A stretch of 64,000 nt of DNA from contig JABAQZ010000016.1 of NCBI GenBank assembly GCA_019187405.1, positions 62,001 to 126,000 on the forward strand, written 5' to 3'. This stretch comes from Ignavibacteria bacterium (lineage in GTDB: Bacteria > Bacteroidota > Ignavibacteria > Tepidaquicellales > Tepidaquicellaceae). The position numbers and the translations under genes were made by a program. The notes beneath the pieces are model-generated. The model was not told the origin of the DNA. It worked only from the letters and a program-made list of their open reading frames with translations, and did not search any database. Shown one piece after another: positions 1 through 64,000 of the stretch (positions are counted from its first letter, which is position 1; the number at the start of each line of letters is the position of its first letter).

Positions 1-1150
1 ATTTGTTATTTCCGGGTGTATCCTGATTTACTCTTTTTTTAGTCCATGTAACTCCATCATCAGTCGAGCGGTTTAAAATCACATCAGCTACATCAGTTGC
101 CGGCGCAACATTTTTTTCGCAAGTTACCACATATATCCATCCTCTTCTCGGTCCAATCGTTTTGTCAATATCGATCCTCGGAAATCCGTTTGATCTTACC
201 CCGTTCATAAAAGACGAACCGCTGTTTCTTATACCTTCCATGTTGCATGCATTCCCTCTTGCAACTACAAAACTTGCGCCTCCGTCTGTAGATTTAGAAA
301 ATCCCAGCGAGTCTTCTGTTAATGTAAGATTATTTACATTAGCCCAAACCATATATAAATCACCGTTTGGACCGACTTTCAAATCGACTCCCTGATGAAA
401 TCTCTGTGCCGCTGGCGGAGGACTTCCTGCAGATACTGTACTCCAGTTTGCGCCGGAATTAGTTGTATAAGAAAAAGCTATTCTGTTATTTAAGGATCCG
501 GAAAACTCCGTATAAGCCGTATAAGCTCTGCCATAATATGGACTTGAAGAAACATCGTTTGTAGTAGTAAAATTCTTATCGGAGTTAGAGGAAGAACCTG
601 TAAGTATAACCTGTGGAGTCCAGTTTACTCCTAAATTAGTTGACGAGCTTACTCCTATCTGTCCCGACAATGTTATATAAGACATATAAAATCTGCCTTC
701 GCCGTCAATCGCAGGTCCGGGATCGCCGTAATTGTTTGTCCCATTGTTTAATGTATCGCTTCCAAACCAGTTTAATCCTCCGTTCGTAGAAACATAAACT
801 CCGACCGTTAATCCCCCTGATGTACTGCCGCCGGAAAATATATTCGCTGAAGCAAGCATCAGATTCGGATTATTGTATTGTCTTATGATTGGAACTTCGG
901 ATTGATGATTAAAACTCGGATGAACAAGATAATTCGGATTAACTATATAATCTCCATTGATTGTATGAATAACTCTTGCTTGTGTTGAAAACTGATAATG
1001 ATTGTCAACCGGTAATGGAACATATTGACCTGTCATGTAAAGTCTGGTCATTCTCGGATCTCTGCTCCATTTTTTATCGGGAAAATCCTGTCCGGTTAAA
1101 AGTAAAAATCCGATAAACAGAACCGGTATTAATATGGGTAATTTTTTCAT
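1..1150 (-). CDS. Sialidase-like (BNR/Asp-box) secreted beta-propeller, 3' end cut by window edge
   Basis: The frame is open on the minus strand from an ATG at 1150 to the window edge, giving about 383 residues with no stop. The N-terminus MKKLPILIPVLFIGFLLL is a signal peptide. At least three Asp-box-like motifs are visible (VSTNGGLNWFG, FSKSTDGGASF, NRSTDDGVTWT), the hallmark of sialidase/BNR propellers. No sialidase active-site arginines could be assigned, so an enzymatic role is not claimed. The missing C-terminus probably carries a sorting domain like those of its neighbours, but that lies outside the window. It is the last gene of a minus-strand secretome block; the next gene upstream is the M14 carboxypeptidase, 289 bases away. 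Confidence 0.8.
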   Translation of the reverse strand, partial: MKKLPILIPVLFIGFLLLTGQDFPDKKWSRDPRMTRLYMTGQYVPLPVDNHYQFSTQARVIHTINGDYIVNPNYLVHPSFNHQSEVPIIRQYNNPNLMLASANIFSGGSTSGGLTVGVYVSTNGGLNWFGSDTLNNGTNNYGDPGPAIDGEGRFYMSYITLSGQIGVSSSTNLGVNWTPQVILTGSSSNSDKNFTTTNDVSSSPYYGRAYTAYTEFSGSLNNRIAFSYTTNSGANWSTVSAGSPPPAAQRFHQGVDLKVGPNGDLYMVWANVNNLTLTEDSLGFSKSTDGGASFVVARGNACNMEGIRNSGSSFMNGVRSNGFPRIDIDKTIGPRRGWIYVVTCEKNVAPATDVADVILNRSTDDGVTWTKKRVNQDTPGNNK

Positions 1151-1329
1151 TTGTGGTTTTAAATTTTAAAAACTATTTCCGTTAGTTAATTATGCTTTAA
1201 AATTATCAAAATTCATATTCTCATTCAAAGAAAGGAATTACTTCAAATACCCATTTATATTTTAATAAAATCTACATAAATCCGATAATTTCTAATTTTT
1301 AAAGGAATTTAATCTTATAACATACCCAA

Positions 1330-1375
1330 AACATTTATACCTCGATTACAGCTTTAACTGCAAGGTATAAATGTT
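1330..1375 (-). terminator. Large inverted repeat behind the M14 carboxypeptidase gene
   Basis: AACATTTATACCT (1330-1342) and AGGTATAAATGTT (1363-1375) are perfect 13-base inverted arms around a 20-base loop. The hairpin lies 65 bases beyond the stop of the minus-strand carboxypeptidase gene, so it may end that transcript. The T-run after the stem on the minus strand is short (TTTT then GGG), so a role in mRNA 3' protection is equally possible. Confidence 0.5.
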
Positions 1376-1439
1376 CTGATATATATTTTATGTATGTAAA
1401 ATAGTTTTATTAAATTCTCTAATTCAATTATGACTTAAA

Positions 1440-4070
1440 TTAAGGCGTAATCTTGATAACAGAATTTGAGGAATTATTATCTGCAATCAGCATGTCGCTT
1501 CCATCAACAAATAAGTCGCCGTTAAGGTCTGTAAGTACATAACCAATAGCTGCATTTGATGCATCATTGTCTATCCCGCTTAAATCAGAAGCATCGATTA
1601 CTCCATCCTGATTTATATCGCCGCTATAAATACAATACCTAACTCCTTTTAATTTCATGTTATTTCCAAAAGCCTGTGTGCTGTCCGTAGTAAAATCAAA
1701 ATTTGTATTCATACCGAATGTAAAACTTTCTCCTCCGCTTTTGCTCCATGTTTCCAAACAGTTTCTGTGCCTGAATACAATATAATAATTTCCGGCAGCA
1801 GTATTAAAATAATTATTCAGAGAAATCATTGTGCCGGAATCAAGAATACCCTTTGCTGAATCGGTAAATGCATAAGGGCTCGCCGATTGCCTTAAATAAA
1901 TGCTGACGGTATCTCTCAGATTCAGCATATCTGCAGATTCATTATACAATCCCTCTGGAGCTGCTTTCAGATTAAGAGTTGTAGCAACTTTGCTTTCGAG
2001 CAAATTAAATGAAGTCAGCTTTATGTCATCGATGTACCAACCATCAGCTACAACTCCTACATCAGCTTTCAAGGTAAATCTGATTTTCATCTGTGATGAT
2101 GCATTTGCAAATGAAGTAATGTCGAGAGACTGCTGAGTCCATGTGCTGAGTGTGCCGTCATAAAAAATAACTTTCTGCCACGAAGTCCCGTTGTTGCTCG
2201 ATACTTCCACATTGCAATAATCATATCCTGATTCTGTAGCATATCTGTGCCAGAAATTTAATTTGACAACAGGTGAAGAAGATATATCAATCGGCATATT
2301 GAGGGTCATGGAATTATTTGCATTGTTTAAATAATTTCCCGACGGACTGTCCGTAAAAGATCTTGTTGGACTATGCGACTGGGACGTTGTTACTGCCCAA
2401 CCCTGATTTGTCGTCCATTTAGAAAATCCGTTTTCGGCGCTGTCTGCAAATATAGTTACCCCGCTGCCTGTAATTATGTATTTCGTTTCTGAAAAAACTT
2501 CCGATGAATCTTCCTGATAAATCTTCAGTGTAAGTGGTATTGCAGAGTTTTGCGGTACTGCATTCGAAATCGTAAATCCGAAAGTAAGACTGTCTTTTGC
2601 AAATGAATTCAAACTTGCAATGTTGTAAAATGTTATCGGAACATTAAGATAATATGAGGAAGAAGTGCAAACGATTTTTACGTTCTGTGCCGTTAGCAAT
2701 CCTTTGTTCATTATTTTTATTTTTAAAGTTCCACTCTCCCCGGCTGTATAAACTGATTTATTCAGGTAAAGCGAATCATTAAATACAAATGCGCCGGCAA
2801 GCATAGAAAAATATTGATCCGGATAAAGCATTTCCTGCGCAAATGGAATTATGTCCGCTTGAGCCGGCCAGAATCCGGTGTTTCCTGTTTCAGGCGTAAC
2901 TGCAATTATCTTATGTCCTGAATGTGCGGAATCATTGTAATAAAAATCATCAGCGCATCCTCTTACATAATATCCCACCGTCTGGTAAGGCGTCCCAGTA
3001 GTGTATTTATTATACTCGGACATGTCTTTGAGATATTCATTGAACTTGTTATTATCCGGAGTAGGCGTCGGGTCCTGCCATGCCCAGGGTTTTATTATGT
3101 AATTACCATAAGTATGCGCTCCCATTACTGCCTGAATGTTTTTGCTTGAAATGAAATTCATTGCTGCCATTGTCTCAGGTTCGGAAAATGGTGAAGTACC
3201 TCTGTATGTATCGCTTGAAGGTGAAGTACTTGAGCCGCCGTTGGAAGAATTCCAGAACTGAAAAATGCCGTAATTCCTGTTAAGATCAATTCCGTAACTG
3301 CTCCCGTTGTTCCTTCTGTTTTTACGCCACATTCCGCCGCCGTTTGGATTTGTAGTTTCATTATAAACATAACCATCAGGATTCAAAACAGGCGTAAAGT
3401 ATAATTCCCTATTCTCTAAAATATACTTTGCCAGCGGATCAGAATTATAATTTTCCAGCAGCCAGTAAATGTAATAAATCAAATGCTCCATGCTTTCCGG
3501 CTCCCTTGCATGAATCAGTGAATGATACCATACTTGCGGTCTTGTATTCGGAGCATCGGGATTTAAGGTTACTTTCACCGCCCAAATTGTCCTGCCCTCA
3601 TTCGAAGTACCAATTGAAAATTTGGAGGAAATGAGTCCGGGATATTCAATTCTCATTGTATCAAGCTTACCTATGACTTCATTGAATTTCAGAAATCCTC
3701 CCATAGAGCCGTATATGGAATGACTCACATTATAAGCATCTTTCGACTCTTTCAGTGCGTTTGCTATTTCATTATTTGTCATTTTGGGAATCCTGCCGTA
3801 ATATTCTTCCCAATCTCCTACAATAATTTCATATCCCGTTCCTGATTTCCTTAATAAATCAATTTCGCTTTCAGACAGCCATGCTTCTGTAAAACCATCT
3901 TTTCTGATTGCATGATCTAAATGCAGATCTGCTTTAGAGAGTCTGTCAAAATCAGCGCTTGTATTTGCATAAATTTTTACGAGAGAATATTTTTCCTTTT
4001 CCTGTAACATTGAATTTGAGCTTATTGCCATAAATAATACAATAAGAGTAAGTAAAGTAAATTTATTCAT
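1440..4070 (-). CDS. Secreted M14 zinc carboxypeptidase with C-terminal dockerin-like module
   Basis: This is a peptidase of the M14 carboxypeptidase family. Counting from the ATG at 4070, the zinc ligands are H187 and E190 (IHARE) and H319 (MGAHTYG). N264-R265 (LNRNYG) is the usual substrate-carboxylate site, and E394 (TPETG) is the catalytic glutamate. A jelly-roll or immune-inhibitor-A-like domain follows (about 545-690), then a C-terminal module with an R-H-R-N-C-L-E motif and two dockerin-like calcium loops (GDINQDGVIDASD; TDLNGDLFVDGSD). There is no T9SS sorting domain. The frame can also start at 4124, overlapping the upstream gene by four bases, but that adds 18 residues before a clean signal peptide (MNKFTLLTLIVLFMAISSNS), so 4070 is preferred. 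Confidence 0.9.
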   Translation of the reverse strand: MNKFTLLTLIVLFMAISSNSMLQEKEKYSLVKIYANTSADFDRLSKADLHLDHAIRKDGFTEAWLSESEIDLLRKSGTGYEIIVGDWEEYYGRIPKMTNNEIANALKESKDAYNVSHSIYGSMGGFLKFNEVIGKLDTMRIEYPGLISSKFSIGTSNEGRTIWAVKVTLNPDAPNTRPQVWYHSLIHAREPESMEHLIYYIYWLLENYNSDPLAKYILENRELYFTPVLNPDGYVYNETTNPNGGGMWRKNRRNNGSSYGIDLNRNYGIFQFWNSSNGGSSTSPSSDTYRGTSPFSEPETMAAMNFISSKNIQAVMGAHTYGNYIIKPWAWQDPTPTPDNNKFNEYLKDMSEYNKYTTGTPYQTVGYYVRGCADDFYYNDSAHSGHKIIAVTPETGNTGFWPAQADIIPFAQEMLYPDQYFSMLAGAFVFNDSLYLNKSVYTAGESGTLKIKIMNKGLLTAQNVKIVCTSSSYYLNVPITFYNIASLNSFAKDSLTFGFTISNAVPQNSAIPLTLKIYQEDSSEVFSETKYIITGSGVTIFADSAENGFSKWTTNQGWAVTTSQSHSPTRSFTDSPSGNYLNNANNSMTLNMPIDISSSPVVKLNFWHRYATESGYDYCNVEVSSNNGTSWQKVIFYDGTLSTWTQQSLDITSFANASSQMKIRFTLKADVGVVADGWYIDDIKLTSFNLLESKVATTLNLKAAPEGLYNESADMLNLRDTVSIYLRQSASPYAFTDSAKGILDSGTMISLNNYFNTAAGNYYIVFRHRNCLETWSKSGGESFTFGMNTNFDFTTDSTQAFGNNMKLKGVRYCIYSGDINQDGVIDASDLSGIDNDASNAAIGYVLTDLNGDLFVDGSDMLIADNNSSNSVIKITP

Positions 4071-4120
4071 TGTGAGATATAATTGAGTTAATAAATAATT
4101 TTTGGCAAATATTTTAATTG

Positions 4121-6712
4121 TCATTTGATTAATATCATTCGTTTTGTTTCAATAATATTCCCTGCTTTTAGTTTGTAAAAATAAATTCCGCTTGGCAGTT
4201 TTCCTGCGGCGGATGAAGCGCTGAATTCTACTTCATAATATCCCGGCTTCTTATTTTCATTTACAAGTGTTAAGATTTCATTTCCTAATACATCATACAC
4301 TTTAAGACTCACAAAACTCGATCTTCCTTCGGCGTCTTTTAACTCATAGCTGATTTTCGTAACAGGATTGAAAGGATTCGGATAATTCTGATACAGTATG
4401 AATCCCTTTTCTACTCCAATTGTATTGTTTACTACCTGCACAAGAGGAATTTTAATTTTATATGCGCTTCTGCCGTGAGTCCATACTACGAGAGTTCTGC
4501 TCGGCTGATGAAATGTCAGATCGTGACAGGGTACATTTGATGGAATTCCCATGCTTAAAATATTCCAGTTTGACCCGAGATTTTCAGTTACCATGACATT
4601 TACGTCGGTCGCTATGTAAAGTACATTAGTATTAGCCGGATCGATGATAATATCATTTACCGGCGCATCAGGAAGATTACCTCTGATCGAGAACCATGTC
4701 GCTCCGTAGTTGGAAGTCCTGAAAATATGTGAGCCCGTCGAATCAACTTTATATCCTGATAAAGTTACATAACATACATTTGCAGAGTCAGGATGTATTG
4801 CAACTCTTGTTACCCATCTGTATGGCAAACCAGAATTTATCTTAGTCCAGTTTGTTCCGCCATTTGTGGTTACCCAAACATTGGCATCATCGGTTCCGCA
4901 GTAAACTACATTCGGATTACTTTTTGAAACATCAACAGTAGTAATGGTACCAAGATTACCTCTGTGTCCGTTTGCAAGATCCGGACTTATCGGCGTCCAT
5001 GACTGCATACCGTTTGTGGTTTTGTGTATTTTGTAAGTCCCGCAATAAAGTACCAATGGATTATTTTTATCCATCACATAAGGAGTCATCCAGTTTGTAT
5101 AATTTAAATCAAGTCCGGAAGTTGCACCGGAAAAACTGCTGCCTCCGTTAATTGATCTCACAAGACCTCCGTTTTGAGACGATGCATATACTCTCTGAGA
5201 ATTTGTATAATCCACGAGACAATAAAATCCATCACCGCCATAAACTGAAAACCAGCCTCCAACCGACCCCGTTGTTTTATTTGTTCCGTTATCCTGCGCT
5301 CCACCCATTAATACTGATGGATTGCTGAAATCAATATCGCCTGCATAAAATTGCGTAATGGGAAGAGAATTGCTGTAAAGCCATGTTGAACCTCCGTTTG
5401 TCGAATAATCAATTCCACCGTCATTCCCGACTGCAATGTAGTTTGAGTTTGAAGGAGCAAATGCAACTGCATGATGATCAACATGCGATTCTGCAATAGT
5501 TGAAAATCCGGTTCCGCCGTTCGTTGAAAGATACATATTCAGTCCTCCGCAAAATAGTTTTTCCGCATTGGAAGGATCAGCTTTGCAAATTCTGTTGAAC
5601 CATGCATAATTCGAAGACGGTGCAGCTGATGCATTTATTAGAGTCCAGCTGCCGCCCCAATTCGTTGATTTATACAATCCTCTTGAATTTCCGTTAGCCG
5701 CTGCAGTCAGCGCATAGATTATCTGTGAATTGGCTTTTGAAATGTCGAGTGAAATTCTTCCAAGTGTTGCATCGTTAACAGGGAATCCGCCTCCTAACTG
5801 AGTCCAGTTTTCACCGCTGTTTGTGGAAACAAACAATCCCGAATACTGTCCGCCGTATTTTATGTAATCTTCCCTTCTCAATCTTTCCCACATTGCTCCA
5901 TAAATCCTGCTCCCATTATTCGGATCAACCAATACATCTATTGCAGATACAGAATCTGAAATGAATAATTTTCTCTGCCATGTTTGCCCGGCATCTGAAG
6001 ATTTATAAATTCCTCTTTGCGGATTTTTTCTTCTTGTCCAGCCGCCTGCTGCGACATACACTTCATTCGAATTAAACGGATTAATTGAAATGTTCCCTAT
6101 CGTGAATGAACTGTCAAGTCCTGACAAAGACCAGCTCTCTCCCCCGTCAGTGGATTTGTAAATCCCGGTACCCGGATAATAACTTCGCAGCGAGTTTGCT
6201 TCTCCGGTTCCGCAGTATATAACCAGTGGATTTTGCGGATCGATGGCAAGCGCTCCTATTGATGATGTATTTTGATTGTCAAAAACACTTACCCAGCTTT
6301 GACAAAAGTTTGTTGATTTCCAAAGCCCGCCGTTTGCAGTTCCGGTGTAAATTATCTGCGGATTAACAGGATGTATTGCAAGACAGGTAACTCTTCCTTC
6401 AATGTTTGTCGGACCAACAAGCGTCCAACCCGCCGGATAATCCATTTCATAAAATGACATTTCATTTTTAACATAGTCAATCGAACTCAGATATTCTTCA
6501 TGCGGGATTTCATCAAAAGGAAAAGCTCTCTGTCTGGCAAACCAGTCATCTGCAGGAATGACTCCTTTTCTATATTCTGAAATACTGATGTAATTGCTTT
6601 CATTAATATCATTTTTTTGAAAGACTATAAATATAGCAGCAGATGTAATAACTAAAATGATTAATACAAAAAATCTTAACGGCAAAAAGATTTGCCTGCT
6701 CCCTATAAACAT
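4121..6712 (-). CDS. Asp-box (sortilin/VPS10-like) beta-propeller exoprotein with T9SS type-A sorting domain
   Basis: This 863-residue protein has an N-terminal hydrophobic signal or anchor (about residues 10-30). About eleven Asp-box-like repeats follow (KSTDGGESW, KSSDAGQTW, VSTNSGENW, KSTNWGGSW, YSTNGGSTW, VTTNGGTNW and others), each after an 'IDP.NP..IYCGT'-type strand, as in the VPS10/YCF48-like propellers. The last ~85 residues are a T9SS type-A sorting domain: YQNYPNPFNPVTKISYEL, then LKVYDVLGNE, ending in YKLKAGNIIETKRMILIK. It should therefore be exported by Sec, then through the outer membrane by T9SS. The stop overlaps an alternative start of the downstream carboxypeptidase, so the two are probably co-transcribed. 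Ligand and function are unknown. Confidence 0.9.
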   Translation of the reverse strand: MFIGSRQIFLPLRFFVLIILVITSAAIFIVFQKNDINESNYISISEYRKGVIPADDWFARQRAFPFDEIPHEEYLSSIDYVKNEMSFYEMDYPAGWTLVGPTNIEGRVTCLAIHPVNPQIIYTGTANGGLWKSTNFCQSWVSVFDNQNTSSIGALAIDPQNPLVIYCGTGEANSLRSYYPGTGIYKSTDGGESWSLSGLDSSFTIGNISINPFNSNEVYVAAGGWTRRKNPQRGIYKSSDAGQTWQRKLFISDSVSAIDVLVDPNNGSRIYGAMWERLRREDYIKYGGQYSGLFVSTNSGENWTQLGGGFPVNDATLGRISLDISKANSQIIYALTAAANGNSRGLYKSTNWGGSWTLINASAAPSSNYAWFNRICKADPSNAEKLFCGGLNMYLSTNGGTGFSTIAESHVDHHAVAFAPSNSNYIAVGNDGGIDYSTNGGSTWLYSNSLPITQFYAGDIDFSNPSVLMGGAQDNGTNKTTGSVGGWFSVYGGDGFYCLVDYTNSQRVYASSQNGGLVRSINGGSSFSGATSGLDLNYTNWMTPYVMDKNNPLVLYCGTYKIHKTTNGMQSWTPISPDLANGHRGNLGTITTVDVSKSNPNVVYCGTDDANVWVTTNGGTNWTKINSGLPYRWVTRVAIHPDSANVCYVTLSGYKVDSTGSHIFRTSNYGATWFSIRGNLPDAPVNDIIIDPANTNVLYIATDVNVMVTENLGSNWNILSMGIPSNVPCHDLTFHQPSRTLVVWTHGRSAYKIKIPLVQVVNNTIGVEKGFILYQNYPNPFNPVTKISYELKDAEGRSSFVSLKVYDVLGNEILTLVNENKKPGYYEVEFSASSAAGKLPSGIYFYKLKAGNIIETKRMILIK

Positions 6713-7100
6713 GATGATTAATTTGAATGTTTAAGTTTACTTAAATTCGCAAGATTTAGCCGAATAGTAAATACAGAAATAAACAAATTTTATTATTCTT
6801 TTCTTTTAAGACTTATTTGAAAAAGTTCGAAATACTTCATATCAATTTCATGTTTCTGCTTTCCCCACATGCATTTGAAAAATAGTACTAAGTAAAAAGA
6901 ATGAAAAAAGTCCCTCCCCAATTTTTTAAGGAGGGATTTAGGGAGGGGTGACGTGGGACACAATTAACTTTCTTGTCATGTTTATCAATTAGTTATAATA
7001 GTAATGACTAATTTGAATGTTCAAAACTATGTTAGTAGTTTTTGAATTAGCTTTTTACTATTTTCAAACCGGTTATTTTCAAACTTAAACCAAAGCAAAT
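6713..7100. other. Intergenic region between divergent exoprotein genes
   Basis: These 388 bases separate the starts of two divergently read secretome genes and must hold both promoters, though I could not place a convincing -7 box. It also contains a G/C-rich intergenic repeat at 6909-6950, listed separately. No ORF or RNA gene was recognised. Confidence 0.6.
6909..6950. repeat. Imperfect G/C-rich palindromic intergenic repeat
   Basis: In an A/T-rich spacer there is an island in which TCCCTCC (6911-6917) is mirrored by GGAGGGA (6930-6936), followed by a second G-run GGGAGGGG (6941-6948). The form 'AGTCCCTCC..GGAGGGATTTAGGGAGGGG' resembles short dispersed intergenic repeats common in Bacteroidota-group genomes. 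A second, related-looking C/G-rich island lies at 63345-63388. Neither encodes anything visible. Confidence 0.45.
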
Positions 7101-9329
7101 ATGAAAAAATTTTACCTTTTCTTACTTCTGTTCCTTGTTGTCTTTGCCTCAAATTCACAAGCTCAGAATGTAATCGTAAATCCAGGTGCTGGCTCTTACC
7201 CAACACTCAAAGATGCCTTTGATGCTATTAATGCCGGAACTCATACTGGAGCAATTACAATTGATATTGTTGGGAATACAATGGAAACCGCAACTGCAAT
7301 TCTAAATGCAAGCGGTGGAACTTCTAATTATACTTCTGTTGTAATAAAACCAAATTCTTCTAGAGTCATACAAGGCACAATTGCCGGAGCTATTATCAAA
7401 CTGGCCGGAGCAGATAACGTAACTATTGATGGGCGTGTTGGAACATCTGATTTCAATAATCTTTACATAACAAATCTAAGTACAGCTACTGCATCTGCTT
7501 GTATTTGGTTATCGCATGGATCTGGAGCGTCCAATGATTCTTTGGGAGCCAAAAATAATGTAATTCGAAATTGCATTCTTAGAACTTTAGTTGAATTAAA
7601 CTTAAGTACTAATAATTCTTTTTGCATAATTTCATCTGGACTTTCTATTTCAAGTTCAAGCCAGGCAAGGAATAATGACTCTAACACTATTATCAAAAAC
7701 TATATTTCTCATGCAAGATACGGTATTTGCGTTGTTGGAGGCGGAGCTACAAACCTCAATGACAATAACAGAATTGACTTCAATACGATTGGTGATTCTT
7801 TAGGCACATATGTGACAACCAAGATAGGAAGGGTTGGAATATTTGTTACATTTCAAAACAACTGCTCAGTCTCAAAAAATAAACTTCACTACATAGGAGG
7901 TTCTTTTACACGTACCACTGCAGGCGCTGACAGAGTTGGAATTGGAATTGGCGCTGAAAGTTGGTCAATAGGCAATTCTACAACTACTACCGGAACAAAT
8001 TATACCGTAAACGGTAACGTAATAAATGGCGTCAGAGAAGGGAGAACCTTTAGCGCTATCGGTATTCTTTGTGCAACTACAGCTTCCGGACCACCTACAG
8101 GTAACATTATTACAAACAATGTTATCTATGATGTAATGTCAAATGCAACATCTCCCGATATAACAGTTGGCATAGCTCATTCAGGAAATAGAGGTGATCT
8201 TATTGCTTATAATTCAATCTACATTGCGGGTGATCTTGACCCTACCGGCGAATCATCAGCACCTGCTTCAAGACCTGCAGTCGGGATTGAAGTCGGAAAT
8301 ACTACTGGAGATACTGCCCTTACAATTAAGAATAACTCGATATATGTTGACTGCACTTCTGATACTATGACATTGCCTACAAGCTATGCAATCGTAATGC
8401 CAAACGGTTACGGATGGGGTACCGGAGGCGAAGATAATAATAATTATTACTTTGCTTCAAATCCGCTCGGAATGATCGGCGCACTGAGATCAGGAACAGG
8501 ATATCCTTTTAGTTCAACATTTAATACTCTTGCTGGCTGGCAGACTGCATTTACTCCTGCACAAGATGTAAATTCAATCAGCTCAGATCCTTTGTATTCA
8601 CTGCCTCCGACTTTACATTTATTGATGCCTCAGTTTGCATCTCCTTTAAAAACCGCAGGAATTCCGCTTGCATCGGTTACAAACGATATTTTGTATGAAC
8701 TTAGAAGCGCGTTTCAGCCAACTATAGGAGCCTATGAGTATGATTCGATTACTCTGCCTGTTGAATTATCCGCATTTTCAGCTTCAGTCAACAACCACGA
8801 TGTAATTTTAAGTTGGACTACTGCTTCTGAATTAAATAATTCCGGTTTTGATATTGAAAGAAAAGCTGCGAATTCATCATGGATTAAAATTGGAAACGTA
8901 CCTGGTAACGGAACAACAACAATTCCTTCATATTATTCATTTACAGATAAATCTTTAAGCACTGGCAGATATAATTATAGGCTAAAACAAATTGACTTTA
9001 ACGGACATTTTGAATATTTCAACCTGAGTAATGATATTGTCATTGGAATTCCTTCAAAATATAATCTGTCGCAAAACTATCCAAATCCGTTTAATCCATC
9101 GACAAAAATTAATTTTGATTTACCTTTCGACGGTAATGTATCACTTAAGATTTTTGATATCAGTGGAAGAGAAGTTGCCACTATATTAAACGAATTTAAA
9201 CCAGCAGGATATTACTCGATAGATTTCAATACTTCATCTGCTGCAGGCGGACTTTCAAGCGGTGCATATTTTTATAAAATTACTACAGGAAATTTTACAG
9301 ACACTAAGAAAATGATGATTATCAAATAA
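7101..9329 (+). CDS. Right-handed beta-helix exoprotein with Fn3-like module and T9SS sorting domain
   Basis: This is a 742-residue secreted protein. A clear signal peptide (MKKFYLFLLLFLVVFASNSQAQ) is followed by about 500 residues rich in N, T, G and I with recurrent 'NNVI.N' and 'NNSIY' rungs, as in right-handed parallel beta-helix (PbH1) proteins. From about residue 552 comes the module 'LPVELSAFSASVNNHDV ... GFDIERK ... YNYRLKQIDFNG', shared with three other exoproteins here and probably Fn3-like. From about 655 the T9SS type-A domain begins (LSQNYPNPFNPSTKINFDL), ending YKITTGNFTDTKKMMIIK. No catalytic residues could be assigned; polysaccharide binding or cleavage is a possibility only. 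It forms a single-gene unit closed by the terminator at 9361. Confidence 0.88.
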   Translation: MKKFYLFLLLFLVVFASNSQAQNVIVNPGAGSYPTLKDAFDAINAGTHTGAITIDIVGNTMETATAILNASGGTSNYTSVVIKPNSSRVIQGTIAGAIIKLAGADNVTIDGRVGTSDFNNLYITNLSTATASACIWLSHGSGASNDSLGAKNNVIRNCILRTLVELNLSTNNSFCIISSGLSISSSSQARNNDSNTIIKNYISHARYGICVVGGGATNLNDNNRIDFNTIGDSLGTYVTTKIGRVGIFVTFQNNCSVSKNKLHYIGGSFTRTTAGADRVGIGIGAESWSIGNSTTTTGTNYTVNGNVINGVREGRTFSAIGILCATTASGPPTGNIITNNVIYDVMSNATSPDITVGIAHSGNRGDLIAYNSIYIAGDLDPTGESSAPASRPAVGIEVGNTTGDTALTIKNNSIYVDCTSDTMTLPTSYAIVMPNGYGWGTGGEDNNNYYFASNPLGMIGALRSGTGYPFSSTFNTLAGWQTAFTPAQDVNSISSDPLYSLPPTLHLLMPQFASPLKTAGIPLASVTNDILYELRSAFQPTIGAYEYDSITLPVELSAFSASVNNHDVILSWTTASELNNSGFDIERKAANSSWIKIGNVPGNGTTTIPSYYSFTDKSLSTGRYNYRLKQIDFNGHFEYFNLSNDIVIGIPSKYNLSQNYPNPFNPSTKINFDLPFDGNVSLKIFDISGREVATILNEFKPAGYYSIDFNTSSAAGGLSSGAYFYKITTGNFTDTKKMMIIK

Positions 9330-9360
9330 ATTTAAATAAATACAATTAAACTTTTTAAAA

Positions 9361-9391
9361 AAGCCGGGTTTATTCCCCGGCTTTTTTTTTT
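9361..9391 (+). terminator. Rho-independent terminator of the beta-helix gene
   Basis: AAGCCGGG (9361-9368) pairs with CCCGGCTT (9376-9383) across a seven-base loop, and a run of T follows directly. It sits about 30 bases after the stop codon. Confidence 0.9.
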
Positions 9392-9433
9392 GTGAGAGAA
9401 AATCATTTATTCATAAATTATTGAAACCACCGC

Positions 9434-9875
9434 TCTGCCATTTTATATTGTCTGAACTATGCCTCGCCTGTTTATTTGATTATTATGATTAACTTCTCTA
9501 ATTTTTTTAACTCAATATTCAAATTAATTCATACATTCAAATCAATTTCAGTATTCATTCAAATCAAAGATATCAATATTCTGACATTTTAAATTGTCTG
9601 AACAATATTTCTCCTGATTAAATGATTACTATATTTCACCTCTATCCAAAACAATTTGTAGTTATAAAGTTAACTAAGAGTTTTAGATTATAAATATTTG
9701 AAAACAAAATCATTCTTTTTAAAACCTTTCACATCACATGGTTGGATGAAGATTAGAGATATTCTGTGAAAATCTTTTCTTGAAAAAGCTTTTAGTGAAT
9801 TGAAAAAAGATTTTGAGATTAACGACCATGATTAGCTTATCTAATTCTTTTTAATTGAGACTCAAATAAAAATTA
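9434..9875. repeat. Degenerate 'TTGTCTGAAC ... CCTG ... TGATTA' intergenic repeat, two copies plus a partial third
   Basis: This lies in the 692-base gene-free stretch 9330-10021. The segment 9434-9492 (TCTGCCATTTTATATTGTCTGAAC and on) is repeated with changes at 9580-9638 (TCTGACATTTTAAATTGTCTGAAC and on), about three bases in four agreeing by eye. The right end of the first copy (ATGATTAACTTCTCTAATT, from 9485) recurs at about 9828 as ATGATTAGCTTATCTAATT, with similarity continuing through a CAAAT some 20 bases later. No ORF or stable hairpin explains the repeats. Elements of this general look recur between genes in related genomes, but I know of no assigned function. Confidence 0.55.
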
Positions 9876-9940
9876 TACATTAAAGTTAATTTCATAAAAT
9901 TTTGCAATCACAATAATCACAGTTCAGATATTTTGTTTAT

Positions 9941-9973
9941 AAAAAAACCGGGAAGAATCTTCTCCCCGGCTTT
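9941..9973 (-). terminator. Terminator of the 1049-residue exoprotein gene
   Basis: ACCGGGAAGA and TCTTCTCCCCGGCT form a hairpin with one bulged G. On the minus strand the stem is followed by a run of seven T. It starts about 50 bases after the stop at 10022, and part of it could also catch plus-strand readthrough. Confidence 0.8.
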
Positions 9974-10021
9974 GTTGTTTTGTTCTTTTTAACGTATATT
10001 AACGTTTAATGAAATTGAATT

Positions 10022-13000
10022 TTACTTTATCAGCATCATTTTCTTTGTTGCCGTAAATTTATCGGTTGACAGTCTGTAGAAATATACTCCGCTCGATAAT
10101 CCTTTTGCTGCAGATGAAGCATTGAAATCAATGGAATAATAACCTGCTGTCTTTACTTCGTTTACAAGCGTCATCACTTCCTTACCGGACATGTCATAAA
10201 TCTTCAAGCTTACTCTTCCGTCTTCAGGCAATGCAAAGTTAATCCTTGTCGATGGATTGAAAGGATTTGGATAGTTTTGCGACAGATCATACTTCAGCGG
10301 GACTCCGATGTTTACTTCATTGCTTAAGTTGAAATAAGCAAAGTTACCGTTGTGGTCAATCTGTTTCAACCTGTAATTGTAAGTTCCGGTTCTTAAATTC
10401 CTGTCAGTGAAAGAATAATAATTGACATTATTCGAAGTACCATTACCGGCTTCAAATCCTATCTTTGTCCATTCACCGCTTTGATATGATCTTTCAATTT
10501 CAAATCCTGAATTGTTCTGCTCAAATGATGTTGACCAGTTTAAAGTGACATCACTTCCATTGATTACTGATGTAAATGAAGCAAGCTCAACAGGCAGCGG
10601 ATTGTCAAATCCAACTCTGCAGTTTGCATCATTATACGGCAGACATTCGTCTCTGACATTAAATGTCATAATTCCCGTACAAGCATCTCCTGTTGTACGA
10701 GTTACGGTAACATTAACTACAATCGGTCCAACCTGAGTAATCGGAAGCGGTGGATTGATTTCAATTAACTTGCAATCCGGTGGAGTCAAAACGTGAGACT
10801 CAGATAATGTAATTACCTCTCCGGGCTCACCCGACGCGGTTACTACAAAGTTATATGATCCGTTATGGCCGGGGATTGAAATAGTTCCGCCGCATGTAAT
10901 CGGAATTGAATTTGTATCAGTAATTGTAATTGTCGGAATTCCCGGGAAAGGACAGCTGCTTGCAAGCGCATAATCGCAGAATTTATTTACGCCCGTTGCA
11001 GTAAGAATGCTTCCGCTTCTTGTTGTACTCAGACATTCCCATGAACCTGTCATGTCTGCTCTCTTTACTATATAAATCCTATCGGGAAAAGGAAATCCCG
11101 ATGCATCAATTGAAACGTTGTATAAAGGATAACCTGCCTTGTCTTCTCCAGTGTATGTCGTCGTAAACCAGTAATTCGGATGAATATTATCAGGAGTATA
11201 AATTGAACCGTCATTAGTGGTTGCAGTTGAGTTTGGAGCAACTTCAGGACTGGCGGTCGAAGGCGGAGCACTGCTTGTATGTTGTGTTACCGAAAGATCT
11301 CCACCTGTTGGATTATCAGTTATATAGTTACCGGTTTTTACTATTGGATTTATCGGAGAATAACTGAAAAAATATTGCGAAGCTTTGATTTCTTCAATTG
11401 ATTTTGTTTTATTTCCTCCGATAATTTTTTCCGTTAATGAATATCCGCCCGGTCTCATGCCTACAGTTGTAAAATCAAATGAAATCAGAGGATTACATGC
11501 ATATACTCCGGGAGTAGTTACAACTGAAGCACAATAAGAATCGCCATTGGTTGCAATGAAATTATCCAAATATAAATTGTTTCCAAATCCAGATACTCCT
11601 CTGAATCCAATTATCACATTTGGATTTCCCGCATAAGCAGCTAAGTTAATTGTCTCATGTCTCCATTGAGAAGCCGAATTCGGTGTAAACAATGCTGTTG
11701 CAGGATTTAGAGTTGCCAGTGAAGGCACTGAAGAATTTGATTTTCTGTAAGGAACAGGAACATCCGAAAATGTCAAACCACAGTCAGTCGAAATCAGAAC
11801 CTGTAATGAATCTTCTTCATCTATATAAGTTTTGAATGCAGTATAAAAATGTACTACGGGATTTGACAATCCTGTGAAATCCAAAGGCGGTGATTTTAAA
11901 ATTGAACTACCGCTTGAAACACCGTAGAAATTACATTTTGCTGCAGTATCCGGGACTTTGCCAGCAGGATTTGTTAGAGGTTGCTGGAGTACCCATAGGT
12001 TTGCAGTTCCGCTTATTGTCCACCCGATAGGATTTGTAAAAGTTTCGAGATAAGGATATACAGCAATCGAACTTAAAACCGTATAAAATACAGTTGTCAT
12101 ATCATTTGACGGTCTTTGATCACCGGGAAGCTGCGTGAAACTTTTTATTTCATGTGTACCCGGAAGTAAAACTAATCCTGTAAACGCAACATTTTCGGTT
12201 GCATCTTCGGCGAGACTTGTTGTAGTAAATTTCGTTTCTACATCGATACCGTCAACTCTTAAAACTACCGGAACTCCGGGAGCTTGTGTAGTAGAACCGA
12301 AATTTCTAACTGTTGCAGTAAAAATTTCAGTTGTACCCAAACATGCAGGTGGCGGAGGATTTGATACTATCGCAGTTACACCCATGTCATCTGGATAAGT
12401 AATCTCTCCAAATCTGGTGTGCGGTCTGAATGCAGAAGAAGATCCAGTTGCTCCGCCGACGGTATTAGACTGATATGTGAGTAATTTTGTGCCGGACCCT
12501 ACATTTGTACAAAAACAAGTAGGTGCTCCTGAAGGAGTGGCCAATGAAGTCGAAGTTGTCTTATAGACAAAAATAAGAAGCACGCCATTTCCGGGTGTTG
12601 GAGTATAAGGTCCTGTCCCGGGTCCGCCGACCGGTACGTCAATGTTTATCTCAGACGTTCCCGAAGGAATTGTAATTGTTCCGTCGATGATCTTTGTATA
12701 GCCGACGCCGTTTGTATCAATATATGTTCCCCCAAAAGTAAGCGCACTTCCAAGAGTATCTTTTAGATATACTCTCAGATTTCCAGTTGTAGTAATGCTT
12801 TGTGCAACAGGAGCGCTTGCAGCAGGCGGTGAAGGAACGTTCCAGCGCCATCCTACCGAAGTAACAGTACCCGAAAATCCTGATGCTGTCATTTCAGGAC
12901 CTGTAATAATATACTTGGTATTTATGAATCTTCTCGATCCTTGCGGGGCTCTGCCGTTTCCGGAGGTTGAGTTATTTCCCGGGAGCACGGTGGCAACATA

Positions 13001-13171
13001 GGACATTGTAGAATTACTCCCGTTACCGTCAATTTCCGGATTGTTTAAAGGTCCTACAAGATAAGGGGCTTTATCAAAATTTCCTGGTGCAGGATAATCT
13101 TGTGTAGCTGCAGGTAAAGAAATAACTAATGTTAGCAGAATTGCTAAGAAATAATTAAAACATACTTTCAT
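10022..13171 (-). CDS. Large adhesin-like exoprotein with T9SS sorting domain
   Basis: This 1049-residue protein starts with a signal peptide (MKVCFNYFLAILLTLVISLPAATQ). About residues 375-545 form a jelly-roll like the MAM/cleaved-adhesin domains of Bacteroidota surface proteins (YLETFTNPIGWTISG, then VLISTDCGLTFSDV, then RGVSGFGNNLYLDNF). A cysteine-containing region with 'TITITDTNSIPITCGG' follows. The shared Fn3-like module begins near 870 (LPVELASFTSVINGSDVTL), and the T9SS domain (LSQNYPNPFNPSTRINFAL) forms the C-terminus. The role is unknown; binding to a surface or polymer fits better than catalysis because no active-site motif was found. It is a single-gene unit. Confidence 0.85.
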   Translation of the reverse strand: MKVCFNYFLAILLTLVISLPAATQDYPAPGNFDKAPYLVGPLNNPEIDGNGSNSTMSYVATVLPGNNSTSGNGRAPQGSRRFINTKYIITGPEMTASGFSGTVTSVGWRWNVPSPPAASAPVAQSITTTGNLRVYLKDTLGSALTFGGTYIDTNGVGYTKIIDGTITIPSGTSEINIDVPVGGPGTGPYTPTPGNGVLLIFVYKTTSTSLATPSGAPTCFCTNVGSGTKLLTYQSNTVGGATGSSSAFRPHTRFGEITYPDDMGVTAIVSNPPPPACLGTTEIFTATVRNFGSTTQAPGVPVVLRVDGIDVETKFTTTSLAEDATENVAFTGLVLLPGTHEIKSFTQLPGDQRPSNDMTTVFYTVLSSIAVYPYLETFTNPIGWTISGTANLWVLQQPLTNPAGKVPDTAAKCNFYGVSSGSSILKSPPLDFTGLSNPVVHFYTAFKTYIDEEDSLQVLISTDCGLTFSDVPVPYRKSNSSVPSLATLNPATALFTPNSASQWRHETINLAAYAGNPNVIIGFRGVSGFGNNLYLDNFIATNGDSYCASVVTTPGVYACNPLISFDFTTVGMRPGGYSLTEKIIGGNKTKSIEEIKASQYFFSYSPINPIVKTGNYITDNPTGGDLSVTQHTSSAPPSTASPEVAPNSTATTNDGSIYTPDNIHPNYWFTTTYTGEDKAGYPLYNVSIDASGFPFPDRIYIVKRADMTGSWECLSTTRSGSILTATGVNKFCDYALASSCPFPGIPTITITDTNSIPITCGGTISIPGHNGSYNFVVTASGEPGEVITLSESHVLTPPDCKLIEINPPLPITQVGPIVVNVTVTRTTGDACTGIMTFNVRDECLPYNDANCRVGFDNPLPVELASFTSVINGSDVTLNWSTSFEQNNSGFEIERSYQSGEWTKIGFEAGNGTSNNVNYYSFTDRNLRTGTYNYRLKQIDHNGNFAYFNLSNEVNIGVPLKYDLSQNYPNPFNPSTRINFALPEDGRVSLKIYDMSGKEVMTLVNEVKTAGYYSIDFNASSAAKGLSSGVYFYRLSTDKFTATKKMMLIK

Positions 13172-13809
13172 GACATTAAAATTTTAATTTATGAAATGGT
13201 GGTTTTAAATTTACTGCAATCCTTAAAACTGAATAACATGATTATTCAATTAGTCTTAAGGGAAAGAACAAAATTAATTTCCATTAAGTATCCTCCTCTC
13301 TAAAAAATTAAATTTAAAAATTATTTGTATTAAGGTATTGTAAATTGCACAATTTCGGCAGACGGTAATGTAAAAAATTTCCGACATGTAATGGGGTAAT
13401 TCTTCTGTTTATTTTTAATAGTAAGTAAGAATTTTATATTAAAAAATCAATTCTTTATTTATTTCACAATATTTAGATAAATTTCAATTTAAAGATAAAG
13501 AACTTTTATTAGCAAAGATATAAATGATTATTGGTGACTTGTAATACCGTGTATCGAGAAATGATGTTACTGTTCATTTATATTATCGGAGCTTTTAAGC
13601 AAAAAGTTTTGATATATAGAATCAAAATAAACTAAATCCAATCATCGGATAATTCAACCTCCGGTTTTCCAAAATTTCTTACAGAATAGACTTAATTTTT
13701 TTCAAGCAATAATACTAAATTTTATAAATCAGGATATGGAAATATTTTACAAATTAAATTTTATAATTATTATATTTGCAGACATTTTTCAAATCAAAAT
13801 TTAAAAAAT
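13172..13809. other. Intergenic region between divergent genes
   Basis: These 638 A/T-rich bases lie between the starts of the large exoprotein gene and yajQ. Apart from the -7 box at 13771 I see no RNA gene, riboswitch, repeat or credible ORF. Confidence 0.6.
13771..13778 (+). promoter_or_regulatory. Bacteroidota-type -7 box of yajQ
   Basis: TATATTTG matches the -7 consensus TAnnTTTG of the Bacteroidota housekeeping sigma factor exactly. It lies 31 bases before the ATG. A clear -33 TTG was not found at the usual distance. Confidence 0.55.
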
Positions 13810-14307
13810 ATGGCGGCACAATTTTCATTTGATATAGTTTCAGAAGTTGATATTCAGGAAGTTGACAATGCTATTAATCAGGCATCAAAAGAAATTCATC
13901 AGAGATACGATTTTAAAGGAAGTAAAAGTGAAATTACTTTAAACAAAAAAGAAAACACGATTAATCTTGTTTCAGATGACGAGTATAAGCTGAAATCAGT
14001 AATTGACGTGCTTCAGAATAAGCTCATTAAAAGAGGTATTTCGGTTAATGCAATGAAGTATGGTACAGTTGAAAGCGCTTCGGGAGGAACCGTAAGACAG
14101 GAATTGAAGCTTCAGCAAGGAATTGAAAAAGATGATGCAAAGTATATTGTAAAATTGATCAAGGATTCAAAGCTCAAAGTTCAGGCAAGCATACAGGAAA
14201 ATCAGGTCAGAGTTTCAGGAAAAGCAAAAGATGATCTTCAGTCAGTAATGAAACTCCTAAAAGATTCCGATTTAAAATTTGCTTTTCAGTTTACGAATTA
14301 CAGGTAA
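13810..14307 (+). CDS. yajQ: YajQ-family nucleotide-binding protein
   Basis: This is a 165-residue cytoplasmic protein of the YajQ/UPF0234 family, matching the family over its full length. The N-terminus [20 protein letters not shown], the middle QRYDFKGS and the end FAFQFTNYR are all characteristic. Members have two ferredoxin-like domains; some bind cyclic di-GMP and act as effectors with transcription factors, others bind tRNA or GTP. Which applies here cannot be read from the sequence. It is monocistronic, with its own -7 box upstream and a terminator shared with the convergent rlpA-like gene. Confidence 0.95.
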
Positions 14308-14317
14308 TATTAAACGA

Positions 14318-14354
14318 AAAAGCCGCTTCTTTTTAAAATAAAAAAGCGGCTTTA
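14318..14354. terminator. Bidirectional terminator between yajQ and the rlpA-like gene
   Basis: AAAGCCGCTT with a trailing T-run is mirrored by an A-run with AAGCGGCTTT. The A/T flanks give a T-tract on both strands, so it can end both convergent transcripts. Confidence 0.88.
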
Positions 14355-14357
14355 AAA

Positions 14358-15272
14358 TTATGAGCCTATTCTGACAATTCGGTACTTTACATCTTTATCC
14401 ATAACCAGCAGTTTCACTATGTCATCTTTCGTTTCCTGAATAGTCTTGTGATTTCCGACATATACTTTGTAAATTGTCGGATTGCTACTTAAGATTTCTT
14501 CAAGAAAAATATTATTGAATTTTTCAGACTCAAGTAAATTAATCAGCTCTGATGCCGAAGCCTTATCAGCAAAAACGCCGGTTTCTACTGCATAACCAGT
14601 AATGAAATTTACTTTCTTGGTTAAATCAAAGTAATTATTATTAGCGTTTTCAGTTATCTCCTGATAAATTATAGAATTTGCGTCGGCTGCGTCCGGAGTT
14701 AAGACTTTGATTCTTATCTTCGAACTGCTCAAAAGCAAATTGACTTGCTCATCTGTGATTTCACCCGGAGCTGCCGTATCTTTTTCCCATTCTATGAATA
14801 TTTTTGAATTCGGTGGGAATTTTTCTTCAAAAAGATTGACGGACTCTATTATTTCTTCTTCTGTTTCTTCTTCTTCCTCGGCAATTTCAATTCTTACTTT
14901 TGCCAGTCCGCCCATTTGAATCTCATTTTTTGCGGCGTTTGAAAGGTCAATTATTCTACCTCTCACATAAGGACCCCTGTCATTGATTCTCACAATCACA
15001 GAGCTGCCGTTTTCAAGATTTGTTACTTTTACTAAAGTATTGAAAGGCAAAGTTTTATGTGCTGCTGTCATTTCATGAGTGTTAAATCGCTCACCATTAG
15101 CGGTTTTTCTACCCTGAAATCCTGGGCCATACCATGAAGCTATACCTTCCTGGACAAATTCCGGATTTACATCTTTGATTTTAGCAAATAAATCAGCATT
15201 TTGCTCAAAACTGATCAAGTTTGTTAAAACTATTGCGATTATTAGCTTCGCACTAATTTTAATCTTACTCAA
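14358..15272 (-). CDS. rlpA: RlpA-like septal lytic transglycosylase with SPOR-like C-terminus
   Basis: The double-psi beta-barrel of RlpA occupies about residues 40-125: [19 protein letters not shown], then [17 protein letters not shown], then [17 protein letters not shown]. Its aspartates are the expected catalytic residues for cutting peptidoglycan glycan strands. An acidic linker ([10 protein letters not shown]) follows, then a C-terminal SPOR-like domain (about 222-300; [19 protein letters not shown]), which in this family binds denuded septal glycan. An N-terminal hydrophobic segment directs export, but no lipobox cysteine is present, unlike E. coli RlpA. The start is TTG at 15272, supported by AGGAG eight bases upstream and by the absence of a nearby ATG. 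Confidence 0.9.
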
Positions 15273-15635
15273 ATGTACTTCTCCTATTTTTGTTTATAAA
15301 TATGTTTGTTACTACACTCTATAACACTGATAGGTCAGTGTAAAAACTTGATCTTAGATGTACATTATTTCAAAGAACGATATGTACTAAGAATACTCGT
15401 GTAAAATTTTGTATGTGCAATATACTGATTTCAGTTTTTTGATTCAACTAATTTTTATGTCTCAGACTGTATAATCCCGAATTTCAATCAAAAATTTAAA
15501 TATTTCTTTATTTTTTACGAATATGAAGCGCTTTTTTTTAAAAACCAATCCTTTTGATTCTTCATAAACAATGTTTAACTCAACATTAGAAATTGAATTT
15601 AAATTATCTCGAAAAATATTAATATTTAAATAAAA
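15273..15635. other. Intergenic region between divergent genes, with a short palindrome
   Basis: This 363-base spacer separates the rlpA-like gene from the Omp28-like gene. ACACTGA (15324-15330) and TCAGTGT (15335-15341) form a perfect seven-base inverted repeat with a four-base centre, about 50 bases upstream of the rlpA-like start. It could be an operator or a 5'-UTR hairpin. Nothing else was recognised. Confidence 0.5.
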
Positions 15636-16688
15636 ATGATTATGAAAAATATAATATTAGCTTTAGCGGGTTTATTATTTATCCTGAATTCATATTCCTT
15701 TTCTCAAAATAAAAAGGTACTCTTTGAAGAATTTACAAACGCTTCATGCGATCCCTGCGCTTCTAATAACCCGATTCTTAAATCTTATATTGATTCCAAA
15801 GGCGATTCCATTATTTCAATTATGTATCACACCGAATTTCCCGGATTTGATCCAATGCATAATCTAAACCCTTCTCAGGTAATTGAAAGACGACAGGGTT
15901 ATTATTCAGATGTAAATGCTGTTCCATGGCTCAAAGGGGACGGTAACATGTTTCCGGATATTTGGCCATTTACAATTTCAAATTTTGATGCTGCATTTAA
16001 TGCCCGGAAAATTATTGTTCCGCCTTTATTGCTCTCTGTCTATGACAGCAGAATCCCCGGTGATTCTATAAAAAGTAACGTAAATTTGAATATTGTTCAG
16101 AATTTATCAGCAGGCAATTATAAGTTAAGAGTAATGGCAATCGAGAGAATTATTATCTATCAAACTCCACCCGGAACCAACGGTGAAAATGTATTTGAAG
16201 ATGTATTCAGACTGGGAATTCCGGATATGAACGGGACTTCCATCCCTCAAACACCTGGAAATTATCAATTCACATTTAAGTACAAAATCAATCCCGAATG
16301 GGTGGATTCAAATATTTTTACGGTTGTATTTGTTCAAAATGATGCTTCAAATAAAGAAGTCATCAACTGCGCCACCTCTGAACATGTAACTACTAATGTA
16401 TCTAATTTATCGGATCTGATTCCGGATTCATTTAGACTTTATCAGAACTTTCCAAACCCTTTTAATCCCGCTACTGAAATTCGCTTTGATTTACCGGAGA
16501 AATCGAATGTGAAATTAACCGTATTTAATAGTTTGGGTAAAGTTGTTAATGTCATTGTAAATCAGGAACTTAATGCTGGCAGTTACAAGCAAAAAATTGA
16601 TGGATCGGAATTATCTTCTGGTGTATATTTTATTTCTCTTTATACTGATAAATTCAAGGATACGAAGAAAATTCTTCTGATAAAATAA
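15636..16688 (+). CDS. Omp28-like thioredoxin-fold exoprotein with T9SS sorting domain
   Basis: This 350-residue protein resembles the Omp28-related outer membrane protein family. After the signal peptide comes a thioredoxin-like segment, VLFEEFTNASCDPCASNNP, with C38-x-x-C41 where thioredoxins have their redox pair. The middle (about 110-260) is an all-beta domain typical of the family. A T9SS domain closes the protein (YQNFPNPFNPATEIRFDL, ending TDKFKDTKKILLIK). It is therefore a surface or secreted protein with a possible thiol-disulfide function. The start may equally be the second Met, six bases downstream. The only gene closely following is the arylamine N-acetyltransferase, about 50 bases on. 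Confidence 0.88.
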   Translation: MIMKNIILALAGLLFILNSYSFSQNKKVLFEEFTNASCDPCASNNPILKSYIDSKGDSIISIMYHTEFPGFDPMHNLNPSQVIERRQGYYSDVNAVPWLKGDGNMFPDIWPFTISNFDAAFNARKIIVPPLLLSVYDSRIPGDSIKSNVNLNIVQNLSAGNYKLRVMAIERIIIYQTPPGTNGENVFEDVFRLGIPDMNGTSIPQTPGNYQFTFKYKINPEWVDSNIFTVVFVQNDASNKEVINCATSEHVTTNVSNLSDLIPDSFRLYQNFPNPFNPATEIRFDLPEKSNVKLTVFNSLGKVVNVIVNQELNAGSYKQKIDGSELSSGVYFISLYTDKFKDTKKILLIK

Positions 16689-16739
16689 AAACATTTTGCC
16701 TTAAAATATTTTCAAAACTTAATTGTCAGGGATTCCGTC

Positions 16740-17498
16740 ATAAAATTTGATCTAATTAAATATCTTGAAAGGATTGAATTCAAAGGCGCTGTTAATGCAG
16801 ACATTATCACATTGAGAAAGCTTCATAAGAAGCATCTTTTAAACATTCCTTTTGAAAATCTGGACATTCATTACGGTAAAAAAATTATTCTTAACAAAAA
16901 CTTACTTTTTGAAAAAATAATAATTTCAGGAAGAGGAGGTTATTGTTACGAACTTAACGGACTGTTTTATTTCCTTTTAAAAGCAATTGGGTTTAAAGTA
17001 AAAATGCTTTCTGCAAGAGTAAGCAATGCTAAAGAAAACTGGGGAAAGGAATATGATCATCTTGTTTTACTGGTAGATTTAGGCGATTTATGGCTTGCAG
17101 ATGTTGGGTTCGGCGAATGCTTCTTGCTGCCACTGAAAATATCTAAAAGGACTGTTCAAAAAGATGTTAACGGTTTCTATTTAATTAGCAATTATGGTAA
17201 AGATATTTTGAAGTTATCAAGATCCGGAAACAATATAAATTTTTCAGATGAATATATTTTCTCTCTGAAGAAAAGACGATGGAATGAATTTGAGAACATG
17301 AACGTCTATCATCAGACTTCACCTGAATCAAATTTTACTAGAAAGAAATTATGCACGATTGCAGTTAAAAACGGGAGAATTACTCTTACTGATAAAAATC
17401 TTATTATTACAACGAACGGTAAGAGAAAAATCAAAGCAGTAAAAAATGAAATTGACTTTAAAAGCAAGCTCTCGGAATACTTTTCTATAAATATTTAA
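16740..17498 (+). CDS. Arylamine N-acetyltransferase (NAT), start codon apparently ATA
   Basis: NAT transfers acetyl from acetyl-CoA to arylamines or hydrazines in the cytoplasm. The catalytic triad is present: Cys in GRGGYCYELNG, His in EYDHLVLLV and Asp in LADVGFGE. PFENLDIHYG is the conserved N-terminal signature. The first canonical in-frame start is TTG at 16812, but family homology begins 24 codons earlier (KFDLIKYLERIEFKG, then ITLRKLHKKHLLNIPFENLD). In the in-frame stretch from the upstream gene's stop at 16688 no ATG, GTG or TTG occurs before 16812. The codon where NATs normally begin is ATA (16740). Either ATA initiates, a G-to-A change destroyed the ATG, or a shortened protein is made from TTG. 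It is convergent with the gene at 17502. Confidence 0.88.
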   Translation: MKFDLIKYLERIEFKGAVNADIITLRKLHKKHLLNIPFENLDIHYGKKIILNKNLLFEKIIISGRGGYCYELNGLFYFLLKAIGFKVKMLSARVSNAKENWGKEYDHLVLLVDLGDLWLADVGFGECFLLPLKISKRTVQKDVNGFYLISNYGKDILKLSRSGNNINFSDEYIFSLKKRRWNEFENMNVYHQTSPESNFTRKKLCTIAVKNGRITLTDKNLIITTNGKRKIKAVKNEIDFKSKLSEYFSINI

Positions 17499-17501
17499 TG
17501 A

Positions 17502-18635
17502 TTATAATTTTTTATCGTATATTCTGTAAGTCTTGTAAACATTTGCACCAAGCTTTTCAGAGGTCTGCTTCATTGCAAAATTATCTTCCAGCACCCAAGA
17601 AATCTCAGCGCCTCTCATTTTTTTTGTGTTCCCCGCTTTTATAATATTTCTATAAAAGATTGCATCAATCCCCTTCTTGTGATATTCTTTTTTTACTCCC
17701 ATGATGATTACCCTTAGACGGTTAATCTTTTTCTTGTTTGATAAAAACTTTAATATCCCAAATGGAAAAAGTTTTCCGTTTAATCCCTTTATCGCCTGAT
17801 TAACATCGGGTAACGCCAATGAAAATCCGATCGGCTGTCCGTTAATTTCGGCAAACTCCACAAAAGCCGGATCGACTGCAAGTTTCAGATTGGCTGCAAT
17901 GAAATTGAATTCTTCCTCTGTCATCGGCACAAATCCCCAGTTATCCTGCCAAGCATTATTATATACATCTCTTACTCTCTGAACTTCATTCTTAAAATCT
18001 TTTAAATTTACGTTCCGGATTGTAAGATTTTCTTTCTTAATAATCATTTCGCTTATTCTGTCAAGCCTGCTCATCATCTGTTCGTCTTTAATTACATCTC
18101 TGTCAATCCAGAATGCGAGAAGATCTTTTGCTTTTACAAATCCTGCGTCAGTAATCAGATCAATGTAGTATTCAGGATTATAAGGCATCAGCATTACCGG
18201 CGGCGAATCAAAACCATCTACAAGCAGTCCGCACTCATCATTTGTAGAAGGATTAACCGGACCGCGCAATATATCCATTCCATTACTTCTGACAAAGTCG
18301 CCCGCTTTTTCAAAAAGCAGACGTGATATTTCTTTGTCATTTATGCATTCAAAAAATCCAAAGAAACCAGTCTTGTCATTATAGTATTTGTTATGACTAT
18401 CATTGATAATGCCTGCAATCCTTCCTGCTATTTTCCCTTCCTTTTTTGCAATCCAAAGTTTGATTTTTGAATGTTTGTAAAAAGGATTCTTCTTTGTATC
18501 CAGATTATTCTTTACGTCAAATCGCAATGGCTCTACCCAGTTGTCGTAATCCTTATAAAATTCATAAGGAAATTCTATAAAGGATTTTTTTAGATGTTCT
18601 GTGTCAACTTCTATAATTTCTGTTTTATTAGACAA
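17502..18635 (-). CDS. GNAT-fold N-acetyltransferase-like protein
   Basis: This 377-residue cytoplasmic protein resembles the large GNAT-like family that includes E. coli YghO. Its features are an N-terminal 'FPYEFYKDYDNWVEPLRFD' motif, LWIAKKEGKIAGRIAGIIN (a GNAT-type beta-hairpin), FFGFFECIND, ILRGPVNPSTNDECGLLVDG, and a second acyltransferase-like half with WLEDNFAMKQTSEKLGA-like C-terminal residues (EISWVLEDNFAMKQTSEKLG). The substrate is unknown. It is the third gene of a minus-strand operon with the symporter and bcp (32-base gaps) and ends three bases from the NAT stop. Confidence 0.75.
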   Translation of the reverse strand: MSNKTEIIEVDTEHLKKSFIEFPYEFYKDYDNWVEPLRFDVKNNLDTKKNPFYKHSKIKLWIAKKEGKIAGRIAGIINDSHNKYYNDKTGFFGFFECINDKEISRLLFEKAGDFVRSNGMDILRGPVNPSTNDECGLLVDGFDSPPVMLMPYNPEYYIDLITDAGFVKAKDLLAFWIDRDVIKDEQMMSRLDRISEMIIKKENLTIRNVNLKDFKNEVQRVRDVYNNAWQDNWGFVPMTEEEFNFIAANLKLAVDPAFVEFAEINGQPIGFSLALPDVNQAIKGLNGKLFPFGILKFLSNKKKINRLRVIIMGVKKEYHKKGIDAIFYRNIIKAGNTKKMRGAEISWVLEDNFAMKQTSEKLGANVYKTYRIYDKKL

Positions 18636-18667
18636 ATCGAGTATTCTATTTATTTTTTAAATTGATC

Positions 18668-19123
18668 TTATTTAATTTTATTCAAAACCTCATCAGCATG
18701 TCCGTCAACTTTTACTTTTGAATATATTTCGCTGATAATGCCTTTATCGTTTATAATAAAGGTCGTTCTTTCTATGCCCATGTACTTCCTGCCATACATG
18801 CTTTTTTCCTTCCAGACTCCATACTTCTTCAGTATGTCTAAGTTTTCGTCCGTTAAAAGCATAAAAGGCAAATCATATTTCTTTTTAAATTTCTGATGTG
18901 ATTCTACACTATCCTTGCTAACTCCGATAATTACTGTATTGTTTTTTTCAAAGATTTTTATCTTGTCTCTGAAGTCACAAGCTTCTTTTGTGCAGCCAGA
19001 CGTATCGTCTTTCGGATAAAAATATAACACAACTTTCTTACTTTTAAAATCTTTCAGACTTATCGTCTCTCCTTTGTCATTTAGTAAATTAAAATCAGGA
19101 GCCTTCATTCCTTTTTTAAGCAT
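18668..19123 (-). CDS. bcp: Thioredoxin-dependent thiol peroxidase (Bcp/PrxQ)
   Basis: This is a 151-residue peroxiredoxin of the BCP/PrxQ group, which reduces hydrogen and organic peroxides with electrons from thioredoxin in the cytoplasm. The active-site motif is FYPKDDTSGCTKEACDFRD, with peroxidatic C44 and resolving C49 spaced five apart as in the Bcp group. The length is normal. It is the middle gene of a three-gene minus-strand operon between the sodium symporter and a GNAT-like gene. Confidence 0.95.
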   Translation of the reverse strand: MLKKGMKAPDFNLLNDKGETISLKDFKSKKVVLYFYPKDDTSGCTKEACDFRDKIKIFEKNNTVIIGVSKDSVESHQKFKKKYDLPFMLLTDENLDILKKYGVWKEKSMYGRKYMGIERTTFIINDKGIISEIYSKVKVDGHADEVLNKIK

Positions 19124-19155
19124 GAATAATTATTAATTTAAAAAATTACCATTGT

Positions 19156-20922
19156 TCAGTTTATTGTTTCCCATCCGGCTTTATTGAAATTTCTCTTTAT
19201 CAACAGAGCTGATGCTATTCCAATTAAAAGAAATATTATCCCTGATATAAAATCTCCGAAAATTATCTTGCCTATACCAAATAAAAATGAATAAACCAGG
19301 ACTATCCCTGCTATCCAATCAATGAAAAGCAAATAATATCCTGTATCGGATTTTACATCCGTCAATTTCGCCGACAATTTTTTCCATCCTATTCCTCCCG
19401 GATGAACTCTCCGGTAAAATGACTCGAGCTTTGATTCATTAGTTGGTTTAGTGATGAATGCAGCGACTAACCAGGCAATAGTTGTTATAGGAACAATTAT
19501 ATACAATGTATCCGGAAACTTTATGTCAAATTTTCCAAAGTACAAAATTCCGTACACTATAAACGGCATAACGGTAGCAACAATCTCGCTGATAGCATTT
19601 ACCCGCCACCAAAACCATCTCAATATCAGCACAAGCCCGAGACCTGCTCCGCATTCAATCACAAAACTCCATACGCCTGATATGCTTGACATTTGCGTTG
19701 TTATGATTACCGAAAGAAACATAAAAACAATTGTCATTGCTTTTGAAATACTGACATAATGTTTTTCAGATTTGTCTTTGACAATAAATCTTCTGTAAAG
19801 ATCATTTATAAAATAGGATGTTCCCCAATTAAGATGAGTGGCAATTGTTGACATATAAGCTGCAAGAAATGCCGCAAGCAGCATTCCCTTTAATCCCGAA
19901 GGAAGAAAATCATTCATCGCCTTTACATATCCGAGACCTTTATCATCCTGAGATAAATCGGGATATAAAATCAAAGCAGAAAGTCCGACAATAATCCAAG
20001 GCCACGGTCTGATGCCGTAATGCGCGATCTGAAAAAACAAAGTTGCAAACAAAGAATTCTTTTCGTCCTTAGCGCTCATCATTCTCTGCGCTACATATCC
20101 TCCGCCGCCTGGTTCAGCTCCCGGATACCATGATGCCCACCATTGAATTCCTATGAACGCAAGGAATGAAGAAATGGTCATTGCAAGTACGCCTCCTGCT
20201 GAAGCTGCATTTTCACCTGAGGAAATATCAGGAGTAAATTTCATTGCCCAATCGGGAAGTTTTTCCTGAAGTCCCGAAATCCCGCCAATCTGTGGTTCGT
20301 TCACAACTACGATTGCAAGAATTATACAGCCTGCCATGGCAAGTATAAACTGAAATGCATCGGTAACTGCAACACCCCAAAGTCCCGATATTGCAGAATA
20401 AAATGCTGTCAGCAGCATACAACCGCCGACAAATAATAGCGCATTATCCTGATTTATATATTCAGGAAACATACCTGTAAGAATCTTTATCATTGCCAGA
20501 TTAACCCAACCCATGATTATCACATTCATGAAAATTCCGAGATAGACTGCCTTAAAACCTCTTAGCACGGCAGCCGGCTTTCCTGAATATCTCAACTCAA
20601 TGAACTCGACATCCGTAAGTATGTTTGCACGCCTCCAAAATCTTGAAAAGAAAAATACGGTGAGCATTCCTCCTATGAGCATATTCCACCAAAGCCAGTT
20701 GCCGGCAATACCGTTTTTGCCAACTAACTCAGTTACAGCAAGCGGAGTATCAGCTGCAAAGGTAGTTGCTACCATCGACAATCCGGCAAGCCACCAAGGC
20801 AATTTTCTCCCTGATAGAAAAAAATTTTCTGTTGAGCCTCCGGCTCGTTTTGAATAAACAAAACCGATTAATAATGAAATTGCAAAGTACAGTAGGATAA
20901 TTATCCAGTCGACTATATGCAT
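19156..20922 (-). CDS. Sodium:solute symporter (SSS family)
   Basis: This 588-residue inner-membrane protein has 13-14 hydrophobic segments. The N-terminus (DWIIILLYFAISLLIGF, then ENFFLSGRKLPWWLAGLSMV and TFAADTPLAV) is the classic SSS-family start, where TM1 contributes to the Na+ site. It would import a solute with sodium, but the substrate (sugar, amino acid or other) cannot be told from the sequence. It is the first gene of an operon with bcp and a GNAT-like gene. Confidence 0.92.
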   Translation of the reverse strand: MHIVDWIIILLYFAISLLIGFVYSKRAGGSTENFFLSGRKLPWWLAGLSMVATTFAADTPLAVTELVGKNGIAGNWLWWNMLIGGMLTVFFFSRFWRRANILTDVEFIELRYSGKPAAVLRGFKAVYLGIFMNVIIMGWVNLAMIKILTGMFPEYINQDNALLFVGGCMLLTAFYSAISGLWGVAVTDAFQFILAMAGCIILAIVVVNEPQIGGISGLQEKLPDWAMKFTPDISSGENAASAGGVLAMTISSFLAFIGIQWWASWYPGAEPGGGGYVAQRMMSAKDEKNSLFATLFFQIAHYGIRPWPWIIVGLSALILYPDLSQDDKGLGYVKAMNDFLPSGLKGMLLAAFLAAYMSTIATHLNWGTSYFINDLYRRFIVKDKSEKHYVSISKAMTIVFMFLSVIITTQMSSISGVWSFVIECGAGLGLVLILRWFWWRVNAISEIVATVMPFIVYGILYFGKFDIKFPDTLYIIVPITTIAWLVAAFITKPTNESKLESFYRRVHPGGIGWKKLSAKLTDVKSDTGYYLLFIDWIAGIVLVYSFLFGIGKIIFGDFISGIIFLLIGIASALLIKRNFNKAGWETIN

Positions 20923-21107
20923 TTATGAATTTTTGATGTGAATGTAAAATATTATCTTGAATGCAATTTAAACTATGCCGATTTAAATTTAAATGTATTA
21001 CAGGTAATTTTCAAAAATAAATTTAATCGCTGCTTGTGAAACTTTTTTACCTGAATGAGTATTTTGTTAATTAAATTTTCAAATCTATTTTTAAAATCAA
21101 ACCAAAA

Positions 21108-21113
21108 AAGGAG
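21108..21113 (+). promoter_or_regulatory. Shine-Dalgarno site of the redoxin gene
   Basis: AAGGAG lies six bases before the ATG at 21120. Such sites are rare in this window, where most genes have only an A/T-rich leader, so this gene may be translated differently from its neighbours. Confidence 0.7.
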
Positions 21114-21119
21114 TTATAA

Positions 21120-21707
21120 ATGACGCTGATTCAAAAACTTTTTACGCTTTTTCTTTTATTTATATTGGTATCCGGTTCTTTTGCCGGTCCGTCTGCCGAG
21201 AAATATAAAATTGGCGATGTCGTTTCAGACTTTACCATCGAAAACTTTGACGGAAATTCTTACTCATTAAGTAAATCAAATGCAAAAGCTACTGTCATAG
21301 TTTTTATTTCGACTGAATGTCCGTTCGTCCAGCCTTACACTGAAAGACTAATTAACCTTACAAACGAGTTTACCCCAAAAGGAATTGTAATCTGGGGGAT
21401 CAACTCAAATAGCACTGAGCCGACAGATGAAGTGATAAATCATGCAAACGAAAAGAAATACAATTTCCCTGTTCTAAAGGACAATAATAATGTTGTTGCT
21501 GATATCTTCAGCGCTGAAAGGACCCCTGAAGTTTTTGTAATTGACAATGCTTCGATGAAATTAATTTACCACGGTAGAATTGACGATAATAAGGACGCGT
21601 CAGAAGTAACCTCAAATGATCTTCAAAATGCATTAAACGAGTTTTTAAACGGAACTGAAATTACAAATAAAGAAAACAAAGCTTTTGGCTGCTCGATAAA
21701 GAGATAA
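21120..21707 (+). CDS. Exported AhpC/TSA-type redoxin
   Basis: This 195-residue protein has a signal peptide (LFTLFLLFILVSGSFAG) and a peroxiredoxin/thioredoxin fold. The single active-site cysteine is in STECPFVQPY (C67), without the second Cys of a CxxC. The C-terminal AFGCSIKR (C192) is a conserved ending in this redoxin subgroup and may supply a resolving cysteine. It probably acts in the periplasm on peroxides or thiols. A good Shine-Dalgarno precedes the ATG and a terminator follows. The TlpA-like gene comes 51 bases later, beyond the terminator. Confidence 0.85.
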   Translation: MTLIQKLFTLFLLFILVSGSFAGPSAEKYKIGDVVSDFTIENFDGNSYSLSKSNAKATVIVFISTECPFVQPYTERLINLTNEFTPKGIVIWGINSNSTEPTDEVINHANEKKYNFPVLKDNNNVVADIFSAERTPEVFVIDNASMKLIYHGRIDDNKDASEVTSNDLQNALNEFLNGTEITNKENKAFGCSIKR

Positions 21708-21723
21708 GTTGAATTTATAACCG

Positions 21724-21749
21724 GGGGAGTACTGTTAACTCCCCTTTTT
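21724..21749 (+). terminator. Terminator between redoxin and TlpA-like genes
   Basis: GGGGAGT (21724-21730) pairs with ACTCCCC (21738-21744), followed by five T. It lies between two plus-strand thiol-redox genes, so the second gene probably depends on readthrough or its own promoter. Confidence 0.85.
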
Positions 21750-21758
21750 AATTTTTAT

Positions 21759-22256
21759 ATGAAAAAATTTATTTTTATCATTATTCTTATAATTGCTTTT
21801 TCAGGCAATTTATTTTCACAAGTTATACTTCCCGCTGACAAAACTGTCCTTGACAGCATTAAGTCTGCAAATACGGGAAATGTCTTGCTCTTTAATTTCT
21901 GGGCTACATGGTGCAAGCCATGCGTGCAGGAGTTTCCCGATCTAATGAAGATTCATAATGATTTCAAAGATCAAAACTTCAAACTGATCTTTGTAACTCT
22001 TGATTTCGGTGATGACAGCTTCAGCGAAACTAAGAAATTTCTTAAAAAACAAGGAGTGGATTTTACAACTTACTACAATAATTTCAAAAAAGACGATGAA
22101 CTGATTTTTTATATGGATAAGAACTGGGACGGTGGAATTCCCGGTTCATTCTTTTTTGACGAAAATGGTATCTTGAGAAAAACTTTTATTGGAAAAAGAA
22201 AATATGAAAACTTTAAAGAAGTTATTTCCGATATTATGAAAAAGTCTAAACAGTAA
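21759..22256 (+). CDS. TlpA/ResA-like periplasmic thioredoxin
   Basis: This 165-residue protein has a signal peptide (FIFIIILIIAFSGNLFSQ) and a thioredoxin domain with NFWATWCKPCVQEFPDL (C52-x-x-C55), plus the cis-proline region GGIPGSFFFDENG. The family reduces disulfides in the periplasm, often for cytochrome c maturation; the exact client is unknown. It ends in an 11-base convergent overlap with the nitroreductase gene. Confidence 0.9.
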   Translation: MKKFIFIIILIIAFSGNLFSQVILPADKTVLDSIKSANTGNVLLFNFWATWCKPCVQEFPDLMKIHNDFKDQNFKLIFVTLDFGDDSFSETKKFLKKQGVDFTTYYNNFKKDDELIFYMDKNWDGGIPGSFFFDENGILRKTFIGKRKYENFKEVISDIMKKSKQ

Positions 22257-22905
22257 GCATTATCTCTTCGGGTGATTTCTTTTCCAAATCAGGAACTACA
22301 GCATTTTCTGCAGGATATCCGACAGGAATCAGCATATAAGGCTTTTCGTTTGAAGGGCGGTTTAAAATTTTCTGAAGAAAATTCATCGGAGATGGTGTAT
22401 GAGTCAGTGTTGACAAACCCATGTAATTCAGTGCCGCGAGCAAGAATCCTGTAGCTATACCTGCCGATTCATTCACATAGTAATGCTTTTTTAATCTTGT
22501 ATCAGTTTTCAAATAATCTACTTTAAAAACAACTATTAGATAAGGAGCAGTTTCGAGAAATTCTTTTCGCCAATCAGTTCCAAGCGGAGCAAGATCATCA
22601 AGCCAGCTTTGAGGCATTCTGTTTTCATAACTTTCTTTTTCTTCCTTTTCGGCAGCCAGTCTGATTTCTCTCTTTACTTCCGGTGATTCAACTATTACAA
22701 ATTTCCACGGCTGTTTGTTTGCTACGGAAGGCGCAGATCCAGCGATTAATACCGCAAGTTCTATCAACTTTTTATCAAATTTTTCTTCCGAAAAAAATCT
22801 GATGCTTCTTCTCTTTTTCATAATTTCAAAAAATTCCTCGCCGCTTTTTAGCATGTCTTGTTCATCGATTCTTTCTCTATGGTATTTTATAAATTTCGGA
22901 TTCAT
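22246..22905 (-). CDS. Nitroreductase-family flavoprotein
   Basis: This 219-residue protein has the FMN-binding start of the nitroreductase superfamily (KKRRSIRFFSEEKFDKKLIE, then SAPSVANKQPWKFVIVESPE) and a C-terminal PVGYPAENA. The arrangement resembles the iodotyrosine-deiodinase-like branch (RxPSxxNxQPW plus a lid around residues 80-110). It would use FMN and NAD(P)H to reduce an unknown substrate. The start overlaps the stop of the preceding acetyltransferase gene by four bases (ATGA), so the two are translationally coupled downstream of fumC. Confidence 0.9.
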   Translation of the reverse strand: MNPKFIKYHRERIDEQDMLKSGEEFFEIMKKRRSIRFFSEEKFDKKLIELAVLIAGSAPSVANKQPWKFVIVESPEVKREIRLAAEKEEKESYENRMPQSWLDDLAPLGTDWRKEFLETAPYLIVVFKVDYLKTDTRLKKHYYVNESAGIATGFLLAALNYMGLSTLTHTPSPMNFLQKILNRPSNEKPYMLIPVGYPAENAVVPDLEKKSPEEIMLTV

Positions 22906-23462
22906 TTGCTTTTATTTATTATTGAGAAAGTATAAGTATCGAGAAATTTTCCGTTGAAGAAAAAATTTTCACTGAATTTCCCTTCAAGTATGAAGCCGAG
23001 CTTTTCCAGCATTCTGTTTGATGCAGTGTTTTCCGGATCTGTATTAGCCTCGATACTGTGCAGCTTCATCCTATTGAATCCGAAATCGATCATCGCTTTT
23101 ACAGCTTCAGTCATTATTCCTCTGCGGTGATATTGAGGAAGCAGGTCGTATCCTATTTCTGCTCTGAAATGCTCTTTATTGATTTTCCAGAATCCTCCGC
23201 TGCCAATCATCTGATCCGAAGGTTTAAGAGTTACAGCCCATCTCACAGCTTCTTTATTGTCAAAAGCAGATTTTTCCAGATTAACTTTATCGACTGCTTG
23301 TTCAAAGTTAGTAAACATTTCCCTTCCAAAATACCTCATTACTTTAATGTCCGAATACAATCTAAAAAAAATCTCTGCATCTTTATCTTCTATCTTTCTT
23401 AGAACAAGTCTTTCGGTTTCTATAACCGGAAATTCGCGGAAAGAATCTTTGAGACTTAGCAA
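22902..23462 (-). CDS. RimJ/RimL-type GNAT acetyltransferase
   Basis: This 186-residue GNAT protein has the RimJ/RimL layout: IETERLVLRKIEDKDAEIFF at the start, GYDLLPQYHRRGIMTEAVKA as the acetyl-CoA pyrophosphate loop (Q/R-x-x-G-x-G/A variant), and NTDPENTASNRMLEKLGF near the end. It acetylates an N-terminal or small-molecule amine with acetyl-CoA; the target is unknown. It lies seven bases after fumC and overlaps the nitroreductase gene by four bases. Confidence 0.9.
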   Translation of the reverse strand: MLSLKDSFREFPVIETERLVLRKIEDKDAEIFFRLYSDIKVMRYFGREMFTNFEQAVDKVNLEKSAFDNKEAVRWAVTLKPSDQMIGSGGFWKINKEHFRAEIGYDLLPQYHRRGIMTEAVKAMIDFGFNRMKLHSIEANTDPENTASNRMLEKLGFILEGKFSENFFFNGKFLDTYTFSIINKSK

Positions 23463-23469
23463 TTTTAGT

Positions 23470-24867
23470 TTATTTAATTTTTATTCCAACCATTTTTTTG
23501 GGATCGACCTTTTCATGAAATTCTTTTTCGCTTAACAATCCAAGTTCCAGTGCTGCCTCTTTAAGCGTTTTATTTTCTTTATGCGCCTTCTTAGCAATCT
23601 TTGCGGCATTTTCATACCCGATATGCGTATTAAGAGCTGTTACCAGCATTAAAGAATTTTCTACATGCCTATTTATCACAGGTAGATTAGCTTCGATGCC
23701 TGAAGCACAATTATCATTAAATGATTCACAGGCATCACCGATAAGTTTTGCGGAATTAAGAAAGTTGTATATCATCATAGGTTTAAAAACATTCAGTTCA
23801 AAATGTCCGCTCATTCCTCCTACAGCAATTGCAGTATCATTTCCAATCACCTGCGCGCAAACCATTGTAAGGGCTTCGCACTGTGTAGGATTAACTTTTC
23901 CCGGCATAATGGAAGAGCCTGGTTCATTTTCAGGAATTTTAATTTCGCCAATTCCGCTTCTCGGACCGGATGAAAGCATTCTGATGTCATTGGCAATTTT
24001 CATCAAACTTACAGCGAGAGTTTTTAATGCTCCGGAAGATTCTACGATTGCATCATTTGATGCAAGAGCTTCAAATTTATTGGGAGCTGTTATAAATTTA
24101 TGATTAGTAAATTCTGAAATTTTTCCTGCAGCGCTTTCCGCATATCCTGCGGGAACATTTATTCCTGTTCCAACGGCAGAGCCGCCGAGTGCAAGCTCTG
24201 ATAAATGGAGAAGAGAATTTTCCAGTGCTTTAATTCCGTGTTCAAGCTGTGATGCATATCCGGAAAATTCCTGTCCGAGTGTCAGTGGAGTGGCATCCAT
24301 AAAATGCGTTCTTCCGATTTTTATAATTTCCATGAAATCTTCAGATTTCTTTTTAAGAGTATCCATGAGTTTTCTGACTTTTGGGATAGTATGCTCAACA
24401 ACAATTTTACAAGCTGCAATATTCATTGCAGTCGGGAATGTGTCGTTTGATGACTGTGATTTATTTACATCATCATTAGGATGAATGTATTTTGTCTGAT
24501 CATCAGGATTTCCTCCTTTAATTACATGAGCACGGTTTGCAATAACTTCATTTACATTCATGTTAGTCTGCGTGCCGGACCCGGTCTGCCATACAACGAG
24601 GGGAAATTCTTCATCGTGCTTTCCATCAATAATTTCATCGCATACTTGTGCAATAAGCTTAACCTTGTCTTCGTTGATCACTCCGCATTCAAGATTTGCA
24701 TAAGCTGCGGCTTTTTTCAAAATCGCGAATGCATAGATTACTTCCATCGGAATTTTCTGTCCGCCAATCCGGAAATTATCCTTCGACCTTTGAGTCTGTG
24801 CTCCCCATAATTTATCTGATGGGACCTTCACTTCCCCCATTGTATCATGTTCTGTTCTGTATTTCAT
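23470..24867 (-). CDS. fumC: Class II fumarate hydratase
   Basis: This enzyme hydrates fumarate to L-malate in the TCA cycle. The 465-residue length is normal for homotetrameric iron-free fumarases. The superfamily signature [11 protein letters not shown] with its flanking T-Q-C-E is present, and the substrate-site motifs [14 protein letters not shown]-like ([20 protein letters not shown]), [14 protein letters not shown] and [16 protein letters not shown] are intact. It heads a three-gene minus-strand operon with an acetyltransferase and a nitroreductase. Confidence 0.97.
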
Positions 24868-24897
24868 TTTACTTTAGTATTAACTTATTAAAAAATA

Positions 24898-24932
24898 AAA
24901 TCCGCAAAGAAAGTATCATTCTTTGCGGATTT
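24898..24932 (-). terminator. Terminator of the 26085/24953 exoprotein operon
   Basis: AAATCCGCAAAGAA (24898-24911) and TTCTTTGCGGATTT (24919-24932) are perfect 14-base arms with a seven-base loop. On the minus strand a T-rich tract (TATTTTTT) follows. It ends the exoprotein operon about 30 bases before fumC begins. Confidence 0.9.
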
Positions 24933-24952
24933 AAAATTAGTTTAGTCTGAAT

Positions 24953-26053
24953 TTATTTTACCAGCATCATTTTACGTGTTTCGACGCGATTGCCGGATTG
25001 AATGGTATAGAAATATGTGCCGCTCGATAGATTTGCACCGCTGAATTCAACCGTATAATAATTTGCCGTTTTAAATTCATTGTTGATCAGTGTCTTTACA
25101 TGCCTACCGCTGACATCAAATACATCAAGCTTCACCTTACCGTCTTCAGGCAAAGAAAAATTAATCTTTGTCGAAGGATTAAACGGATTCGGATAATTCT
25201 GGCTCAATTCAAACTGTTGAGGCACGCCGATGTTTACTTCATTGCTTAATTCAAAATATTCGAAGTTACCGTTAAAGTCTATCTGTTTCAATCTATAGTT
25301 GTAGTTGCCGGTAAGAAGATCTTTGTCAGTATAGTTATATGACTTCGGTTCGTTTGAATTTCCATTACCATTGATAAATGTAATCTTTGTCCACTCTTCA
25401 CTCTTAGCAGGTTTTCTTTCTATTTCAAATCCGCTGTTGTTGATTTCGGAAGTGGTTTCCCATTTTAGATTTACTGTATTTCTATAAATGACTGATGTAA
25501 AGCTTGCCAATTCGACGGGAAGTATTCCATTATAGCTACCGTCATAAACTCCGGTTGCTGCTGCAAAAGTCGGACTCACAACTCCGGATTCGCCTGTATT
25601 CCAGACAAGTCCTGCCGGTCTTGGCGGAGGTACAATAGTCATATTGATAGTAGCAACTCTCTCTCCGTATCCAGTAGAACCGGGATCATTTGTGATTATT
25701 TCACCCGCTCCGCTTGTGTACATCAACTGAATACCAACAACTCCATTGAATGGATGAATAGCCAGCATCGAGTTATAGAAAGAATTGCCGGAATATCTCG
25801 GATTTACATTTGTCAGATATGCGCTGCCTACAAGAAAAACGCCACTTGCATAACTAAAGTAAAACGATGAGCTGCCCATTACAAAATTATCCGGAGTTGC
25901 TCTCAAAACATAAACATCAAAACTGAATAAAGTACCGCTGTTTGTAATTTCAAAATTTGTTGCTTTGCATTTTATCGTATCATTTACAGAAAATGCTGAA
26001 GATACCGATACGAAAATCAGCAGAATTATTAAAAAGTTTTTAAAAACCTTCAT
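24953..26053 (-). CDS. Secreted protein with Fn3-like module and T9SS sorting domain
   Basis: This 366-residue protein has a signal peptide (FLIILLIFVSVSSAFS). The N-terminal domain (about 22-165; IKCKATNFEITNSGTLFSFD, then ATINMTIVPPPRPAGLVWN) is all-beta and looks like the cohesin/CBM2-type folds often found before sorting domains, but I cannot name it. The shared Fn3-like module follows (LPVELASFTSVIYRNTVNL), then the T9SS domain (LSQNYPNPFNPSTKINFSL, ending RVETRKMMLVK). It lies 31 bases downstream of the beta-helix gene in one operon and the transcript ends at the hairpin at 24898. Confidence 0.85.
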   Translation of the reverse strand: MKVFKNFLIILLIFVSVSSAFSVNDTIKCKATNFEITNSGTLFSFDVYVLRATPDNFVMGSSSFYFSYASGVFLVGSAYLTNVNPRYSGNSFYNSMLAIHPFNGVVGIQLMYTSGAGEIITNDPGSTGYGERVATINMTIVPPPRPAGLVWNTGESGVVSPTFAAATGVYDGSYNGILPVELASFTSVIYRNTVNLKWETTSEINNSGFEIERKPAKSEEWTKITFINGNGNSNEPKSYNYTDKDLLTGNYNYRLKQIDFNGNFEYFELSNEVNIGVPQQFELSQNYPNPFNPSTKINFSLPEDGKVKLDVFDVSGRHVKTLINNEFKTANYYTVEFSGANLSSGTYFYTIQSGNRVETRKMMLVK

Positions 26054-26084
26054 AGTTTATAATTTAAATGTTTAATAAAAATTA

Positions 26085-29000
26085 TTATGGATAATTTGGA
26101 ACCCTGGAGAATTTTCCTAAATTAGGTGACACTATATTATAATCCGATGCAGTTACAATACCAGATAAATTCAAATCGCCGTAATTATAATTTGACATTC
26201 CTAAATTTGCAGTAACAAAATTATAATCGGCAGCTGTAATAAGAAACGACCTCGTTGCATCACCTCCAAACATACCAAAACCTCCTCCGGATAATGCTGC
26301 TGCTTCACTTCCAAAATACTGGGTCAATGATAGCGAGAAATCATACAGCGGAGTAATCGAATTAAGTAATTGCGCTGAAGCAGTCATCACCGGCAAATGA
26401 TTTCTATGACCGATGACGATGAAATAATTTCCATTTGGAACTGTCGGGAATTTTACGGGATCAGTTCCATTGAGATCTACGATCTGTCCGTCATTTTTTA
26501 TAAATGCGGCTCTTCTGCCGTCAGGGACAGGACCGCCGTTTGAAGTAGATCTTAATTCAATATATACCCAATCTACAACGTTTGCAGGTATCGAAATAAC
26601 AGTCTCAGTGCCGCTGTAATTAAAAGGAGCAGTATTATAAGGTTGTGTAAGCGGAATTAATCCAAAATTGTTAAGATTTATTCTCATATTACCACCTCCG
26701 GAATATGCACCTTCTAGATACATCTTGGCATTTACAATTGTTCCGCTAATGCAGTCAACTCCGCCCGATGAAAAGTCTCCGAATTCCGAAATATTATTTG
26801 CTTTGAAATAATTTGAAGGGACATCAACAGGTGTGTATGAATTCCATGTCGAACCATCATATCTTGCACCTACGAGATTTGACTCTGTGCCTTCGACATC
26901 TCCTGCAAGATAATCGTATCTTGTGTCAGCATTAAAAGGAGCAGTGTTATTTTCTCTTACAACCCAGTATCTTTTCAAGAAATCAACCGCACATGTATTT
27001 GCCGGGTGCTTCGATGCGACAACCTTCGACGTTACATTTGCACCTGCACTCAGACTCCAGCTTTTAAACATAACTGAATTCGGCGAATATCCTGCGTTGC
27101 CAATCGGAAAGCTGAAATAAGTTGGCGAGGATAAACTAAGATTTCTTCTGAATACTCCGCTTCCATTTGTCGCAACATAACTCGATGCAGGAAAAGGATT
27201 AAATACTGTTGCTTCAGGTTCGATAGTTAAATCAAAATTTCCAGCTCCAATGTTACCGTTTTGAAGAAACAGCAAATTGTAAATTAAAAGATTATCTTCA
27301 AGAGTAATTCCGGATCCTCTGTTAATCCTTAGATTACTCAAACCGTTTTGTACAGTAGTCAAGCCTGTCGATGGATTTGAACCGCTAAAATACATATCCG
27401 ACCTGTTACCACCTTCAATAATACCTCCGGGAACAATTGCACCTGAAATCATAAGCGTGTTTTCGTTTCCAATAATTATTCTGTTTGGAGTACAATTTCC
27501 GGTAACTTCAAAGTCGCTTCCCATTGTGAGCGTAGCTGATGAGATGGAAAGATTTTCAAATGATGTCAGACTTCCTGGATATAAAAAACCAGAACCCGGA
27601 CTGATAAGTTTAAGATTCTTATCAATAACTGTAGTACCTGAAATAGTACCAAACGGGACATTCCAGATTGTCCCTCCATTAGTCGTTCCGGCAATAGCTG
27701 CATTCAGATTTGGAAAACTTACATTTGCTTGATTAATAATCGAATGTGCCATTATGCTCGAATAGTGTATGAAGTTAAGAGAAGTTCTGACGAGATCAGT
27801 AGAAATTGCAAAATTAAATGCGAATCCTATTTGAGGAACAAATCCGTCTAAAGTTGCAGGATTGCTCATGGTAACAGTATTCGGTGAAATATTAGTAACC
27901 GTTGTACCCGGCGGAATACCCGGACCTTGAATTCCCATGCCAATAAAAATTCCATCTGTTGAAGGCATGAACGAGATAATATTGTTTCCTGAAACAAGCA
28001 GACCTCCTGAAATTACCGTTGTATCGGGAACATCTCCGTTTTTCCATTTATTGTTGCTAGCGTTTATTGTACCGCCTTGATCAGTATAATTAACGAGACC
28101 GTAAATCCCGTAAGTGCTCAAATCACACTTGTCAACAGTCATATCATTTACCTGTCGGTTAAATGCGATGTTTGTATCACAGTTGTGGAAAGTCATTCCT
28201 CTGATTACAACATTATTCAAAGCTGCGGGGGGATCGATAAGATCATTTCTTGCCTGAACCCAGACACCGCTGCCTGCAGTTTCTCTGAATATTCTTGAAT
28301 CAAGTATCTGAATATTTGAATAATCAAGTCTTGCAAACAAGTTAATATCAATTCCGATCCTTACATTTCCTGTGGGCATTACTACTGATAAGTTTTTAAA
28401 AACAGAATTTCTTAGTTTTTCAAAATATATTGTATGCCCTTGTATTTTATTTGTCGGGTTATTATTCATAAAAGCGCAATGTGAAATTTCCACATTTTCA
28501 ATCATCCCTGGAGAAACATTTCTTTGGAAAGCCACTATACCAAAATAACCGTTGTCATTTACGGTTGAATTTCTCATTATAAATCCGTTTAAGCTGGCAA
28601 AGGAAGGGAAATGAATTCCTGAATAAAAACTTCCGTTAAAATTACATGATTCCAAAAACAGATCAAACAGATTTTCGGCATTTACTCTTAGTCCGCTTAA
28701 GCCTGCCGAAGAAGTAGCTGTAGCAAATACATTTTCCATTGTTACATAACTGCTTCTCATATCAATAGCGTCACCAGTTGTAACAGAGACTCTGAGATTT
28801 CTAAGAACCATTCTGTTTGTAGGACTTCCACCCGGAGCTCTCAAAGAAACTACGGAATTAAAGATAGTACTCGAAGACGAGCTTGATCCTTTCCAGAAAC
28901 CGATTATATTCAGTCTTTTTGTTAACATAAATCCTGGATAAGAACCTACTGCAACGATAATGTTATCCCCGTCAGTAACGTCGGGATTGTCTATTGCATT

Positions 29001-29159
29001 CTGAACGGAAAGCCATGGAGTTTCAATGTTTTTTGCCTGAGAGGAACTGCGGGAATTACTGCCGGTTGCTGCATTAACATAATATGTTGCAGCAATCAAA
29101 TTACCCTCAAAAGCCAGAAAAATTAAAAAACAAATCAATACATTGTAAAATTTTTTCAT
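26085..29159 (-). CDS. Right-handed beta-helix exoprotein with C-terminal dockerin-like module
   Basis: This is a 1024-residue secreted protein. After the signal peptide comes the DUF1565/PbH1-type opening ATYYVNAATGSNSRSSSQAK and a beta-helix region (about 30-420) with repeated 'NSTVNDNGYFGI' and 'NNVVIRGMTFHNC' rungs. A second all-beta region follows (about 480-790). The C-terminus carries the 'HRN' module (FIVIGHRNHLPVMT, then YDFSLSLTQYFG) and two dockerin-like loops (GDATRSFLITAADYN; GDLNLSGIVTASDYN). No T9SS domain is present, in contrast to the co-transcribed downstream gene. Function is unknown; binding or cutting a polysaccharide is typical of the fold. Confidence 0.86.
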   Translation of the reverse strand: MKKFYNVLICFLIFLAFEGNLIAATYYVNAATGSNSRSSSQAKNIETPWLSVQNAIDNPDVTDGDNIIVAVGSYPGFMLTKRLNIIGFWKGSSSSSSTIFNSVVSLRAPGGSPTNRMVLRNLRVSVTTGDAIDMRSSYVTMENVFATATSSAGLSGLRVNAENLFDLFLESCNFNGSFYSGIHFPSFASLNGFIMRNSTVNDNGYFGIVAFQRNVSPGMIENVEISHCAFMNNNPTNKIQGHTIYFEKLRNSVFKNLSVVMPTGNVRIGIDINLFARLDYSNIQILDSRIFRETAGSGVWVQARNDLIDPPAALNNVVIRGMTFHNCDTNIAFNRQVNDMTVDKCDLSTYGIYGLVNYTDQGGTINASNNKWKNGDVPDTTVISGGLLVSGNNIISFMPSTDGIFIGMGIQGPGIPPGTTVTNISPNTVTMSNPATLDGFVPQIGFAFNFAISTDLVRTSLNFIHYSSIMAHSIINQANVSFPNLNAAIAGTTNGGTIWNVPFGTISGTTVIDKNLKLISPGSGFLYPGSLTSFENLSISSATLTMGSDFEVTGNCTPNRIIIGNENTLMISGAIVPGGIIEGGNRSDMYFSGSNPSTGLTTVQNGLSNLRINRGSGITLEDNLLIYNLLFLQNGNIGAGNFDLTIEPEATVFNPFPASSYVATNGSGVFRRNLSLSSPTYFSFPIGNAGYSPNSVMFKSWSLSAGANVTSKVVASKHPANTCAVDFLKRYWVVRENNTAPFNADTRYDYLAGDVEGTESNLVGARYDGSTWNSYTPVDVPSNYFKANNISEFGDFSSGGVDCISGTIVNAKMYLEGAYSGGGNMRINLNNFGLIPLTQPYNTAPFNYSGTETVISIPANVVDWVYIELRSTSNGGPVPDGRRAAFIKNDGQIVDLNGTDPVKFPTVPNGNYFIVIGHRNHLPVMTASAQLLNSITPLYDFSLSLTQYFGSEAAALSGGGFGMFGGDATRSFLITAADYNFVTANLGMSNYNYGDLNLSGIVTASDYNIVSPNLGKFSRVPNYP

Positions 29160-29257
29160 AAACAGTTATTATAAAATTTTATAAAATTATCGGATATGTA
29201 TATTACAGAAAATTTGATTAACTGCCTCAAAATAATCTAATAAAATTATAAATTCAA

Positions 29258-29265
29258 CAAATATA
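29258..29265 (-). promoter_or_regulatory. Candidate -7 box for the beta-helix/exoprotein operon
   Basis: On the minus strand this reads TATATTTG, an exact TAnnTTTG match, 92 bases before the ATG at 29159. In such A/T-rich DNA a chance match is possible. Confidence 0.4.
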
Positions 29266-29463
29266 TTTTATGATTATCTAACTTGATTCCCATCTCCCAA
29301 TTTTTATAAAAAGTCCAGGATGTTAACTTTTGATTACGTTCTGAAGGCTATACCAAATTAATTTTATTCCAAATTCTAAATTCATTTATTTAAGACATCA
29401 GTAATGGGTACATTATTTTAATTAAAAAAATTGTAGTGGATTTTATTTAATAATTTAAATTCA

Positions 29464-29471
29464 TATTTTTG
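29464..29471 (+). promoter_or_regulatory. Candidate -7 box for nuoK-nuoL, implying a near-leaderless mRNA
   Basis: TATTTTTG matches TAnnTTTG and ends only seven bases before the nuoK ATG. If it is used, transcription would begin at or within a few bases of the start codon. Confidence 0.4.
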
Positions 29472-29478
29472 AATCAAC

Positions 29479-29781
29479 ATGATTGACATAAATTATTACC
29501 TTCTCACAAGCGCTGTCCTGTTTTCCATAGGAGTTGCCGGAGTTTTAATAAGAAGAAATGCTATCGTTATCTTTATGTGCATTGAGTTAATGTTAAATTC
29601 AATAAATCTTACTTTAGTAGCATTTTCTGCTTTTCTCGGCAGCATCAGTGGTCAGATTTTTGTGTTTATTGTAATGACCGTAGCCGCTGCCGAAGCTGCT
29701 GTCGGACTTGCAATTGTAATTGCTTTGTTTAGAAACAAAGAATCCGTAAACATAGATGAAATAAATATCCTTAAATGGTAA
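29479..29781 (+). CDS. nuoK: NADH-quinone oxidoreductase subunit K
   Basis: NuoK is a small membrane subunit of respiratory complex I that takes part in proton translocation. The 100-residue protein has three membrane helices. The two conserved membrane glutamates are present ([27 protein letters not shown]), and the start aligns with the start of E. coli NuoK. It lies 30 bases before nuoL. No nuoJ, nuoM or nuoN is adjacent, which is unusual. Confidence 0.96.
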
Positions 29782-29811
29782 TCATAAATTCATTCTATTC
29801 TTTCCTTATAA

Positions 29812-31725
29812 ATGACTGACTTATTTTATTTGGTACCGTTGCTTCCCTTGATCGGTTTTTTAATAAACGGATTAATCGGCAGCAAATTAAAAAACGAAAA
29901 ACTCATTGGCACGATTTCAACAGCAGCTGTTTTCATTCCTTTTGTGCTGACTGTTCTTACAATGAGCGAGCTTTTATCACTGCCTCCGGAATCTCGTAAA
30001 ATTATTGTAAATTATTTCAACTGGATATCCGCCGGTAATTTCAGCGTAAATTATTCTTATCTGATTGATCCTTTGTCCGTAACTATGGTTCTTGTTGTAA
30101 CGGGTGTAGGGTCTCTGATTCATTTATATTCAATAGGGTACATGCACGGCGACAGAGCATTTGCAAAGTTTTTTGCTTACCTTAATCTTTTCATTTTTGC
30201 AATGTTGAATCTCGTGCTTGCTGATAGTTTAATTTTAATATTTCTCGGATGGGAAGGAGTAGGATTATGTTCTTATTTTCTTATCGGCTTCTGGTATGAA
30301 AAAACTTTCACTGGTGAAGCTGCCAAAAAAGCTTTTGTGGTAAACAGAATTGGTGATTTTGGATTTATGATTGCAATGTTTTTTGTCTTTACCAATTTCA
30401 ATACACTCGAAGTATCAAAATTTCTGGAAGGATTATCAGGATATCAAGTCGGTGATTCACTGCTTTTGACAATCGCTCTTCTTTTCTTTCTTGGAGCAAC
30501 CGGAAAGTCAGCCCAGATACCGTTGTTTGTTTGGCTTCCGGATGCTATGGCAGGTCCCACACCAGTTTCTGCTTTAATCCATGCTGCAACTATGGTAACT
30601 GCAGGCGTTTATTTCGTTGCAAGAACTTCACTGCTTTACGCAATGTCACCCGTTGCTTTGAATGTAATTTTTATCGTGGCTTTGCTTACAAGCCTAATTA
30701 CAGCAACGATTGCATTAAAACAAAATGACATAAAAAAAGTACTCGCATATTCCACCGTATCTCAACTTGGTTTCATGTTTATGGCACTTGGCATTGGAGC
30801 TTTCTGGGTTGGAATTTTTCATCTCATTACTCATGCATTTTTTAAAGCGCTGTTGTTTTTGGGAAGCGGATCTGTCATCCATGGTATGCATGAAGAACAG
30901 GATATTACAAAAATGGGCGGACTGAAAAACAAAATGAAAATAACATACATTACTTTTCTAATCGGTTCGCTTGCAATAGCCGGCATACCTCCACTTTCGG
31001 GATTTTTCAGTAAGGATGCTATTATTTTCGATTCGTTTCTTAATTTCGGAATTCCAATACTGCTGCCGGTTTTGTTTGCTGCCGGATTAACTGCTTATTA
31101 TATGTTCAGAATGGTATCGCTTACTTTCTTTGGAACTCCAAGATACGATGTTAATCAACTTCATCCTCATGAATCCCCTTCTACAATGACTCTTCCTCTT
31201 ATTATACTGGCTGTTCTGTCAGTTATTGGTGGCTTTATAGGATTGCCAGAATTGTATGGAACGCCAAATTTTTTAATGGATTGGTTAAACCCGGTTTTTG
31301 CCGATGCCAATAAAACTCTGGCTGCTATTCATCCGCCTCATGCCCATGAAGTGTCACAGGAGCTGATTATACTCGTTGTCTCCGTTGTAGTCGCAGTAAT
31401 TGCCATTTATCTTGCCTTTAAAAAATATTCCTCCGTCAAAGAAATCAAAAGTCCGGAAGGTTTCGGAAAAGTTCTCGAAAATAAGTATTACATAGATGAG
31501 ATTTATGATGCCGCCATCATAGAACCTGTCAGAAAAACTTCCGAAAATTTTTTATGGAAAATATTTGATATAAAAATAATCGACGGATTTGTAAACGGAA
31601 TTGCGAGATACATATCAAATATCAGTTTCGACTGGAGAAAGATTCAAACCGGGGTAATTCAGGATTATACAGCTGTTTCCGTAGCCGGAGTCATACTGAT
31701 TATTCTTTACCTGCTTTTCATTTAA
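29812..31725 (+). CDS. nuoL: NADH-quinone oxidoreductase subunit L
   Basis: NuoL is the distal antiporter-like proton-pumping subunit of complex I. The 637-residue length is normal. The family core is intact: DPLSVTMVLVVTGVGSLIH, FLGWEGVGLCSYFLIGFWY, FVWLPDAMAGPTPVSALIHAATMVTAGVYF and LGSGSVIHGMHEEQDITKMGG. The C-terminal amphipathic and last helices that lie along the complex are also present (about 520-637). A terminator directly after the stop shows that the operon ends here, without nuoM and nuoN. Confidence 0.97.
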   Translation: MTDLFYLVPLLPLIGFLINGLIGSKLKNEKLIGTISTAAVFIPFVLTVLTMSELLSLPPESRKIIVNYFNWISAGNFSVNYSYLIDPLSVTMVLVVTGVGSLIHLYSIGYMHGDRAFAKFFAYLNLFIFAMLNLVLADSLILIFLGWEGVGLCSYFLIGFWYEKTFTGEAAKKAFVVNRIGDFGFMIAMFFVFTNFNTLEVSKFLEGLSGYQVGDSLLLTIALLFFLGATGKSAQIPLFVWLPDAMAGPTPVSALIHAATMVTAGVYFVARTSLLYAMSPVALNVIFIVALLTSLITATIALKQNDIKKVLAYSTVSQLGFMFMALGIGAFWVGIFHLITHAFFKALLFLGSGSVIHGMHEEQDITKMGGLKNKMKITYITFLIGSLAIAGIPPLSGFFSKDAIIFDSFLNFGIPILLPVLFAAGLTAYYMFRMVSLTFFGTPRYDVNQLHPHESPSTMTLPLIILAVLSVIGGFIGLPELYGTPNFLMDWLNPVFADANKTLAAIHPPHAHEVSQELIILVVSVVVAVIAIYLAFKKYSSVKEIKSPEGFGKVLENKYYIDEIYDAAIIEPVRKTSENFLWKIFDIKIIDGFVNGIARYISNISFDWRKIQTGVIQDYTAVSVAGVILIILYLLFI

Positions 31726-31729
31726 AAGA

Positions 31730-31757
31730 AAAAGAGGATTAACGCTAATCCTCTTTT
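31730..31757 (+). terminator. Terminator of nuoK-nuoL
   Basis: AAAAGAGGATTA (31730-31741) pairs perfectly with TAATCCTCTTTT (31746-31757) around the four-base loop ACGC. It starts four bases after the nuoL stop. The A-run on the other side may also serve the convergent cytochrome transcript. Confidence 0.88.
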
Positions 31758-31811
31758 CATATAAATACCGGAAAATTTCTTTAATGATACTTCCGGTGGT
31801 AGAGTTAAGAT

Positions 31812-32606
31812 TTATTTTTCATTTCTTTTCATGATGTATGCCGCAATATCAGCCAACTCTTGATTACTCAACTTTTCTTCATTATAAAAAGGCATCGCAC
31901 CGTCTCCGAATCGGACATTGAAAACTATAGATTTCACATTACCTTCAAACTCATCAAATATATCAGGCACTTTTTTTATTTTTGCATTTTCTCCATGACA
32001 AGTACCGCAAGACAATTTGAATTTTTCTTCCCCCTTTACCGGATCTCCGTTCAAACCAGTGATTACTTTCTGAACCTCTTTTAACTTTGCTTTATTTTTT
32101 GAAGGCAAAGCAATCGTTTCATAAACTATTTCTGTTTTTGCATCCGGTGAAGTAAGCGTTGCATAAAATTCATTCAGATTATTTATTTGTTCGTCAGTCA
32201 ATGGAGTCTTCATCTTAAGATAATTCTCCCAGCAAACTGAAGCTCCGCTTGCATGCTTTTTTACATCCTCTCCTTTGAACTTTCCGTGATATGTTGAAGT
32301 TCTTTTGTCCGCTCCTCTAATGTCTGAAAAGTATTTTGTCAGCGGATTGTCAGAGTTTGTACCGTCATTGTGACAATCAGCGCAAGAAATGTTATTTGAA
32401 CCGGATTTCATATAAAACAACTCTTTGCCTGCAGCAGCGCCAGCAGAAAAATTCTTGCTTTCTGATTTGTCTTTGACGGTTTCGGTTGTTTCTTTCTTTT
32501 GTACCGCTCCAGCTTCTTCTTTCTCTTTTGAACATCCTTCTAATAGGATAACTAAAGCAGAAATGAGAAAAAATAAAGTTACTACTGATGAAATTTGTTT
32601 TGTCAT
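31812..32606 (-). CDS. Diheme cytochrome c lipoprotein
   Basis: This 264-residue protein has a lipoprotein signal (FFLISALVILLEGC, lipid-modified Cys at 25) and a K/E-rich linker. Two heme c sites follow: CADCH in the first domain (SNNISCADCHNDG) and CGTCH in the second (FKLSCGTCHGENA). The first half (GKELFYMKSG, then ASVCWENYLKMKTPLTDEQI) recalls SoxA-like or related diheme cytochromes, but the match is by eye and weak. The second is an ordinary class I domain ending in LADIAAYIMKR. It should be an electron carrier anchored in the envelope. It is the last gene of the long minus-strand run that begins at 40806. Confidence 0.88.
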   Translation of the reverse strand: MTKQISSVVTLFFLISALVILLEGCSKEKEEAGAVQKKETTETVKDKSESKNFSAGAAAGKELFYMKSGSNNISCADCHNDGTNSDNPLTKYFSDIRGADKRTSTYHGKFKGEDVKKHASGASVCWENYLKMKTPLTDEQINNLNEFYATLTSPDAKTEIVYETIALPSKNKAKLKEVQKVITGLNGDPVKGEEKFKLSCGTCHGENAKIKKVPDIFDEFEGNVKSIVFNVRFGDGAMPFYNEEKLSNQELADIAAYIMKRNEK

Positions 32607-32631
32607 AATATGATTTATTTTTTTAAAAAAA

Positions 32632-33462
32632 TTATCTCGATGTTTTGTTTGAGATGCCGAGTAAAATATTAATACCTAAACTAATATTCCACCAATTTGC
32701 ATTCTTCCTAATACCGTTTACAAGTACCGGAACGGATTCCGGATCAGAAAGATTAGAATAAAAACTTCCTTCTTCATCATTAATAGGGATACTTTCCCTT
32801 CCGAATCCCACTCTTTCATTATATGATTCACTTTCAGATTTAAGAAAAATATTACTCATGTGATAATTTCCTCCAATCTCGAGACTGTATTCATTGCCAA
32901 GTAATACTGAAACACCGGCGCCGGTATTAATTCCCATCCTGAAAGCATCATCAAACACTGCTGTCGCCATGTCATTTTTAAGCAGTGAAAGACTTAATAT
33001 ATTAAAAGTAAATTCAGAGTTAACAAAAGGCTTTATCTTTGAGCGCACTGCAGGAGTTAATTCCACTCCCAAACCAAAAGACGTGGTTGAAAATCTGTTG
33101 TCATATCTTACCGGAACAATTAATCCGTTTTCGGTTGTAGAACCGAGAACGCTTGATGTAAAAGCATTGAAATAAGAATAAGCTCCGTTGAATACTCCTT
33201 TTATAAAACCTTTTTTGTCAATTGGAACTTTCAGCGAACCTGAAATTGTAACTCCGGTAGAAACAGCATAATTATTCTTAATGAAATCTGAATTTATGAA
33301 TGTAAGTCCAGAATCGGAAATCATTACAAGTTCTCCGCTCATTTCTCCGGATGGTATTGAAATTCCCCCGTTGATACTTAGCGATGGTCTGACCTGAGAC
33401 AATACGCGATTCATATTTCCAGTCAGTAAGACAAATAGTAAAAACAATAATCCGGTTTTCAA
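32632..33462 (-). CDS. Outer-membrane beta-barrel-like protein, paralogue of next gene
   Basis: This 276-residue protein has a signal peptide and alternating beta-strand pattern. It shares several features in the same order with the 299-residue neighbour: an 'I.GGISIP.GEMSGELV' start, 'FINSDFIKNNYAVSTGVTISG', 'FGLGVELTP', 'FRMGINTGAGVSVLLG' and 'NWWNISLGINILLG' at the end. The pair looks like a tandem duplication of a small outer-membrane barrel or porin-like protein. Function is unknown. The spacing is six bases to the upstream paralogue and 25 to the cytochrome gene. Confidence 0.7.
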   Translation of the reverse strand: MKTGLLFLLFVLLTGNMNRVLSQVRPSLSINGGISIPSGEMSGELVMISDSGLTFINSDFIKNNYAVSTGVTISGSLKVPIDKKGFIKGVFNGAYSYFNAFTSSVLGSTTENGLIVPVRYDNRFSTTSFGLGVELTPAVRSKIKPFVNSEFTFNILSLSLLKNDMATAVFDDAFRMGINTGAGVSVLLGNEYSLEIGGNYHMSNIFLKSESESYNERVGFGRESIPINDEEGSFYSNLSDPESVPVLVNGIRKNANWWNISLGINILLGISNKTSR

Positions 33463-33468
33463 TAAAAT

Positions 33469-34368
33469 TTATTTAGTTGTGGTTTTTTTCTTTTTGGATT
33501 TCTCTGGTTCGAATAAGTTTATATTGACTCCAAGAAATATTGTTCCCCAATTCAGTTTTTTCTCTTCTGAAATTACTTCCTTTCTTACTGAATTTATCAC
33601 CGGTCCGTATATACTCGAAAAAAATCTTCCCTGTTCGTCGTTTATTACTGCATTCGATTTTCCAAATTCAATTGCATCTGCAATTGAGCTGTTTGTATTT
33701 TTTAGCAGTAAATTGCCAAACTCATATTTGTATCCTCCGGCAATGCTGACATTCGATGTTACGTTTACTTCCAATCCGGCTTCGAGATTTACACCCATTC
33801 TGAAATCCGAAAAATTGGTTTTAACACTGTCATACCTGTTTTCAGTCCTTGAAAGTTCCCCGCTCATAAAATTAAAATTGAAACTCCCTCCAAAAAAAGG
33901 GCTGATAAGTTTGGTAAAAGATGAAGGAGCTATTTCCAAGCCCAGTCCCATTCCGAAATTACTGAATCCGTAATCATAAGTTATGCTCGTTAATACAGTA
34001 TCGATTTTGTTATTAATATTTTGCACGACTACTCCGATATTTCCGCTCTTCGATGATTCGAATATGTTGAATGTATTGTAACTTATTCCAAATGTTCCTC
34101 TTACAATTGAATAAGTATCAAAATTAATTTTAGCTTTTCCAAAAAAACTCAGCCCGTTTTTAGCTGCATAATTCTTTGTCATAAAATCATTGTTAATTGT
34201 CAGTACATAAAAACCTCCAAGCATTTCACTCTGCAAGAACTCTCCTTTAAGCTGGTCAAAAGGTATGTTAAATCCAATCCCGATCTGCGCCTGTGGTTTA
34301 TCAAATTGGGCACGTGCATCAATGAATTGAATAATTAAAATTAATGCAATTATTATTTTTTTTATCAT
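33469..34368 (-). CDS. Outer-membrane beta-barrel-like protein, tandem paralogue
   Basis: This 299-residue protein has a signal peptide (MIKKIIIALILIIQFIDARAQ). The recognisable pattern is GIGFNIPFDQLKGEF, then DFMTKNYAAKNGLSFFGKA, FGMGLGLEIAPSS, FRMGVNLEAGLEVNV and NWGTIFLGVNINLF. Alternating hydrophobic and polar strands support a beta-barrel. A lysine-rich tail (SKKKKTTTK) is odd for an outer-membrane barrel and may be periplasmic. It starts at the last base of the rsmE stop, so translation is probably coupled. No function can be named. Confidence 0.7.
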   Translation of the reverse strand: MIKKIIIALILIIQFIDARAQFDKPQAQIGIGFNIPFDQLKGEFLQSEMLGGFYVLTINNDFMTKNYAAKNGLSFFGKAKINFDTYSIVRGTFGISYNTFNIFESSKSGNIGVVVQNINNKIDTVLTSITYDYGFSNFGMGLGLEIAPSSFTKLISPFFGGSFNFNFMSGELSRTENRYDSVKTNFSDFRMGVNLEAGLEVNVTSNVSIAGGYKYEFGNLLLKNTNSSIADAIEFGKSNAVINDEQGRFFSSIYGPVINSVRKEVISEEKKLNWGTIFLGVNINLFEPEKSKKKKTTTK

Positions 34369-35090
34369 TATAAAATTCCTGTTAATTTAAATACCGAAAC
34401 TGCTGCTGCCGTTTCCGCTCTTAGTTTTCTCTTGCCGAGAGATTGTGTAATCCAGCCGTAATTCTTCAGCAACTCTATTTCATCTTCCGAAAATCCGCCT
34501 TCCGGACCTATAAGAAGATCTACCTCTTTATAGATATAAACTGAATTTACACTCTCATTGCCGCTTGAAAATTCATACATCACAATTTTACATTTATCAT
34601 TCTTTGTGAGTTCCGTCAGTTCAGATATTGTGACGGCATTTTTAAATTCAGGCAGATGGCATCTTTGGGACTGACACATTGCAGATAAAATTATTTTTTT
34701 CAATCTCTCTGCCTTTGCCAAGCTGAAATCATTTTTCTGTATTGTATATTTTGTCAAAACCGGTTGAATCTGTTTTACGCCAAGCTCTACTGCTTTTTCG
34801 ACTGCAAACTCAAATCTCGACATATTCCTCAGAGGTGAAAGAAACAAATTAATGCTGACTTCGGGTTCGAATAATTCTCTGGCGGCATCGATAATTTTAC
34901 AATGAAGTTCATTGCGGTAAACATTTTCAATCTTACATCTGTAAACATTCAGCCTTCCGTCAGTTAACGTAATTTCATCCCCTGCTTTTTTACGCAGTAC
35001 TTTTACCAGATGTTTAAATTCAAATCCGGAAATAATGATTTCATTTTTTTCCTTGTTTACATTTTTTTCATCAGCAAAATAATACTCCAT
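34368..35090 (-). CDS. rsmE: 16S rRNA (uracil1498-N3)-methyltransferase
   Basis: RsmE methylates N3 of U1498 in 16S rRNA with SAM. The 240-residue protein has the N-terminal PUA-like domain (about 1-75; FKHLVKVLRKKAGDEITLTDG) and the C-terminal SPOUT knot with LLIGPEGGFSEDEIELLKN and LGKRKLRAETAAA, the SAM-binding signature. The length is typical. It sits nine bases after the Omp85-like gene and overlaps the next gene by one base, an unlikely partner for envelope genes and probably just shared transcription. Confidence 0.96.
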   Translation of the reverse strand: MEYYFADEKNVNKEKNEIIISGFEFKHLVKVLRKKAGDEITLTDGRLNVYRCKIENVYRNELHCKIIDAARELFEPEVSINLFLSPLRNMSRFEFAVEKAVELGVKQIQPVLTKYTIQKNDFSLAKAERLKKIILSAMCQSQRCHLPEFKNAVTISELTELTKNDKCKIVMYEFSSGNESVNSVYIYKEVDLLIGPEGGFSEDEIELLKNYGWITQSLGKRKLRAETAAAVSVFKLTGIL

Positions 35091-35099
35091 AATTCTTAT

Positions 35100-36506
35100 T
35101 TACATTGATGCATTCAAATCAAAAATAACCTGCGGAACAAATCTTTTACCTTCTTTCCTGAATGCAAAATCAGTCCTGCCTACTGCGCCGAACGGAAGAA
35201 TGAAATTCAATCCTGCTCCGAATCCGTTTTTAAAAGGTGTTTCAAAAAAATTGTCCGATTTATCCCAGACTCCTCCAACATCAAAAAAAACTGTGGCATA
35301 TAGACCAAGTTTGTAATTCAGATCTTTCAAAGCAGAAATTTTCTTCGCGAGCGGTATTGATTTTCCTTTTATAAAAAAAGGCGTAACTAATGGGATTCTT
35401 AGTTCACTGTAAATTCCTCCCCTGTTATCACCTTCAAAGACAATATTCTTGTATCCTCTTACTATATTGTCATATCCGAGATACTCTTTAAGATATGCGG
35501 GGATTGTTCCTCCAAAAGATACCGTCCCAAAAAATCTCGATGCTAATGTAACCGCATAATCATCTCCGAGTTTAATCGGAATAAACTTCCTTGCTTCGAA
35601 ATTTACTTTATTAAAATCAACCAGCTTGCCGAATCCGAATTTTGTGTATTCAAAAAAATAATAAGATCCCATCAATGAATATTCATAAGAATTTCTTGTA
35701 TCAAACCTTCCGTTAAAGTTCATTGTAATGTAATTGTCCTTTCCGTCGGTTGATATAGTCCGTCCTTCTTCATATTGAGAAGTATGTATCAGATTGTATT
35801 TAAATCCTGAAGTAACGGAAAATTCACGCGTAAAGAATTTTCCAAGATTGAATCCCGCTTTAAAATTGTAATTTGCAAAATTTTCTTCCGATGAAGGTAT
35901 AGAGTTTGAATTTGTATCATGAAGAGCTTTAAGGCTTCTGTTGTAACTTTTTGAATAACCTGCTGTAGTCGAAAGGAAAAAATGTTCTTTTTTTCCTATC
36001 CAGGGAACAGCGTATCCGATATTTACAAACGGTTCGTATCCTATGCCAAAGCTTAATGACATTGTCTCGTTTCTCCCGCGGAAATTATTCCAAATAAGAT
36101 TTAATCCTGCCCAGAACTTTGAAAACTCGCCGTTGCGGAAACCTCCCTGCGGAACAGGAATAATGTAAAACCTCTCCTCGACAAGAAACATTAAATCAAT
36201 TACATTCAGACTGTCAGTAGGAACCGGTATGACGTCTATTTTATTAAACAAACCTAACCTGTAGAGTCTCTCCGTATTTTCCTCAAGTTCTTTGAAATCA
36301 AGCTTGCTTTTTTCTTTAATAGTAAGTTCTCTGGTAATTATATCTTCATCCGTAACTTCATTACCAGCTATAAGTATTTTATTTATGAAAATATCAGGCA
36401 TTGCATTTAAAGAATCATACTTGTTTATCCCGTTATTACTCTGAGCATTCAGATTATTAACAAAAAAAAACATTGATGAAACAATATAAAAAGTTAATTT
36501 TGTCAA
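35100..36506 (-). CDS. Single-POTRA Omp85/BamA-like outer-membrane protein
   Basis: This 468-residue protein starts with a signal peptide and one POTRA-like domain (about 38-112; INKILIAGNEVTDEDIITRE, then LEENTERLYRLGLFNKIDV and LMFLVEER). The rest is a surface-antigen beta-barrel with FGIGYEPFVNIGYAVPW, YEYSLMGSYYFFEYTKFG, LGYDNIVRGYKN (the V-R-G-x conserved lid-loop motif) and a final strand FVPQVIFDLNASM. BamA has five POTRAs and about 800 residues, so this is a short Omp85 relative, not the main insertase. It might secrete, insert or scramble an envelope component. The gene lies between the DUF2723 pair and rsmE with almost no spacing. Confidence 0.85.
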   Translation of the reverse strand: MTKLTFYIVSSMFFFVNNLNAQSNNGINKYDSLNAMPDIFINKILIAGNEVTDEDIITRELTIKEKSKLDFKELEENTERLYRLGLFNKIDVIPVPTDSLNVIDLMFLVEERFYIIPVPQGGFRNGEFSKFWAGLNLIWNNFRGRNETMSLSFGIGYEPFVNIGYAVPWIGKKEHFFLSTTAGYSKSYNRSLKALHDTNSNSIPSSEENFANYNFKAGFNLGKFFTREFSVTSGFKYNLIHTSQYEEGRTISTDGKDNYITMNFNGRFDTRNSYEYSLMGSYYFFEYTKFGFGKLVDFNKVNFEARKFIPIKLGDDYAVTLASRFFGTVSFGGTIPAYLKEYLGYDNIVRGYKNIVFEGDNRGGIYSELRIPLVTPFFIKGKSIPLAKKISALKDLNYKLGLYATVFFDVGGVWDKSDNFFETPFKNGFGAGLNFILPFGAVGRTDFAFRKEGKRFVPQVIFDLNASM

Positions 36507-38444
36507 TTACTTCTTTTCCTGATTATTGAGACTTTTAAGCTGATTTACTTTCTGCAGCAGCTGAGCTGCTTCGGGTGCATTTGGTTTTATTTCGACTGCT
36601 TTGGCAATGAGTTTTTCGGCATCTTCAAATCTGCTATGATTCATAAGATAATTTGCCCTGTTGAGGTAACTGTTGAAATAAGAATTCATTATAAACGAGT
36701 GATGATAATCGGTTTTATCCGTAATTGTAAATTTGAATTCGGGATTCTCATAATTATCAAATTCTTTTTCCTTGGAATACTTTATTAACAATCCCTCGGG
36801 AATCCTAAAATAATCCTTTGCAAACCTTTCATTTTTATCCTGTTCAATCTCAAATGTAACATAAAAATTTCTTTTATGTAAATTTTTATCTACAATTGAA
36901 TTCAGCAGATTAATGAATGCAGACTGAATTTTTATCAAGTCCTGTTTGTCAGTTTCTGTCTTTGGAATTGTATATCGCTCGGTATTATTTTCAAACTTGA
37001 TTAATTCTGTCAGATAAGTATCAAATTCCATTTTACTGTTGCCATAAATTTCAGGATAATGCAGTTTAAGATGTCTGATATACCAGCTTTTTCTTAGCAA
37101 TTCCTTATCGATTATAACAAGATCTTTTCTGATATTTTTTACATACTGCTGGTAAATCGAGGATGAAACCCAGAAGTCCCATTGAGTGGATAAAATAATT
37201 GAATTTTCGGGAGCAGAATTGAATACATTCATTGTGTAATCTTTGACAAAATAATTTTTGCTTTCATCTGCTGAATCATAATTTTTAATCAAGGGAATCA
37301 GGCACAGCAGAATAAATGCAAAACTTAATTCCTTTTTACCCGAACCGAATTTATTATAAAGATAAATAAGACCGAATCCGATCCAGACTGCGGTTATAAT
37401 AAAAGCTAGCAGAAAATATGAATCAATATCGTAAATATCGTAATTGACTGCATATAAAATGCAAAAAACAAAAAGCAGCAATGTAAAGTAGAAAAGTTTT
37501 TTGCTTTTTTTATACAACGTAAAAAGTCCGGGCAGCACAATCAGTAATGGAAAATAATAGTACTCTTCAGGGTAGCTTCTGGTAAAATAAGAAAATTGTT
37601 TACCCGCATTTTCAAATGACGAAAACATCCAGACACTGAACTGCTTACCCGAAAAATGCCTCCAGAAGTTTTCCAAAGTTGCCGGATATCCCCAGCTTAA
37701 AACGGGATTTTCCGCTCTTGCAAAGAAATAAATATAAAAGGAGAATCCCAGAAGAAAAGCAATGGAGAGAACGAGTATCCTCTGAAGTGAAATTCGGTTT
37801 AAACCGTTTATGGTAAAGTACAAATACAGAAAACCGACTGATAGAAAAATCGTCGATAGATGGTTTGTAAAACTTAATCCCAGCACAAATGCAAACAGAA
37901 GCCAACTCTTTTCGCAACTCCCGCCTCCGCTTTTTGGAGAAACCATGCATCCGTTTGCTTTTAAAAACAAATAAATATTTATAATAAGAAAAAAAGTATG
38001 AAGCGAATATACTTCAACTGCATTTGCCGTATCCCAGAACGTTTTTGAAAAAGCAAGAAGCAGCGCGCTTGCCAGTGCGATATTAAAAATGACAATATCC
38101 GGAATTTGCTTGTAACTTTCATCCTCTTTAGACAAACTGAGATTTCTGAAAACAAAAACCATAAGGTTGAAAAACATCATTACAGCTGCGGATGAAATCA
38201 CTGCATTCATAAAATTCAGCATGTAGATTTCATCACCAAGTGGTATAAGAGTAAATATCTTCCCAAGAACGGTGAACAGCGGATATCCCGTTGGATGAGC
38301 AATTCCCAGCTTTGAAGCTACTGCCGCCAGTTCACCAGCGTCTATAAAAGTAACTTCAGGTGCAAGCGTAATTAAGTAAAAGACAAAAGGTACAGCAAAT
38401 GACAGTATTCTGTATAAAAAAATCTTCTTAAGGTCGGTTTTCAT
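36507..38444 (-). CDS. DUF2723 multi-spanning membrane protein with C-terminal TPR
   Basis: This 645-residue protein has about 10-12 membrane helices in the first 400 residues and a soluble C-terminal half ending in a TPR-like pair (SRFEDAEKLIAKAVEIKPN). The first loop carries the family motif FIDAGELAAVASKLGIAHP with D-x-G-E, as in the DUF2723 family. The human member TMEM260 has been reported to be a protein O-mannosyltransferase of GT-C fold, so a lipid-linked-sugar glycosyltransferase acting on exported proteins is a reasonable inference. Start ATG overlaps the stop of its paralogue by four bases, and its stop lies directly before the Omp85-like gene. Confidence 0.88.
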   Translation of the reverse strand: MKTDLKKIFLYRILSFAVPFVFYLITLAPEVTFIDAGELAAVASKLGIAHPTGYPLFTVLGKIFTLIPLGDEIYMLNFMNAVISSAAVMMFFNLMVFVFRNLSLSKEDESYKQIPDIVIFNIALASALLLAFSKTFWDTANAVEVYSLHTFFLIINIYLFLKANGCMVSPKSGGGSCEKSWLLFAFVLGLSFTNHLSTIFLSVGFLYLYFTINGLNRISLQRILVLSIAFLLGFSFYIYFFARAENPVLSWGYPATLENFWRHFSGKQFSVWMFSSFENAGKQFSYFTRSYPEEYYYFPLLIVLPGLFTLYKKSKKLFYFTLLLFVFCILYAVNYDIYDIDSYFLLAFIITAVWIGFGLIYLYNKFGSGKKELSFAFILLCLIPLIKNYDSADESKNYFVKDYTMNVFNSAPENSIILSTQWDFWVSSSIYQQYVKNIRKDLVIIDKELLRKSWYIRHLKLHYPEIYGNSKMEFDTYLTELIKFENNTERYTIPKTETDKQDLIKIQSAFINLLNSIVDKNLHKRNFYVTFEIEQDKNERFAKDYFRIPEGLLIKYSKEKEFDNYENPEFKFTITDKTDYHHSFIMNSYFNSYLNRANYLMNHSRFEDAEKLIAKAVEIKPNAPEAAQLLQKVNQLKSLNNQEKK

Positions 38445-40384
38445 TTTAATGTATCCTTTTTTGATTCTTTTTCCCCTTTGAGTCTGTTAAGTTTTTTTTG
38501 AAGAAAAACGACTTCCGGTTTATTCGGGAAATAAACTGCAACTTTGTTAAGAAGATTTTCTGCTTCATCATATTTTCCAAATTTCATCAGATAATTTGCT
38601 CTTCCCATATATGCCTGCATGTAAGTAGCAACTTTGTATGATTCATTAAAATCGGTTTTACCGGAATATGAAAAATTAAATTCCGGCATTATATACCCGT
38701 CATAATTAACCGTATCTTTTGAAAGCTTAAAGAGCAATCCTTGAGGTATTCTCGGATACTCAGCAGCTACCTTGATCTGTTTGTCTTCCTCAGTTTCGTA
38801 AGTAATAAATATACTTCTGTCATTATAATTTTTATTTACAATATCATCCACAAGTTTTTTAAATGCCGCTTGCAATTTTAATACTTCATACTTGTCAGCG
38901 TCGGTTAATGGATTTTTATATCTTTCCGGATCACTTTCAATTACTGCCTGTACTTTATAATACTCATCAAAAGCTTCTTTGCTTTTTTCATATAACTCTG
39001 GGTACTGCTTTTTTATGAAATTGATATACCATCCTACGCTTAGCTGATCCCTGTTTAAGATAATAACATCTGGTCTTACGTGTTCGACAAAATTCAGGTA
39101 TAAAGAAGAAGAAACGATAATATTCCATTGAATTGCAAAGATTATTGAATTTTCAGGAACGGATTTATAAATATCATTTAACAAATTTCTTATTGAATAA
39201 TCGCCACTTTTATTATTAGCGGAATAATTCTGAGATAATGGAATTAAAAAAATCAGCAGAGAAATTATACTTATCCTAAGGCTGTTTCCACTGAACTTCT
39301 TTATGAAGAATATTATGCCGTAAAATATCCATATCAGAGATACGATTATTATTAATAAAAAATAATTTTCGATATCGATAATATTATAATTAACTGCATA
39401 AAACAAATTAAATAAAAACAGCAGCAAAGTTAATATCAACATGCGTTTACTGTGTTTATTTAATTCAATTATTCCCGGAATGATTAGAATAAGCGGTATA
39501 ATATAAAACTCCATCGGAAAAAATTCAAAAAAGTACATCAATTGAGCAGAAGCCACATCAAATGAATTAAACATTAAGCTTGCATACTGTCTTCCGAAAA
39601 TATGCTGAAATAACTTTGCAAATGTATCAGGTTCTCCCCAGCTTATAATGCTTTTTCCCGATCTTACAAGCAGATACAAATTAAATGAAAACCCAATTAT
39701 AAAAGGAACGGCAGATTTTAAAATATTTGTTAATGATTCTTTATTATAACCATAAACAGAAAAATATAAATAAATAAAACCTACCGATAAAAAAATTGTT
39801 GTCAGATGATTTGTAAATGATAGACCAAGAACAAATGAAAATAAAATCCATAAATTACCTGCTTTATCACTTTTCTCCAGAGAGTGATTTATGGCATTAA
39901 GAAATAAATAAATCAGCAATACGAGAAAAAAGGAATGCAGAGAATAAACCTCAACGGCAGTTGCCGAATCCCAAAAGGTTTTTGAGAATGCAAGTATTAA
40001 AGTAACTGCAAGCGCACAATTATAAACTACAATCTTGTTTTTTTCAATTACCAGCGCTTTTTTATCTTTATTTAAGTTTAAGCGAGTCGCAATAAGCACC
40101 AGTAAATTAAAGAAGATAAGAGTAGCAAGCGAAGAAACCACTGCGCACATTAAATTCAAATCATAAATTGGAGTTCCAAACGGCAATTTAGAGAATAAAC
40201 TTCCCAATACGGTGTATAATGGATATCCCGTAGGATGAGCTATTGCTAATTTTGCGGCAACAGTGGCAAGCTCTCCTGAATCAATATACCATACTGAAGG
40301 CGCTAGTGTGTTTAGATAAACTGCAAGCGGCAATGCAAAAGCAGCTATCTGATATATGAGTTTGACTTTAAAAATATTTTTCAT
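38441..40384 (-). CDS. DUF2723 multi-spanning membrane protein, paralogue
   Basis: This gene is a paralogue of the gene downstream over its full length (YIDSGELATVAAKLAIAHPT against FIDAGELAAVASKLGIAHPT; SFTNHLTTIFLSVGFIYLYFS against SFTNHLSTIFLSVGFLYLYFT), with the same TPR-like end (KYDEAENLLNKVAVYFPNKP). An ATG at 40429 would overlap the upstream gene by 34 bases. The ATG at 40384 gives MKNIFKVKLIYQIAAFALP, which aligns with the start of the paralogue, so it is chosen; the protein is then 647 residues. The proposed role is as for the paralogue; two copies may act on different acceptors or as a heterodimer. Confidence 0.87.
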   Translation of the reverse strand: MKNIFKVKLIYQIAAFALPLAVYLNTLAPSVWYIDSGELATVAAKLAIAHPTGYPLYTVLGSLFSKLPFGTPIYDLNLMCAVVSSLATLIFFNLLVLIATRLNLNKDKKALVIEKNKIVVYNCALAVTLILAFSKTFWDSATAVEVYSLHSFFLVLLIYLFLNAINHSLEKSDKAGNLWILFSFVLGLSFTNHLTTIFLSVGFIYLYFSVYGYNKESLTNILKSAVPFIIGFSFNLYLLVRSGKSIISWGEPDTFAKLFQHIFGRQYASLMFNSFDVASAQLMYFFEFFPMEFYIIPLILIIPGIIELNKHSKRMLILTLLLFLFNLFYAVNYNIIDIENYFLLIIIVSLIWIFYGIIFFIKKFSGNSLRISIISLLIFLIPLSQNYSANNKSGDYSIRNLLNDIYKSVPENSIIFAIQWNIIVSSSLYLNFVEHVRPDVIILNRDQLSVGWYINFIKKQYPELYEKSKEAFDEYYKVQAVIESDPERYKNPLTDADKYEVLKLQAAFKKLVDDIVNKNYNDRSIFITYETEEDKQIKVAAEYPRIPQGLLFKLSKDTVNYDGYIMPEFNFSYSGKTDFNESYKVATYMQAYMGRANYLMKFGKYDEAENLLNKVAVYFPNKPEVVFLQKKLNRLKGEKESKKDTLK

Positions 40385-40395
40385 AAATAATTTCT

Positions 40396-40806
40396 TCAGA
40401 TATATTTTTGATGCTCTGTCATAATGCATTTGTTTTCTATGTATATCAGTCCATTTGATTCGGCAAGCAGTTTTGCATCATTATCAACTACTCCGACCTG
40501 CGTCCAAATGACTGAAGGTTTACATTTTAACAAAAGAATTTCTTTAATTAAATCGAATAAAAATTCAGACCTTCTGAAAACATTGATTATCCTTACTTCA
40601 ATCGGGATACTAAGTATTGAGTCAAAACAAGGAATATCATCTACGATTAACTTATTCAATCTGGGATTAATTCCAAATATATGGTAACCGTTTCCTTGCA
40701 GATATCTTCCGATTCTGTTGCTGGGTCTTGACCTGTTATCGGAAAAACCTACTACGGCAATTGATTTATGCTTTTGAAATATTTCCCTGATTCTGTTATT
40801 ATCCAT
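40396..40806 (-). CDS. CoA-binding-domain protein (YccU type)
   Basis: This is a 136-residue single-domain Rossmann-like protein. SIAVVGFSDNRSRPSNRIGRYL, split as the nucleotide loop and R/P-S pair, followed by YHIFGINPRLNKL and a central IINVFRRSEF are the hallmarks of the stand-alone CoA-binding family (YccU-like). C-terminal ENKCIMTEH is also conserved. The family binds CoA or an acyl-CoA; the physiological role is unclear. It is the first gene of the minus-strand run and begins just after the terminator of the CADD-like gene. Confidence 0.9.
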   Translation of the reverse strand: MDNNRIREIFQKHKSIAVVGFSDNRSRPSNRIGRYLQGNGYHIFGINPRLNKLIVDDIPCFDSILSIPIEVRIINVFRRSEFLFDLIKEILLLKCKPSVIWTQVGVVDNDAKLLAESNGLIYIENKCIMTEHQKYI

Positions 40807-40824
40807 ATTCGGAGATATAAAAAT

Positions 40825-40857
40825 AAAGGGAACAATTCCGCCGGAATTATTCCCTTT
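40825..40857 (-). terminator. Terminator of the CADD-like gene
   Basis: AAAGGGAA and AATTCCG (40825-40840) are mirrored by CGGAATT and TTCCCTTT (40842-40857) with one mismatch. On the minus strand ATTTTTAT follows. It lies about 20 bases past the CADD-like stop and separates it from the next gene. Confidence 0.85.
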
Positions 40858-40877
40858 TGCTAAATAACATGTTTAAT

Positions 40878-41567
40878 TTAATTCACGCAATAATTTTTAT
40901 AAACACCATCCAGAAAATTCCACATAAGTGTTGCGGATTCATTAACAGTATTAATTAATCTCCTTTGGTCTTCAGATGAAAGATCTTTTTTAACAATCAG
41001 ATCGATTTCATCCTTTGAGTGATACACATCAGCTTCTTCGTGCACCGTGAAGAATTTTACTGCTTTATCTGAATCAATCCCGTAAAATTTCTTTAATCCG
41101 TCGATCTTTGTTCTTGATACTTCGGGAACCTGAGATTCATAAGCATAAAGTGATGCAAGCCCTAAGGTATAATCATGCGAGCGTGTAAGCTCGTACATAC
41201 CATCAACAAGATCTTCAACCTCTCTTATCGGCATCGTATTTTTTACTTCATCTTCTTTTAATCCCAAACTATTTGCAAAATCAAGCCAAAGTCTCGGATG
41301 ATCTTCTATCCCGGTCTTAAAGCCTTCTTCATCGGCAAGATTCTCCAGTAAAACTTTTCTGGTATTTACATCATCACAGTTTGAATGTACGCAGCTTACA
41401 AATCTTGGAAAGTGTTTAACAAAATGATAATACTGTTTTGCATATTCCTTAAGTTCGTTTTGAGATAGTTTACCTTCGTTCCATTTTTGATAAAATGGAT
41501 GTTTCAGCAAACTTTTATTTTCAATTGCAGCATTTACTTCTTCTATAAATTTTTCTTTTGAAAGCAT
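40878..41567 (-). CDS. CADD-like diiron protein, probable self-sacrificing pABA synthase
   Basis: This 229-residue protein has the all-helical fold of the TenA/PqqC/heme-oxygenase superfamily and resembles Chlamydia CADD (CT610) along its length: HPFYQKWNEGKLS, CVHSNCDD, LLENLADEEG, YESQVPEVSRTKIDGLKKFYG and HEEADVYH. The metal ligands known in CADD (E81, H88, E142, H174, D178, H181) correspond to E80/81, H90, E144, H176, D180 and H183 here. Tyr27 and Lys152, implicated in making p-aminobenzoate from the protein's own tyrosine, correspond to Y26 and K154. It could therefore supply pABA for folate in a cell lacking pabABC. It follows gcvP by 86 bases and ends at its own terminator. A TenA thiaminase is less likely because the TenA cysteine context is absent. 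Confidence 0.87.
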   Translation of the reverse strand: MLSKEKFIEEVNAAIENKSLLKHPFYQKWNEGKLSQNELKEYAKQYYHFVKHFPRFVSCVHSNCDDVNTRKVLLENLADEEGFKTGIEDHPRLWLDFANSLGLKEDEVKNTMPIREVEDLVDGMYELTRSHDYTLGLASLYAYESQVPEVSRTKIDGLKKFYGIDSDKAVKFFTVHEEADVYHSKDEIDLIVKKDLSSEDQRRLINTVNESATLMWNFLDGVYKNYCVN

Positions 41568-41653
41568 AATTTAATTTTTGTTAATAAATTTCGGACAAAT
41601 TAAACATTATTTATAAAACATTAAACACATTTAAGATAATCGGTTATTGCCGT

Positions 41654-44536
41654 TCAGCCGATTTCTTCTACTGCATAATCCGAGATCGGATTACAGCTGC
41701 ATACGAGATTTCTGTCGCCGTATGCATTATCTATTCTGCCAACGGCAGGCCAGAATTTATTCATTGCTAAACCCGAACTGGGGAATGCCGCTTTTTGTCT
41801 TGAATAAGAATGATTCCATTCGTCTGATGTAACATGTCTTGCTGTATGCGGCGCATTTTTCAATACATTGTCCGAAATGTCAGCTTCACCGTTTTCAATT
41901 TCCGATATTTCATCTCTGATTGAAATCATAGCTTCGCAAAATCGGTCAAGCTCCGCTTTGCTTTCACTTTCAGTAGGCTCAAACATTAGAGTACCCGGAA
42001 CAGGGAATGACACTGTCGGAGCATGAAAATTATAATCCATCAGTCTCTTTGCAATATCTTCTACTTCCACCTTTGCCGTCATTTTAAAATTTCTCATGTC
42101 AAAAATAAGTTCATGCGCAACCCTTCCGTTTTTTCCTTCATAAAGTGTTTTATAATAATTCTTTAGTCTGTCTTTAACATAATTTGCATTCAGGATTGCG
42201 GCTTCGGTTGCCTTTTTCAGACCTCTTGCTCCCATCATTTTAATATATGCATAAGAAATGACAAGAATGTTAGGACTTCCATAAGGAGCTGAAGATACCG
42301 CTCCAATGGCTTTGTCTCCTCCTGTTTTAATTATTGCATGTCCAGGTAAAAACGGAATCAGATGTTCTGCAACTGCAATCGGACCCATTCCAGGTCCTCC
42401 GCCTCCGTGTGGAATGCAAAATGTTTTGTGTAGATTAAGGTGGCAGACGTCAGCGCCTATCATTGCCGGACTGGTAAGTCCTACCTGTGCATTCATGTTT
42501 GCTCCATCCATATACACCTGTCCGCCGAATGAATGAATTATGTTGATTATTTCCGTAATTGTTTCTTCAAAAATTCCGTGAGTAGAAGGATATGTTACCA
42601 TTAATGCTCCCAAGCTGTCCTTATACTGCTCTGCTTTTTTCTTAAGATCATCGATATTAATGTTACCTTCATCATCGCTGTTTACTACCACTACTTTCAT
42701 TCCTGCCATCACTGCACTTGCGGGATTCGTTCCGTGTGCTGAAGAAGGGATTAGACATATATTTCTATCTTCCTCTCCTTTGCTTTTATGATATTCTCTG
42801 ATAACCATCAGCCCGGCATATTCACCCTGTGCGCCGGAATTTGGCTGAAAAGAAATACTTCTAAATCCCGTGATCTTACACAAGTCGTCCGCCAATTCGT
42901 CGATGATTTTTTTATATCCTAAAGCCTGCTCGGATGGAACAAACGGATGTATCTCACCGAATTCCGGCCAGGTAAGACCTTCCATTTCAGCTGTCGCATT
43001 CAGCTTCATTGTACATGAACCAAGCGGTATCATCGATGAAGTAAGTGACAGATCTCTGTTTTCGAGATTTTTTAAATATCTCAACATCTCTGTTTCCGAT
43101 CTGTATTTATGAAAAACAGGATGCAGCATGTAATTGCTTTTTCTTCTGAATTCATCTGAAATAATATCCGGATAGAATTCTGCAATGTCATCTAATGAAA
43201 CCGAATCTTTTTTCAAAAGCTCTGCAAAGATCAATGTAATTTCTTTTATATCTTCAATGTTTGTCGTTTCACTGATAGAAATTCCTGCGCCGTCTTCAAA
43301 GTATCTGAAATTTACTCTTCTGCTTTCGGAAAGTTTTTTTAAATGAGATATCTTTTCTTTGTCCAGAGATATTTTAAGTGTATCAAAGAAAATTTTATTT
43401 TCCTGATTTAAGCCAAGTTTTTTTAAAGAGGTCTCAAGAAGTGATGTCAAACCATGAATTCTTTCGGCAATTTTCTTTAATCCATCAGGTCCGTGATATA
43501 CGGCATACATTGCTGCGACAATTGCAAGCAATACCTGAGCAGTGCAAATATTACTCGTAGCTTTTTCTCTCTTAATGTGCTGTTCTCTCGTCTGAAGAGC
43601 CATTCTGTAAGCAGGATTTCCATGCTTGTCAATCGACACGCCAATGATTCTGCCGGGTATATGACGTTTAAATTCATCCTTTGTTGCAAAATATGCCGCA
43701 TGCGGACCGCCGTATCCCATTGGGACGCCAAATCTTTGAGTTGAACCAACAACACAATCAGCGCCGAATTCACCCGGAGGAGTTAAAAGAAGCAGACTCA
43801 TTATGTCAGCTATTGCAATGGTAAAAATGTTTTTGGAATGAGCGTCTTGAAAAAATTCTTTGTAACTATAAACAGCGCCATTCCCCGACGGGTATTGTAC
43901 AAATACTGCAAAGATATCTTCTGTCAGTTTAATATTTTTGAAGTTACCGGTCAACACTTTAATTCCGGCAGATTCTGCCCGTGTTTTAATTACGTCAATT
44001 GTCTGCGGAAAGCACTCATCAGAAACGAATACCGATGTTGCATTTTTATTTTTCTTAATATGATTAAACATTAACATTGCCTCTGCGGCGGCTGTCCCTT
44101 CATCGAGAAGCGATGCATTTGCAATGTCCATTCCTGTGAGATCAGTTACCATGGTTTGAAAATTCAGCAAAGCTTCCAGTCTGCCTTGTGAAATTTCAGC
44201 CTGATAAGGAGTATATTGAGTGTACCAGCCCGGATTCTCAAGTATGTTTCTTAAAATCACACCCGGAGTAATTACGGGATAATATCCCATTCCAATATAT
44301 GACTTGTATATTTTGTTTAAAGAAGCTGTTTTTTTTAAATTATTCAGAAACTCGAATTCACTTTGAGGCGGGTCCAGTTTAAGGACTTCATTTAATTTGA
44401 TATTTTCCGGTATTGTCTCATTGATTAATTCATCAAGACTTGATACGCCAATTACATCAAGCATTTTAGAAATTTCATTATCATCCGGTCCGATATGTCT
44501 GTTTTCAAAAATATCGGGATGCATAAATTGTGTCAT
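41654..44536 (-). CDS. gcvP: Glycine dehydrogenase (decarboxylating), P-protein
   Basis: GcvP is the PLP-dependent P-protein of the glycine cleavage system. It decarboxylates glycine and loads the methylamine on the lipoyl H-protein. The 960-residue length is that of a fused P1-P2 enzyme. The PLP-lysine motif [33 protein letters not shown] and [14 protein letters not shown] are intact. The N-terminus has the usual [15 protein letters not shown]- and T-protein genes are not in the window. A folate link (THF is the acceptor in the cycle) with the CADD-like gene 86 bases downstream is suggestive. Confidence 0.98.
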
Positions 44537-44902
44537 AAAATTATCTTGCAGTTAGTTTGTTTTAATTAAATTTTGTAAATATACTTCATATTTAGCTTAA
44601 TCTAAATTCTATTATTTGTCCAAAAATTGCATTATTTCTGATTTTATGTTTAATGAAGCGCAATAATGAATTCAAAGAAGCAAAGCTAACTATGACATTC
44701 TGCCTTAATAAATCTGCTTCTTGAAACCTACGGATGTTAGAAAGTTTTTTGATTTTAAAAATGGAGATTACTGGAATAAAGTTGATTTTTTAAAAATTTT
44801 CAAACAATATTTCAACTACAGAAGTCTTAGACTTCTGTAGTCCATATAACTTTTGAATGCTACATTTAAACATACAATTATATCTTTCTCCCTTAAATTT
44901 TC
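44537..44902. other. Intergenic region upstream of gcvP
   Basis: These 366 bases contain the palindrome at 44815 and the gcvP promoter region. I looked for a glycine riboswitch before gcvP and did not find one. No ORF or RNA gene was recognised. Confidence 0.6.
44815..44841. repeat. Perfect 12-base inverted repeat
   Basis: ACTACAGAAGTC (44815-44826) and GACTTCTGTAGT (44830-44841) are perfect arms around TTA. It lies 62 bases past the pdxH stop and about 280 bases before gcvP, with no T-tract on either side. It could be a protein-binding palindrome, a dispersed REP-like unit or an atypical 3' hairpin of pdxH. Confidence 0.65.
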
Positions 44903-45592
44903 TCATGGAGACAATCTCTGTTTTTTCCAAATTTTATTATCCTGCAATATGTACTGTATCCTGTCATGAAGCCTGTTGACTCTACCCTGCCAGAATTCCA
45001 TTTCTTCAGGTATCATTCTGTATCCGCCCCAGTTTTCAGGTCTGGGAACTTCTTTATCCCTGTATTTCTCATCAAGTTCCTTGAAAATCTTTTCCAGCTC
45101 ATCTCGTCCGGAAATTACTTTACTCTGCTCCGATGCCAGTGCGCTGATCTGACTTCCTCTCGGACGACTGTGAAAATATTTGTCGGATTCTTCGGCTGAT
45201 ACTTTGTTCACTCGCCCTTCCACTCTCACCTGCCTGTATAACTCCATCCATAAAAAAGTCAAAGCTCCATAATTATTCTGAAGCAGCTCATTGCCTTTTC
45301 TGCTCATATAATTTGTATAAAACACAAATCCATCTTCATCAAATCCTTTTAGTAACACAATTCTACCAGACGGTCTGCCTGTTTTATCTGCAGTTGATAA
45401 GTGCATTATATTCGGTTCAGAAATTTTGTTCTTCACCGCATCTTCAAACCAATTTTCAAACTGTAAAATGGGATTATCAAGCAAATCTTTTTCTTGTAAT
45501 CCGCCTGAAACATACTCATTCCTGAAATTGGCAACCAGCTGTCGCAAAGTTTTATTCTTAAAATCTTTTTTAGTTAAACCTTCAAACTTCAT
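44903..45592 (-). CDS. pdxH: Pyridoxamine 5'-phosphate oxidase
   Basis: PdxH is an FMN enzyme that makes PLP from pyridoxine or pyridoxamine phosphate with oxygen. The 229-residue protein matches the family: LLKGFDEDGFVFYTNYMSRKG, FLWMELYRQVRVEGRVNKV, FHSRPRGSQISALAS and the conserved end FWQGRVNRLHDRIQY. Length and ends are normal. It supplies the cofactor used by its neighbour GcvP, although the two are separate transcription units. Confidence 0.97.
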   Translation of the reverse strand: MKFEGLTKKDFKNKTLRQLVANFRNEYVSGGLQEKDLLDNPILQFENWFEDAVKNKISEPNIMHLSTADKTGRPSGRIVLLKGFDEDGFVFYTNYMSRKGNELLQNNYGALTFLWMELYRQVRVEGRVNKVSAEESDKYFHSRPRGSQISALASEQSKVISGRDELEKIFKELDEKYRDKEVPRPENWGGYRMIPEEMEFWQGRVNRLHDRIQYILQDNKIWKKQRLSP

Positions 45593-45981
45593 TTATATAA
45601 ATATTCAAAATTCAATACCGGATTTTTTTAATTTATACAAAATACACATATTGTATTTGTTTTAATAGTTTAATTGCATTCTCCAAAGGTAAGAGCAATT
45701 GCGATGTTGTTTGATTTTTAGGGAAATTTATTGACAATCTTTTCTTAAACAAATTTTTTATTGAATTACAAAAATGTTTTAGATACTAATGTATTTTTTA
45801 AATTAAAAGTACTAACAATGCAATTGTAAATTTTTTACGGTATAAGTAAATTGCATTCAAAGAAACAGAAATCATTTCAGATAAAGTTTTATTTAATTTC
45901 AAATAATTCTTCAAAAAGACCTGTATTTCTTTGCTTCTCTGAAGTTTAATTTTTTATAAAATATTTTTCATTTTAATTTTT
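45593..45981. other. Divergent intergenic region pdxH/asnB with inverted repeat
   Basis: In this 389-base spacer AATGCAATT (45817-45825) and AATTGCATT (45849-45857) form perfect nine-base arms around 23 bases. A third TTGCATT copy lies near 45673. The arms could be an operator for asnB or pdxH. No ORF or RNA gene was seen. Confidence 0.45.
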
Positions 45982-47649
45982 ATGTGCGGAATAGTTTGTG
46001 TTTTCGGTAACGGCAATAATGTAAAAAATCTAAGGCAAAATATCCTCGAGATGTCAAAAAAATTAAGACATCGAGGACCCGATTGGTCGGGAATTTATTC
46101 GCATGACAATGTCATCTTTGCTCATGAACGTCTTGCAATTGTCGACCCTGCTTCAGGCAAGCAGCCCCTTTACAGTAAAGACAAAAAACTGATACTTGCC
46201 GCAAACGGTGAAATTTATAACCACATGCATCTGCATGATCATATCGGGAACTATGAATTTACAACTCATTCAGACTGTGAAATAATTATTGCACTTTACA
46301 GAAATAAAGGAATAGAATTTCTTGAAGACTTAAACGGTATTTTTGCATTTGCTCTCTACGATGAAGACAATGATGCATTCTTTATTGCCCGGGATCATAT
46401 AGGAATAATACCTTTATATATTGGCTGGGACAAGTCAGGAAATTTTTATGCAGCATCAGAACTAAAGGCGCTTGAAGGCATCTGCAATAAAATTCAGGAA
46501 TTTCTTCCCGGACATTACATTTATAGCAAGGAAGGTATTGAAATGAAGAAATGGTACAAACGCGACTGGTCTGAATATGCAAATGTAAAAAACAATACTT
46601 CAGATTTCAAAAAATTAAAAGAATCGCTCGAACAAGCGGTGCACAGACAACTGATGTCTGACGTACCTTATGGCGTTTTGCTCTCAGGAGGACTTGATTC
46701 ATCAATTGTCTCTGCGGTTACAAAAAAATTCGCTTCAAAAAGAGTTGAAGCAGATGATAAAATTCCCGCATGGTATCCGAGACTGCATTCATTCGCAATA
46801 GGTTTACAAGGCTCGCCTGATCTAGAAGCCGCTAGAAAAGTCGCCGAACACATAAATTCAGTCCATCACGAAATTCACTTCACGGTTCAGGAAGGTCTCG
46901 ACGCTATCAGCGACGTGATTTATCATTTGGAAACTTATGATGTTACAACCGTTCGTGCATCGACGCCTATGTATCTGCTTGCTCGTGTAATAAAGTCGAT
47001 GGGAATTAAAATGGTTCTTTCAGGAGAAGGCGCGGATGAAATATTCGGAGGTTATCTTTATTTTCATAAAGCTCCGAACCCGGAAGAGTTTCATGTCGAG
47101 ACCGTTCGTAAGCTCGGGAAACTTCATCTTTATGATTGCTTGAGAGCAAATAAATCATTAGCTGCCTGGGGCATTGAAGGGCGTGTACCTTTTCTTGATA
47201 AAGAATTTGTGGATGTTGCGATGAGAATTAACCCTGCAGATAAAATGGCAGGCGAAGGCAAAATTGAAAAATGGATACTCCGCAAAGCATTTGAGGAATA
47301 TCTCCCGGAGGAAATTTTGTGGAGACAGAAGGAACAATTTTCAGATGGTGTCGGATACAGCTGGATCGATACTTTGAAAAAAGTTGCCGAAGATGAAATC
47401 TCAGATGAAATGCTTGCCAAAGCATCTTACAGATTTCACATTAATCCTCCAAAGTCAAAGGAAGAATACAGATACAGAATGATATTCAATAATCACTTCC
47501 CTTCGGATTCTGCGGCGTTATGCGTTCCATCCGTAAAATCAGTTGCCTGCAGTACGCCGGAAGCTCTTGCCTGGGACGCTTCATTTCAGAATGCAAATGA
47601 TCCTTCGGGAAGAGCAGTAAAGTCAGTGCATGTTAAAGCTTATAGCTGA
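45982..47649 (+). CDS. asnB: Asparagine synthetase B (glutamine-hydrolysing)
   Basis: AsnB makes asparagine from aspartate, ATP and glutamine. The 555-residue protein is close in length to E. coli AsnB. It starts with MCGIVCVFG, whose Cys becomes the N-terminal nucleophile of the class II glutaminase domain (about 1-190; LRHRGPDWSG, AANGEIYNH). The synthetase domain has the ATP-pyrophosphatase motif LLSGGLDSS and VLSGEGADEIFGGY, then GRVPFLDKEFVDVAM. It appears monocistronic. Confidence 0.97.
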   Translation: MCGIVCVFGNGNNVKNLRQNILEMSKKLRHRGPDWSGIYSHDNVIFAHERLAIVDPASGKQPLYSKDKKLILAANGEIYNHMHLHDHIGNYEFTTHSDCEIIIALYRNKGIEFLEDLNGIFAFALYDEDNDAFFIARDHIGIIPLYIGWDKSGNFYAASELKALEGICNKIQEFLPGHYIYSKEGIEMKKWYKRDWSEYANVKNNTSDFKKLKESLEQAVHRQLMSDVPYGVLLSGGLDSSIVSAVTKKFASKRVEADDKIPAWYPRLHSFAIGLQGSPDLEAARKVAEHINSVHHEIHFTVQEGLDAISDVIYHLETYDVTTVRASTPMYLLARVIKSMGIKMVLSGEGADEIFGGYLYFHKAPNPEEFHVETVRKLGKLHLYDCLRANKSLAAWGIEGRVPFLDKEFVDVAMRINPADKMAGEGKIEKWILRKAFEEYLPEEILWRQKEQFSDGVGYSWIDTLKKVAEDEISDEMLAKASYRFHINPPKSKEEYRYRMIFNNHFPSDSAALCVPSVKSVACSTPEALAWDASFQNANDPSGRAVKSVHVKAYS

Positions 47650-48269
47650 TTCAATGTCTAAGTATTGACATGTTATAATTGAGAGACAGTTTCTACATCT
47701 TACAATCTTCACAAAATTTCATTTAGACCTTCTCATTAATATTATTGAGAAGTCAATCTCTATACTGAAATCCGGAAAATTTCTCTTTTAAGCATCAGCT
47801 TAATCGATTTCATTTCGATTTTACTTTATACAGGTAATTAATATTTACTTTTCTATAGTCTGATATACAAAATAAATTCAACTTAAATTCAAATGCAAAG
47901 AATTTTTCAAAAAGATTATTTTTAATTTCATAAAATGGTTTTGAAAATTTTTTAAGCCGTAATTATGGCAACAATAAATGTTTCAGTGTAATGCAACAAT
48001 TATCATATATTCAAATTAATTTATTATTCAGCGGCAGTAGCATGGTGAAATTTGAAACCTACACATTTTCAAATTTCGTTTGGTTTATTTATTTTCAAAA
48101 CATTAATTTTATCCCAAATATTAGTAAAAAATACTTTTTAAATTAAACTTTTTATTTCTGAAAGGAGGTCAGAGATTTAAAAAGAAATCTAAATGTAAAA
48201 AGGTTTAGTTATTTTTCAAAAAGCGTTAAAATTTACAACAAACAATTTTTTAAATTAAAAACTCAAGCC
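47650..48269. other. Long intergenic region before the CHRD exoprotein gene
   Basis: The 620 bases hold two perfect hairpins without T-tracts: CTTCTCA/TGAGAAG (47729-47752) and GAAATTTGAAA/TTTCAAATTTC (48047-48077). They also hold an isolated perfect Shine-Dalgarno sequence at 48162. No credible ORF or known RNA was found, but this length with ordered hairpins leaves room for a small RNA or a long 5' UTR. Confidence 0.5.
48162..48198 (+). promoter_or_regulatory. Isolated perfect Shine-Dalgarno followed by an ATG-TAA minimal frame
   Basis: AAGGAGGT (48162-48169) is the full complement of the 16S 3' end. The next ATG (48193) is followed at once by TAA. It lies about 100 bases before the real ATG at 48270, where no Shine-Dalgarno exists. 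It could be a ribosome standby or pausing site in the leader. Confidence 0.4.
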
Positions 48270-49292
48270 ATGAAAAATTTAAACAAGCTGTTCACAGTAA
48301 TTTTATTACTTTTGTGTTCGTTATTTCTATCTCAGTCAAATTCTTATGCTCTTGTTTACCCATTTAATCTAAGTCTGTCCGGCTTGCAGGAAGTACCTCC
48401 GAATGCGTCGCCGGCTACAGGTAATATCAGCGGAACTTATGACGATATATCAAAGACAATTTCTTTTAACATAACATTTACGGGTTTTATCGGACTTACT
48501 ACTGCGGCACATTTTCACGGTCCTGCAGCTCCCGGCGTAAACGGACCTGTCTTAATTGGATTAACCGGATTTCCTCTTGGCGTTACAAACGGCGCTTACG
48601 GGAATGCTTTTGTTTTGAATCCTACACAGGAAACTCATCTTTTGGGAGGTCTGGTTTACTGCAATCTGCATTCAAACATTTTCCCCGGCGGAGAAATCAG
48701 AACTCAAATGATTCTCGATGCACCTCTTCCTGTGGAGCTTTCATCATTTTCTTCTGTAATCAACAGAAATAATGTCAAATTAAACTGGTCAACCGCTTCA
48801 GAAATTAATAATTCCGGTTTTGACATTGAAAGGAAAAACACAAACTCAATTGAATGGACAAAAATTGGTAACGTTATTGGAAACGGCACAACCAATGAAG
48901 CAATGAATTATTCATTTTCCGATTTAAAACTTCATTCAGGAACTTATAACTACCGTCTCAAGCAAATAGATTATAACGGCAACTATGAATATTTCAATCT
49001 TTCAAATGAAGTTAACATTGGTACGCCGTCGGGATTTTATGTTTCCCAAAATTATCCGAATCCTTTTAATCCCACTACAAGAATAGATTATGATTTACCA
49101 GAGGACGGATTTGTTAACATAGTATTGTATAATGCTGTCGGTAAAGAAGTTTCCGTAATAACAAATGAATTTAAACCGGCCGGATTTCATACTTTGCAAA
49201 TTAACGGCTCAGAACTTTCAAGCGGTATTTATTTTTACAGGATCACTTCCGGTGATTTTACGGCAACAAAAAAGATGCAGCTAATAAAGTGA
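48270..49292 (+). CDS. CHRD-domain exoprotein with Fn3-like module and T9SS sorting domain
   Basis: This is a 340-residue secreted protein. The CHRD domain (about 30-150) is recognised by LSLSGLQEVPPNASPATGN, AAHFHGPAAPGVNGPV and the end VYCNLHSNIFPGGEIRTQM. In animals CHRD occurs in chordin; in bacteria its role is unknown. The shared Fn3-like module follows (LPVELSSFSSVINRNNVKL) and the T9SS domain closes the protein (VSQNYPNPFNPTTRIDYDL, ending DFTATKKMQLIK). It has a long upstream region and its own terminator, so it is a single-gene unit. Confidence 0.93.
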   Translation: MKNLNKLFTVILLLLCSLFLSQSNSYALVYPFNLSLSGLQEVPPNASPATGNISGTYDDISKTISFNITFTGFIGLTTAAHFHGPAAPGVNGPVLIGLTGFPLGVTNGAYGNAFVLNPTQETHLLGGLVYCNLHSNIFPGGEIRTQMILDAPLPVELSSFSSVINRNNVKLNWSTASEINNSGFDIERKNTNSIEWTKIGNVIGNGTTNEAMNYSFSDLKLHSGTYNYRLKQIDYNGNYEYFNLSNEVNIGTPSGFYVSQNYPNPFNPTTRIDYDLPEDGFVNIVLYNAVGKEVSVITNEFKPAGFHTLQINGSELSSGIYFYRITSGDFTATKKMQLIK

Positions 49293-49311
49293 GATTTATA
49301 TACTGATTTAC

Positions 49312-49346
49312 AAAACCCCGCAACTAATAATATCGCGGGGTTTTTT
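49312..49346 (+). terminator. Terminator of the CHRD gene
   Basis: AAAACCCCGC (49312-49321) pairs with GCGGGGTTTT (49335-49344), and further T follow. It starts 20 bases after the stop. Confidence 0.9.
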
Positions 49347-49560
49347 ATTTTTAAATCAGTGTAATTGTGAAATGCTGAGTATTCCCTAACTATTGCGATG
49401 TATTAACACAATATTGAGTGTATAATCTTCAAGCATAGCCATTTATTCAAACGCCTGTTAAGATAAAATTTAATTAACCGTAAACAATTCAAATTGAAAT
49501 TTCGAATATTGATTTTTATTTTAAATAAAATTATCAATTAAGAAAATAATTTTCTGTAAT

Positions 49561-50106
49561 ATGACAGAAGTGAAATTTGCTGCATTCCTGCGGGGTGTAA
49601 ATGTTACCGGTTACAATACCGTCAAAATGAATGATCTTAAGAAGATTTTAGAGAAATCAGGATTAGTAAACGTGAAGACATTTTTAAACAGCGGGAATGT
49701 CACATTCAATGTTAAAAACCAAACAGCAGAATTTCTTGAATCTGAAATAGAAAAATTATTATTAAAACACTTGAATCTTAAAACTGATGTAATTGTAAGA
49801 GAATTATCAGTACTTCAGGAATACATGAGATTGAATCCTTTCGTTAAGATTAAAATGACTCCCGAAATCAGGCTGTACGTTACTTTTTCCAAAAAAAATA
49901 TACCTACTTCAAAAAAGCATTTAGCAGGTTTGACGGAATTCAATTTTAAAATACTTAAGACATTTGATAAAGATATCTTCAGCTTTATTGATTTATCCGG
50001 TAAAAACGGCACCGTTGTTCTGATGAAATATCTCGAGTTAAATTTCGGGAAAGATATTACTACAAGAAACTGGAATACAATTGTCAGAATTTTAGAAAAA
50101 ACATAA
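49561..50106 (+). CDS. DUF1697 family protein
   Basis: This 181-residue cytoplasmic protein matches the DUF1697 family: FAAFLRGVNVTGYNTVKMNDL at the start, KTFLNSGNVTFN next, and LELNFGKDITTRNWNTIVRIL at the end. The family is widespread in bacteria without an established function. It is single, convergent with the lipase gene 17 bases away. Confidence 0.93.
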   Translation: MTEVKFAAFLRGVNVTGYNTVKMNDLKKILEKSGLVNVKTFLNSGNVTFNVKNQTAEFLESEIEKLLLKHLNLKTDVIVRELSVLQEYMRLNPFVKIKMTPEIRLYVTFSKKNIPTSKKHLAGLTEFNFKILKTFDKDIFSFIDLSGKNGTVVLMKYLELNFGKDITTRNWNTIVRILEKT

Positions 50107-50123
50107 GATGTCTCTCAGATAAT

Positions 50124-52055
50124 TCATGGAATAACCGCATTAATAAAATTTGCCGCGTTGTTTTCGGCTAAAGCCGCATCATAAGCTTCCACAATTTCAT
50201 CTCCGTTTAAATCTGTAGAAAGATATCCCGTAATGAATGAACCCGCATCATTGTCAATTAAGTTAGCGTCAGTGCCGTCAATGACTCTGTCAGAATTAAC
50301 ATCACCGCTGTATAGACACCACCTTCCTGATTTGAAAATCATATTATCACCGTAAGCTTTTGACTGAGAATCGGTAAAATCAAATGAGGCAGTATTGTCT
50401 GCCGAAACAGAAACCGGAACAGAGCTCCAAGTTTCAAGCGCATTTCTATGTAAAAGCTGTATGTAATAATTTCCATTCAATGAAAATGTAAACTGCATTA
50501 CAGCAGAGCCGGTAGAATCCAAAACAACTATTGCGGAATCCGCTTTATTATAAGGAGAAAAATTTTCTCTCAAAAAAATTCTTAATGAATCATTGACATG
50601 ATAATTTCCGTTCCACATTCCTTCAAGAGAAACATAAAGATGCAGTGCTGGCGATGAAATAAATCTGACAAAAAAGCCGTAACTGTTTTGATTCTGATTA
50701 TTGCTGCTGTTGCCTGTAACACGCATCAGATATTTCCCTGATTCTTTAACTGCCATTACACTGTCAGAAGTACCGGAAAAATTTTTTGATTGTATCAAGC
50801 TTCCCGATTCTGAAAGAAGAGCAATCGTGCTAACTCCTGCATTCGATGAATTAACTTTAAAAATAATTTCGCCTGCTAATCCGGTTTCCGTTTTGTAAAA
50901 ATCAGTGTCCGAAACAACGGTATTTGATTTAAGAGTAATGAATCCAGAATAGTTTTTCCCCGCAAAAATTTCATAAGCAAAATCCTTTTTATCGGGTTCA
51001 TCCAATCCTCGAATAAGTGAACGAGTATCGCTTGTCTGCTGTATATGATTTTTATTTGTTCTTATTGTATCAGCCACTCCAAGCGGCGCAGGGTTTTGAT
51101 TTATGTATAACCTTTGATTATTAAATGGTACTGCAAGATCAGTTCCAAGACCAAGATAATTTGAAGTAATCCATGTATAAAAAATATTACCCGGAAGAGC
51201 AAATTCAGGATTATCATTAGAGAGTGTATCAATGCCGGCAATTGTATCGGTTTGGATTCCGTTACAGTTTACATCCTGATTATAATAATTCGACGGAACA
51301 TTAGTTTCAATATTTCCAAACAAATAAGCTCCGTATTGCGAGGATGAAAAAGTAATTTTCATGTCGCGCATGGCTTCACTGTTATTATCAATCGAAACGA
51401 AAGGAATTGATGTTACGTTGGTTCCGAGATGAGGAGTCCCGGTAGTAATTACCTTTGCAACTTTATGACCATTAACAGTATCATAAGGATCAATCCACCA
51501 CTTATGAATGCCGTTTTCTTTTCTCTGAAGATATTCTCTGATTGCAAGACCTCCCATCGAATGTCCAAGCAAGATAACTTTTTTTGCTCCTGTAATTTTC
51601 AAAACGGAATCTATCATGATTTTCAAAGCAAATCCCTGCTTATAAATTGCAGACTGATTGCTCGGGGACTGACTGCTGCCCGGAGTTGAATTATTATAAA
51701 GTAAGATTCTCGGATCAGCTGGATTTCTGTTCCAAAAATTACCAAAATTAATCGCATAGATATCGGACTTTGACATAAGATTGACATTATTCCCGGAAAC
51801 ATCCTTCAAAGGGAATAATACGTCCGGAAGATACTGAGTTGTATCTCCGCCTCTTGCATTGATTACAAAATGCAATACATTCGAATCACTCACACTCCAT
51901 GTACCGGCAAGCTGAGAAATAACAGTATTCCAGGTTGTGTTATCCGAATTAAGACCGTGAACGAATATAACGGGATAAGGAGAATTTGAAGATTGTGATA
52001 TTGCAAGGTTCACCTCAAATAAAAAAAACAATGTTAGAATGATTTTGATTTTCAC
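50124..52055 (-). CDS. Secreted alpha/beta-hydrolase (lipase-like) with dockerin-like C-terminal module
   Basis: This 643-residue protein has a signal peptide (IILTLFFLFEVNLAISQ). An alpha/beta-hydrolase domain (about 25-330) starts with the oxyanion motif YPVIFVHGLNSDNTTWN and has the nucleophile elbow LLGHSMGGLAIREYL (Ser near 165), as in PGAP1-like and triacylglycerol lipases. An all-beta region follows, then the same C-terminal module as in the M14 carboxypeptidase: YYIQLLHRNALETWS, SKAYGDNMIFKSGRWCLYSGD and two dockerin-like loops (GDVNSDRVIDGTD; TDLNGDEIVEAYD). No T9SS domain is present. It probably hydrolyses esters outside the cell. Confidence 0.88.
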   Translation of the reverse strand: MKIKIILTLFFLFEVNLAISQSSNSPYPVIFVHGLNSDNTTWNTVISQLAGTWSVSDSNVLHFVINARGGDTTQYLPDVLFPLKDVSGNNVNLMSKSDIYAINFGNFWNRNPADPRILLYNNSTPGSSQSPSNQSAIYKQGFALKIMIDSVLKITGAKKVILLGHSMGGLAIREYLQRKENGIHKWWIDPYDTVNGHKVAKVITTGTPHLGTNVTSIPFVSIDNNSEAMRDMKITFSSSQYGAYLFGNIETNVPSNYYNQDVNCNGIQTDTIAGIDTLSNDNPEFALPGNIFYTWITSNYLGLGTDLAVPFNNQRLYINQNPAPLGVADTIRTNKNHIQQTSDTRSLIRGLDEPDKKDFAYEIFAGKNYSGFITLKSNTVVSDTDFYKTETGLAGEIIFKVNSSNAGVSTIALLSESGSLIQSKNFSGTSDSVMAVKESGKYLMRVTGNSSNNQNQNSYGFFVRFISSPALHLYVSLEGMWNGNYHVNDSLRIFLRENFSPYNKADSAIVVLDSTGSAVMQFTFSLNGNYYIQLLHRNALETWSSVPVSVSADNTASFDFTDSQSKAYGDNMIFKSGRWCLYSGDVNSDRVIDGTDANLIDNDAGSFITGYLSTDLNGDEIVEAYDAALAENNAANFINAVIP

Positions 52056-52339
52056 ACTCTTTACATTACAATTATAAAATCTACAAGTTTTAATTTTCGC
52101 CTTATTTAATTTTTATGAATCACAATTCAATTTTGATTACAATTTATGCATCACATTTTAATAAACAAATACAATTTCCATAAATTTTATTGATACTCAC
52201 AAAATTTATCGTGCTCTTAGTATTTAATTGTATGAATTGCATATTGTTTATGCATTGATTAAAATGAACTCAGATTAAAGCATTGTTTATTCAGATTACG
52301 ACTAAAATTTCAGAGCTAATTTCCCGTAATATTCATTTA

Positions 52340-53293
52340 GTGAAGTCATTTCAGAAAATATTTTTGACGACTGCGGTAATTTTATTATCCGGATGTCAGA
52401 CATTTCTCGATGTCAGTGATAATCTGCTCAGGAATTTTTCCAAACCGGAACAAGCAAGATTTTATGTTAATGATCCTGTAAAAGACAGCGTAAGTCTTTC
52501 TGTTCTCTGGATCGGACATGCAAGCGCTCTTATTCAGATTTATGACAAAGTCATCATGATTGATCCGCTGCTTACAAATAATGTTGCAGCGGTTCTTAGA
52601 CGCCATTACATTCCTGCAATTAATCTTGAAGCTTTAAAAAAGTGTGACATAATACTCATTTCTCATTCCCACATGGATCATCTTAGTCCGGGTTCGCTCG
52701 ATATACTTGAAGAAAAGTTTCCATCAGCAAACCTTGTATTTCCTGAAGGTGCAGAGGATTACATTCCGGGATATAGTTTTAAACTCAGCAAACTCAAAAT
52801 GGCTGATCTAAGCAATAAATATATCGGAGATTCGGTATCAATAGACGGAGTAAAAATATTCAGCATAAAATCAGTTCATTGGGGCGGCAGATATGGAATT
52901 GACGGCAAACTATGGACAGACAAAGGTCATTGCGCATATATAATAGAGTACAAAGATATGTGCATTTATTACTCAGGCGATTCTTCCTATGACGAAAGCT
53001 TATTTAAATTCATCGGCAGGAATTTTAAAATTGATCTTGCATTGGTTAACATTATATTCTGCGACAGCTGCACTGAATTAAATCAGAGCAAATCTCATCT
53101 TTATCCAATGGGTGCCGTGCAGATTCTTAAGGATACCGGCGCGGAGTATATGATACCTTTGCATTTCGGAACATTTACGAATGTAAATGCTCAAATTAAA
53201 GTTCTAAAAAAAATGATGCACAAAGATGACGAAATGAAAGGTAAAATAAAAATACTGAACTTAGGCGAACAGATAATACTGAAGACAAATTAG
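52340..53293 (+). CDS. Lipoprotein metallo-beta-lactamase-fold hydrolase
   Basis: The MBL fold is shown by LWIGHASALIQIYDKVIMIDP, the zinc motif SHSHMDHLSPGS (HxHxDH), YYSGDSSYDE and a late LHFGTF histidine. The layout resembles NAPE-PLD/UlaG-like hydrolases that cleave phosphodiesters or lactones; the substrate here is unknown. The frame is open from a TTG at 52283, but a GTG at 52340 gives a clean lipoprotein signal (KSFQKIFLTTAVILLSGC), so that start is preferred and the protein is 317 residues, anchored in the envelope. Spacing to the sigma-factor gene is 174 bases. Confidence 0.88.
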   Translation: MKSFQKIFLTTAVILLSGCQTFLDVSDNLLRNFSKPEQARFYVNDPVKDSVSLSVLWIGHASALIQIYDKVIMIDPLLTNNVAAVLRRHYIPAINLEALKKCDIILISHSHMDHLSPGSLDILEEKFPSANLVFPEGAEDYIPGYSFKLSKLKMADLSNKYIGDSVSIDGVKIFSIKSVHWGGRYGIDGKLWTDKGHCAYIIEYKDMCIYYSGDSSYDESLFKFIGRNFKIDLALVNIIFCDSCTELNQSKSHLYPMGAVQILKDTGAEYMIPLHFGTFTNVNAQIKVLKKMMHKDDEMKGKIKILNLGEQIILKTN

Positions 53294-53444
53294 AAGTTTA
53301 TAATTAATCGAAAATTTTAATGATATTTGGATTTAAGATTGTAAATAAATTTCAAGAAAAGAAATTCAAATTTCATCAGTGTTACTGAATTATGACTGCA
53401 TGAGCAATTTAGAATTATAACGATTAGATTAATTCTAAATTCTG

Positions 53445-53452
53445 TATATTTG
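53445..53452 (+). promoter_or_regulatory. -7 box of the sigma-factor operon
   Basis: TATATTTG is an exact TAnnTTTG match and ends 15 bases before the TTG start of the sigma gene, which implies a very short leader. No convincing -33 element was seen. Confidence 0.5.
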
Positions 53453-53467
53453 TTCAAATAATTCTTA

Positions 53468-54037
53468 TTGGGGTCACGAGATTTTGAAAAAATAATTGAA
53501 GAGCACAAACAGATTGTAATTAATATTTGCTACAGATTCACTGCTGATGCAGAAGAGTCCAAAGATCTGGCTCAGGAAGTCTTTATTGAAGTTTATAAAT
53601 CCCTGTCAAAATTCAGAGAGGAATCAAAATTGTCCACTTGGATATACAGAATTGCAGTCAATAAATCTCTTGATGAAATTAAAAAGAAAAACAGAAAAAA
53701 GAGATTTGCAATATTCCGGGAGCTGTTTAACTCTGAAGCAGTTTATGCCAGCGACAAATCAGACCCCCATACAATTCTTGAAGAAAGAGAAAGAAAAGAA
53801 ATGCTGCAAAAATCTCTTGATTCACTTCCCGCAAAGCAAAGGACAGCCTTAACATTAAGTAAGATTGAATCATTTTCCTCAAAGGAAATTTCAAAAATTT
53901 TGAAATGCAGCGTACCGGCTGTTGATATGCTCATCCACCGCGCCAAGCAGAATTTAAAACAAAAATTAATTAAGCAGTATGAAAAGCTTCCTATAGTTTT
54001 AATACCGTTAGTTTTTATTTATAATATCGTCAAATAA
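53468..54037 (+). CDS. ECF-type RNA polymerase sigma factor
   Basis: This 189-residue sigma-70-family factor has region 2 (about 10-75; EDAEESKDLAQEVFIEVYKSL-like core AEESKDLAQEVFIEVYKSL with STWIYRIAVNKSLDEIK) and region 4 (about 115-165; LPAKQRTALTLSKIESFSSK with an HTH in EISKILKCSVPAVDMLIHRA). A hydrophobic tail (LPIVLIPLVFIYNIV) follows, unusual for an ECF factor. The start is TTG at 53468; no ATG lies in a suitable position. Its stop overlaps the start of the next gene by one base. It probably directs transcription of a regulon that may include the following exoprotein genes. Confidence 0.93.
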   Translation: MGSRDFEKIIEEHKQIVINICYRFTADAEESKDLAQEVFIEVYKSLSKFREESKLSTWIYRIAVNKSLDEIKKKNRKKRFAIFRELFNSEAVYASDKSDPHTILEERERKEMLQKSLDSLPAKQRTALTLSKIESFSSKEISKILKCSVPAVDMLIHRAKQNLKQKLIKQYEKLPIVLIPLVFIYNIVK

Positions 54038-54366
54038 TGAAACAGGCAAAAATGAAAAATAACAGAAAGTTTGCGGAATCTGAAGCAGAAAAAACAATTG
54101 AATTATTTTTAAATCAGAAAGAAGATGAAATACAGGCTGATCCTTATTTCACTTCCCGCATTTTATCAATTGTTAAAGAAAATGAAGAGATGTTGTTTAT
54201 GGAAAAATTCAGATTAAACTACATCATCCCGATCACTTTATTTATTATTTTCCTTTTTAACATCTTTACCTTTTTTTATGAAACGAAAACAGACAGTGCG
54301 AATCTGACCGGCAGAGAGGAAATCAGACAATCGATCTTAAATGAATATTCATTAACTGATTATTAA
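54037..54366 (+). CDS. Small single-helix membrane protein, probable anti-sigma factor
   Basis: This 109-residue protein has a soluble N-terminal part (about 1-66; EKTIELFLNQKEDEIQADPYF) and one membrane helix (about 66-85; YIIPITLFIIFLFNIFTFF) with a short outer tail. Its position, overlapping the ECF sigma stop by a base, and its size match the small one-helix anti-sigma proteins of the CnrY kind. No zinc-binding anti-sigma motif is present. The call rests on context and topology. Confidence 0.65.
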   Translation: MKQAKMKNNRKFAESEAEKTIELFLNQKEDEIQADPYFTSRILSIVKENEEMLFMEKFRLNYIIPITLFIIFLFNIFTFFYETKTDSANLTGREEIRQSILNEYSLTDY

Positions 54367-54374
54367 TTATATAA

Positions 54375-54890
54375 ATGTCTGATAGTTTTGTTAAAATTAA
54401 AGTATTTATCTGGGTTGTAATAATTCTTGTTATACTAAACCTTTTGACGCTGGGACTTGTCTGGTTTGGTAAGAGTCCGGGCGACAGAAGACCGCCTCCG
54501 CCGCATCCTCCACATCCGGAGCATGTTGTGGAGTTTTTCAGCAAAGAGCTTGGATGGAATAAAGATCAGACTCAAAGTTTTAAGGAAATCAGCTTAAAAT
54601 TTTTTAATGAATCGGAAAATATCATAGACAGCATAAACGGTTATAGAAAAATTTTGTTTGAAAATGTTTCCAATCAAGAATTAACCGGAATATCTCCTGA
54701 TTCAATTACGCAAAAAATTGGAAATTTACAATCAAGAATTGACAGCTTAAGATTTTATCATTTCAGGGAAATAGAAGCAATCTGCAATTCAACAGAACAA
54801 AAGGAAAAATTTAAGAAATTACTTTTAGAATTCTTTCTTCCAATGCCTTTGCCTGAAAATATAAGATTTGGTCCACCCATGAGAAAGTGA
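54375..54890 (+). CDS. CnrX/Spy-like membrane-anchored periplasmic metal-sensor-like protein
   Basis: This 171-residue protein has an N-terminal membrane anchor (about 8-31), then a proline/histidine-rich segment with H44, H47 and H50 (PPPPHPPHPEH). A long helical domain with the Spy/CpxP/CnrX-type end RFYHFREIEAICNSTEQKEKF follows. In CnrX two N-terminal His, a Glu, and a H-x3-M pair bind Ni or Co; here H129 is followed by Ile four residues on, so the Met is missing. Together with the sigma and small membrane genes it forms a CnrH/Y/X-like trio. The signal could be a metal, misfolded protein or other envelope stress. Confidence 0.8.
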   Translation: MSDSFVKIKVFIWVVIILVILNLLTLGLVWFGKSPGDRRPPPPHPPHPEHVVEFFSKELGWNKDQTQSFKEISLKFFNESENIIDSINGYRKILFENVSNQELTGISPDSITQKIGNLQSRIDSLRFYHFREIEAICNSTEQKEKFKKLLLEFFLPMPLPENIRFGPPMRK

Positions 54891-54991
54891 GTCTGATGCT
54901 AACCATACTTTATTAATGCATGCAGTTTTTATTAACAGCTTAAATAGTTTTTTCGAAGAATATTTTTTAAAAACAATTAAATTATAATATC

Positions 54992-56992
54992 ATGTTTGGA
55001 AATTTCAAAATTGTTATGTTTGTAATTTTTATCCTTCTTTGTTCCGGTAAATCATATTCTCAATGGACTCAGGTTTCTTCAGGAATTAACGGCGGTGATA
55101 TATATTCCATAATAAAAAACGGCAATGATGTATTTGCCGGGACATATCTTTACGGGATTTACAAATCTGCCGATAACGGATCTACTTGGCAGCAGACTTC
55201 ACTCAGCGATAAAACAGTTTATTCGCTTTATCTCAGCGGCAATACTTTTTATGCAGGTACAAATCTTTACGGTTTATATATTTCCAATGATAACGGCGCT
55301 ACATGGAATCAAACTTCCCTGAATTCACAGGTTGTATTTTCAATTACTGGTAATGGTACGAATGTTTATGCGGCAACTTCCCAAGGCGTTTACAGAACAT
55401 CAAACAACGGAGCAAACTGGGTGCAGTCAGGATTGAGTACAAATGAAGTTTACTCGATAGCAGCTAACGGAAGTACTTTATATGCCGGAGTTGACATCGG
55501 ACAAGGAGTATTCATTTCCACAAACGGAGGAACCAACTGGACTCAAAGCTCTCTAAACAATAGAACGATATATTCCCTGTTAGTAAACGGCAGTAATGTT
55601 TATGCAGGGAGCAATAATTACGGATTTTATTATTCGACAAACGGAGGAACTAACTGGACTCAGAATACTTACTTTTTCAATAATGTAATTTTTTCGCTTT
55701 CCATGACGTCAGGAACAATTTATGCCGGTACTTCCTACGGAGTTTTTTCGTCAGTAAATAACGGTGTGACGTGGACTCCTTCCGGATTGGACAGCCAGAT
55801 TGTTCAGTCAGTATTTGCAACCAGCTCGACAATTTTTTCGGGAACAAAGAAAGGTCTTTACAGTTCTACTAACAGCGGGTCTTCATGGACTATCAACCAG
55901 CTGCATAATGTTTCCATATTCTCCCTGGTAAACAACAATGGTACACTTTTTGCCGGAACGGGAGAAAACGGAGTTTTTAAAAGTACTAATGCAGGAAACA
56001 GCTGGACTCAAACCTCATTGAATACATTTACAATACCATCGCTTGCATACAACGGGAATACTATTTATGCAGGTGCTGACAACGGTGTTCACATATCCAC
56101 CAACAACGGATTAAACTGGGTTACAACTTCTCTGACAAGTGAAGTAGTTTATTCCCTTTTAGTAAACGGTAATTTTGTTTTTGCCGGAGGAGGTTACGGC
56201 TTTCATATTTCTACAAACGGCGGGTATAACTGGTCGGGTACTTCTTTTCAGGAAGTATGTCTGACACAAATTCAAAGCGGCAGTACATTTTACAGCGGTA
56301 CTTATAACGGTGTTTTCTATTCAACAAACGGCGCTGCTAACTGGACTCAAACTTCACTGGATAATGAATCCGTAAACTCATTGATAATTAACGGTAATAC
56401 TCTGTTTGCAGGATGCAGTTTCAACGGAGTATATATTTCGACAAACGGAGGCAATAACTGGACTCAGACTTCCCTGAATGATAAAGATGTATTTTCGCTT
56501 ACTTATAACGGGAATTATTATTTCGCCGGAACTTATGGGTACGGAGTTTATATGACCTCAAACAACGGACAAAACTGGATTCAGGTAAGTGATAATCTGG
56601 GTGAACAAAATATTCCTACTATGTTTATTGCAGATGGTTACTTATTTGCCGGGACTCAGGCAAATGCCGTATGGAAAAGAAGTCTTTCAAGCATAATTGG
56701 AATCAATCAAATCAGCAGCATTGTTCCAGACAACTTTTCTCTGAAGCAGAATTATCCAAATCCGTTTAATCCTTCTACAAAAATCCGTTATGATATCAGA
56801 AAATCAGGACATGTAACTTTAACGGTTTTTGATTTATCCGGAAAAGAAATCAGCAAACTTGTAAATGAAAATCAGTCTCCGGGTACTTATGAAGTCTCAT
56901 TTGAAGGAGTTAATCTTGCCAGCGGAGTATATCTTTATAAACTCGAAAGCAGCGGAAAATCTGAAGTAAGAAAAATGACCTTGGTTAAATAA
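54992..56992 (+). CDS. Thirteen-repeat Asp-box propeller exoprotein with T9SS sorting domain
   Basis: This 666-residue protein has a signal peptide (IVMFVIFILLCSGKSYSQ). About 13 repeats of roughly 40 residues follow, each with 'YAGT..GVY.STNGG.NWTQTSL...VYSL', a degenerate Asp box in which Asp is usually replaced by Asn. The T9SS domain closes the protein (LKQNYPNPFNPSTKIRYDI, ending GKSEVRKMTLVK). Repeats are also similar at DNA level (ACAAACGGAGGAAC.AACTGGACTCA recurs), which points to recent expansion. It is 101 bases after the sensor gene and first of four exoprotein genes in a row. Ligand unknown. Confidence 0.9.
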   Translation: MFGNFKIVMFVIFILLCSGKSYSQWTQVSSGINGGDIYSIIKNGNDVFAGTYLYGIYKSADNGSTWQQTSLSDKTVYSLYLSGNTFYAGTNLYGLYISNDNGATWNQTSLNSQVVFSITGNGTNVYAATSQGVYRTSNNGANWVQSGLSTNEVYSIAANGSTLYAGVDIGQGVFISTNGGTNWTQSSLNNRTIYSLLVNGSNVYAGSNNYGFYYSTNGGTNWTQNTYFFNNVIFSLSMTSGTIYAGTSYGVFSSVNNGVTWTPSGLDSQIVQSVFATSSTIFSGTKKGLYSSTNSGSSWTINQLHNVSIFSLVNNNGTLFAGTGENGVFKSTNAGNSWTQTSLNTFTIPSLAYNGNTIYAGADNGVHISTNNGLNWVTTSLTSEVVYSLLVNGNFVFAGGGYGFHISTNGGYNWSGTSFQEVCLTQIQSGSTFYSGTYNGVFYSTNGAANWTQTSLDNESVNSLIINGNTLFAGCSFNGVYISTNGGNNWTQTSLNDKDVFSLTYNGNYYFAGTYGYGVYMTSNNGQNWIQVSDNLGEQNIPTMFIADGYLFAGTQANAVWKRSLSSIIGINQISSIVPDNFSLKQNYPNPFNPSTKIRYDIRKSGHVTLTVFDLSGKEISKLVNENQSPGTYEVSFEGVNLASGVYLYKLESSGKSEVRKMTLVK

Positions 56993-57036
56993 CAAAGTAA
57001 ATTCAATATTTATAATTTAATTTTAATTTTAATATT

Positions 57037-58233
57037 ATGAAAAAGAAAATGTTTTTAGTGTTGTTATTAATTCTATTAATAAATGATTCAAATGCTCAGG
57101 TTGCACAAGGCAATTTTACCGGAGTTACCGTTCCCCAATACATCTGCTCGGGGACAAGTACCAGACTGCCTTACATATACAGAGCTACAGTATCCGGATT
57201 ATTGCCAAATACATATTACAGATATTATCTGAATGCTTGTGTCCGAACTGATTTTGGTTCTACAAATTCGGGAGCAGGCAATCCTCTCTTTATAAATGGG
57301 TCAAATTTCAGATACAGCACGTCAACAAGTTTATCAACATATCCCGGATATGATTCTTTGCTGACAAATGCCAACGGAACTTACACCGGCTGGTTTGGCT
57401 TTGTACATACAGGCAATACAAGATTTACTGCTGGAAACTACATTTATCCTACAATCACGCTTGACAGCGCCGGAAGCGGAGTTGCTGTATATAGATTTGC
57501 GCTTAGTGACTCTATCAAAGTACTTTCATTTGCCACTGCGGTAAACTCGACTTCATCAACCGGACTTTACGGGATTTCATTTGCGACGCCTAAGAATATT
57601 ATCACAACTTATGACAATACCGATAACACTGGCAGACCGCTAACTGTAGCTTTTGTAGAAAGCGACGGAATTGATACAGTTGCTATGCCTTCATTAGTAA
57701 AATATTACAAAGACAGCGTTGATTCCAGAAACGGCAGATGGGGAACATTTCTGCCAAATATGCTTCCCGGAGGTTTGAAGAGAATTAATGTTCTCAGATT
57801 GTCAGACGGTGAGATAATAAGGTCTAGCACAGATTCTGACGGCATCTGGCCAAGCGGAACAAATACCGTAAATCCTGCCGGCGGAGCTGATGCACCGCTT
57901 AGACTTGATGCTTCAGACGCTCCGCTGCTGATATTAAACAGCAGTTCACAGCCGGATAATTTTTCTCTCGGTCAGAATTATCCGAACCCTTTTAATCCTA
58001 TTACAAATATTGATTTTTCAATTCCTTCAAACGGATTCGTAAAACTTGTTTTATACGATGTACTTGGAAAAGAAGTGACTGTCATTTCAAACAAAGAATT
58101 AAGCAGAGGTTCATACACTGCGCAATTTGATGCAGGCAATCTGGTATCAGGCGTATATTTTTATTCAATTGAATTTTCCGGTGAAAACGGAATTCAATAC
58201 TCCGACAGAAAAAAATTAGTTTTAATAAAATAA
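57037..58233 (+). CDS. Secreted protein of unknown function with T9SS sorting domain
   Basis: This 398-residue protein has a signal peptide (MFLVLLLILLINDSNAQ). The N-terminal 300 residues are all-beta-like, with no motif I can name; VPQYICSGTSTRLPYIYRATVSGL, split over two strands, and TPKNIITTYDNTDNTGRP are conspicuous. It may be a beta-sandwich like the lamin-tail-associated proteins often encoded next to CotH, but this is uncertain. The T9SS domain is clear (LGQNYPNPFNPITNIDFSI, ending SDRKKLVLIK). Gaps of 44 and 51 bases to its neighbours suggest one operon. Confidence 0.82.
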   Translation: MKKKMFLVLLLILLINDSNAQVAQGNFTGVTVPQYICSGTSTRLPYIYRATVSGLLPNTYYRYYLNACVRTDFGSTNSGAGNPLFINGSNFRYSTSTSLSTYPGYDSLLTNANGTYTGWFGFVHTGNTRFTAGNYIYPTITLDSAGSGVAVYRFALSDSIKVLSFATAVNSTSSTGLYGISFATPKNIITTYDNTDNTGRPLTVAFVESDGIDTVAMPSLVKYYKDSVDSRNGRWGTFLPNMLPGGLKRINVLRLSDGEIIRSSTDSDGIWPSGTNTVNPAGGADAPLRLDASDAPLLILNSSSQPDNFSLGQNYPNPFNPITNIDFSIPSNGFVKLVLYDVLGKEVTVISNKELSRGSYTAQFDAGNLVSGVYFYSIEFSGENGIQYSDRKKLVLIK

Positions 58234-58284
58234 GTTAGAAGATTTATTTAAAAGTACATTAATTAAATTACAAATTTAAAAATC

Positions 58285-59874
58285 ATGAAAAGGATATTTA
58301 ATTCATTTGCTAAAATTCTGATTACTATCATTTTAATAGTGTCAGTATTCAAATTTGAAGAAGTTTACTCGGCGGGAGAAGGAGATAGTTTATTTACCGG
58401 AACAATGGTACACACTATTAACATGAGGTTTTCTCAGCCGAATTACTGGGAACTGCTGGTTTACAATTACGAACAAGGACAAGAAGAGTACATAGGAGCG
58501 ACCGTAATTGCAAACGGAATAACATACAATAATGTTGGCGTCAGATTAAAAGGTAATTCCTCATACACTCATCCAAACAATAAAAAGCCTTTCCGGCTGA
58601 GCTTTAATGAATTTGTAAGCAGTCAGAGATGGAACGGACTAAAAGGAGTGCACCTCAATAATTTTTGGAATGATCCGTCGTTTATGAGAGAAAAACTCCA
58701 TCTCGATTACTGCAAGGATGTTGGATTGATTGCACCGAGAGCAAATTATGTGAGACTTTACATTAATGATACATTGTATGCTTTTTATTCATTGATAGAG
58801 CATGTCGATAAGATCTTTCTGAATAGACATTTTTCAGATGATGACGGTGATCAGTTTAAAGCTGTAGATGCATTTGGGGCAACAAGCCATCTCGTATCCG
58901 ACTTCAGATGGTATGGTTCCGATACAGCGGAATATGAAAACCGCTACGAGCTGAAATCAGAACTTACTTCCGGACCATGGAGGAGACTTGTAAATTTAAT
59001 TGATTCTGTAAACCATACTACAAATCCGGTTTACACTTATACCTCTTTAATTAATCTTACTAACTATTACAAATCGATGGCGGTGGATATACTGATGGGA
59101 AATCTTGATTCTTATGTTTACAATGGAAGGAATTTTTACACATATTCATTAGCGCCGGATTACAAAATGAACTGGATTGTGTGGGACGCAAGTTTGAGCA
59201 TGGGGGCATTGCCCGGTGGACCTTCAAATATTGAAACACTGCCTGTAACTTATGTCAGCAGCGACACGGGAAGACCTCTTTTCGGAAGAATTGTCAATGA
59301 TGCAACTCTGAAACATGATTACTTAATGGCATTCTGCGGAGTGTTTACAAATTATTTTTCATCATCGAGAATGTTTCCTAAAATTGACAGCATTGCTAAT
59401 TTAATCAGACCTTATGTTTATGAAGATCAGAGAAAAATGTTTTCAAATACACAGTTTGAAACAAACATAGTAAGTGATCTTATAATATCGGGATTCAGAT
59501 TCCCCGGTTTAAAATCATACATAAATTCCAGAAGGTCAAATGTCGTATCACAGCTGACATCTTTGGGAATAAACTGCGAAATCGGCATAGGCAATCAAAA
59601 CCAACAAGTAAAAGGATTTGAACTTTACCAGAATTATCCCAATCCTTTTAATCCGAGTACCAAAATCAGCTTTACTTTAAACAGATCCGAAGAAATTTCT
59701 TTAAAATTGTATGATGTACTTGGTAACGAAATAGCGGTATTATTTGAAGGGAAAAAAGAATCCGGCTATCACGAGATTAATTTTAGCGCTGAAAATCTGC
59801 CGAGTGGTTTGTATTTCTATACGCTTAAAACCGGTAACTACAGCAAGACAATGAAAATGACTTTAGTTAAATAA
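58285..59874 (+). CDS. CotH-kinase-like exoprotein with T9SS sorting domain
   Basis: This is a 529-residue protein. After the signal peptide comes the CotH domain (about 35-430): VGVRLKGNSSYTHPNNKKPF, LKGVHLNNFWNDPSFMREKL, YALYSLIEHVDK-like (YAFYSLIEHVDKIFLNRHF) and MDILMGNLDSYVYNGRNFY, with the metal- and ATP-site Asn/Asp residues of the family. Bacillus CotH is a protein kinase of spore-coat proteins; the secreted bacterial relatives have no proven substrate. The C-terminus is a T9SS domain (LYQNYPNPFNPSTKISFTL, ending SKTMKMTLVK). Extracellular location implies that any nucleotide must come from outside, or that the domain has another role. Confidence 0.92.
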   Translation: MKRIFNSFAKILITIILIVSVFKFEEVYSAGEGDSLFTGTMVHTINMRFSQPNYWELLVYNYEQGQEEYIGATVIANGITYNNVGVRLKGNSSYTHPNNKKPFRLSFNEFVSSQRWNGLKGVHLNNFWNDPSFMREKLHLDYCKDVGLIAPRANYVRLYINDTLYAFYSLIEHVDKIFLNRHFSDDDGDQFKAVDAFGATSHLVSDFRWYGSDTAEYENRYELKSELTSGPWRRLVNLIDSVNHTTNPVYTYTSLINLTNYYKSMAVDILMGNLDSYVYNGRNFYTYSLAPDYKMNWIVWDASLSMGALPGGPSNIETLPVTYVSSDTGRPLFGRIVNDATLKHDYLMAFCGVFTNYFSSSRMFPKIDSIANLIRPYVYEDQRKMFSNTQFETNIVSDLIISGFRFPGLKSYINSRRSNVVSQLTSLGINCEIGIGNQNQQVKGFELYQNYPNPFNPSTKISFTLNRSEEISLKLYDVLGNEIAVLFEGKKESGYHEINFSAENLPSGLYFYTLKTGNYSKTMKMTLVK

Positions 59875-59921
59875 CAATTGTAATAAATATTAATATCATC
59901 TTAAAATTAAATTAATAGAAA

Positions 59922-61457
59922 ATGAAATTTAAAGGAAATCTTCTCTTAATGTTTACCGTATTTTTTGCGGCAGCATTTTTTTATTCAGAAGTATTTTCAC
60001 AAGCATATCCCGGATATACTTTGTACACTGCATCTTCAACAAGAACTAATTTGATTGACCTGAACAATAGCGTCGTTAAATACTGGACTCATACACGAAG
60101 CGGAGGTTACTCGGTATATCTTTTACCGAACGGTGATTTGATGAGACCTGCGCTTTCAACAGGCTCGACTATTAACGGAGGAGGAGCATCCGGAATCGTG
60201 CAGAAATATTCATGGAGCGGATCACTTTTATGGGAATATACTCACAGCAGCAGTACATACAGGACTCATCACGATATTTGTCCGATGCCTAATGGTAATG
60301 TCTTACTTATTGCATGGGAAGCAAAAACTGCAGCTCAGGCAGTTGCCGCAGGACTTAATCACAGCGCTGTAATCTGGCCTGATAAAATTATTGAAGTGCA
60401 GCCGTCTGGGACAACAGGCGGAACCATAGTTTGGGAATGGCACTTCTGGGATCATCTCATTCAGGATTATGATCCGACAAAAGCAAACTACGGAGTTGTA
60501 GCAGATCATCCAGAACTGCTTGACATTAATGTTGGCAGCGCTGGCTCCGGAGATTGGATGCATTGCAATGGTATAAGTTACAATGAGGAGTTGGATCAGA
60601 TTGTAATTTCTTCACACGAACTGGATGAGATATATGTAATTGATCACAGTACTACGACTGCAGAGGCTGCAGGTCATACCGGTGGAATATATGGAAAGGG
60701 AGGAGATTTTCTTTACAGATGGGGCAGACCATCAAATTACCGTGCTGCAGGTTCGCAAATATTTAATGTAGTTCACTGCAGTATTTGGATTCCTGACACC
60801 TTGCCCGGCGGAGGACATATTATGGCATTCAATAACAGGGAAGGAACTTCTTCTTCGATGGTAGTCGAAATTATTCCTCCGACTGACAGCGCCGGATTTT
60901 ATTCACACACACCGGGAACTGCATTCGGTCCCGCTGATCCTGTATGGAGCTACAGCGCTACCGGTTTTTACTCAAATCATCTTGGGGGAAACCAGAGACT
61001 TCCAAACGGAAACACAATAATATCAGAATCTACGAGCGGTAATTTGTTTGAAGTAACTTCTTCCGGAAACATTGTATGGAATTATTCACCCGGCGGAGAA
61101 ATAGTCAGAGTATTAAGATATGGTTTTGACTATCCCGGTCTTGTTGGTATATCAAACTCCGTTTCTTCTATACCCGGAGATTATGAATTGTCACAAAACT
61201 TTCCAAATCCATTTAATCCGGTTACGACAATTTACTATTCATTGCCAAAATCTGCAAGAGTTACGATGAAAGTGTATGACATTCTCGGAAATGAAGTGAG
61301 GACACTTTTAAATGACGAACAAACAAGTTCCGGGCGAAACAATGTAGTATGGGACAGTAAGAACAATTCGGGTATGACGGTTGCTTCCGGAGTTTACTTC
61401 TATAAAATTGTTACAGATGAATTTTCAAAAACCATGAAGATGATTTTGGCAAAATAA
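59922..61457 (+). CDS. Arylsulfotransferase-family exoprotein with T9SS sorting domain
   Basis: This 511-residue protein has a signal peptide (LLLMFTVFFAAAFFYSEVFSQ). The body (about 30-420) is a six-bladed-propeller-like aryl-sulfate sulfotransferase (ASST): THHDICPMPNGNVLLIAWEA, DWMHCNGISYNEELDQ, ILDEIYVIDHSTT-like (HELDEIYVIDHSTTTAEA), RWGRPSNYRA and HLGGNQRLPNGNTIISES. ASST enzymes move sulfate between aryl esters in the periplasm. The T9SS domain (LSQNFPNPFNPVTTIYYSL, ending SKTMKMILAK) would place it at the surface. It is the last gene of the run starting at the sigma factor, closed by a strong terminator. Confidence 0.9.
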   Translation: MKFKGNLLLMFTVFFAAAFFYSEVFSQAYPGYTLYTASSTRTNLIDLNNSVVKYWTHTRSGGYSVYLLPNGDLMRPALSTGSTINGGGASGIVQKYSWSGSLLWEYTHSSSTYRTHHDICPMPNGNVLLIAWEAKTAAQAVAAGLNHSAVIWPDKIIEVQPSGTTGGTIVWEWHFWDHLIQDYDPTKANYGVVADHPELLDINVGSAGSGDWMHCNGISYNEELDQIVISSHELDEIYVIDHSTTTAEAAGHTGGIYGKGGDFLYRWGRPSNYRAAGSQIFNVVHCSIWIPDTLPGGGHIMAFNNREGTSSSMVVEIIPPTDSAGFYSHTPGTAFGPADPVWSYSATGFYSNHLGGNQRLPNGNTIISESTSGNLFEVTSSGNIVWNYSPGGEIVRVLRYGFDYPGLVGISNSVSSIPGDYELSQNFPNPFNPVTTIYYSLPKSARVTMKVYDILGNEVRTLLNDEQTSSGRNNVVWDSKNNSGMTVASGVYFYKIVTDEFSKTMKMILAK

Positions 61458-61477
61458 AAGAGTTAATATAAATAATA

Positions 61478-61526
61478 AAAGTTTCAGTTCAATTATAGTT
61501 TATTTCATAATTCGAACTGAAACTTT
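61478..61526. terminator. Terminator between the exoprotein operon and the beta-barrel genes
   Basis: AAAGTTTCAGTTC (61478-61490) pairs with GAACTGAAACTTT (61514-61526), the inner arms AATTAT/ATAATT extend the stem, and T follow on the plus strand. It lies between convergent units and ends the plus-strand run from the sigma factor. Confidence 0.9.
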
Positions 61527-61543
61527 TTTTTATACCTTAACTT

Positions 61544-62521
61544 CTAAAAATAATACGTCCAGTTTATTCCATAGGATGTAACATTAAGCGTTATATTGTA
61601 ATTCTTTGTAGGAATTCGCAAAAAAGTAGCTTCAAAACTCAGCAAAAAATCTCTTTTCCCGGAATACGCCAGCTGTAACATGTATGCTTGTGTCCACTGA
61701 TCTACATCATCGAGTGTAGGAGAATTTGAACTTAATCTGAAGCCCGTTCCGAATGATAAAGGAATATTAGAATTAATGCTGAGATTGTAATTTATAGTTC
61801 CTCCGACAGTAGTAAAAAGTCTGTCATCAACCTCTTTACCTATTATTTCACCGTATCCACCTTCAAGATAACCGAGAATGCTCCACTTTTTATGTGGTGA
61901 ATAAGCAAGTCGCAGATCAACCGAACCTAATAACGGATTATGGCTTTCAATAAGTTTTTTATTGGAAGTCGAATCTAATAAAGAAACAACATAAGGGAAT
62001 AAACTTATAACAGTAGAGCCGGAGTTGTTGATGCTGAATGAAGACGATAACAACATTTTTTTATAATTTAAAACTCTGAACATCATTCCCGTTTCAAATG
62101 CAGTGTTTGCAGTAATTCCGGAAACGAATATTGACGGTACATTTGTACCGAGCCTTGCTATAGCTGACATATTTAGCCAGATTGAAGCCCAGTCTTTAAC
62201 TGCATATTGGAATTCAAATACTCCGTTTAAGTAAGAAATATTTCCTTTTATTTTTTTATTGGTTGTACTTGAATCAACTTGTAACAAAGGTATTTCTGTT
62301 TCAATTGAAGATGCATAACCCAGATTTGTTCTAAGGTTTGTATTTATGAAGGGATTTTTTATAAAGCTGTTAACAATGAAATCATGGCCATCTAATTGCG
62401 GACCTGTTCCGAATCTGTTTTTATCATTGAATACATTGTCATCAATCTGCGCAGAGATATCCTTATTATTAACAAAAGCTGTTGATATCAATGTCAGTAT
62501 TAAGTATAAATATTTTTTCAA
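61544..62521 (-). CDS. Outer-membrane beta-barrel-like protein, unknown function
   Basis: This 325-residue protein has a signal peptide (YLYLILTLISTAFVNNKDISAQ). Alternating strands with aromatic residues run to the last residues (NITLNVTSYGINWTYYF), and the C-terminal Phe is typical of outer-membrane barrels. Features such as FEFQYAVKDWASIWLNMSAIARLG and GFRLSSNSPTLDDVDQWTQAY, seen over several strands, support a barrel. No known family was recognised. It is 15 bases downstream of the other barrel gene, in one operon. Confidence 0.72.
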   Translation of the reverse strand: MKKYLYLILTLISTAFVNNKDISAQIDDNVFNDKNRFGTGPQLDGHDFIVNSFIKNPFINTNLRTNLGYASSIETEIPLLQVDSSTTNKKIKGNISYLNGVFEFQYAVKDWASIWLNMSAIARLGTNVPSIFVSGITANTAFETGMMFRVLNYKKMLLSSSFSINNSGSTVISLFPYVVSLLDSTSNKKLIESHNPLLGSVDLRLAYSPHKKWSILGYLEGGYGEIIGKEVDDRLFTTVGGTINYNLSINSNIPLSFGTGFRLSSNSPTLDDVDQWTQAYMLQLAYSGKRDFLLSFEATFLRIPTKNYNITLNVTSYGINWTYYF

Positions 62522-62536
62522 TTAAAAATTTATTTT

Positions 62537-63181
62537 TTAAAGCGGAAACATAATTCCTGCAAGAAAACTTACTCCGCTGCTTTTGAAATTTGCTTTATAT
62601 ATGTCTTCTTCTGCAAACTTAGTCTCTTCGTTAATGTTTATAAGACCCTGAATATATCTCAATTCAATGAATAAAGTTGGCTTTCCCAACTTAAATTCAT
62701 ATCCCATATTAAAATCAGCCATTAAATCAACGTCCAGAAAATAGTTTTTAATATCTTTTTCTTTAGAACTTTCTTCGTTCTTAATGTTTACTGTAGAAAT
62801 AATATCAAGTATTACTCCCCCGCCGACATAAAAATCATTATTATATACTTTTAAGTTAAGAGGCAGTGTAAAACAGTTCATGCTCACATTAAACGTTATG
62901 ACCGTATCATTTATGAGATTTTCTTCGTCTCCAAATTTTATGCTTGTGCCTTTTTTATGGTATCCAGGCTGAAAGGATAAATAAACATCATTTACAATTT
63001 TATATTCAATAATTGCATTTCCGCCGTATCCCGTAATTGATTCATAAGAACCTGAATCAGGTGGAATACCACCAAACTTGGCAGAAGACAACTCTCCCCC
63101 CAATCCCAGTCTGAATTGAGCCTGTGAAGTGTTAATAAAAAACAGCAGAGAAAAAATTACAGGTAAAAACTTTAACATCAA
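62537..63181 (-). CDS. Outer-membrane beta-barrel protein (PorT/PF13568-like)
   Basis: This 214-residue protein has a signal peptide (FLPVIFSLLFFINTSQAQ), then RLGLGGELSSAKFGG, YKIVNDVYLSFQPGYHKKGTS, FTLPLNLKVYNNDFYVGGG and a last strand GVSFLAGIMFPL. This is the pattern of the 'outer membrane protein beta-barrel' family of Bacteroidota, to which the T9SS protein PorT also belongs. Direct identity with PorT is not shown. It is the first gene of a two-gene operon. Confidence 0.75.
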   Translation of the reverse strand: MMLKFLPVIFSLLFFINTSQAQFRLGLGGELSSAKFGGIPPDSGSYESITGYGGNAIIEYKIVNDVYLSFQPGYHKKGTSIKFGDEENLINDTVITFNVSMNCFTLPLNLKVYNNDFYVGGGVILDIISTVNIKNEESSKEKDIKNYFLDVDLMADFNMGYEFKLGKPTLFIELRYIQGLININEETKFAEEDIYKANFKSSGVSFLAGIMFPL

Positions 63182-64000
63182 TAAAATTTATATGTGCAAT
63201 TTACTCAATTAAAAAGCCAATATCTATTTGAAATGATTTATACATCTACAAAAATTTCCTGCAATATATAAAGCAATTTTGCAATTCAATAAAAAGACTT
63301 TATTTAAGAAATGTTCGTCAACAAGATTCTCAAATCTTCATAAATCCCCTCCCTGCTCTCTCCTTGCGAGGTCAGGGCAGATAGAGGTTTTATGAACAAT
63401 AGTTCTGTTTTATAAATAATTTAAAGACTTAAAACTTTTGATTAACAATACAACTTCAAATAGATTTGGACGGATGCAAAAAACTCTCTGCCAATTATCA
63501 GTTACAATGAATGGAAATATCCATCTAATTTATTTATAATTTTCGAGTATAGAAAAATGAGTTTATAAAAATTGATGCAAATATGTGACAATATTAAAGT
63601 AAAATTAAACTTAAAGACTTTTACTTTTGAAAATTCCCGGCAGCATAAAATTAATTGATTCTCTGAGTTTTAGATAAACAAAGGGATCTGATACTCTATC
63701 TCATACTCATAATTCTCAAATTTTCTTGTTCGTTATTGAGGCACTGAAATATCAACAATGAATTTAATTACCGAAATCAAATACATCCGGTTAAATATAT
63801 TTCGAATCGGATTAGTTTAATGAATATTAAACTTAAATTTAAAATTATAATACCATAACAAAATTGCACAAAGAAATATGTAAAACAGGCAAAGAATTTT
63901 AGCAGATGTATCAACTATCGAAAAGATCTAATTAAATTAAATCCGGAAGCAATTATGAGAAGTGAGAATTGAATATATCAAAATTATACACCGGATATTG
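63182..64000. other. Gene-free right end of the window
   Basis: These 819 A/T-rich bases have no credible ORF, tRNA or rRNA. The promoter of the preceding barrel operon must lie here. A short G/C-rich repeat (63345-63388) is the only feature noted. A gene may start beyond the window edge. Confidence 0.55.
63345..63388. repeat. Imperfect palindromic G/C-rich intergenic repeat
   Basis: CCCCTCCCTGCTCTCTCC is mirrored imperfectly by a G-rich half ending GGTCAGGGCAGATAGAGG. It is reminiscent of the element at 6909 and of common 'CCTCACCCTGCCCTCTCC' intergenic repeats. The surrounding sequence has no gene. Confidence 0.4.

Follow-up and report, generated by a model that had tools for sequence, protein, structure and literature searches.

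The window, meaning the whole stretch of 64,000 nucleotides that was analyzed from an Ignavibacteria bacterium, encodes three proteins that end in the same C-terminal module. Their genes are all encoded on the minus strand, and the tail of the M14 carboxypeptidase at 1443-1976 is therefore read from right to left. The features on which the analysis rests are as follows.

1440..4124, minus strand: M14 zinc carboxypeptidase with a signal peptide, a MAM-like domain and the module at its end (open reading frame; PF00246, E 5e-64)
1443..1976, minus strand: C-terminal module of the M14 protein, subfamily HRNxxETWS (profile match, C7:63443-63976; AlphaFold model)
1761..1769, minus strand: HRN motif of the M14 module, module residues 70-72 (H70, R71 and N72 near-invariant)
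1584..1619, minus strand: first dockerin-like Ca loop of the M14 module, DINQDGVIDASD, module residues 120-131 (column conservation)
1494..1529, minus strand: second dockerin-like Ca loop of the M14 module, DLNGDLFVDGSD, module residues 150-161 (column conservation)
26085..29159, minus strand: beta-helix-like exported protein with the module at its end, divergent subfamily VVDW..HRNHL (no Pfam match)
26088..26585, minus strand: C-terminal module of the beta-helix protein, last residues ..FSRVPNYP (profile match)
50124..52055, minus strand: lipase-like alpha/beta hydrolase with the module at its end (open reading frame and domain scan)
50127..50645, minus strand: C-terminal module of the lipase (profile match, E 3e-87)
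59922..61457, plus strand: arylsulfotransferase-like protein with a type A C-terminal domain (CTD) at its end (paralogs C32:1649 and C32:3543 bear the module instead; PF05935 on a module-bearing paralog)

The original prediction had described a common tail on the M14 peptidase, the beta-helix protein and the lipase, and all three copies were recovered, with pairwise identities of 43% between the M14 and lipase tails and 27% between the beta-helix and M14 tails. The beta-helix protein represents a second subfamily (VVDW...HRNHLxxMS), in which HRNHLPVMT stands in place of HRNxxETWS, and its Ca loops are degenerate, with several acidic positions missing. The ten neighbors that had been said to end in an N-P-F-N-P domain were also found when the proteins of the window were read by eye (4121, 7101, 10022, 15636, 24953, 48270, 54992, 57037, 58285 and 59922). 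A weak internal match to TIGR04183 was seen at residues 398-451 of the lipase (18.5 bits against a cut-off of 23), well before its C-terminus; it may be vestigial or simply reflect an Ig-like domain.

To extend the census, a profile of the three tails was searched against the 3.78-Mb genome and returned 101 places, with a best E value of 8e-90. After two matches in one open frame were merged, and a broken copy at C1:238022 and a 21-residue match were dropped, these correspond to 98 open frames carrying a module of ~175 residues, far more than the three copies in the window. Among the 98, the frame at C4:65559 has the dockerin half alone and that at C8:70598 contains a stop. The protein ends 0-8 residues past the module in 86 of the 98 frames, and in 84 of these 86 the terminal residue is proline; the last three residues include ITP (17), IRP (13), ISP (9), IKP (6), VTP (6) and VVP (5). 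Short extensions of 24-98 residues lie beyond the module in 9 frames, and a type A CTD follows it in only 3 (C26:9755, C17:25892 and C26:37070), so that an internal position of the module occurs as well. The predicted exclusion of the T9SS domain was accordingly found as a near-exclusion, and proteins do not commonly carry both tails. With at least 150 type A CTDs in the genome (150 of 256 candidates were scored, and at least the window proteins 4121 and 57037 are absent from the scored set), an overlap of ~25 would be expected by chance against the 3 seen, a figure that assumes, as a guess, 600 exported proteins in all and serves for orientation only. A hydrophobic stretch within the first 80 residues was present in 97 of the 98 module proteins by a permissive test, and a lipobox in the signal peptide of only 1, which speaks against lipoprotein anchoring. 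The median length is 796 residues for module proteins versus 557 for CTD proteins, and one module protein reaches 3991 residues.

Alignment of 96 modules shows an N-terminal part with the elements EGFYN, DT, SPY, YYI..HRNS.ETWS, YDFT and AYGNN, followed by two 12-residue loops, GDVNQDGVIDGxD and TDLNGDxIVDGSD, and an end of the form DNNAxNFVxxIxP. Positions 1 and 12 of the loops are Asp in 94-96 of the 96, and dockerin-type loop patterns are found in 89 and 93 of them. Domain searches were carried out with 91 members. Of the modules that span 440 bases or more, 96 in number, five divergent or broken ones were set aside, and the beta-helix tail of the window is one of these five. Pfam Dockerin_1 (PF00404) matches 68 of the 91 (best E 7.7e-9), in the second half of the module only, and the PDB dockerins 2vn5/2vn6 match the same half by sequence profile (E 6e-4 to 2e-3); no model that spans the module in full came from Pfam or NCBIfam. 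Judged by these matches, the second half is a real relative of dockerin I. An AlphaFold2 model of the M14 module had a mean pLDDT of 81.8, with the beta part at ~95 and a weak second half. In Foldseek the best row for the whole model was the X-module-dockerin chain 4wi0_B (E 0.07, probability 0.75), with transthyretin-like folds next. VIA-align gave a transthyretin-like carboxypeptidase D domain at Z 6.7 (rmsd 2.7, 77 aligned), a lytic transglycosylase tied for top at Z 6.7 and the X-dockerin 4u3s_B at Z 5.7 (rmsd 6.9, 110 aligned); no row reached Z 8, below which a match may be a mere common arrangement, so that the fold match is not safe. The listed rows included no type A CTD structure, an absence that carries no weight. 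The dockerin half modeled alone had a pLDDT of 64.8, and its best structure matches were dockerins at weak E values of 1.2-1.3.

To compare the cargo of the two kinds of tail, the tails were cut off and the ectodomains were compared inside the genome, the CTD set comprising 149 of the 150 scored places (one 105-residue fragment was omitted). A relative among the CTD ectodomains was found for 49 of 95 module ectodomains at E<=1e-8. At E<=1e-15 and at least 70% coverage of both partners, 100 pairs remained, involving 23 module proteins, one of which (C26:9755) itself bears both tails, and 43 CTD proteins. Of the 33 families with at least two members, 11 are mixed, 11 contain only module proteins and 11 only CTD proteins. 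The M14 protein of the window is 49.9% identical over residues 25-721 to C1:131969, which ends in a type A CTD, and the CTD-bearing arylsulfotransferase-like protein at 59922-61457 is 85 and 68% identical to the module-bearing C32:1649 and C32:3543, respectively; further swap pairs are C3:72594 with C5:166022 (59%) and C17:41187 with C17:57329 (57%). In the seven pairs inspected, homology ends near the start of the module on one side and near that of the N-P-F-N-P linker on the other. Pfam scans of ten module ectodomains identified arylsulfotransferases, M1 and M12B-type peptidases, sortilin/BNR propellers and SBBP propellers, with no match for 3 of the 10. C32:1649 and C32:3543 are two arylsulfotransferase-like genes that lie near each other on C32 and both carry the module. 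As far as sequence goes, tail swapping is the strongest evidence that the module may be an equivalent of the CTD.

The known type IX signals are C-terminal, carry the instruction for secretion and for destination and fall into several families, A, B and C (PMC12618676; PMC10202324). The module resembles the type A CTD (TIGR04183/PF18962) in its C-terminal position, in sitting on Sec-exported proteins and in sharing ectodomain families with it in the same genome, but it is about twice as long, has a dockerin-like half and ends in ..xP instead of N-P-F-N-P...K. None of the 91 members matched TIGR04183 at E<=0.1, and one matched PF18962 at E 0.061. Similar in length is the type B CTD (TIGR04131/PF13585), a domain of 150-235 residues that is independent of PorV and has its own shuttles (PMC12618676) and that is thought to stay uncleaved (PMC10202324); the module differs in its pair of Ca loops, none being described for type B in the consulted passages of these two papers, and among the 91 members there was no match to TIGR04131 and one to PF13585, at E 0.062. 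The type C CTD (ChiA type), treated in section 14 of PMC10202324 as a third family of which the C-terminal ~100 residues are needed for secretion, is also a C-terminal signal but shorter than the module. None of the CTD-type NCBIfam models matched the 91 members, in a library that may not contain a type C model. With the dockerin type I/X-module-dockerin dyad the module shares a duplicated 12-residue Ca loop, conserved acidic positions and a beta domain in front; unlike the dyad, it has a conserved terminal peptide, replaces the T9SS CTD, goes with no cohesin over the cut-off and shows only a weak fold match (Z 5.7). On sequence, then, the module fits the description of a CTD in position, cargo and size, exchanges with type A and matches no known model. 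Searches of mainly open-access literature, in which the motif could not be queried as text, gave no description of it among the records listed.

The genome encodes SprA, and PorV and PorU are found side by side. Six more PorV-family proteins score over the cut-off (7 in total) and one below it, and there are four more PorU-like proteins. Across a phylum sample of 296 genomes, SprA was found in 42 of 42 module-bearing genomes versus 228 of 296 overall (hypergeometric p 7e-6). By genus, SprA is present in 135 of 140 genera and in 37 of 37 module genera (p 0.21), so that the association is weak and not independent, and genus-level co-occurrence of the module with the T9SS has no power. In one family whose listed sampled members lack SprA, the module was absent from all 86 genomes. 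A PorV paralog specific to the module was also considered and rejected: among 100 genomes of the class, PorV-family genes number 3-19 per genome and do not track the number of modules, with 8, 8 and 6 in the module-rich G000, G336 and G351 and 10 in the module-poor G343. By coordinates, no module gene adjoins a PorV-family or PorU-like gene in the genome under study; from both results, no dedicated shuttle could be identified. The four PorU-like proteins, of 1623-1646 residues (C8:106848-116512, C2:42855-47627 and C16:46098-50870; L307-L309), occur besides the bona fide PorU that adjoins PorV and are possibly specialized sortases or secreted C25 peptidases.

The module was also found in other genomes. 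Seventy-five loci in named genomes came from MAGs labeled Ignavibacteria, Ignavibacteriae, Ignavibacteriales or Bacteroidetes (SZAS-88/89), of which 73 and 70 entered two further sets (A4 and A6), each with two window tails added. The protein ends 0-4 residues past the module in 69 of the 75, proline is terminal in 67 of 74 closed frames, and none of the 75 has a type A CTD. Among the 100 genomes of the class, only the genome under study (G000) and two of its own family (G336 and G351) had at least 35 scored copies, from 122-143 candidates each; these are lower bounds, as at most 35 candidates were scored per genome. Eight of the other 97 had one or two modules and 89 had none at E<=1e-20. All 40 modules from 14 other genomes are C-terminal, with 0-54 residues after them and no CTD following, and 24 of the 40 are proline-terminal by eye. 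A profile of the second subfamily matched 42 of the 296 genomes of the phylum sample; of 30 loci from this sample, one is broken and the 29 readable ones, which include the window's own, all lie near the terminus without a CTD, 23 of them with a proline within the last five residues (by eye). Because the modules of low-copy relatives are C-terminal too, the idea of an internal domain exposed by CTD loss in this lineage alone was rejected. The beta-helix tail had no tblastn match in a plasmid collection. Similar tails presumably occur in many cultured Bacteroidota.

Cohesins (PF00963) were searched for in the genome under study and in 29 genomes of the family. None was found over the Pfam cut-off in the genome under study and none at E<=0.01 in G000, G336 or G351, the module-rich genomes. 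Matches were present in 5 of 29 genomes of the family, 2 of them over the cut-off, all in other members than these three. The relatives G377 and G382 encode cohesin-like domains over the Pfam cut-off.

The replacement of the CTD by the module on closely related proteins suggests that the module is probably another address label for the cell surface. The explanation that is modestly favored, from the sequence evidence, is that the module would be a self-standing C-terminal targeting or anchoring signal, standing in for the type A CTD on roughly a hundred exported proteins and probably read by the T9SS. The alternative anchor or sorting signal that the original prediction had offered is well supported by the terminal position (86 of 98), the near-exclusion of the CTD (3 of 98) and the swaps (11 of 33 families mixed). 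The protein would pass Sec by its signal peptide, as its hydrophobic N-terminus suggests, and the terminal module would then be recognized by an export and anchoring machinery of the envelope, most likely the same T9SS translocon. The body that is recognized may consist of the beta domain and the Ca-stabilized dockerin-like pair, with the free C-terminus (..IxP or ..xVP) as part of the recognized face, and the module may stay on the protein and double as a surface anchor, by analogy with type B CTDs. Its role may be secretion, anchoring or both. The chief finding that speaks against a pure secretion signal is the existence of three proteins with both tails; these would fit a role in anchoring or a stage midway through tail exchange.

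The dockerin-like half lends itself to a different reading, in which a receptor, cohesin-like or other, captures the module at the outer membrane or on a scaffold, with export by another route or before docking. X-module-dockerin dyads bind receptors on scaffolds in cellulosomes, and the Dockerin_1 and 2vn5/2vn6 matches, the rows for 4wi0_B and 4u3s_B and the three proteins with both module and CTD all agree with such a dock; a scheme of C-terminal dockerins with a CTD-anchored scaffoldin has been proposed for Cloacimonadota (PMC8542988). This reading is nevertheless considered unlikely, because module-rich genomes gave no cohesins, because the cohesin matches sit in other family members and because it leaves the loss of the CTD unexplained. 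The earlier suggestion of a dockerin for a cohesin-like partner thus held for the dockerin half and failed for the partner: the cohesins that were to be looked for did not appear over the cut-off in module-rich genomes, and a cohesin partner as a simple explanation was rejected, although very divergent cohesins could escape the search.

Two further readings are harder to reconcile with the cargo and the position of the module. Similar proteins deprived of the one domain that is proven to direct secretion would by default stay in the periplasm, so the module could mark proteins of the periplasm or of the inner face of the outer membrane, and a CTD-to-module swap would then be a switch from outside to inside. 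Metallopeptidases, beta-propellers, arylsulfotransferases and a protein of 3991 residues would be an unusual periplasmic load, and module proteins are the longer at the median, which makes this reading improbable. Little credence is likewise given to the view of the module as a common mobile domain that binds Ca in an accessory or adhesive capacity, added at C-termini by chance and without a targeting role: mobile domains are often of the beta-sandwich or dockerin kind, and a few copies lie internally or have extensions after them, but the strict terminal position, the last residues conserved over the phylum-wide sample and the replacement, not supplementation, of the CTD argue against it.

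Going beyond the targeting or anchoring signal favored above, it is tentatively proposed that the module may represent a fourth class of type IX signal that extends across the phylum, composed of a transthyretin-like HRN domain, a Ca-binding dockerin-like pair and a free xP C-terminus, which would act both as an export signal and as a non-cleaved surface anchor and would have expanded in two genera of the family to between dozens and roughly a hundred proteins in each genome, replacing the type A CTD by whole-tail exchange. Exported proteins of Bacteroidota are predicted mainly with models of type A and B CTDs, which would overlook proteins ending in the module, as many as 98 of them in one genome. 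Section 14 of PMC10202324 lists two questions as open, namely how different signals are read by the T9SS and whether a signal determines where its protein ends up, and the swaps within a single genome provide natural matched pairs on which both could be tested.

Some copies of the module have degenerated. That at C1:238022-238222 contains three stop codons and that at C8:70598 one internal TAA, and module genes thus decay as well as spread. Extensions after the module in different genomes (C3:182112 in the genome under study; L120, L128 and L141) have a common motif like xIDxEIYExxK, which suggests that one protein family has acquired a conserved peptide behind the module.

What the first reader, a model, noticed from the sequence alone, without database searches (positions are those of the whole stretch)
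40878..41567. CADD homologue with every residue needed for self-sacrificing pABA synthesis
In Chlamydia, CADD replaces the chorismate route to p-aminobenzoate, using its own tyrosine as source and a lysine as amine donor at a metal centre. Here the protein aligns with CADD end to end, and Y26, K154 and the six metal ligands (E80/81, H90, E144, H176, D180, H183) occur with nearly constant spacing to CADD numbering. The gene lies 86 bases after gcvP, whose glycine cleavage cycle consumes tetrahydrofolate. A folate link in a free-living Bacteroidota relative would extend this odd enzyme beyond its usual hosts. CADD residue roles are established knowledge recalled from memory; the transfer to this protein is inference.
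Basis: partly seen in the sequence, partly recalled or inferred. Interest (0 to 1): 0.78.

Follow-up and report, generated by a model that had tools for sequence, protein, structure and literature searches.

The report
Self-sacrificing pABA synthase in Ignavibacteria
A free-living bacterium that has lost the chorismate route to vitamin B9 carries an enzyme that very probably makes the missing building block (pABA) by cutting up one of its own tyrosines, a rare trick known from Chlamydia and Nitrosomonas.

Summary
The 229-aa ORF is a full-length member of NCBI's CADD family (TIGR04305, 279 bits, cut-off 200). Its model superposes on CADD at rmsd 1.3 A over 214 residues. Y26, K154 and all six metal ligands map exactly onto CADD Y27, K152, E81/H88/E142/H174/D178/H181. 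Tyr and Lys are kept in 106 of 106 homologues aligned.

The host genome (Ignavibacteria, 98% complete) has folB, folK and folP but no chorismate-binding enzyme (so no PabB) and no chorismate synthase. Across 296 genomes of the phylum, CADD and chorismate-binding enzymes nearly exclude each other (22 of 24 CADD genomes lack the latter; 5 of 272 others do; p about 2e-26). Best mechanism: O2- and metal-dependent excision of the Y26 side chain with K154 as amine donor, letting a bacterium without chorismate make folate from acquired tyrosine.

It is a new member of a known kind: NePabS (Nitrosomonas) already showed this outside Chlamydia. gcvP-CADD is probably one transcription unit, conserved only in close relatives. 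The most novel lead lies outside the window: a compact (~185 aa), uncatalogued CADD subfamily that keeps Tyr, Lys and ligands (D to E) and never co-occurs with full-length CADD.

The parts
40878..41567 (-). CADD-family (TIGR04305) self-sacrificing p-aminobenzoate synthase, 229 aa
41490..41492 (-). codon of Y26, predicted sacrificed tyrosine (CADD Y27, NePabS Y25)
   Evidence: mapping, coordinates; roles from PMC11965152
41106..41108 (-). codon of K154, predicted amine donor (CADD K152, NePabS K159)
   Evidence: role from PMC11965152
41328..41330 (-). codon of E80, metal ligand (CADD E81)
41298..41300 (-). codon of H90, metal ligand (CADD H88), after the clade-specific 3-residue insertion
41136..41138 (-). 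codon of E144, metal ligand (CADD E142)
41019..41042 (-). codons 176-183 with ligands H176, D180, H183 (CADD H174, D178, H181)
41654..44536 (-). gcvP, glycine dehydrogenase (960 aa), directly upstream of the CADD gene, same strand, 86-base gap
   Evidence: order kept next to CADD in 5 relatives
40825..40857 (-). intrinsic-terminator-like hairpin (15 pairs, then ATTTTTATAT) 20 bases after the CADD stop; closes the likely gcvP-CADD transcription unit
   Evidence: consensus match, not proof

Best explanation
The protein is the p-aminobenzoate synthase of an Ignavibacteria species that cannot make chorismate. Like CADD and NePabS it is a seven-helix heme-oxygenase-like dimetal oxidase. A dimetal centre held by E80, H90, E144, H176, D180 and H183 activates O2; an oxidising equivalent travels through aromatic residues to Y26; the Y26 side chain is cut off (leaving Gly) and oxidised to the benzoate; K154 gives the amine. 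Each protein molecule makes at most one pABA, enough for folate. Because the ring comes from a ribosomally incorporated tyrosine, the cell can make folate without the shikimate end-pathway, from tyrosine it takes up. Shown here: family, fold, residues, absent chorismate genes, present folate genes and heme-copper oxidase genes. Inferred from the characterised homologues: the chemistry. Inferred: tyrosine uptake, and metal use. The Y143/F172 pair matches the NePabS F148Y variant, which worked about equally with Fe/Fe and Mn/Fe (PMC11965152).
For: TIGR04305 279 bits against PqqC 61, BesC 53, TenA 31. Residue mapping, and Tyr, Lys, H90, E144, H176, H183 identical in 106/106, E80 in 105/106, D180 in 104/106. 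AlphaFold2 model pLDDT 96.5; CADD 1rcw Z 31.6, 214 residues, rmsd 1.3, against PqqC Z 28.4, rmsd 1.9. No PF00425 and no AroC in the own genome; folP, folB-folK and COX1 present. Phylum-wide exclusion CADD vs PF00425 and CADD vs AroC. 50 CADD genomes in many phyla: none with PabB over the TIGR00553 cut-off (a test of limited sensitivity); the nine nearest relatives have no match at all. fol genes near CADD in 12 of 80 loci of other taxa.
Against: No activity measured. The gcvP neighbourhood breaks in L044, L046 and OLB5-like genomes. Three genomes of one genus in the same family (G180, G397, G434) lack any CADD match, and G180 also lacks PF00425 and AroC yet keeps folK, so some relatives live without either route. 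The genome is a 38-contig draft; absences could in part be gaps, though the pattern repeats over many genomes.
Confidence: 0.9

Rival explanations
1. A heme-oxygenase-like dimetal oxidase of the CADD lineage that has drifted to another small-molecule reaction; the cell takes up pABA or folate from neighbours.
For: Fold and ligands are shared by many HDO enzymes with different reactions. G180, a family member, keeps folK with neither CADD nor PF00425, so outside supply is thinkable.
Against: The sacrificial Tyr and Lys, not needed by other HDOs, are invariant; CADD presence tracks loss of chorismate enzymes; folate synthesis genes retained.
Confidence: 0.07
2. A TenA thiaminase II or PqqC-type cofactor enzyme misread as CADD.
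For: Pfam PF03070 TENA/THI-4/PQQC matches at 98 bits; PqqC is the second-best fold.
Against: TenA 31 bits (cut-off 130), PqqC 61 bits (cut-off 240), CADD 279 bits (cut-off 200); the best structural match is CADD at 36% identity against 18% for PqqC.
Confidence: 0.01
3. It is a pABA synthase, but a minor or O2-dependent back-up: under anoxic growth the cells use another, unseen pABA source.
For: The known reaction needs O2 (PMC11965152), and Ignavibacteria are, from general knowledge, often facultative anaerobes. Some relatives lack both routes.
Against: COX1 genes in all 30 genomes tested; no chorismate, hence no classical back-up.
Confidence: 0.15

Closest known systems
CADD / CT610 of Chlamydia trachomatis (PDB 1rcw, 8va9)
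   Same: Fold (Z 31.6, rmsd 1.3), all six ligands, Tyr and Lys, Y143 = CADD Y141
   Different: 36% identity; F172 replaces CADD Y170; 3-residue insertion between ligands 1 and 2; next to gcvP, not in a fol cluster; host lacks chorismate synthase
NePabS (NE1434) of Nitrosomonas europaea (PMC11965152; most likely PDB 9pj4)
   Same: Best PDB sequence match (E 2.7e-49); Tyr25/Lys159 proven sacrificed there; F172 = F177; gene beside a one-carbon gene (glyA there, gcvP here)
   Different: Y143 instead of F148; no insertion in NePabS between E and H; NePabS has an extra stretch before the first metal helix
TIGR04305 'CADD family putative folate metabolism protein'
   Same: Scores 279 bits over cut-off 200, full length
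   Different: Subclade with insertion (11 sequences) not described in the sources read
PqqC, TenA, BesC, UndA (other heme-oxygenase-like enzymes)
   Same: Shared helical fold
   Different: Much weaker sequence scores; about 16-21% identity

Membership tests
Self-sacrificing pABA synthase (CADD/NePabS, TIGR04305) | Score over the curated family cut-off, full length | tested here: met
   279.2 bits, cut-off 200, profile 1-211 of 212
Self-sacrificing pABA synthase (CADD/NePabS, TIGR04305) | Sacrificed Tyr and amine-donor Lys at CADD Y27/K152 positions | tested here: met
   Y26, K154; 106 of 106 homologues
Self-sacrificing pABA synthase (CADD/NePabS, TIGR04305) | 3-His/3-carboxylate dimetal site | tested here: met
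   E80, H90, E144, H176, D180, H183
Self-sacrificing pABA synthase (CADD/NePabS, TIGR04305) | Heme-oxygenase-like fold matching CADD | tested here: met
   Z 31.6, 214 residues, rmsd 1.3
Self-sacrificing pABA synthase (CADD/NePabS, TIGR04305) | Host makes folate but lacks the chorismate route to pABA | tested here: met
   No PF00425, no PF01264; folP, folK, folB present
Self-sacrificing pABA synthase (CADD/NePabS, TIGR04305) | O2- and metal-dependent pABA formation with Tyr-to-Gly and Lys-to-aminoadipate | not testable with these tools
   needs purified protein
PqqC | Score over the PqqC equivalog cut-off | tested here: not met
   61 bits, cut-off 240
TenA thiaminase II | Score over the TenA equivalog cut-off | tested here: not met
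   31 bits, cut-off 130
BesC | Score over the BesC equivalog cut-off | tested here: not met
   53 bits, cut-off 500

The most novel reading that the evidence does not exclude
Besides full-length CADD there is a second, compact self-sacrificing pABA synthase subfamily of about 185 residues (22 of 391 genomes of the class, some in the window's own family). It keeps the Tyr, the Lys and six candidate ligands with changed spacing (E-x2-H) and Asp replaced by Glu, scores far below the CADD cut-off, and replaces full-length CADD genome for genome. Together the two forms let shikimate-less free-living bacteria build folate from acquired tyrosine.
Probability: 0.5. Interest if true: 0.65.

Novelty: new member of a known kind. 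Interest (0 to 1): 0.52.

Why it matters
It gives a concrete reason for an otherwise wasteful enzyme: one protein spent per pABA, but folate synthesis is freed from chorismate. In this phylum, 20 of 24 CADD-bearing genomes have also lost chorismate synthase, so pABA made from protein tyrosine looks like the primary route in a whole group of free-living bacteria, not a quirk of intracellular parasites. The Y143/F172 pair, the family majority, predicts metal use that differs from both enzymes studied so far. The compact subfamily is a small, natural test of which parts the reaction needs.

Tried and rejected
A folate or glycine riboswitch near the gene: no Rfam match. Promoter scan at chance level. 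A general gcvP-CADD link: found only in near relatives. Consistent folate neighbours for the compact form: only one folE, 1.1 kb away in G109. The compact form was not folded, because its loci came from a tool whose sequences the structure tool does not list as admissible. The 2014 mBio paper on CADD (PMC4161248) and the Ignavibacterium album genome paper are not held in the library. The TIGR00553 cut-off is a weak test of PabB absence, since only 4 of 14 controls exceed it; PF00425 was used for the main argument.

Full report
WHAT IS THERE. The ORF at 40878-41567 on the minus strand encodes 229 aa. It hits TIGR04305 'CADD family' at 279 bits (cut-off 200) over profile positions 1-211 of 212; PqqC, BesC and TenA models score 61, 53 and 31 bits against cut-offs of 240, 500 and 130. 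Pfam gives Haem_oxygenas_2 and TENA_THI-4. In the PDB the best sequence matches are 4-aminobenzoate synthases (9pj4, 1rcw, 8va9). An AlphaFold2 model from 51 admissible sequences has mean pLDDT 96.5. Its best structural matches are the CADD structures (Z about 31, rmsd 1.3 over 214 residues, 36% identity), then PqqC (Z 28.4, 18% identity).

RESIDUES. In an alignment of 106 proteins that includes CADD and NePabS, Y26, E80, H90, E144, K154, H176, D180 and H183 fall on CADD Y27, E81, H88, E142, K152, H174, D178 and H181. Tyr, Lys, H90, E144, H176 and H183 are identical in all 106; E80 in 105; D180 in 104. The deviations at E80 and D180 are all in the two compact proteins described below. Two aromatic positions set metal choice in the studied enzymes: CADD has Y141/Y170 (Mn/Fe), NePabS F148/F177 (Fe/Fe), and the NePabS F148Y single variant works about equally with either (PMC11965152). 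The window protein has Y143/F172, like that variant. This is the family majority: Y143-equivalent Tyr in 102 and F172-equivalent Phe in 99 of 106. A 3-residue insertion between E80 and H90 marks 11 sequences (window, G271, L039-L047); in the model it sits in the loop between helices 67-81 and 90-100.

HOST GENOME. The window lies in a 3.78 Mb, 38-contig genome, 98.1% complete. Named near relatives (L039-L045, 66-85% identity) are mostly labelled Ignavibacteria. It has no PF00425 match, although all 14 control genomes ring, so no PabB, TrpE or MenF/EntC-type protein was found. It has no chorismate synthase. It has folP, folB-folK and two COX1 genes, so it can build the pterin half of folate and probably respires O2, which the CADD reaction needs. 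The only PF01063 protein scores best against branched-chain aminotransferase models, under every cut-off.

EXCLUSION ACROSS GENOMES. In 296 genomes of the phylum, 24 carry a CADD over the cut-off and 27 lack PF00425. 22 of the 24 CADD genomes lack PF00425, against 5 of 272 others (Fisher p about 2e-26; about 3e-6 with families counted once). Some table rows were not printed, and those genomes were identified by elimination from the printed positives. 20 of the 24 also lack AroC. G164 and G208 have AroC but no PF00425; G275 and G280 have both AroC and PF00425 beside CADD. Of 50 CADD-bearing genomes from many phyla, none has PabB over the TIGR00553 cut-off and the nine nearest have no match at all; since only 4 of 14 controls exceed that cut-off, this second test is weak.

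NEIGHBOURHOOD. gcvP lies 86 bases upstream on the same strand. The strongest terminator-like hairpin of the region (15 pairs) begins 20 bases after the CADD stop and none is found between the two genes, so gcvP-CADD is probably one transcription unit. The pair is adjacent in L039, L040, L041, L043 and L045 and interrupted in L044 and L046. In G271 and OLB5 the neighbours differ. Of 80 loci of named genomes, folP lies near CADD in eight and folK in seven of these, including Rickettsia, Bdellovibrionales and Planctomycetota, and folE in four from the freshwater SAR11 (Fonsibacter) group (group by tree position).

HOW IT MOST LIKELY WORKS. The chemistry is transferred from the proven homologues (PMC11965152; review PMC13108848): O2 activation at the dimetal site, radical transfer to Y26, cleavage of its side chain leaving Gly, oxidation to the carboxylate, amination from K154. 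New here is the setting: a free-living bacterium with no detectable chorismate synthase. It presumably acquires tyrosine (inference), puts it into this protein by translation, and gets pABA without chorismate.

COMPACT SUBFAMILY. G109 and G160 lack full-length CADD and PF00425 but have folK. They carry about 185-aa relatives scoring around 75 bits with TIGR04305. A class census with these two found 22 genomes with the compact form and about 100 with the full form, never both (chance of no overlap about 0.001 ignoring kinship). Five compact cases lie in the window's own family. Nineteen aligned compact proteins all keep Tyr13, Lys121, E65, H68, E111, H142, E145 and H148. All 17 scanned match TIGR04305 (first member 75 bits against the cut-off of 200), and their closest solved structures are CADD and NePabS. 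Whether they make pABA is untested, and PF00425 status is known for only two of these genomes.

LIMITS. No biochemistry; draft genomes; one genus of the same family (G180, G397, G434) has neither CADD form and, in G180, no PF00425 or AroC while keeping folK. That is unexplained.

VERDICT. Observation confirmed; interpretation supported and strengthened by the absence of chorismate synthase; new member of a known kind, since the enzyme outside Chlamydia was already proven in Nitrosomonas.

Noticed in passing
L126-L145 (e.g. L126:1501-2055 +, L131:1501-2055 +): Compact (~185 aa) CADD-like subfamily with invariant Tyr, Lys and six candidate ligands, below the TIGR04305 cut-off, never in the same genome as full-length CADD.
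   Followed up: partly
G180, G397, G434 (genus g2 of the window's family): No CADD of either form; G180 also lacks PF00425 and AroC but keeps folK. Source of pABA unexplained.
   Followed up: no
own genome G000: No chorismate synthase and no chorismate-binding enzyme: expected auxotrophy for aromatic amino acids, and an open question how menaquinone is obtained.
   Followed up: partly
L029:3183-3536 (L146:12296-12973): folE (GTP cyclohydrolase I) lies about 1.1 kb from the compact CADD gene in G109, with one opposite-strand gene between.
   Followed up: partly
L139 / L153:8715-10678: Compact CADD gene next to DAHP synthase and 3-dehydroquinate synthase genes, so that genome keeps part of the shikimate pathway.
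   Followed up: no
window:36507-40429: Two tandem TMEM260-like (PF11028) membrane proteins downstream of the CADD gene; a similar membrane protein also lies next to CADD in G271 (L028:2363-3646), where gcvP does not.
   Followed up: no
L056, L088, L095, L114, L117: Rickettsia-type loci carry folP within 6 kb of CADD, and folK too in all but L095.
   Followed up: partly
L102 (JAGFIZ010000019.1): MAG titled Bradyrhizobiaceae carries the same CADD as G232 of the window's class, on a contig of which 54163 bases is also the length of G232's contig: the submitter's label looks wrong.
   Followed up: no
22 cyanobacterial loci, e.g. L065, L078, L091: Cyanobacterial CADDs (mostly Microcoleaceae) form one well-supported clade; the genomes tested have PabB/TrpE-family proteins, so CADD coexists there with chorismate enzymes.
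   Followed up: no
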